IMG/VR virus record: IMGVR_UViG_3300030085_003871
Coordinates: 1 to 20,429 of that record
Strand: one strand, 5' to 3'
Origin: a virus
Length of the DNA stretch: 20,429 nucleotides
Part shown: in pieces, positions 1 to 20,429 of the stretch
Layout: every line of letters begins with the position of its first letter
How positions within the stretch are numbered: position 1 is the stretch's first letter
The notes under the pieces: model-generated
Database searches by the model: none
What the model saw: the letters and a program-made list of their open reading frames with translations, nothing else
What the model was told of the DNA's origin: nothing
Made by a program: the position numbers and the translations under genes

Positions 1-2
1 CT

Positions 3-440
3 TATGATTACGCTCTTGATGGATTATTCGTAGGTGATATGCCTCAGACAGCTTATGTCTTAGGTACAACACTTACACCAATCAAAGGTCTTAGACTACA
101 AGGTATTTTCAAGATGTACGATAAGAACTACGCTGATTGGTCACCAGGCGCTCGTGAGTATGATGGTGATGATGCTAACGCTGACAGAGCACAAGTCTGG
201 CAAGCTCCAGGCTATAATCGTTTAGACCTACACGGTTCATACAAACTACCAAAGATTGGTGGTTATGATATAACCCTAACTGGTCACGTATTTAATGCTC
301 TTGATGCTTTATATGTACAAGATGCAGTTGATAACTCACCTTATAATAGTTTCGGTGATAAACTTCACCTACCACATAACGCTGAGGTATTCTTAGGAAC
401 ACCACGTTATGCTAACATAGGATTAGTTGTTAATTTCTAA
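3..440 (+). CDS. TonB-dependent receptor, C-terminal fragment (5' end outside window)
   Basis: The reading frame is open from base 3 and runs off the left edge, so the ATG at 39 is internal. The 145 visible residues look like the last beta-strands of an outer-membrane TonB-dependent receptor: alternating aromatic strands, a VFNALDALYV segment like the NVFN...Y motif near the end of these receptors, a FLGTPRYANIGL strand, and a terminal Phe, which serves as the barrel-assembly signal. Such receptors import siderophores, vitamin B12 or glycans across the outer membrane and often act as phage receptors. Proline codons are mostly CCA and the GC content looks higher than in the phage genes, where CCT dominates, suggesting a bacterial origin. 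It is followed directly by a strong terminator. Whether it is a phage-borne gene, a host flank or an assembly join cannot be told from the window. Family assignment fairly sure. Confidence 0.75.
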   Translation, partial: YDYALDGLFVGDMPQTAYVLGTTLTPIKGLRLQGIFKMYDKNYADWSPGAREYDGDDANADRAQVWQAPGYNRLDLHGSYKLPKIGGYDITLTGHVFNALDALYVQDAVDNSPYNSFGDKLHLPHNAEVFLGTPRYANIGLVVNF

Positions 441-448
441 GTAATTTT

Positions 449-474
449 AGGGGGGATTAATTTCCCCCCTTTTT
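449..474 (+). terminator. Rho-independent terminator after the TonB receptor gene
   Basis: An 8-bp stem (AGGGGGGA / TCCCCCCT) with a 6-base TTAATT loop is followed by a T-run, starting 8 bases after the receptor stop codon. It separates the receptor gene from the phage early-type genes. Confidence 0.9.
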
Positions 475-486
475 ACAAAAAAACAC

Positions 487-516
487 TTGACAAGTGTAGG
501 TTTTTTTCCGTATATT
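487..516 (+). promoter_or_regulatory. Sigma70-type promoter P1
   Basis: TTGACA (487-492) and TATATT (511-516) are separated by 18 bases containing a T7 run. A perfect 7-bp palindrome (ACACTTG-A-CAAGTGT, 483-497) covers the -35 box and could be an operator. The expected transcription start is about 523, only a base or two before the ATG at 525, so the transcript may be leaderless. The same layout recurs at 721, 1661 and 5370. Confidence 0.8.
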
Positions 517-524
517 CATACTCA

Positions 525-707
525 ATGAAGATATTAAAATACTTTATAAATAAATTTTACAAACATTGTCCCACGTGTCATTGTGGATACAAAATGAAAC
601 CTAGTGATTTCAGAAAAGAAGAGTATAGTTGGATGTGTGTCTTTAAAAAAAAGTGTGGATTACAGGCTTATGAAACACTAAACGGGACTATACATTATTT
701 TAAATAA
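525..707 (+). CDS. small Cys-rich (zinc-ribbon-like) protein
   Basis: A 60-residue basic protein of unknown function. Cysteines at 15, 18, 20, 38 and 44 suggest one zinc site (CPTCHCG ... CVFKKKCG). Lys and aromatic residues are abundant, which fits a small nucleic-acid- or protein-binding early phage protein, but no family is recognised. The start lies about 8 bases after the -10 box of P1 and has no Shine-Dalgarno sequence, so it is either leaderless or begins at the internal Met24 (ATG at 594). It is the first gene after the terminator at 449-474. Confidence 0.6.
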   Translation: MKILKYFINKFYKHCPTCHCGYKMKPSDFRKEEYSWMCVFKKKCGLQAYETLNGTIHYFK

Positions 708-720
708 TTGCCGATTTTAC

Positions 721-750
721 TTGACTTGTATTGGTTTTTTGTCTTATATT
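721..750 (+). promoter_or_regulatory. Sigma70-type promoter P2
   Basis: TTGACT (721-726), an 18-base spacer with TGTATTGGTTTTTT, and TATATT (745-750). The spacer and downstream bases (AGGTATGAAAA) nearly match the promoter at 1661-1690, so this is a repeated phage promoter and not a chance match. It reads into the gene starting at 777. Confidence 0.8.
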
Positions 751-776
751 TAGGTATGAAAAATAAAGGAAATATA

Positions 777-1034
777 ATGAAAAGAGATGTTGATTTTGTT
801 GTTGAGAACCCTCAATTTAGTTTAAAAGATGGTGAGTTTATGTTTGATACTTGGACTGGTCTAGTGTGGCCTGTTACTGATGAAGGTAAATTAAATGTTA
901 TGGATGACGCTGTTCACATTACTGATGTTACAGATGAGTTTATGGAAAGTTTAGATAATTGGGATAAACGACATTTAGAAGCCTGGGTTATGAGAATGCA
1001 TGACTTCGGTGGTTTAGATAAGAGTAATCTATGA
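777..1034 (+). CDS. hypothetical acidic early protein
   Basis: 85 residues, no family recognised. The start at 777 is chosen over the in-frame ATG at 756 because AAAGGA (765-770) lies at proper distance from 777, while 756 sits at the expected transcription start of P2. The protein is acidic with scattered aromatic residues (DTWTGLVWPVTDEGK) and no membrane segment or Cys motif. Its TGA stop overlaps the next start as ATGA, implying translational coupling. The promoter and small size fit an early host-takeover protein, but this is inference. Confidence 0.7.
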   Translation: MKRDVDFVVENPQFSLKDGEFMFDTWTGLVWPVTDEGKLNVMDDAVHITDVTDEFMESLDNWDKRHLEAWVMRMHDFGGLDKSNL

Positions 1035-1186
1035 GTTATTTAGATAGTTTACTTACAACAGGTTTTGATGAGGACAATGAGTTGATTAAATCTGAAGAAA
1101 AAGAAGATTTAAGTAATGAGGAAGCTCAAATATCAGAGTACACTCACGACTTAATAGAAACAAAAGAATTTATCATATATGGCTAA
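1031..1186 (+). CDS. hypothetical 51-residue acidic protein
   Basis: A short frame, easily missed, beginning in an ATGA overlap with the previous stop and overlapping the next start (1179) by 8 bases. The predicted protein starts MSYLDSLLTTGFDEDNELIK, is strongly acidic (about a quarter Asp plus Glu) and predominantly helical, and ends EFIIYG. No family recognised. Support comes from the exact filling of the gap between two genes and from the coupling overlaps on both sides. Confidence 0.6.
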   Translation: MSYLDSLLTTGFDEDNELIKSEEKEDLSNEEAQISEYTHDLIETKEFIIYG

Positions 1187-1664
1187 TATTAGAATATCCC
1201 CTAGTGTAGCTTTCAGACCTCGTAAAGCGAATCCTATGAGAACTGATTTGGAGACAGAAATATACAATCAAAAAACTTATAGTAATGAAATCAAAGAATT
1301 AAAATTTCTTGTTGAGACAGGAAAAGCAGACCCTTTCACGATTGATATGTATGGTGCTCTTTTACAAGGTCGTAAGATAACACCTAAAATGTTGAAATGT
1401 ATAAAAAGAATTATACACGAAAACTCTCCTGAACAAGTTGAAAAGAAACGTTTAGAGACCGAAAGATTATTGTTAAAGTTAATAAAAGTAAAAAACGTAT
1501 TTGAAAAATGTGAATATAAACCTACCTATGTGTGGCGTACAGAAGATTTTTTAGATTCACTGGAAAAACAAATACTTAAAAAAGGTAGTTTATCTGTACG
1601 ACAAAAGATAGCTATGAATGATATGTACAAAAGATTTAAGAAAAAAAGTGAAAAAAACACTTGA
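1179..1664 (+). CDS. hypothetical basic helical protein with an internal repeat
   Basis: 161 residues, rich in Lys and Arg, no family recognised. Two stretches look alike: residues about 39-77 (ELKFLVETGKADPF ... GRKITPKMLKCIKRII) and about 121-157 (TEDFLDSLEKQILKKGSLSVRQKIAMNDMYKRFKKK). Each is a helix, then a short G-x-(I/L)-(T/S) turn, then a basic helix. Small helical modules of this type (LS.KQ...L..I..R) occur in phage replication and accessory proteins, so binding to nucleic acid or to a replication protein is possible but unproven. Its TGA stop (1662-1664) lies inside the -35 box of the next promoter. Confidence 0.7.
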   Translation: MANIRISPSVAFRPRKANPMRTDLETEIYNQKTYSNEIKELKFLVETGKADPFTIDMYGALLQGRKITPKMLKCIKRIIHENSPEQVEKKRLETERLLLKLIKVKNVFEKCEYKPTYVWRTEDFLDSLEKQILKKGSLSVRQKIAMNDMYKRFKKKSEKNT

Positions 1665-1690
1665 CACGTATTGGTTTTTATTCGTATATT
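1661..1690 (+). promoter_or_regulatory. Sigma70-type promoter P3
   Basis: TTGACA (1661-1666), an 18-base spacer (CGTATTGGTTTTTATTCG) and TATATT (1685-1690). It is nearly identical to P2, including the AGGTATGAAAA that follows, and shares ACACTTGACA and CGTATATTC with P1. It overlaps the stop codon of the preceding gene. Confidence 0.85.
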
Positions 1691-1715
1691 CAGGTATGAA
1701 AAAAGGAAATAAAAT

Positions 1716-1958
1716 ATGACTTATGTTTATAAAAAAGAAATGAAACTAGCTACTCTCGAAGTTGAGTATGTAATGAGTTCTGTTACTAATCTAATTACGA
1801 TTGTAAATATGTGGTATGCTGGTAAGCCTAGTAAACCATCTTATATGTCTGATGAATCTCGTATGGAGTTGATGGATGAATTAGAACGTGATTATCTTGA
1901 TAAGGAAAACGAGACAACTTTGTCAATAGAAAAACTACCTATAGCTCACGGAATATAA
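1716..1958 (+). CDS. hypothetical protein
   Basis: 80 residues, no family recognised. The start is supported by AAAAGGAAAT (1701-1710) just downstream of promoter P3. It has a basic N-terminus, a mixed helical middle containing a WYAGKPSKPSY segment, and an acidic C-terminal half (ESRMELMDELERDYLDKENE). It leads a short cotranscribed group with the membrane peptide at 1960 and the SWIM protein at 2093. Confidence 0.7.
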   Translation: MTYVYKKEMKLATLEVEYVMSSVTNLITIVNMWYAGKPSKPSYMSDESRMELMDELERDYLDKENETTLSIEKLPIAHGI

Positions 1959-1959
1959 A

Positions 1960-2088
1960 ATGAGAAAACAAATAACAAGACAACAATTATTAAAAAAACA
2001 ATCTCGTCAAAAGTTTATTACAGAAGGTTTAGGTTTCACTTGGATAATCCTAAGCTGGTTAATAATTTTAGTGTTAGGTACTATTTAA
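1960..2088 (+). CDS. small single-pass membrane protein
   Basis: A 42-residue frame starting 1 base after the preceding stop. The N-terminal half is strongly basic (RKQITRQQLLKKQSRQK) and the C-terminal half is one hydrophobic segment (FTWIILSWLIILVLGTI). This is a positive-inside single-span topology. Such peptides in phage early regions sometimes act on the host envelope or exclude other phages, but nothing here shows the function. It fills the gap before the SWIM gene. Confidence 0.6.
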   Translation: MRKQITRQQLLKKQSRQKFITEGLGFTWIILSWLIILVLGTI

Positions 2089-2092
2089 AACT

Positions 2093-2329
2093 ATGGAACA
2101 TCCTTTAGTTCAACAGATTATAGAACTCTTTGATGGTGTCCTTGTTGATGAATATGGTTGGAGACACTACAAAGTAAAAGGTAAAAATTATGACATTCGT
2201 TTTGACCCATCTCGTTTAGAGTGGGCTTGTGATTGTCCTGCTTATACTTACAGATATAAGTTTAAGAAAAAGTATTGTAAACATATTTTACAAATACAAG
2301 ATGAAAATTTTAACAGAAGGTATCAGTAG
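2093..2329 (+). CDS. SWIM-type zinc-finger protein
   Basis: A 78-residue protein that is little more than one SWIM zinc finger. The CxC...CxH signature is visible as C46-D-C48 and C62-K-H64, preceded by the expected beta-strands (YKVKGKNYDIRF, LEWACDC). SWIM domains bind DNA or partner proteins in SWI2/SNF2 helicases, transposases and RecA-paralogue partners. A stand-alone copy in a phage may act as a DNA-binding adaptor, which is inference. It is the last protein gene before the tRNA cluster. Domain call is solid, role unknown. Confidence 0.8.
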   Translation: MEHPLVQQIIELFDGVLVDEYGWRHYKVKGKNYDIRFDPSRLEWACDCPAYTYRYKFKKKYCKHILQIQDENFNRRYQ

Positions 2330-2334
2330 TGGCC

Positions 2335-2408
2335 GTGCTGGTGCCAGAGTGGTCTAATGGGGTGGATTGCAAATCCATTGTTCGTGAGTTCGAATCTCAC
2401 CCAGCACT
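2335..2408 (+). tRNA. tRNA-Cys (anticodon GCA)
   Basis: The acceptor stem GTGCTGG (2335-2341) pairs with CCAGCAC (2401-2407). The anticodon loop TTGCAAA (2367-2373) carries GCA at 2369-2371 on a 5-bp stem with one G-T pair. The T arm is GTGAG-TTCGAAT-CTCAC and the D stem is short (CCA/TGG). Discriminator T2408 fits Cys. CCA is not encoded, so the 3' end must be added by host enzyme. Confidence 0.93.
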
Positions 2409-2418
2409 CAAAGGTAAC

Positions 2419-2438
2419 TTGTGTCGATGTTGACACGA
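2419..2438 (+). other. hairpin between tRNA-Cys and tRNA-Ala
   Basis: A 7-bp stem TTGTGTC/GACACGA with loop GATGTT lies in the 35-base spacer between two tRNAs. There is no T-run, so it is not a terminator. It may guide RNase processing of the tRNA transcript. Confidence 0.5.
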
Positions 2439-2443
2439 AGTAT

Positions 2444-2516
2444 GGGGCTGTAGCTCAGTTGGGAGAGCGCCTCCCTTGCACGGAGGAGGTCGCAGGTTCG
2501 ACTCCTGTCAGCTCCA
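2444..2516 (+). tRNA. tRNA-Ala (anticodon TGC)
   Basis: The acceptor GGGGCTG/CAGCTCC includes the G3:U70 wobble that identifies alanine tRNAs. The anticodon stem-loop is CCTCC-CTTGCAC-GGAGG with TGC at 2477-2479, and the T loop is TTCGACT. Discriminator A2516, CCA not encoded. The acceptor stem has the same sequence as that of the tmRNA at 4363. Confidence 0.96.
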
Positions 2517-2520
2517 CAAT

Positions 2521-2593
2521 GCCAGAGTAGCTCAGTTGGTAGAGCAAGTGATTTGTAATCACTAGGTCGTAGGTTCGAATCCTATCTCTGGCT
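2521..2593 (+). tRNA. tRNA-Thr (anticodon TGT)
   Basis: The acceptor GCCAGAG/CTCTGGC pairs fully. The D arm is GCTC/GAGC, the anticodon arm is AGTGA-TTTGTAA-TCACT with TGT at 2554-2556, and the T loop is TTCGAAT. It lies only 4 bases after tRNA-Ala, so the two are surely processed from one transcript. CCA is not encoded. Confidence 0.96.
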
Positions 2594-2618
2594 CACTATT
2601 AAATAAAGGATACAGACT

Positions 2619-3005
2619 ATGATGTCTTTACAATGTAATAAATGTGGTAGATGGGTTGATAATGTTAGTGAAAGTACGAAATCAGTTACTTGTTCATATT
2701 GTACATTACAAGCCGTAGGTATGCCAGAAGAAAAAACTAAATCATACAAACCAACTGGTCGTCCTGCTGGATGGCACTTTATGAGTGAATTTGTAGATAA
2801 AGATGGGAATGTGTTTCACAAAGGTAAAGAACAACCTGATTTAAAAGGTACACTACCTCCTACTAAGATAACTAAAGCTAAGGTTAAAACTAAACGTAGG
2901 ACTAAAGAACAAATACTTATAGATAGACATAACGAGAAAAAACAAGCTCTAAAAAAAGCTATCAAGAAACAAAAAGATTTTTTAAATCATCAAGTAGGGA
3001 AATAA
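2619..3005 (+). CDS. zinc-ribbon phage protein with basic C-terminal tail
   Basis: 128 residues. A zinc ribbon at the N-terminus is visible as C6-x2-C9 and C25-x2-C28. A central block (GRPAGWHFMSEFVDKDGN followed by VFHKGKEQPDLKGTLPPT) resembles conserved proteins I recall from marine T4-like phages, though their function is unknown. The last 45 residues are a Lys/Arg-rich helix (KVKTKRRTKEQI ... KKQALKKAIKKQKDF). Nucleic-acid binding is likely from composition alone. The start has AAAGGA at 2605-2610; an ATG at 2622 is also possible. It opens the run of genes after the tRNAs. Confidence 0.8.
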   Translation: MMSLQCNKCGRWVDNVSESTKSVTCSYCTLQAVGMPEEKTKSYKPTGRPAGWHFMSEFVDKDGNVFHKGKEQPDLKGTLPPTKITKAKVKTKRRTKEQILIDRHNEKKQALKKAIKKQKDFLNHQVGK

Positions 3006-3080
3006 ATGTTTGAATTAATTGTAGTTTTTTTATTAGGGTATATAGCTATTAAAATGAATAATAATGATATGAGGTTCTGA
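3006..3080 (+). CDS. 24-residue membrane peptide (tentative)
   Basis: A very short frame starting right after the previous TAA and ending in a TGATG overlap with the next start. It has a hydrophobic stretch (ELIVVFLLGYIAI) followed by a polar tail (KMNNNDMRF). Coupling on both sides supports it, but the size is at the limit of what sequence alone can support. Function unknown. Confidence 0.4.
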   Translation: MFELIVVFLLGYIAIKMNNNDMRF

Positions 3081-3229
3081 TGAATGAAATAATACATTTT
3101 TTTAAACACGTGATAGGTTTCTGTGGTGAACACTCACATCCTAGTCTTTTACTTTCAGGAGGAGTATTTTTAACAGCTATGGGACTCTATTGGACAAAAT
3201 TTATTAACTTTTTCAAGGATATGTTTTAA
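3080..3229 (+). CDS. small membrane protein, holin-like in size
   Basis: 49 residues, coupled to the genes on both sides (TGATG at the start, TAATG at the end). An amphipathic N-terminus containing CGEHSHP is followed by one membrane segment (LLLSGGVFLTAMGLYW) and a short basic tail. Phage lysis regions contain such peptides, and a deformylase and a 3D-domain wall enzyme lie downstream. A holin role is possible but not demonstrated. Confidence 0.6.
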   Translation: MNEIIHFFKHVIGFCGEHSHPSLLLSGGVFLTAMGLYWTKFINFFKDMF

Positions 3230-3507
3230 TGGGATTTCAGGATAATTTATCGAAAAGAAACGGTAAATACACACTAAAATCTAAGACAGGTAAAGTCCGT
3301 AAAAAAGGAACTTGTGTTTCTTGTGGACAAAATGCATTAACTCGTGAGTTATTGTATGAATATAATACTGAAGATATGATTTTAGTTCGTCAATATATGG
3401 AGGACCATTTAACAACATATAGTAATCATCAAAGTATGAAACCTATTTGGTGTGATGAATGTAAAGCTCTAATCGAATATAAGAGTTCATTGAATGCAAG
3501 TAATTGA
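3229..3507 (+). CDS. zinc-ribbon protein
   Basis: 92 residues with a basic N-terminus ([20 protein letters not shown]) and a clear two-knuckle zinc site: C29-x2-C32 and C75-x2-C78. The knuckles flank a helical section. Proteins of this type bind DNA, RNA or polymerase, but no specific family is recognised. It starts in a TAATG overlap and overlaps the deformylase gene by 14 bases, so the two are probably translated together. Confidence 0.75.
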
Positions 3508-4078
3508 TTGTTTAAAAGAAAATAATCCATATATAAATCAAAAATTAAAAGAGGTAAGTGTAGATGAGGGATTATCTATAGCGAAAGATTTATTCAATGT
3601 CCTCAATAAACGACAAGACGGTATTGGTTTAGCAGCTAACCAGGTGGGTATTGATGCTAGTGTTGCTGTTGTTAATGTTCGTGAACCTATAATATTAATT
3701 AATCCTAAGATTGTAAAACAATGGGAACCTGTTCCTTATTTTGAGGGTTGTTTATCATTCAAAGGTAAAAGTGTTCAGACTCAAAGATATTCTAATATAG
3801 TTATTAAGACTGAACAAGAAGAAGCAGAATGGTATTTTAGTGGAGCTCCTAATCCTAGTGATGGTAAAGGTAGTTGGGAAAAACAGGAACAGAATAAACA
3901 CGACAAAGAATTAAGATTGTTAGAAACTATATGTGTACAACACGAAATAGACCATTTAAATGGAATGACAATCTCAGATAGACAAATAATAACTACAATC
4001 ACGAATGAAGTAAAGGTCGGTAGAAATGACCCGTGTGTTTGTGGTAGTGGCAAAAAATATAAAAAATGTTGTATGTAA
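3494..4078 (+). CDS. def: peptide deformylase with C-terminal SEC-C zinc motif
   Basis: Removes the formyl group from the N-terminal Met of new proteins at the ribosome exit. All three PDF motifs are intact: [10 protein letters not shown] (residues 43-52), EGCLS (84-88) and QHEIDHLNG (149-157), giving metal ligands C86, H150 and H154 and catalytic E151. An insertion of about 25 residues (about 114-138) interrupts the region between motifs 2 and 3. The last 18 residues form a SEC-C zinc motif (C181-x-C183...C192-C193), as found at the end of SecA, where it binds ribosomes and SecB. I infer it tethers the enzyme near the ribosome. Phage deformylases are known in cyanophages, where they are thought to help maturation of photosystem proteins; no photosynthesis genes are seen here. 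At 194 residues it is longer than E. coli PDF (169). Confidence 0.93.
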
Positions 4079-4090
4079 CTACTTAACTAT

Positions 4091-4267
4091 ATGAAAAGAT
4101 TTTTTAAAGCACTTGGTAAATTATTAGGATTGATATTTGTATCAATAGCTACATCATTTGTTTTAATTTTACTGCTACTTACTTTTATTGTGGCATTTTC
4201 AGTTGAGTTTTTAAGGGATTTTTGGAATGGATATACAAGAAATTTTAGAAAAATTAGAGGAAGCTAA
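4091..4267 (+). CDS. small membrane protein
   Basis: 58 residues: a basic N-terminus (MKRFFKALGK), a long hydrophobic span (residues about 11-37, LLGLIFVSIATSFVLILLLL then TFIVAFS) and a charged tail ending NFRKIRGS. Long enough for one span or a tight hairpin. It lies between the deformylase and the tmRNA and ahead of the 3D-domain wall enzyme, so a lysis function is possible. The next frame (4227) starts inside its 3' end. Confidence 0.6.
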   Translation: MKRFFKALGKLLGLIFVSIATSFVLILLLLTFIVAFSVEFLRDFWNGYTRNFRKIRGS

Positions 4268-4370
4268 AGAAGAAGAAAATTGGGATTTAGTTCAGGAAGT
4301 AATAGAAATTATGATTGAGATGAACATTGATAATCCCTTTGATGAGTATCAAGACGAAGATTGGGGCTGA
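4227..4370 (+). CDS. hypothetical acidic peptide whose stop lies inside the tmRNA
   Basis: A 47-residue, very acidic helical peptide (about a third Asp and Glu). AAGGGA at 4213-4218 is a good Shine-Dalgarno for the ATG at 4227. The frame overlaps the previous gene by 41 bases and its TGA stop (4368-4370) lies 6 bases into the tmRNA sequence. RNase P cleavage of the tmRNA 5' end would therefore remove the stop codon from this message. Either the gene is expressed only from unprocessed RNA, or it is not a gene. Confidence 0.5.
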   Translation: MDIQEILEKLEEAKEEENWDLVQEVIEIMIEMNIDNPFDEYQDEDWG

Positions 4371-4770
4371 CCAGGTTTCGACAGATGTTCTTTGACAATA
4401 GAGTGCAGCAGAGTATGAGTAAACTCTTTAATAAGACTCAACAAAACTCAAATGGCGATAAATCGCTACAAGGGTTAGTAATTGATTGGCATTTAGCTGA
4501 AAATGATGGTGATTGGAATAATCCTCCCATCTCAAATTACGAACCAACTTACGCATACGCTGCTTAAGTTACTGAGTTATCTAACACTCGGTCATAAAAT
4601 AAGTTAGATAAATGTCCTCAGTAGCTCTGGACGTTAAACAGCTACCAGTCGTCAATCTGTAAACTGACCATAGTGGGTTGTAGGTTACTACTGAATTTGG
4701 AACCTAACTAAGCTGTGAATGACTCTATCGATTAAACATTTGGACGTGGGTTCGATTCCCACCAGCTCCA
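4363..4770 (+). ncRNA. ssrA: transfer-messenger RNA (tmRNA)
   Basis: Rescues stalled ribosomes and tags the unfinished protein for proteolysis. The 5' end GGGGCTGACCAGGTTTCGAC and the 3' end (GTGGG-TTCGATT-CCCAC then CAGCTCCA) match bacterial tmRNA ends. They form an alanine acceptor with the G3:U70 pair. Helix H2 closes through AGATGTT (near 4382) with AACATTT (near 4734), and AGAGT with ACTCT. A 9-bp helix TTATCTAAC/GTTAGATAA follows the tag stop, as expected for a pseudoknot. The tag frame ends TAA at 4565-4567 and encodes ...NYEPTYAYAA, close to the usual YALAA ending. The resume codon is uncertain: GCT at 4496 gives 23 residues, ATT at 4481 gives 28. CCA is not encoded. 408 bases, complete. 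Confidence 0.95.
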
Positions 4771-4806
4771 CAATAAAAAAAATTACCATTTTGGGTAGTA
4801 ACTAGA

Positions 4807-4814
4807 TATTTATA
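4807..4814 (+). promoter_or_regulatory. candidate late-promoter octamer TATTTATA
   Basis: TATTTATA lies 20 bases before the ATG of the 3D-domain gene. It is the reverse complement of the T4 late -10 sequence TATAAATA. The same octamer occurs at 14373 and 14405, both intergenic. The role is inferred from location and from the gp55 gene in this window; orientation is unresolved. Confidence 0.35.
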
Positions 4815-4834
4815 TAAACAAAGAAAAGGTAACT

Positions 4835-5353
4835 ATGAATAAGAATACTATATTATTAGGAATAGCTATTGTATTGATAACATATGCTAATGGCATTGTA
4901 TCAACTAAATTTCTTAGCGATAAGAATATCCAACTGCAATCTCTGTTAGATGAAAATAAAAGACTAGCAGAAAAGTTGGATGAATATGAAACAGAAGGAA
5001 TGCACGTGACCGTAACTATGTATCATCCTGTTCGTGAACAAACGGATTCTACACCGAACATTCTCGCGGATGGAACGCGCATTAGAACTCAGGAAGCTTC
5101 TAACTACAAATTTATAGCGGTTAGTAGAAATCTGTTAAAACGATGGGGAGGTTGGTTAGATTACGGCGACTTTGTTTTATTAAAAGGAACTAAAGATAAA
5201 GATGGTGTGTACCAAGTACGTGATGCTATGAATGCTCGTTTCGTGAATCGAATCGATATTTTAGAATCACCAGGTACTAAACCTTATAAGTTTGAGACGG
5301 CTAAGATTACTCGTACGAACTTAACGTACACTGGTGCTGAAGGTACTAAATAA
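4835..5353 (+). CDS. membrane-anchored 3D-domain protein, probable cell-wall lytic enzyme
   Basis: 172 residues. An N-terminal membrane segment or signal anchor (residues about 5-23, TILLGIAIVLITYANGIV) is followed by a short coiled coil (27-52) and a 3D domain (about 58-145). That double-psi beta barrel is found at the end of MltA-type lytic transglycosylases and in RpfB/YocH-type wall enzymes. Typical elements are VTVTMYHP, NILADGT, YGDFVLLKG and the Asp-bearing VRDAMNARFVNRIDIL (D130, D141). Likely role: peptidoglycan cleavage from the periplasm, that is, an endolysin or lysis helper. The uncleaved N-terminal anchor resembles SAR endolysins. GAAAAGG at about 4823 is the ribosome site. No T4-type lysozyme is visible in the window. 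Confidence 0.8.
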   Translation: MNKNTILLGIAIVLITYANGIVSTKFLSDKNIQLQSLLDENKRLAEKLDEYETEGMHVTVTMYHPVREQTDSTPNILADGTRIRTQEASNYKFIAVSRNLLKRWGGWLDYGDFVLLKGTKDKDGVYQVRDAMNARFVNRIDILESPGTKPYKFETAKITRTNLTYTGAEGTK

Positions 5354-5369
5354 AAATAAAAAATAACAC

Positions 5370-5398
5370 TTGACAAATAACAAATATTTTCGTATATT
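5370..5398 (+). promoter_or_regulatory. Sigma70-type promoter P4 of the deazaguanine operon
   Basis: TTGACA (5370-5375) and TATATT (5393-5398), spacer 17. ACACTTGACA and CGTATATT are shared with P1 and P3, but the T-rich spacer is replaced. It is the only promoter visible ahead of queD, so it may drive the whole run to dpdA or further. Confidence 0.85.
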
Positions 5399-5409
5399 AT
5401 ATACGAAAA
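5387..5409 (+). promoter_or_regulatory. palindromic operator-like element over the P4 -10 box
   Basis: A perfect inverted repeat, TTTTCGTATA-TTA-TATACGAAAA, with 10-base arms and a 3-base centre, covers the -10 box and the expected start of transcription. That is where a dimeric repressor would block RNA polymerase. As RNA it would be AT-rich and weak, so a DNA site is more likely than a hairpin. AAAGG for queD follows at about 5415. Confidence 0.65.
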
Positions 5410-5426
5410 AAACAAAGGTTTTGTAA

Positions 5427-5870
5427 ATGAAATTCAAATCAACTAAACGATTTGGGCCTATCACTACAGGTCATCGTCAATGGAAAGACAAAGGTCATTG
5501 TTCTTTCGTTCACGGATATGGAAGATATGTAAGACTAACATTTGAAGCATCAGAACTTGATGAACGAGGTTGGGTTATGGACTTCGGTGATTTAAAAGAT
5601 GTTAAGAAGTGGATTGAATCAGAGTGGGACCATAGAGTATTGATAGCTGGTGATGACCCTCTTATTCCTAAATTAAAAGAATTAGAAAAAGTAGGTGGTA
5701 TAGATTTAAACATATTACCTGAAGGTTATTATCCTGGTATTGAAGAGTCCTGTCGTTATCTATATGACAAATTAAATCCAATGATAAAAGAAAAAACAAA
5801 CAATCGTGTTGAGATTACACGAGTAGAAGTTTGGGAACACGAAAACAATCACGCAGAATATGTCAGATAA
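5427..5870 (+). CDS. queD: 6-carboxytetrahydropterin synthase (QueD)
   Basis: Converts dihydroneopterin triphosphate, the FolE product, to 6-carboxytetrahydropterin, step 2 of 7-deazaguanine synthesis. The T-fold shows H16 (zinc), catalytic C25, H29 in HGY, the MDFGDLK strand (51-57), D68-H69 and E137 (VWEHENNHAEY), which match the QueD catalytic set. The usual HGH zinc motif reads HGY here, so the third zinc ligand is absent at its normal place. I recall HGY-type QueD variants in marine bacteria and phages, so this is probably a subfamily trait. At 147 residues it is longer than E. coli QueD (about 120). It is the first gene after P4, and its 3' end overlaps queE by 11 bases. Confidence 0.92.
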   Translation: MKFKSTKRFGPITTGHRQWKDKGHCSFVHGYGRYVRLTFEASELDERGWVMDFGDLKDVKKWIESEWDHRVLIAGDDPLIPKLKELEKVGGIDLNILPEGYYPGIEESCRYLYDKLNPMIKEKTNNRVEITRVEVWEHENNHAEYVR

Positions 5871-6606
5871 AAAATTACCAATAAATGAAATGTACACTTG
5901 TCTACAAGGTGAAGGTAAACTTCTAGGTATACCTCACATCCTGATTCGTGTAAGTGGTTGTAGATTACGTTGTCAGTTTGCTGACTCGTTTTGTGATACA
6001 CCATATAGTTCTTGGAAACCCGAGAAAGGTATTTTTACTTATCAAGATGTTCGAGAGTTTTATGAAAAAAATTCTCATATTCATCACACTATGATTACTG
6101 GTGGAGGTCCTACTTTGCATGCTAAAATGTTACAAGAGTTATGTAAGATAGGTAAAGAGTATTATCAAACCATCACAATAGAAACTGAAGGTAGTGAGTT
6201 TGTTTCTACTATGGCAGACTTAATTTCGTTATCTCCTAAGTTGTCAAATAGTACACCGAGACCTGGTACGATAATGTCTTATACAGGTAAAGTCGTTACT
6301 GAGGCTGATAAAAAGAAACACGAAAAGTGGCGTTGTAATTATGAAGCTATGTCTCAACTTATCGAGAATCATCCTGATTATCAACTCAAACCAGTTATCT
6401 CAAGTGAAGAAGATTTAGAAGAAGTAAAAGAGTTACAAAGAATACTAGGTGTCCCTAATCATATGGTTTATCTAATGCCTGAAGGTCTCGAACGAAATCA
6501 ACTAAATGAAAGACGAAAGTGGTTAACAGAACTTTGTGTACGTGAAGGTTACAACTTTACAGATAGATTACATATTATAACTTATGGAGATGAACGTGGG
6601 GTATGA
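5860..6606 (+). CDS. queE: 7-carboxy-7-deazaguanine synthase (QueE), radical SAM
   Basis: Rearranges 6-carboxytetrahydropterin to 7-carboxy-7-deazaguanine (CDG), using S-adenosylmethionine and a 4Fe-4S cluster. Near the start are the substrate motif YTCLQGEG (12-19) and the cluster cysteines C34, C38 and C45. The spacing is CX3C-X6-C, where classic radical SAM enzymes have CX3CX2C. The extra four residues (in QFADSF) precede the conserved CDTPYSSW. The SAM-binding GGEP motif reads GGGP (in MITGGGPTLH). 248 residues against 223 in E. coli. The spacing looks like an atypical QueE cluster loop, which the family is known to vary. No QueC follows. The gene overlaps queD and the following membrane gene. 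Confidence 0.93.
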   Translation: MSDKKLPINEMYTCLQGEGKLLGIPHILIRVSGCRLRCQFADSFCDTPYSSWKPEKGIFTYQDVREFYEKNSHIHHTMITGGGPTLHAKMLQELCKIGKEYYQTITIETEGSEFVSTMADLISLSPKLSNSTPRPGTIMSYTGKVVTEADKKKHEKWRCNYEAMSQLIENHPDYQLKPVISSEEDLEEVKELQRILGVPNHMVYLMPEGLERNQLNERRKWLTELCVREGYNFTDRLHIITYGDERGV

Positions 6607-6817
6607 TTGGATAGGTTGGATAGGAACTGCTGCTATCGTAGCCGGTTACTACTTCAATGCTAAAAAAATAAAGACTTGTTTTATTATTTGGGGATTAGGT
6701 AATGTTGCATTCTTGATATATGCTTATCTAATTGATGCACCTCCTCAAATAGCAATAAGTGCATTTGTAATTGGTATGAATATTTTTGGATATAAACAAT
6801 GGAGTAAAGATGAATAA
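6596..6817 (+). CDS. small three-span membrane protein in the deazaguanine operon
   Basis: 73 residues with three hydrophobic segments: DWIGWIGTAAIVAGYYF, FIIWGLGNVAFLIYAYL and IAISAFVIGMNIFGY, then a short KQWSKDE tail. The GTG at 6596 is chosen because GGAG (6586-6589) lies 6 bases upstream; in-frame ATGs at 6584 and 6590 are alternatives without a well-placed ribosome site. The Trp/Tyr/Asn-rich spans resemble half-length PnuC- or YgjV-like membrane proteins, but I cannot assign a family. Set between queE and folE, it could move a pterin, nucleobase or precursor across the inner membrane, which is inference. Confidence 0.75.
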   Translation: MGYDWIGWIGTAAIVAGYYFNAKKIKTCFIIWGLGNVAFLIYAYLIDAPPQIAISAFVIGMNIFGYKQWSKDE

Positions 6818-7442
6818 ACTAAAACACGCTAACGGAAATCATCCGTTGACTGAACAAGAAAAACTTAAAATGATTGAACAAGCTGCTAAACACTACGGTG
6901 ATTATATGACAGCTCTTGGATTTGATTGGAGTGAAGACCCTAACTCTTCTGAAACTCCTATCAGAGTAGCTAAAGCTTTTGTCAATGACTTGGCTTCAGG
7001 TGTGTATAGTGAACCTCCTAAGATTACAGCTTTCGATAACGTTGATGGATATGATGGTATGGTCTTTCAAGGTAACATAACATTACATTCATTTTGTTCA
7101 CATCATCATCTTCCCTTTATAGGACACGCTCACGTAGCGTATCTTCCTACTCCTGAGGGTAAAGTGATTGGACTAAGTAAGTTAAATCGTATTGTTGAGT
7201 TTTATGCTAGACGACCTCAAGTACAAGAAAACTTGACAATGCAAGTACACGACCACATCCACGATGTATGTGAAGAAAACATTGGTGTTGCTGTATCCGT
7301 TGAGGCAGACCATATGTGTGCTTGTGTTCGTGGTGTCAAACATAATTCTACTATGAAGACATCTAAGTTGAGTGGTGAGTTTATGAACTACAAAAGTAAT
7401 TCACGAGAAGAATTTTATAACTTTATAAGGGACTTGAAATGA
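6810..7442 (+). CDS. folE: GTP cyclohydrolase I (FolE)
   Basis: Opens the guanine ring of GTP to give dihydroneopterin triphosphate, the entry step of 7-deazaguanine synthesis. The start at 6810 has GGAG at 6801-6804 and overlaps the previous stop. In the 210-residue protein the zinc site is seen as C96 and H99 (SFCSHHHLPF) and C170 (DHMCACVRGV). The GTP-site segments GHAHVAYLP, GLSKLNRIVEFYARRPQVQE and VHDHIHD are intact. The length matches E. coli FolE (222). Phages that replace guanine in DNA often carry their own folE to raise pterin flux. Its TGA overlaps the next gene as ATGA. Confidence 0.97.
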   Translation: MNKLKHANGNHPLTEQEKLKMIEQAAKHYGDYMTALGFDWSEDPNSSETPIRVAKAFVNDLASGVYSEPPKITAFDNVDGYDGMVFQGNITLHSFCSHHHLPFIGHAHVAYLPTPEGKVIGLSKLNRIVEFYARRPQVQENLTMQVHDHIHDVCEENIGVAVSVEADHMCACVRGVKHNSTMKTSKLSGEFMNYKSNSREEFYNFIRDLK

Positions 7443-7828
7443 AAGAGTTTATAAGTTGGAATCTAATTGATGAAGCTGTTACTGATATAGCTTTTAATAT
7501 TAAAAACACAAATAAAGATTTCAAAGGTGTTTATGGTATACCTAGAGGTGGTTTGATATTGGCTGTAATGTTGAGTCATAAGTTAGATTTACCTTTGATA
7601 ATGTCTAAAGATGAGTTAGACGAAAATAGTATTATCATAGACGATATAGCAGATACTGGTAGAACATTATGGGATTTTCTCGAATATCAATCTTATGTTG
7701 TTACTATACACAAACACGAAAAAAGCATATTCAAACCTGATTATTCAGTTTTAGATAAAGGTGATAAGTGGATTGTCTATCCTTGGGAAACTGAAGACTC
7801 AGAAGAAATACAGGATTACTTAAAATGA
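7439..7828 (+). CDS. phosphoribosyltransferase (Gpt-like, type I)
   Basis: 129 residues with a type I PRTase core. The PRPP-binding loop IIIDDIADTGRT spans residues 65-76, and an upstream GVYGIPRGGLILA strand-loop (30-42) provides the PPi-binding loop. The C-terminal hood ends KWIVYPWETED, as in xanthine-guanine PRTases (WVVYPWE). It is shorter than E. coli Gpt (152). The expected reaction is a purine base plus PRPP giving the nucleotide. In this operon it may salvage the guanine that DpdA releases, or act on a deazaguanine base. Both ideas are inference. ATGA overlaps on both sides show tight coupling to folE and the T-fold gene. Confidence 0.85.
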   Translation: MKEFISWNLIDEAVTDIAFNIKNTNKDFKGVYGIPRGGLILAVMLSHKLDLPLIMSKDELDENSIIIDDIADTGRTLWDFLEYQSYVVTIHKHEKSIFKPDYSVLDKGDKWIVYPWETEDSEEIQDYLK

Positions 7829-8172
7829 AAACAAATATAATATGTAGATTACAAGTTGAAGGACTACATTGGTGGTCTGAAGCTAGTAAGTATGAACCCA
7901 CAATGGTGTATCTTGAATCACCACATAGGCATATGTTTCACATTGAAGTCAAAAAAGAAGTTTTTCACGATGACCGAGATGTTGAGTTTATTGTGTTTAA
8001 AAGAAAAGTTAAAAAGTATTTAGAAGAAAAATATTATGATGAACAATATGATTTGTGTAACTTCAAAGCAAGGTCTTGTGAAATGTTAGCTAAAGAATTA
8101 CTCGAAGAATTTGATTTAGTGTATTGTTCAGTATTCGAAGATAACGAGAATGGAGCAGAAATATATGGGTAA
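7825..8172 (+). CDS. QueD-like T-fold paralogue lacking catalytic residues
   Basis: 115 residues with the T-fold layout of QueD/6-pyruvoyl-tetrahydropterin synthase. It has the zinc histidines H15 (in GLHWW) and H34-x-H36 (SPHRHMFHIEV), a middle DVEFIVFKRKVKKYLEE strand-helix, SCEMLAKELLEEF in place of the usual TxExLA helix, and an acid near the end (VFEDNENGAEI, E105). The Cys normally four residues before HxH is absent, and the DH pair reads DLCN. It should bind zinc and perhaps a pterin-like or deazaguanine ligand, but not act as ordinary QueD. From memory, a QueD paralogue has been proposed to decarboxylate CDG in phages that make 7-deazaguanine DNA (DpdL); this could be that protein. 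It sits between the PRTase and the glycosyltransferase, with overlaps. Confidence 0.75.
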   Translation: MKTNIICRLQVEGLHWWSEASKYEPTMVYLESPHRHMFHIEVKKEVFHDDRDVEFIVFKRKVKKYLEEKYYDEQYDLCNFKARSCEMLAKELLEEFDLVYCSVFEDNENGAEIYG

Positions 8173-9145
8173 AATAATTTACTTACCTCTTGAACATATT
8201 GAGTCAAGATACACAACTCATATGGACAGAGATATATCAAACTATCTTGATAACTTAGATAGAGAATGTATCAAAGTTTATCCTGATATTCCCGTTCCTA
8301 CAAGTATGAAAGCAGGAAGTTTTCTTGATGCTGAGTTTACAATCAGATTCAAAGCAGCTCAGATTGAAGAAGTGGCTAGATTATATCGGGAAGATGTAAT
8401 TGACTCAGGTGATATTATTTGGAGTTCTGATTTATGGCATCCAGGACTTCCCGAAAGTATAGCTTATATGAATTACTTTGCTAAGAAAGATGTAAAGTTA
8501 AGAGGACTTATTCACGCGGGTAGTTTTACTGATACTGATTTCGTGAGAGATATGGAACGATGGGCTAAAAACTTTGAAGATACTTTGTTTGATATTGCTG
8601 ATGAAATTTATTGTGGTAGTGATTTTATAAAAAATGATATTATAAAAAAACGAATGATAAATCCTGACAAGTTAGTTGTAACTGGATTTCCTTTAGATAC
8701 AGAAAATCTTGATAAAGTTGAAAAGAAACCTAAAGAAGATATAGTAGTATTTTCAGGTAGAAACGTAGATGAAAAACAACCTTGGTTATTTAAACAAATG
8801 GAAGATAGATTAGGTGATGTTATAGGTAGTACTCAGTTCATCAATACTCTTGAACATAACTTTTCAAAAGATGAGTATTATGATTTGTTGAGTAGAGCTA
8901 AAGTTGTAGTAAGTTTTGCTTTACAAGAAAACTTTGGATTCAGTATTGCCGAAGCTGTTTATCTAGGTTGTGTTCCTGTTGTTCCTAACAGATTGGTTTA
9001 TCCTGAGTTTTATAGTGAACAATATTTGTATGATACTTTTGATACTGCTTGTAATAAAGTTAATATGGCTCTGAAAGGTAACTTATTACCTCCATTACAC
9101 GGTAGAGATTATCAAGAAGCTATGGAAAGGTGGTTCCGTGATTAA
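8165..9145 (+). CDS. GT-B glycosyltransferase in the DNA-modification operon
   Basis: 326 residues. Start 8165 is chosen (GGAG at 8152-8155); an in-frame ATG at 8150 is also possible. The C-terminal half is a GT-B nucleotide-sugar domain: VVTGFPLDTENL, IVVFSGRNVDEKQPWLF, a SRAKVVVSFALQ strand, then the EX7E motif ENFGFSIAE and LGCVPVVPNRLVYPE, typical of retaining GT4 enzymes. The N-terminal half (YLPLEHIESRYT, WHPGLPESI, GLIHAGSFTDTDF) resembles phage glycosyltransferases I recall near modification genes. The acceptor is unknown. Its place between the T-fold gene and dpdA, overlapping both, suggests it could glycosylate the modified base, as T4 enzymes do for hydroxymethylcytosine. A surface or capsid target is the alternative. 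Confidence 0.85.
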   Translation: MGKIIYLPLEHIESRYTTHMDRDISNYLDNLDRECIKVYPDIPVPTSMKAGSFLDAEFTIRFKAAQIEEVARLYREDVIDSGDIIWSSDLWHPGLPESIAYMNYFAKKDVKLRGLIHAGSFTDTDFVRDMERWAKNFEDTLFDIADEIYCGSDFIKNDIIKKRMINPDKLVVTGFPLDTENLDKVEKKPKEDIVVFSGRNVDEKQPWLFKQMEDRLGDVIGSTQFINTLEHNFSKDEYYDLLSRAKVVVSFALQENFGFSIAEAVYLGCVPVVPNRLVYPEFYSEQYLYDTFDTACNKVNMALKGNLLPPLHGRDYQEAMERWFRD

Positions 9146-10340
9146 AACTAATTTTATTTATTTTCCTTCATTCTCAGCAGGTGAGATGGGTTCTAACTTT
9201 GTAAAAGACCATCGTTTTAGAAATGATATGACGATACGATTTTATAGTGAAGAATATCCTGAAGAGTTTCAACACAATCAATTATTGATTACAGCTGGAG
9301 CGCATATGTCAGTAAAAGATTACAGAAACAAAATGGGACTTACTGATAGAAATCTTGTTATGGGTGATTCAGGAGGATTTCAGTTCGCTTCTGGAGCTCT
9401 CAAATGGGACTTAAAATACAGAGATAAAATCTTTAACTGGTTATCAGAAAATACTGATGTGGCTATGAACTTAGATTTACCTCCTCGTTTGAAGAATGAA
9501 GGTAAGTTTCACGAATGTTTAGATGTTAGTATTGACAATTTTAAATACTTTCAATCAAAACAAGATGGTTCTACAAAGTTCTTAAACGTAGTACAAGGTG
9601 ATGACGAACATACTTACAAACACTGGTACGACCAAGTCAAAGATTTTGATTTCAATGGTTGGGGTATCGGAGGTGCTGGTGGTAGTCTTTATCGTTTTAT
9701 GTCAGGTGTCCATGCTCTATTACAAGGTAAAGAACACTTGAATCCTCGTAATGAATACTTTCACATTCTTGGTACTTCTAAAATCAGAGACTTCTTGATG
9801 TTAATTCAATTACAGAAATCACTTGAGGATATTGGTTCCAATATTGTTGTAACGACTGATAGTTCGTCTCCTGACAGAGCTGTCGTTTTTGGTACATATT
9901 ACACACGATTTAGTATAAAGAAAGCCACATTTGAATCAATCAACTTTCCAAGTGAAAAACATAATCCTGACATTATAGAGTGGTTTAGAGAAACACCTAA
10001 TCAAGATTGGCCTCGTATGACTGCTTTTGATGATGTACTTAGAGGACTTGTTTCTTGGAAAGATGTAGCTGACTGGAACACTCAATGTACTATGGGAATG
10101 AGATTACATAACTTCTATGTGTTTAAAGATGCTATCAGAAATGTAACTGAACTAATTTATGGACACGATTATATATTGAAACAAGCAGTAGATAGTGAAG
10201 TATATAAAGTATTGAGGTCCATTGATGATATGGTCAAGAGTGAAGACCCCTCAAGAGTATTCGAATCATATAAACAACTTTATATGAAAATGAGTAATAC
10301 TAAAAAACAACCTACAAATTCAACACACAATTTCTTTTAA
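9138..10340 (+). CDS. dpdA: DNA-guanine transglycosylase (DpdA), TGT-like
   Basis: Swaps guanine in phage DNA for a 7-deazaguanine base, making the DNA resistant to many host restriction enzymes. It is a relative of tRNA-guanine transglycosylase. MGDSGGFQFASG (75-86, base D77), NLDLPPR (111-117), VVQGDD (151-156), GWGIGGAGG (174-182) and the probable nucleophile strand TTDSSSPDR (239-247, D241) match the TGT active-site order. The CxC...CxxC...H zinc site of bacterial TGT is not evident in the C-terminal third, consistent with phage DpdA proteins. The start is GTG at 9138 with GGAAAGG 7 bases upstream. 400 residues. It closes the operon that begins with queD and overlaps the glycosyltransferase. 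Confidence 0.93.
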   Translation: MIKTNFIYFPSFSAGEMGSNFVKDHRFRNDMTIRFYSEEYPEEFQHNQLLITAGAHMSVKDYRNKMGLTDRNLVMGDSGGFQFASGALKWDLKYRDKIFNWLSENTDVAMNLDLPPRLKNEGKFHECLDVSIDNFKYFQSKQDGSTKFLNVVQGDDEHTYKHWYDQVKDFDFNGWGIGGAGGSLYRFMSGVHALLQGKEHLNPRNEYFHILGTSKIRDFLMLIQLQKSLEDIGSNIVVTTDSSSPDRAVVFGTYYTRFSIKKATFESINFPSEKHNPDIIEWFRETPNQDWPRMTAFDDVLRGLVSWKDVADWNTQCTMGMRLHNFYVFKDAIRNVTELIYGHDYILKQAVDSEVYKVLRSIDDMVKSEDPSRVFESYKQLYMKMSNTKKQPTNSTHNFF

Positions 10341-10349
10341 GGAGAAAAA

Positions 10350-11168
10350 ATGCAATTTACAGCAGAACAAATACAAGAAAATTGGGACAAACTAATCGGT
10401 ATAATAGAAGATACCTTTGAAGGAGAAAGAAAAGAAAATCTCTTGAAAATGTATGATTACTTTAAAGATAGAGCTATGTTTGCTCCTGCTAGTGGTGTTG
10501 TGTATTATCACAATGCTATACCTGGAGGTTATGTTGACCATATTCTTAACATTACAGAATGTTCTCAAAAAATATATGAGATGTGGAAAGAAATGGGAGC
10601 TCATACAGACGAATATACTCTTGAAAATGTTATCTTTTGTGCTCTTCATCACGACTTAGGTAAGTTAGGTGATATGAAAGAAGATTACTATGTACCTAAC
10701 GAGTCTGAATGGCATAGAATCAATCAGGGTAAAATGTATGAGTATAATGACAAACTACATTATATGACCGTTACAGACAGAGCTGTTTGGTTACTAACTC
10801 AGTTTGATATTAAGATGAATCAAATCGAATATTTAGCTCTACGATTGACCGATGGAATGTATGAAGATGCTAATAAAGGATACTTGATGGGATTCGGTGA
10901 GGGTAAAAATCTTAAAACAAATTTACCTTTAATACTACATCAAGCTGATATGATGGCTACAAGATTAGAAAAAGAACGTTATATGTTCAGTAAAGATTCT
11001 GATATAAATTATAGTGAGATTCTTAATCCTGAACTTAAAAAAGAACGTGAAGAACAAGAACAAAAATCAGTAAACACAATCAAAGAGGCTATCACTAAAT
11101 CAGAAACTCCTGATATTTTATCAGAAAAGTCTAAAGATTTGTTTAACGAATTATTTGGAGATAAATAA
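10350..11168 (+). CDS. HD-domain phosphohydrolase
   Basis: 272 residues. HD metal ligands are visible in order: H64 (GGYVDHILNI), H101-D102 (CALHHDLGKLGD) and D200 (LILHQADMMATRLE). HD proteins of this type cleave nucleotides or phosphodiesters; in phages they may act on dNTPs or nucleoside monophosphates, or on host signalling nucleotides. The substrate cannot be read here. The tail from about 225 is charged and probably flexible (KKEREEQEQKSVNTIKE). AAGGAG at 10339-10344 is the best ribosome site in this part of the window, suggesting strong translation. It follows dpdA by 9 bases and may belong to the same transcript. Confidence 0.85.
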   Translation: MQFTAEQIQENWDKLIGIIEDTFEGERKENLLKMYDYFKDRAMFAPASGVVYYHNAIPGGYVDHILNITECSQKIYEMWKEMGAHTDEYTLENVIFCALHHDLGKLGDMKEDYYVPNESEWHRINQGKMYEYNDKLHYMTVTDRAVWLLTQFDIKMNQIEYLALRLTDGMYEDANKGYLMGFGEGKNLKTNLPLILHQADMMATRLEKERYMFSKDSDINYSEILNPELKKEREEQEQKSVNTIKEAITKSETPDILSEKSKDLFNELFGDK

Positions 11169-11428
11169 TGATAATAGAAATAGTATTAGGATTATTAGTC
11201 GTTATCGAGGGATATGTTATTTGGAACTTATTTAGAAAAACAGAATTTCTCGAAACTTGGGTAGAAGATTTTACACAAGTAATACAACAAGTAGATACAG
11301 ATTTAAAAGAAATTGATTCAACAGGACATTTTGAATCTGATGATGAAATTGGTAGTATATTTGAGGCTATCAAAGATACCGTAAAACAATTAGAAACCTT
11401 CAAAGGAGAAGATGTAAATGCCAGCTAA
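11168..11428 (+). CDS. membrane-anchored hypothetical protein next to gp55
   Basis: 86 residues: an N-terminal membrane segment (MIIEIVLGLLVVIEGYVIWN) then an acidic amphipathic helix (WVEDFTQVIQQVDTDLKEID and a DDEIGSIFEAIKDTVKQL segment). Small proteins with this layout sit beside the late sigma gene in marine T4-like phages, as I recall, but their role is unknown. It starts in a TAATG overlap with the HD gene and overlaps gp55 by 11 bases. Confidence 0.7.
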   Translation: MIIEIVLGLLVVIEGYVIWNLFRKTEFLETWVEDFTQVIQQVDTDLKEIDSTGHFESDDEIGSIFEAIKDTVKQLETFKGEDVNAS

Positions 11429-12149
11429 AGTTGTTAAGAAAAAAAGACGTAAAAAAAGTAAAGTATATTTTGGAACACCAGTACAAAATGCTATCATTAG
11501 GTACAATGAATGTTCAAATCCTACAATACGAAATAGAATCTATCGTGAACATATAGCTGCTGCTTTTGATAAATTAGCTGAAAACTTAATTCACACATTT
11601 AAGTTTTACTATTTTGATTATCCTTTTGAAGAAGTTAAACACGAAGTAGTATCTTTTTTAGTGATGCAGATGCCTAAATATAAAGCTGACAAAGGAAGAG
11701 CTTTCTCATATTTTTCTGTAATTGGTAAAAATTATTTGATTCTAAATAATAATAATAATTACAAAAAAATGAAAACACACGATGAAGTCAAAGTATTAGA
11801 TTTCAAACGTAATGTTCTGAGTGAGTCTATACAAGAGGAAGCTGATGAGTTTAACATTCAATTTGTAGACCAGATGTTAGAGTATTGGGATAATAATATT
11901 ACTAATATTTTTCGTAGACAAAAAGATATTCTTGTAGCTGATGCTGTATTAGAATTATTTAGACGAAGAAAAAATATCGAGAACTTCAACAAAAAAGCTC
12001 TCTATATTATGATTCGTGAAATGACAGGTTCTAATACTCAACATATCACACGAGTAATAAATCAAATGAAACGTTATTACTTTAATATGATGGAGGAGTT
12101 TTCTGCAGTAGGTGAGATTGATACCTCTAATACTGGTTCGATATTTTAA
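11418..12149 (+). CDS. 55: late-transcription sigma factor (T4 gp55-like)
   Basis: Directs host RNA polymerase to phage late promoters, in T4 together with the sliding clamp and gp33. 243 residues, longer than T4 gp55 (185). The recognisable core is residues 50-115: KLAENLIHTFKFYYFDYPFE, EEVKHEVVSFLVMQMPKYK and KGRAFSYFSVIGKNYLIL, a sigma region 2-like block found in gp55 of cyanophages and other marine T4-like phages. A run of five Asn follows the core. The C-terminal part is helical, with ITRVINQMKRYYFNMMEEF like a sigma region 4 remnant, and ends GSIF, possibly a clamp contact. AAAGGAG at 11402-11408 precedes the start. Confidence 0.88.
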   Translation: MPAKVVKKKRRKKSKVYFGTPVQNAIIRYNECSNPTIRNRIYREHIAAAFDKLAENLIHTFKFYYFDYPFEEVKHEVVSFLVMQMPKYKADKGRAFSYFSVIGKNYLILNNNNNYKKMKTHDEVKVLDFKRNVLSESIQEEADEFNIQFVDQMLEYWDNNITNIFRRQKDILVADAVLELFRRRKNIENFNKKALYIMIREMTGSNTQHITRVINQMKRYYFNMMEEFSAVGEIDTSNTGSIF

Positions 12150-12154
12150 TTTAT

Positions 12155-12247
12155 GGCGACGATTGAGTAGCTGGTGCTCTCCTCGGTCTTCAACACCGTA
12201 GTGTAGTAGTTGATACTACAGGTAGGTTCGATTCCTATCCGTCGCCG
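12155..12247 (+). tRNA. selC: probable tRNA-Sec (anticodon TCA), long variable arm
   Basis: 93 bases. The acceptor GGCGACG (12155-12161) pairs with CGTCGCC (12240-12246). The anticodon loop CTTCAAC (12188-12194) gives TCA at 12190-12192, reading UGA. A long variable arm has a 7-bp stem TGTAGTA/TACTACA and loop GTTGA. The D arm is long with a tiny loop (GAGTA-GCTGG-TGCTC). The T stem extends to 6 bp around TTCGATT, so acceptor plus T arm reach about 13 bp, as in tRNA-Sec. Discriminator G12247 fits Sec or Ser; the following CTA is one base from CCA. The anticodon stem has 4 pairs plus a T-T mismatch. The alternative is an opal suppressor Ser/Leu tRNA. No other selenocysteine gene is in the window. 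Confidence 0.8.
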
Positions 12248-12268
12248 CTAACATAATGAAAGGTTTTA

Positions 12269-13972
12269 GTGTTATCGAATAGTGATTTAAAAATAAGTCT
12301 ATTAGATAAAAAATACTCTAAGGATATTAAGACGCTTATCCGAAGATTTCGCCGTGCCTATCCAACAGATATAAATTACATACGAAGACTTGATAAAGAA
12401 TATAAAATAATTGAAGAAAAGGGTTTCATAAATACGTTTCATAGAGTATGTGATTTATTAGATATTATCAAAGATAAAAACATTCCTCACGTATTACGAG
12501 GTTCAGCCGCTTCATCTCTCGTGTGTTATCAACTCGGTATTAGTGATATAAATCCCATCAAAGAAAAAATACCTTTAACACGTTTTATGAATTTTTGTCG
12601 TGATACTCAACCTGACATTGACTTAGATGTACCTCATTGGACACGTGATGGATTGATTGATGAGTTTCACGAGAAACATCCTGGTAAAGTAGCTCGTATC
12701 AGTAATAAAGTTATGTACAAACCTAAAAGTGCTATGAGAGAAGCTATCAGAAAGTTTGGGCATAGAAAGTTTTTACCTAGAAACTACAAGTTAGACAAAA
12801 TATTTCCTGACCCTATTGTACGAAGAGATGTAAAAACTTATGCTAAATCATTGATGGGAAAACAAAGACAATGGTCATTACATTGTGGAGGTCTCATAGT
12901 ATTTAATGATAAAGTACCAGAAGACTTATGGTTAAAAGAAGAGAAAAAACAAATCATATTAGACAAGTATGATGTTGAGGAACAAAACTTAATCAAAATA
13001 GATTTATTGTGTAACAGAGGTCTTTCTCAGTTGTGGGAGTTATCTGATAAACCGATAGCCGACTACGACCCATTTGACAAACAGGCATCAGAGTTGTTAT
13101 GTAGAGGTGAAGTATTAGGTCTAACTCAGAGTGAAAGTAGAACTATGAGAAAATGTATTTTAGCTCTACAACCTAAATCTGTATATGATGTAGCTCTTGC
13201 TCTAGCTCTGATACGACCAGCAGCTGCTGATGGAGGTCGTAAGGCTGCTTTCTTACGAAAAGAAAAAAACAGAAGACACATAATTACAGACGAAGATGCT
13301 ATCGAATACATATCAGATAGTGTTGATTGTTCACTTGATAAAGCTGATTATTACAGAAGAGGATTTAGTAAACAGATTCCTAACGTGATAAGTGAATTTA
13401 TGGCTCAACTACAAAATCAAAAAGGTTCAGTTGAGAAAGCAAATATATTAAAAGAGTTACGACACTCACCTAAGTATAGTTATTGTAGAGGACACGCCTT
13501 AGCTTACGGACAATTAGTATGGGCATTAGCTTACTGGAAGTCGAGAGAACCTCAAAGATTTTGGGAAGCTACTCTTACACATTGTCATTCAAGTTATAGA
13601 AAATGGGTACATCCTCGTCAGAATATTCTTGCGGGTAATTATCTATATAACAAAGTACAAGGTACACCTATGCAACAATTTGAAAAAACAGGATGGTGGA
13701 ACTCACCTGACTTTCTTTCAAAAGATTTTGGTTGTGAAGATTCTCAAGGTGTAACTTACTTCTCAGGTTTAGTAGCAAACACAAGAACAATATACCGATA
13801 TAAAAAGAAATTAGTTTTGATGAGTATAGGAGTTGACAATAATAAATTTGAAGATTTGATTATTGACAAAAGTATATTCAGAGGAGGAAAACAATGGACA
13901 TTTGTAGAGGGTTGTGGACTACGAAAACCTCAATTCAATTCTGATTACATAGAAGTCTCACATTTACTATAA
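12269..13972 (+). CDS. DnaE-type DNA polymerase III alpha core, PHP-less
   Basis: 567 residues against about 1160 in E. coli DnaE. The family C palm and fingers are clear: HVLRGSAASSLVCYQLGISD (74-93), the metal-binding PDIDLD (115-120), KVARISNKVMYKPKSAMREA (140-159), WSLHCGGLIVF (202-212), the third acid in IKIDLL (D245), and GLTQSESRTMRKCI with ALALIRPA near 284-315. All three catalytic acids are present, so it may be active. The N-terminal PHP domain and the C-terminal OB-fold and tau-binding regions are missing, so the protein is a stripped catalytic core. It could be a second polymerase beside a family B enzyme elsewhere, or a regulator. GTG start with AAAGG at 12259-12263. It follows the tRNA-Sec and ends before a terminator. 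Confidence 0.9.
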   Translation: MLSNSDLKISLLDKKYSKDIKTLIRRFRRAYPTDINYIRRLDKEYKIIEEKGFINTFHRVCDLLDIIKDKNIPHVLRGSAASSLVCYQLGISDINPIKEKIPLTRFMNFCRDTQPDIDLDVPHWTRDGLIDEFHEKHPGKVARISNKVMYKPKSAMREAIRKFGHRKFLPRNYKLDKIFPDPIVRRDVKTYAKSLMGKQRQWSLHCGGLIVFNDKVPEDLWLKEEKKQIILDKYDVEEQNLIKIDLLCNRGLSQLWELSDKPIADYDPFDKQASELLCRGEVLGLTQSESRTMRKCILALQPKSVYDVALALALIRPAAADGGRKAAFLRKEKNRRHIITDEDAIEYISDSVDCSLDKADYYRRGFSKQIPNVISEFMAQLQNQKGSVEKANILKELRHSPKYSYCRGHALAYGQLVWALAYWKSREPQRFWEATLTHCHSSYRKWVHPRQNILAGNYLYNKVQGTPMQQFEKTGWWNSPDFLSKDFGCEDSQGVTYFSGLVANTRTIYRYKKKLVLMSIGVDNNKFEDLIIDKSIFRGGKQWTFVEGCGLRKPQFNSDYIEVSHLL

Positions 13973-13974
13973 AC

Positions 13975-14004
13975 AAAAAAAGGGAAGCCGAAACTTCCCT
14001 TTTT
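13975..14004. terminator. bidirectional rho-independent terminator
   Basis: A stem AGGGAAG/CTTCCCT with loop CCGAAA is flanked by A-runs on the left and T-runs on the right. It can stop the plus-strand polymerase gene and the minus-strand gene at 14047-14268, which converge here. Confidence 0.92.
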
Positions 14005-14011
14005 AAGTGTC

Positions 14012-14033
14012 CAATAGTGTAGGAATACTATTG
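14012..14033. repeat. inverted repeat beside the terminator
   Basis: CAATAGT (14012-14018) and ACTATTG (14027-14033) form a 7-bp stem with an 8-base loop. There is no T-run on either strand. It may reinforce termination or protect the minus-strand mRNA 3' end. Confidence 0.5.
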
Positions 14034-14046
14034 TACTATTTCGCTC

Positions 14047-14268
14047 CTACTTTCGAAATAAACCCACCAACACCAACAAGGCGACGAGCCCGGCGAAACC
14101 CGATTCGCCAAACTTGTTTATGATGGATGTTAGGTTACCAATAACATTGACACCAAAGATACCACTTCCAAAGATAACTTCAGATATAGCACCTATGGTT
14201 ACAAAAGATAACAATAGATGAGCTAAGTCATCAATGTATCCTTTGACCGTTGTTACGATTTCCTTCAT
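14047..14268 (-). CDS. small membrane protein, holin-like
   Basis: The only confident minus-strand gene. 73 residues: a charged N-terminus (MKEIVTTVKGYIDDLAH) and two hydrophobic segments (LLLSFVTIGAISEVIFGSGIF and FAGLVALLVLVGLF) joined by VNVIGNLTSIINKFGESG. The GGGAG ribosome site lies at 14275-14279. Similar 70-80-residue proteins with VIGNI..II and a C-terminal hydrophobic span occur next to baseplate genes in marine T4-like phages, as I recall. A holin or virion-linked role is possible. Local GC is higher than in the surrounding genes. It converges with the polymerase gene on a shared terminator and has its own leader with an attenuator-like hairpin. Confidence 0.75.
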   Translation of the reverse strand: MKEIVTTVKGYIDDLAHLLLSFVTIGAISEVIFGSGIFGVNVIGNLTSIINKFGESGFAGLVALLVLVGLFRK

Positions 14269-14288
14269 GGTTTTCTCCCGTTAGTTAG

Positions 14289-14328
14289 AAAAAAAAGGCT
14301 ACCCAGTAATTTTGCTAACCGAGTAACC
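14289..14328 (-). terminator. minus-strand terminator in the leader of the holin-like gene (possible attenuator)
   Basis: Read on the minus strand, GGTTACTCGG and CTGGGTAGCC form a 10-bp stem with three G-T pairs, followed directly by eight T residues. It ends 10 bases before the Shine-Dalgarno of the gene at 14268. It would either regulate that gene by premature termination or end a short RNA of about 80 bases. Confidence 0.75.
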
Positions 14329-14372
14329 TCCAATAATAACTATATTGTAAGTAAATAATAAATTCTAATATA

Positions 14373-14412
14373 TATTTATATATTAAAGTTTTTAAACTAC
14401 GATATATTTATA
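14373..14412. promoter_or_regulatory. two copies of the TATTTATA / TATAAATA octamer in the divergent intergenic region
   Basis: TATTTATA occurs at 14373-14380 and 14405-14412, reading TATAAATA (the T4 late -10 sequence) on the minus strand. They lie between the minus-strand gene at 14268 and the plus-strand baseplate module at 14440, where both transcripts should start. The second copy continues into TATAAT on the plus strand. The whole gap 14329-14439 is otherwise AT-rich and has no frame of note. Confidence 0.5.
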
Positions 14413-14439
14413 ATTGAGTAATAACATTTAAGGTAGATT

Positions 14440-14832
14440 ATGGCTATTGACTACGAAATCTTTGAAGGAAAATCTCTTTCATCTCTTTTCAAAGACATAT
14501 ACGACAATACAGAATATAACAAAAAACAATTAGATATACTTACAAAAGAACTTGTTCAGTTCATCAAAGATGGTGATACAGCTGTACAATTAGTTCCTAT
14601 GATAAAAGAATATCTTGAAATCAACGTTAAGAACGATGACCAACTTGTTAAGATGGCGGGTATTGTACAAAGATTGATTTCAGCTGAAAACAAGGCTGGT
14701 TCTGAAAACGAGTTTGGTTTATCAGAAGAAGAAAAAAGTCAACTATTAGCTGGAATGGAAGATACCATAAAAGACATTCAAATAGAATCAGACAAAATTC
14801 AAAATCGAATAGAATCAGTAAAAGGACAATAA
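14440..14832 (+). CDS. hypothetical protein opening the baseplate module
   Basis: 130 residues, acidic and helical, without Cys or membrane segments. The middle (QLVPMIKEYLEINVKNDDQL) and C-terminal part (EEEKSQLLAGMEDTIKDIQI) look like coiled-coil helices. No family recognised with confidence. It leads the structural operon and is followed with no gap by the gp5-like gene, whose AAAGGA ribosome site lies inside its last codons. A baseplate chaperone or small structural role is plausible from position only. Confidence 0.7.
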   Translation: MAIDYEIFEGKSLSSLFKDIYDNTEYNKKQLDILTKELVQFIKDGDTAVQLVPMIKEYLEINVKNDDQLVKMAGIVQRLISAENKAGSENEFGLSEEEKSQLLAGMEDTIKDIQIESDKIQNRIESVKGQ

Positions 14833-15831
14833 ATGTACAGAGAACGAAAGGGTGTTGACACGCATACCTCTATACCTTTAGACCGTTTAGGTACACCTCA
14901 ACAAATTAGTTCATACATTAAAAAACTAATCAAAGCATCACAATACGATTTTCACGAAACAGAACCTGTTGTTGTTAGTAAAGTCTATTTAAATGATACA
15001 GGATTACAAGGAGCAATCAAGGGAAAATTTTCAGTTTCGGGTGATGAAGTTGATGAAGTTTTTCCTATGATGCCACATATTCAGACAATCCCAGTTGTTG
15101 GTGAACACGTCTTAACAGCTGAGTATAATGGAAAACTTTTTTATTTTTCGATAATCAATAGAAAAAATTCAGTTAATGAAAATTCTATACCTGTTGATTT
15201 ACCACCTGATACTAAATTCGGTAAGACTTTTTTTAAAAAAGATATTAGACATATTGAGGTAAATGAAGGTGATGTTGTTTTTGAAGGAAGATACGGTAAT
15301 TCTATTAATATAGGATGTAATGATGCTAATAATTCACCAGTAATCAAGATAAGAACTGGTCAAACTCTTGATTCTGATACTCGAAAGATTACAGGAAAAT
15401 CTGTAAAAGAAAATATCGATACAGATGCTTCTTCAATATACCTAACTTCAGCTGGTTTACGTGATATTAAGTTTGATAATCAACAAATAACCGGAAAAAA
15501 AATACTAATAAAAAGTGATGGTATATTTATTAAAGGAAGTGATATTAGATTAGGTAGTGGTGATAATAACAATTTACAACCTGTTGTGAAGGGTAATGAT
15601 TTGAAAGAATTACTTGACCCGATATTTGCAGCTCAACAATCTGTAAATCAAGCTACAATAGCTAAAAACTCAGCAGAAATTATAGCTTCATCACCAGGAG
15701 GACCTACACCGAATCCTCAAAAAGTTGTTGATTTAACAAAAGAAAATAAAACACTTTTACAACAAAATAAAGATTTACAAAATGCAATAAATAATTCCAC
15801 TTATTTAAGTGATAAAGTAAAAACAATATAG
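14833..15831 (+). CDS. baseplate hub/spike protein (gp5-like, no lysozyme domain)
   Basis: 332 residues. The N-terminal half has an OB-fold-like section (VVSKVYLNDTGLQGAIKGKF, FPMMPHIQTIPVVGEHVLTA), then DVVFEGRYGNSINIG and NSPVIKIRTGQ, a block typical of the gp5-type hub protein in marine T4-like phages. A beta-rich part (ILIKSDGIFIKGSDIRLGSG) resembles the start of a spike helix. The last 60 residues are a coiled coil (DLTKENKTLLQQNKDLQNAI). The lysozyme domain of T4 gp5 (575 residues) is absent, so wall cutting on entry must come from another protein. Neighbours gp25 and gp6 support a baseplate role. Confidence 0.75.
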   Translation: MYRERKGVDTHTSIPLDRLGTPQQISSYIKKLIKASQYDFHETEPVVVSKVYLNDTGLQGAIKGKFSVSGDEVDEVFPMMPHIQTIPVVGEHVLTAEYNGKLFYFSIINRKNSVNENSIPVDLPPDTKFGKTFFKKDIRHIEVNEGDVVFEGRYGNSINIGCNDANNSPVIKIRTGQTLDSDTRKITGKSVKENIDTDASSIYLTSAGLRDIKFDNQQITGKKILIKSDGIFIKGSDIRLGSGDNNNLQPVVKGNDLKELLDPIFAAQQSVNQATIAKNSAEIIASSPGGPTPNPQKVVDLTKENKTLLQQNKDLQNAINNSTYLSDKVKTI

Positions 15832-15839
15832 GAGTTGTT

Positions 15840-16283
15840 ATGACTAAAAAAGAACTTGTAAGGATAATACAAGAAGCGGTTCGTAGAGAAGTCAAAAAAG
15901 AGGTAGAAAAGATATTTATTAAGGAGGAATCTTCACCCACTTTAGAATCTATGATTTCTAAACCCGAAGTTTCTGAACCTAAAAAACAAATCAAATACAC
16001 AAAAGATGAAACTTTAAACAAAGTTTTAAACGAGACACGAGGAGGTCTCCCTCAACAAGGTAAGGAATCATATCCTACTTTAGGAGGTGGTGTATTCGAT
16101 ACAAGTCGAATGACTGAAATGTTAGGTTATGGTAAAAGTGAAGAAGTACAACGTGATATGGTAGCAGTCGATACTATGAAAAAAGCAGGTGTAACTTCCG
16201 AACAAGTACCTGAACACGTAACAAATGCTTTGACACGTGATTATAGTGATTTAATGAAAGCTATGAACAAGAAAGGTAATTAA
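15840..16283 (+). CDS. hypothetical baseplate-region protein
   Basis: 147 residues. A basic N-terminal helix (ELVRIIQEAVRREVKKEVEK) and a long flexible, Pro/Lys-rich middle are followed by a Gly-rich YPTLGGGVFDTSRMTEMLGY segment and an ALTRDYSDLMKAMNKK tail. Similar small proteins lie just before gp25 in marine T4-like phages, as I recall, and may be virion components. AGGAG at 15830-15834 precedes the start; the stop overlaps gp25 as TAATG. Confidence 0.7.
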   Translation: MTKKELVRIIQEAVRREVKKEVEKIFIKEESSPTLESMISKPEVSEPKKQIKYTKDETLNKVLNETRGGLPQQGKESYPTLGGGVFDTSRMTEMLGYGKSEEVQRDMVAVDTMKKAGVTSEQVPEHVTNALTRDYSDLMKAMNKKGN

Positions 16284-16699
16284 TGTCAGCTATTGAAACA
16301 GATTTAAATCCAAATAAAACCGTTGGATTGAAATTACCTTTAGGGAGAGATAAGTTCAATGATTTTGCTTTGACAAAAACTTCCTTAGAACAAGCTGAGT
16401 TCAATTTGAAAAATTTATTACAAACTTATATTGGTGAAAGACCAATGCAACCAACTTTTGGTAGTAAACTTTTAGAACTTTGTTTCGAACAACAAAATGA
16501 TGAGTTACCAGAAAACATTGAAAAAGAAGTGAGACGTGCTGTCTCAGAGTGGTTAGATTACATTAATATTCAAAACGTTGAGACTTTGACTGAAGAAGGA
16601 GATTTAAATCAAATTTATGTCAAGATAGATTACTCAACGACATTGAATCCTACTACAATAAATCAAATCACAATAGATGCTTCTACAGGAGGATATTAA
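16283..16699 (+). CDS. 25: baseplate wedge protein gp25
   Basis: 138 residues, close to T4 gp25 (132). It carries the GPW/gp25 fold: KLPLGRDKFNDFALTKTSLE, the lever segment NLKNLLQTYIGERPMQPTFG with the conserved ER-x-M-x-P-x-FG, then LELCFEQ and a beta-strand end. In contractile tails gp25 forms the wedge core with gp6 and gp53 and nucleates the sheath. It overlaps gp6 by one base, the usual pairing. Confidence 0.96.
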   Translation: MSAIETDLNPNKTVGLKLPLGRDKFNDFALTKTSLEQAEFNLKNLLQTYIGERPMQPTFGSKLLELCFEQQNDELPENIEKEVRRAVSEWLDYINIQNVETLTEEGDLNQIYVKIDYSTTLNPTTINQITIDASTGGY

Positions 16700-18690
16700 T
16701 GGCTCGTTCAAGTGTAAATAAAAATGTAGTTAAACAAGTAAACTATCTTAATAAAGACTTTTCAGATTTCAGAGATAGTTTGATTGAATATGCAAAGGTT
16801 TACTTCCCTAATACCTACAATGACTTCAATGAAGCTTCACCGGGAATGATGTTTATTGAGATGGCTGCATACGTTGGTGATGTATTATCGTATTACATTG
16901 ATTCTTCTTTTAGAGAATCACTTTTAGCTTATGCTGAAGAAAAAAGAAATGTTTATACGATAGCACAATCATTCGGTTACAAACCTAAAACAACTTCACC
17001 TGCTGTAGCTGTTTTAGATGTATTTCAGACCGTACCAGCTGTCAACAATAAACCAGATGAAAGATATGCTCTCAATGTAAAAGCAGGTACAACTCTTCAA
17101 GCAGCCTCGACTGGTACACAATTCCGAACTATTGAAGATTGTAACTTTAAGTTCTCAAGTTCTTTTGACCCTAAAGAAGTTAGTGTGTTTGAAAACGATG
17201 GTAGTACAATAACAAAGTTTTTACTGAAAAAACAAGTTAGAGTTGAAAGTGGTAACATTACTACTGAAAGATTTACATTCGGAGCCTCTGAAAAATATTC
17301 TCAAATCAAACTAGGTTCAACTGATGTAATTGAAATATTGTCCTGTACTGATAGTGATAATAATAAATGGTATGAAGTTGATTCGTTAGCTACTGATACT
17401 ATTTTTGAAGATATGGAAAATAATTCAGAAACAGACCCAACATCAGTTGTAAACAGAGATGTGGCTCCTTACATACTAAAATTAAAAAAGACAGCCCGTA
17501 GATTCACAACTTTTATTAACGATAATGATGAAACAATTTTAAGATTCGGAGCAGGAATATCAAGTAATCCTGATGAAGAGATTATTCCTAATCCTACAAA
17601 TGTTGGTTCGAGCTTACCAGGTAGTCCATCAAAGTTGACAAGTGCATTTGACCCAAGTAATTTTTTGAAGACAGAAGCTTACGGATTAGCTCCCAGCAGA
17701 ACAACTTTAACAATAGAGTATTCTCACGGAGGAGGTATCGATGATAATGTTCCTTCGAATGAAATAAATCAAATCACAAATATAGAGTATGAAATACAGG
17801 ATGCTTTGTTAAACGCGAGCACCGTTACTGATAGTAAGAACTCAGTTTCGTTTACAAACCCAAGACCCGCTACAGGAGGTTCATCAGGACAAACCGTCCG
17901 TGAGACACGTGAAAGTGCGTTAGCATATTTTCAAGCTCAAAGTCGAGCTGTAACTAAAGAAGATTATGTTGTGAGAGCTTTATCACTACCTCAAAGATAT
18001 GGTAACATAGCAAAAGTTCATATGGTACAAGATGACCAATTAAATAAATCAATAGGTTTCGATGAACTTGAAAGGAAAGTTACTCAAGCAGATGTTGATG
18101 CAGGAAGAACTATCAAACAACTACAAGTAAGAACTCCTAATCCTTTAGCTATGAATATGTATACTTTAGGTTATGACAATAATAGAAATTTAGCTCCTAT
18201 GAGTCAAATTGTAAAACAAAATTTATCAACGTATTTATCACAATTTAGATTAGTAACTGATGCCGTAAATATAAAAGATGCTTACGTAATCAACATAGGT
18301 GTTAACTTTTCTATTTTAACAAAAACAGGATTTAATAAAAACGATGTTTTGTTACAATGTGTAGCAGCAGTTCAAGATTTTTTCAATACAGACAGAATAC
18401 AAATAGGACAACCTATTGTTATCTCTGATATAGCTTACGAACTATCTTTGATTGATGGTGTAGCATCAGTAGTGAAGCCTGTTGAAAATAATCCGAATGA
18501 TTTACCGATTGTGATTGAAAACAAATATAAAACAACTGAGGGTTATTCAGGAAACTTCTATGATATTGCTAGTGGTATTATCGATGGTGTATTATATCCT
18601 GCTTTAGACCCAAGTATTTTTGAAGTCAAATATCCTGATTCCGATATTAAAGGAAAAGTAGTCGGTGATAACTTAGGTATAGTGGAGTAA
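16699..18690 (+). CDS. 6: baseplate wedge protein gp6
   Basis: 663 residues, nearly the length of T4 gp6 (660). The N-terminus has LNKDFSDFRDSLIEYAKVYF, FNEASPGMMFIEMAAYVGDV, LSYYIDSSFRESLLAYAEEK and RNVYTIAQSFGYKPK, the classic gp6/gpJ helical region. The middle contains ARESALAYFQAQSRAVTKED-like sequence (RETRESALAYFQAQSRAVTK) followed by YVVRALSLPQRYGNIAKVHM. The C-terminal part ends in a mixed domain (YKTTEGYSGNFYDIASGIID). gp6 dimers form the inner ring of the baseplate and drive its rearrangement on attachment. Neighbour to gp25, as expected. Confidence 0.96.
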   Translation: MARSSVNKNVVKQVNYLNKDFSDFRDSLIEYAKVYFPNTYNDFNEASPGMMFIEMAAYVGDVLSYYIDSSFRESLLAYAEEKRNVYTIAQSFGYKPKTTSPAVAVLDVFQTVPAVNNKPDERYALNVKAGTTLQAASTGTQFRTIEDCNFKFSSSFDPKEVSVFENDGSTITKFLLKKQVRVESGNITTERFTFGASEKYSQIKLGSTDVIEILSCTDSDNNKWYEVDSLATDTIFEDMENNSETDPTSVVNRDVAPYILKLKKTARRFTTFINDNDETILRFGAGISSNPDEEIIPNPTNVGSSLPGSPSKLTSAFDPSNFLKTEAYGLAPSRTTLTIEYSHGGGIDDNVPSNEINQITNIEYEIQDALLNASTVTDSKNSVSFTNPRPATGGSSGQTVRETRESALAYFQAQSRAVTKEDYVVRALSLPQRYGNIAKVHMVQDDQLNKSIGFDELERKVTQADVDAGRTIKQLQVRTPNPLAMNMYTLGYDNNRNLAPMSQIVKQNLSTYLSQFRLVTDAVNIKDAYVINIGVNFSILTKTGFNKNDVLLQCVAAVQDFFNTDRIQIGQPIVISDIAYELSLIDGVASVVKPVENNPNDLPIVIENKYKTTEGYSGNFYDIASGIIDGVLYPALDPSIFEVKYPDSDIKGKVVGDNLGIVE

Positions 18691-18694
18691 CTAA

Positions 18695-19834
18695 ATGCAT
18701 TATTTTACATTCGCAGAAAAAGATACAACTTTATATGAAAAAAGTGGTAGTTTAAATTCAGGATTAGATGAGATATTAGAAGTAAGAAAAGACGTTAGTC
18801 CTTCAGGTGAAGTGATAACCGTTTCTCGTATAATGATTAAATTTGATTTAGACACTATTTCAAAATTAAAAAATCAAAATGTTATAAAAGACAATGCACA
18901 ATACTTTTTAAATTTATTTGATGCTAGACCTACAGCTCTAGCTACTTCTCAAAGTTTATATGCTTATCCTGTAAGTCAATCCTGGACAATGGGTGATGGA
19001 CGTTCTTATGATGACCCAGTAACTACTGAAGGTTGTAGTTGGAATTTTAGACATGGTGAAACAGATGGTAAACTTTGGTCTGAAGAAACAGCCTCTGGAG
19101 GTTCTTGGTTTACTAATAATGATGGAGCATATGAAATGTCTCATTCATTCGGAGTCAAATCTTCTGATATGAGAATGGACGTAACAGGTGTTGTGAATGC
19201 TTGGTTAGACGGGACAATTCCTAATGAAGGATTTATAGTAAAACGTAGTGGTAGTTTTTATGACCCAACAACAACTTCGGGTTCTTTTGGAAATAATGAT
19301 AGTGGCAGTGATGAGGGTAATAGCACAAGATTTGGTAATTTTTCATTCTTCTCAACTGATACTCACACAAAATATCCTCCTACTCTTGAAGCAGTTTGGG
19401 ATGATTCAAAATGGACAACAGGTTCATTGAGTCCCTTGACAAAAGGTAACATTGAAGATATGGTTATCTATATGAAAGGACTTAGACCAGAATATAAAGA
19501 AAAATCAATAGCTAAATTTAGAGTTGTTGGTAGAGAAAGATTTCCTGAAACAACTTTTTCAACAACAAGTGATAACTTATCAGTCAAATATTTACCAAGT
19601 GGTTCATCATTCTACTCAATACTTGATGCTGAAACCGATGACGTTGTTGTACCCTTTGGTAGTGGTTCGAAACTAAGTTGTGATTCAGACGGAAACTATT
19701 TTCTACTTAGAATGGATGGTTATCAACCTGAAAGATATTACAAAATAGAATATAGAATACAAAGTGGCAGTACTACTGATGAAGAGACTGACCAGTATTT
19801 CGATGAAGGATTTACATTTAAGGTAACTCTATAA
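18695..19834 (+). CDS. virion structural protein with DNRLRE-like beta domain
   Basis: 379 residues, beta-rich. The first 240 residues resemble DNRLRE-type modules found on bacterial surface and phage proteins: TLYEKSGSLNSGLDEILEVR, SRIMIKFDLD, LYAYPVSQSWTMGDGRSYDD, MRMDVTGVVNAWLDG, NEGFIVKRSG and the closing PPTLEAVWDD strand. Gly/Ser/Thr-rich loops fit a carbohydrate-facing surface. The C-terminal 140 residues are a second beta domain (AKFRVVGRERFPETTF). Position directly after gp6 suggests a baseplate or tail-fibre-network component that contacts the host surface. The T4 counterpart, if any, is not clear. Confidence 0.75.
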   Translation: MHYFTFAEKDTTLYEKSGSLNSGLDEILEVRKDVSPSGEVITVSRIMIKFDLDTISKLKNQNVIKDNAQYFLNLFDARPTALATSQSLYAYPVSQSWTMGDGRSYDDPVTTEGCSWNFRHGETDGKLWSEETASGGSWFTNNDGAYEMSHSFGVKSSDMRMDVTGVVNAWLDGTIPNEGFIVKRSGSFYDPTTTSGSFGNNDSGSDEGNSTRFGNFSFFSTDTHTKYPPTLEAVWDDSKWTTGSLSPLTKGNIEDMVIYMKGLRPEYKEKSIAKFRVVGRERFPETTFSTTSDNLSVKYLPSGSSFYSILDAETDDVVVPFGSGSKLSCDSDGNYFLLRMDGYQPERYYKIEYRIQSGSTTDEETDQYFDEGFTFKVTL

Positions 19835-20385
19835 TGCCATACACAAAACAAGAATTACAAAATGTTGATTTTTATCAGGATTTTGTAAACGGATTACGAA
19901 ACACATATCTTGAACAAATCAAAGATTACGCTAATAGACCGATACCTTTTGGTGATGAAAATACAGATTTATATTTATTTGAGGACATCTTGACTGGTAT
20001 GGGATTAGAAGATGCTAATGTTTCTCAGGATAGTATCTATAAAACATTTCTTACACCAGAACAACAAAATTTTTCAAATTCATATCAAACAAAAAAATAT
20101 TCTATCTATGATAAATCCGAGTTATTGGAAAAAACTATTGATAGAAACATATCCGAACTATCTGAACTAAAAATTGGTAAAGAATTACCTGAAAATATTG
20201 AAAACGGAATGGTCGTAACTAATGATAAAGCTGATGATTCACGTAGATGGTTAATCGAAAATAATACTAAAAGAGAATTTTCAGATTTAGGTACATATTA
20301 TGCTACTGATTTTTCTTTAGTAAAGTTAGAGACGTTCAGTCAAAGTATTATCGATAGTATTGTTACAGGAGATGACATACAATAA
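19834..20385 (+). CDS. hypothetical structural-module protein
   Basis: 183 residues, acidic, no family recognised. It starts FYQDFVNGLRNTYLEQIKDY, with helical parts and an alternating charged middle (YSIYDKSELLEKTIDRNISE). The end (SLVKLETFSQSIIDSIVTGD) looks like a helix with an acidic tail. One-base TAATG overlaps on both sides place it firmly in the structural operon. Probably a baseplate or tail component, by position. Confidence 0.7.
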   Translation: MPYTKQELQNVDFYQDFVNGLRNTYLEQIKDYANRPIPFGDENTDLYLFEDILTGMGLEDANVSQDSIYKTFLTPEQQNFSNSYQTKKYSIYDKSELLEKTIDRNISELSELKIGKELPENIENGMVVTNDKADDSRRWLIENNTKREFSDLGTYYATDFSLVKLETFSQSIIDSIVTGDDIQ

Positions 20386-20429
20386 TGGCTAGATTAAATC
20401 AAAAAGATTCTGATTTACTTAACACTAAT
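20385..20429 (+). CDS. start of the next structural gene (3' end outside window)
   Basis: ATG at 20385 overlaps the previous TAA by one base, and the frame is open to the window edge. The visible 15 residues read MARLNQKDSDLLNTN. Too short to classify. The operon pattern suggests another baseplate or tail protein. Confidence 0.6.
   Translation, partial: MARLNQKDSDLLNTN

Follow-up and report, generated by a model that had tools for sequence, protein, structure and literature searches.

A phage-encoded one-piece tmRNA with a 37-residue tag, conserved in a lineage of marine myoviruses

We found that a 20.4-kb IMG/VR virus record (hereafter the window; 20,429 nucleotides) carries a one-piece tmRNA gene whose tag is 37 residues long, GDKSLQGLVIDWHLAENDGDWNNPPISNYEPTYAYAA. 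The explanation that best fits the evidence, and that we hold to be probable, is that this tmRNA is a conserved, phage-owned one-piece gene of a marine myovirus lineage and that its selected tag, with an adaptor-docking front and a host-type degron end, would place ribosome rescue under a phage tag. It is known that tmRNAs occur in about 2% of phage genomes, among them some marine T4-like phages whose tmRNA is two-piece, and the two-piece tmRNA of OM43 and SAR11 phages is thought to serve during infection (PMC9004378). Searches of open-licence literature gave no report of a Marinimicrobia virus tmRNA or of this tag.

Results

ARAGORN called a one-piece tmRNA at positions 4363-4771 of the plus strand, and Rfam model RF00023 matched 4363-4773 over 374 of its 374 positions (score 109.8 bits, cut-off 47, E value 1.7e-42). 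The covariance search thus bears out the initial annotation, which had reported a complete tmRNA in a phage, and the 3' end that it gave, 4770, is the discriminator base, preceded by the 3' strand of the acceptor stem (Table 1). A two-piece (permuted) tmRNA was rejected because the gene order is not permuted and ARAGORN's call is of the one-piece type. CAA directly follows the discriminator; the gene therefore does not encode the 3' CCA, which must be added.

Table 1. Coordinates of the tmRNA gene, its parts and its neighbours in the window
Feature	Position	Strand	Evidence or remark
TonB-dependent receptor, C terminus	3-440	+	at window start
47-aa ORF	4227-4370	+	stop codon inside tmRNA 5' end, overlap 4363-4370
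One-piece tmRNA (ssrA)	4363-4770	+	discriminator A is last base; next bases CAA
Acceptor stem H1, 5' strand, with G3-U70	4363-4369	+	pairs with 4763-4769; compensatory changes at neighbouring pairs
H2 long stem, 5' strands	4383-4409	+	4383-4389, 4398-4404, 4405-4409; covariation
PK1	4410-4440	+	4410-4414 with 4423-4427, 4416-4420 with 4436-4440; window sequence; indels in relatives
Frame-setting context	4450-4453	+	A at -4 (4450) and T at -1 (4453) of resume codon
Tag reading frame, 37 codons	4454-4564	+	resume codon GGC 4454-4456; stop-free, periodic, pN/pS
Front module GDxSLxGLxIDWHLA, 15 codons	4454-4498	+	missed by ARAGORN; pN/pS (see text)
Variable linker	4499-4540	+	tag alignment
C-terminal degron-like module EPTYAYAA	4541-4564	+	last 8 codons pN/pS 0.28; off-frames 5.45 and 2.89
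Tag stop TAA	4565-4567	+	TAA in 75/80 and TAG in 5/80 distinct sequences
PK2	4571-4609	+	4571-4577 with 4586-4592, 4579-4585 with 4603-4609; 100% and 98.1% of cells paired
PK3 (4613-4645) and PK4 (4646-4680)	4613-4680	+	drawn in window; alignment loose here
Extra hairpin, interval between PK4 and H2	4681-4706	+	75% of aligned cells paired; suggestive only
H2 long stem, 3' strands	4712-4741	+	4712-4716, 4722-4728, 4735-4741; covariation
T stem-loop	4746-4762	+	stem 4746-4750 with 4758-4762; 100% paired, compensatory changes in 5/5 pairs
Acceptor stem H1, 3' strand	4763-4769	+	covariation
172-aa protein of unknown function, phrog_21574	4835-5353	+	often directly downstream of tmRNA

To collect related viral contigs, we searched with the baseplate wedge protein, peptide deformylase, QueE and the 172-aa protein encoded downstream; a DNA pattern search for the tmRNA gave 104 matching stretches, part of which the set already contained. 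A profile search located the tmRNA in 165 loci (several overlapping), which yielded 80 distinct full-length sequences, all from related marine phage contigs, and RF00023 scored above its cut-off in 22 of 30 related records. When 67 representatives were aligned, their mean identity was 65% and the minimum 52%. Two cultivated relatives found by the baseplate protein, Microcystis phage Mel-JY01 and Flavobacterium phage immuto, had no tmRNA in the stretches examined. One relative, L086 (tmRNA at 3229-3660), has an insert of about 13 nt immediately past the tag stop codon.

We used the 67-sequence alignment to examine the fold. Across the eight helices tested, 95.0% of cells were paired, versus 34.8 to 43.1% in slid controls whose partners were shifted by 1 to 3 columns. 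Both sides had changed in 31 pairs (18.0 +/- 1.7 in shuffles), and doubly changed cells numbered 298 against 72.9 in shuffles. The third acceptor pair, the alanine identity pair G3-U70, was GU in all 66 readable sequences. Covariation backs the acceptor stem with G3-U70, the T stem, H2 and PK2, the last with compensatory changes in both of its stems, so that the tRNA-like ends and H2 pairing first noticed in the window alone hold across the family. As judged by these aligned sequences, the acceptor/tRNA-like domain with G3-U70, H2 and PK2 has been maintained through compensatory change. The window sequence is compatible with PK1, PK3 and PK4, which fall in loosely aligned, indel-bearing regions in the relatives. 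At the PK3 and PK4 blocks, the tmRNAs look mosaic in the family alignment, as if modules recombine. The extra hairpin that follows PK4 is tentative.

The tag opens with a conserved front of 15 residues, continues with a variable linker and closes with an end that resembles a degron. Relatives' tags are 34 to 42 residues long, and none of the 70 distinct tags has an internal stop; eight front residues (S4, L5, G7, L8, D11, W12, H13 and A15) are invariant in the alignment of all 70. The pN/pS of the linker plus the end is 0.37, with 1.22 and 1.48 in the off-frames, and over the tag as a whole it is about 0.3 to 0.4, with about 0.85 to 5 in the off-frames. Together with the ratios for the end (Table 1) and the front (below), these values indicate that the whole peptide, beyond its degron end, is under purifying selection at the amino acid level. 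An AlphaFold2 model of the tag had no assigned secondary structure and low confidence, as expected for a peptide tag. The front module had no credible match in Pfam, the PDB or 50,697 phage records, its DNA pattern found nothing credible in 32 host-side genomes, and no tag-like motif occurred in viral frames away from the tag position.

As first noted, the tag ends in YAYAA. The consensus of the family's tag ends is [QE]P[TS]YAYA(A), with the variants -HVYA, -YANA, -YASA and -YAYTA, and 62 of the 63 distinct C termini have a terminal Ala preceded by Ala or by Tyr, Phe, Asn, Ser or Thr; these 62 thus have the small or hydrophobic C terminus and final Ala of an ssrA degron. The initial annotation had raised the possibility that altered tagging lets phage products escape host proteases, and the same might apply to any tagged protein. 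Tag length, the linker and the first three of the variant ends, which are unlike the commonest host tag, would fit such a role. However, the near-universal terminal Ala and the small or hydrophobic ends speak against it, the tag end is under purifying selection, and the ends are nothing like the stabilising charged ends of laboratory use. Moreover, -AYA also ends two tags of the Marinimicrobia, the likely host (see below), namely ADYGQFAYA and ANYGQVAYA. We therefore consider protease escape unlikely; an Ala-ended tail, in part the same as in host tags, points to degradation instead.

Where the tag starts determines its length. ARAGORN places the first codon at GAA 4499, which would make a tag of 22 residues, whereas comparative evidence gives GGC 4454, 45 nt upstream, as the putative resume codon of a 37-residue tag, on the basis of codon-periodic variation, the distribution of stops, the A(-4) frame ruler and the position at nt 92. 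The earlier reading of at least 23 residues was thus correct as a lower bound and underestimated the tag. In the 15-codon block that separates the two starts, pN/pS is 0.28 for the tag frame, compared with 1.56 and 1.00 for the other two, and the tag frame is without stops in 76 of 76 sequences, while the other frames bear stops in 75 and 72. In the eight codons ahead of GGC, variability at the three codon positions is 0.38/0.46/0.34; starting with GGC it is 0.10/0.05/0.28, which is a sharp boundary of codon periodicity. A single candidate start has both A(-4) and T(-1) in 80 of 80 distinct sequences, and it lies 10 or 11 codons ahead of the invariant Asp-Trp-His. The resume codon of E. coli tmRNA is found 11 to 12 nt past PK1, four nt away from A86, and the A86G exchange causes strong impairment (PMC2481249); we assign A(-4) its role here because of that ruler (PMC2481249). 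The GGC start is 13 nt past PK1 and the GAA start 58 nt. Counted along the RNA, GGC begins at nt 92 and GAA at nt 137, and tag starts in the host and other phage tmRNAs fall at nt 84 to 96, except in Calle_1 (nt 113).

If the tag were instead the 22 residues from GAA 4499, the conserved upstream block would be a noncoding RNA element. ARAGORN does score that start, 67 of 80 sequences have an A at -4 in its context (UAGCU/GAA) too, and a predicted stem-loop covers part of the block. Codons 1 to 8 lie within this stem-loop, where base pairing adds to nucleotide conservation, but codons 9 to 15 lie outside it and have the same codon pattern. The sites that vary in the block are synonymous third codon positions, with paired changes in Leu codons (CTA/TTA/TTG) among them, and 3-nt insertions in 4 sequences preserve the frame. 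The remaining 13 of the 80 sequences have G, not A, at -4 of GAA, a change with a strong deleterious effect in E. coli (PMC2481249), and the spacing from PK1 and the periodicity boundary at GGC likewise disagree with a GAA start. We dropped the 22-residue tag, which is very unlikely, in favour of the 37-residue tag on the evidence of frame, stops, periodicity and position. That the frame encodes a small independent protein without trans-translation is extremely unlikely, since, although it is strongly conserved and long for a tag, it has no in-frame ATG, its sole common in-frame TTG (codon 8) sits within the conserved block, and it begins at the expected tmRNA tag position with the A(-4) spacing present.

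The window starts within a TonB-dependent receptor gene, and related phage records (L239, L240 and L241) contain full-length TonB receptors of 905 and 972 residues; an outer-membrane transporter on a tailed phage is unusual. Among 84,980 bacterial and archaeal species genomes, receptor homologues were almost all from Marinimicrobia and mostly 55 to 68% identical. Two high-scoring matches had other labels, L243 (a Flavobacteriales MAG, NAT55, the top match) and L291 (Euryarchaeota SP3014). Both turned out to be phage-like contigs that belong to this virus group; they are probably misbinned. This distribution makes Marinimicrobia (SAR406), uncultured bacteria of the ocean, the likely host, an assignment based chiefly on genes for receptors, and such genes are able to pass from one lineage to another.

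Marinimicrobia tmRNAs resemble the phage RNA, as do bacterial one-piece tmRNAs (RF00023) at large, in the tRNA-like domain, G3-U70, H2, pseudoknots, a tag start near nt 92, an Ala-ended tag and a CCA that is mostly not encoded. They differ in length (about 350 nt versus about 410 nt), have almost no similarity to it beyond the tRNA-like 3' end and lack the front module. The Marinimicrobia tags examined have 8 to 10 residues, the commonest being ADYGYMAAA; others, besides the two -AYA tags above, are GEYSYAAAA and GESNYALAA. The phage tag is about four times as long and very different in sequence, and it is conserved across many related viral contigs, which agrees with its first description as long and unusual. 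Two MAGs have second tmRNAs with the tags DESVHMLQAA (L335, G039:C208) and ADTSVLALAA (L334, G031:C23), either second copies or bin contamination.

Phages and mobile elements often use ssrA as an integration site, and the initial annotation had named identity with the host tmRNA as the sign of a recent pickup or a misassembled, chimeric contig. Host tmRNAs have the short tags given above and aligned to the phage profile at the 3' end only, with at most 27 bits, and the gene is present in many independent contigs with shared neighbours, so that pickup and misassembly have a negligible probability and were ruled out.

Homologues of the 47-aa ORF lie upstream of the tmRNA in L086 and L135. The 172-aa protein was present in 60 of 89 testable loci (those fetched by the tmRNA pattern only), about 50 of them with it immediately downstream; an obligate linkage to the tmRNA was rejected, the association being frequent and not universal. 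A peptide deformylase whose C terminus bears a SEC-C metal-binding motif (3494-4078, plus strand) is usually near the tmRNA in relatives. Further along the plus strand lies a queuosine-type gene set (5427-10340) with a QueD-like PTPS, a QueE-like radical SAM protein, GTP cyclohydrolase I and a weak match to TGT; this set suggests that the phage's DNA or tRNA is modified with 7-deazaguanine. A tRNA-Sec with anticodon UCA (12155-12248, plus strand; Rfam 65.4 bits, cut-off 47) occurs also in the related phages L004, L086, L109, L128 and L382 and scores above the cut-off in most Marinimicrobia genomes tested, to whose versions the phage one is 61 to 71% identical. The 567-aa DNA polymerase III alpha-like protein (12269-13972, plus strand), in which the NTPase and finger domains were the only ones matched, is possibly a split polymerase.

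Discussion

The structure, identity pair, frame and selection described above are shown by the comparison of sequences, and from them we infer the following course of events. The RNA would be processed and given its CCA by host enzymes, charged with alanine by the host alanyl-tRNA synthetase and bound by SmpB of the host, since no viral SmpB was found in 30 related records, which are mostly fragments. Charged tmRNA would then enter stalled ribosomes and add Ala plus the 37-residue tag to the unfinished product. The C-terminal module may act as a host-type degron for ClpXP-like proteolysis, and the conserved front module may be a second signal, a docking site for a phage or host adaptor that steers tagged proteins. 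The phage would thus keep ribosome recycling going under its own tag while mRNAs are being cleaved or broken down in the infected cell, and ribosome rescue during infection is a reasonable expectation.

The tag of E. coli tmRNA has an adaptor site at its front. Reading the conservation of the phage front module by analogy with that site, we favour an adaptor-docking signal as its most likely role. More tentatively, the tag could be a two-signal system in which the host-type degron end is combined with a 15-residue docking module read by an adaptor of the phage's choosing, a possibility to which we give somewhat less than even weight. If it is true, proteins from broken messages in infected cells would be routed under viral control.

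Phage tmRNAs with long tags of 22 to 26 residues are already known. Bxz1-like and Wildcat-like mycobacteriophages and Cellulophaga phage Calle_1 also encode one-piece tmRNAs above the Rfam cut-off, and their tags have 22 (EniyanLRS), 22 (Calle_1), 25 (Kashi_SSH1), 25 (Tonenili) and 26 (Phabba) residues. Those tags are shorter and unrelated, end in -LV, -VAA or -GV, and have no comparable two-module layout that we could see. OM43 and SAR11 phages such as Melnitz are likewise marine phages with a tmRNA of their own, T4-like, but theirs is two-piece permuted and tied to a glutamine riboswitch, while the tmRNA of the window is one-piece (PMC9004378). No riboswitch was among the Rfam matches in the window. 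The length of the tag and its conserved front module appear to be new when set against these five phage tags, a smaller set than the complete tmRNA Website list.

The starts of long tags can escape standard annotation. Four unrelated types of phage tmRNA that we examined already have tags of 22 to 26 residues, and it would be worth rechecking the tag lengths of other phages by comparison. With 80 distinct versions whose whole tag is visibly selected and unlike that of the likely host, the question of why phages carry a tmRNA becomes testable, in the form of what reads the front module and what becomes of the tagged proteins.
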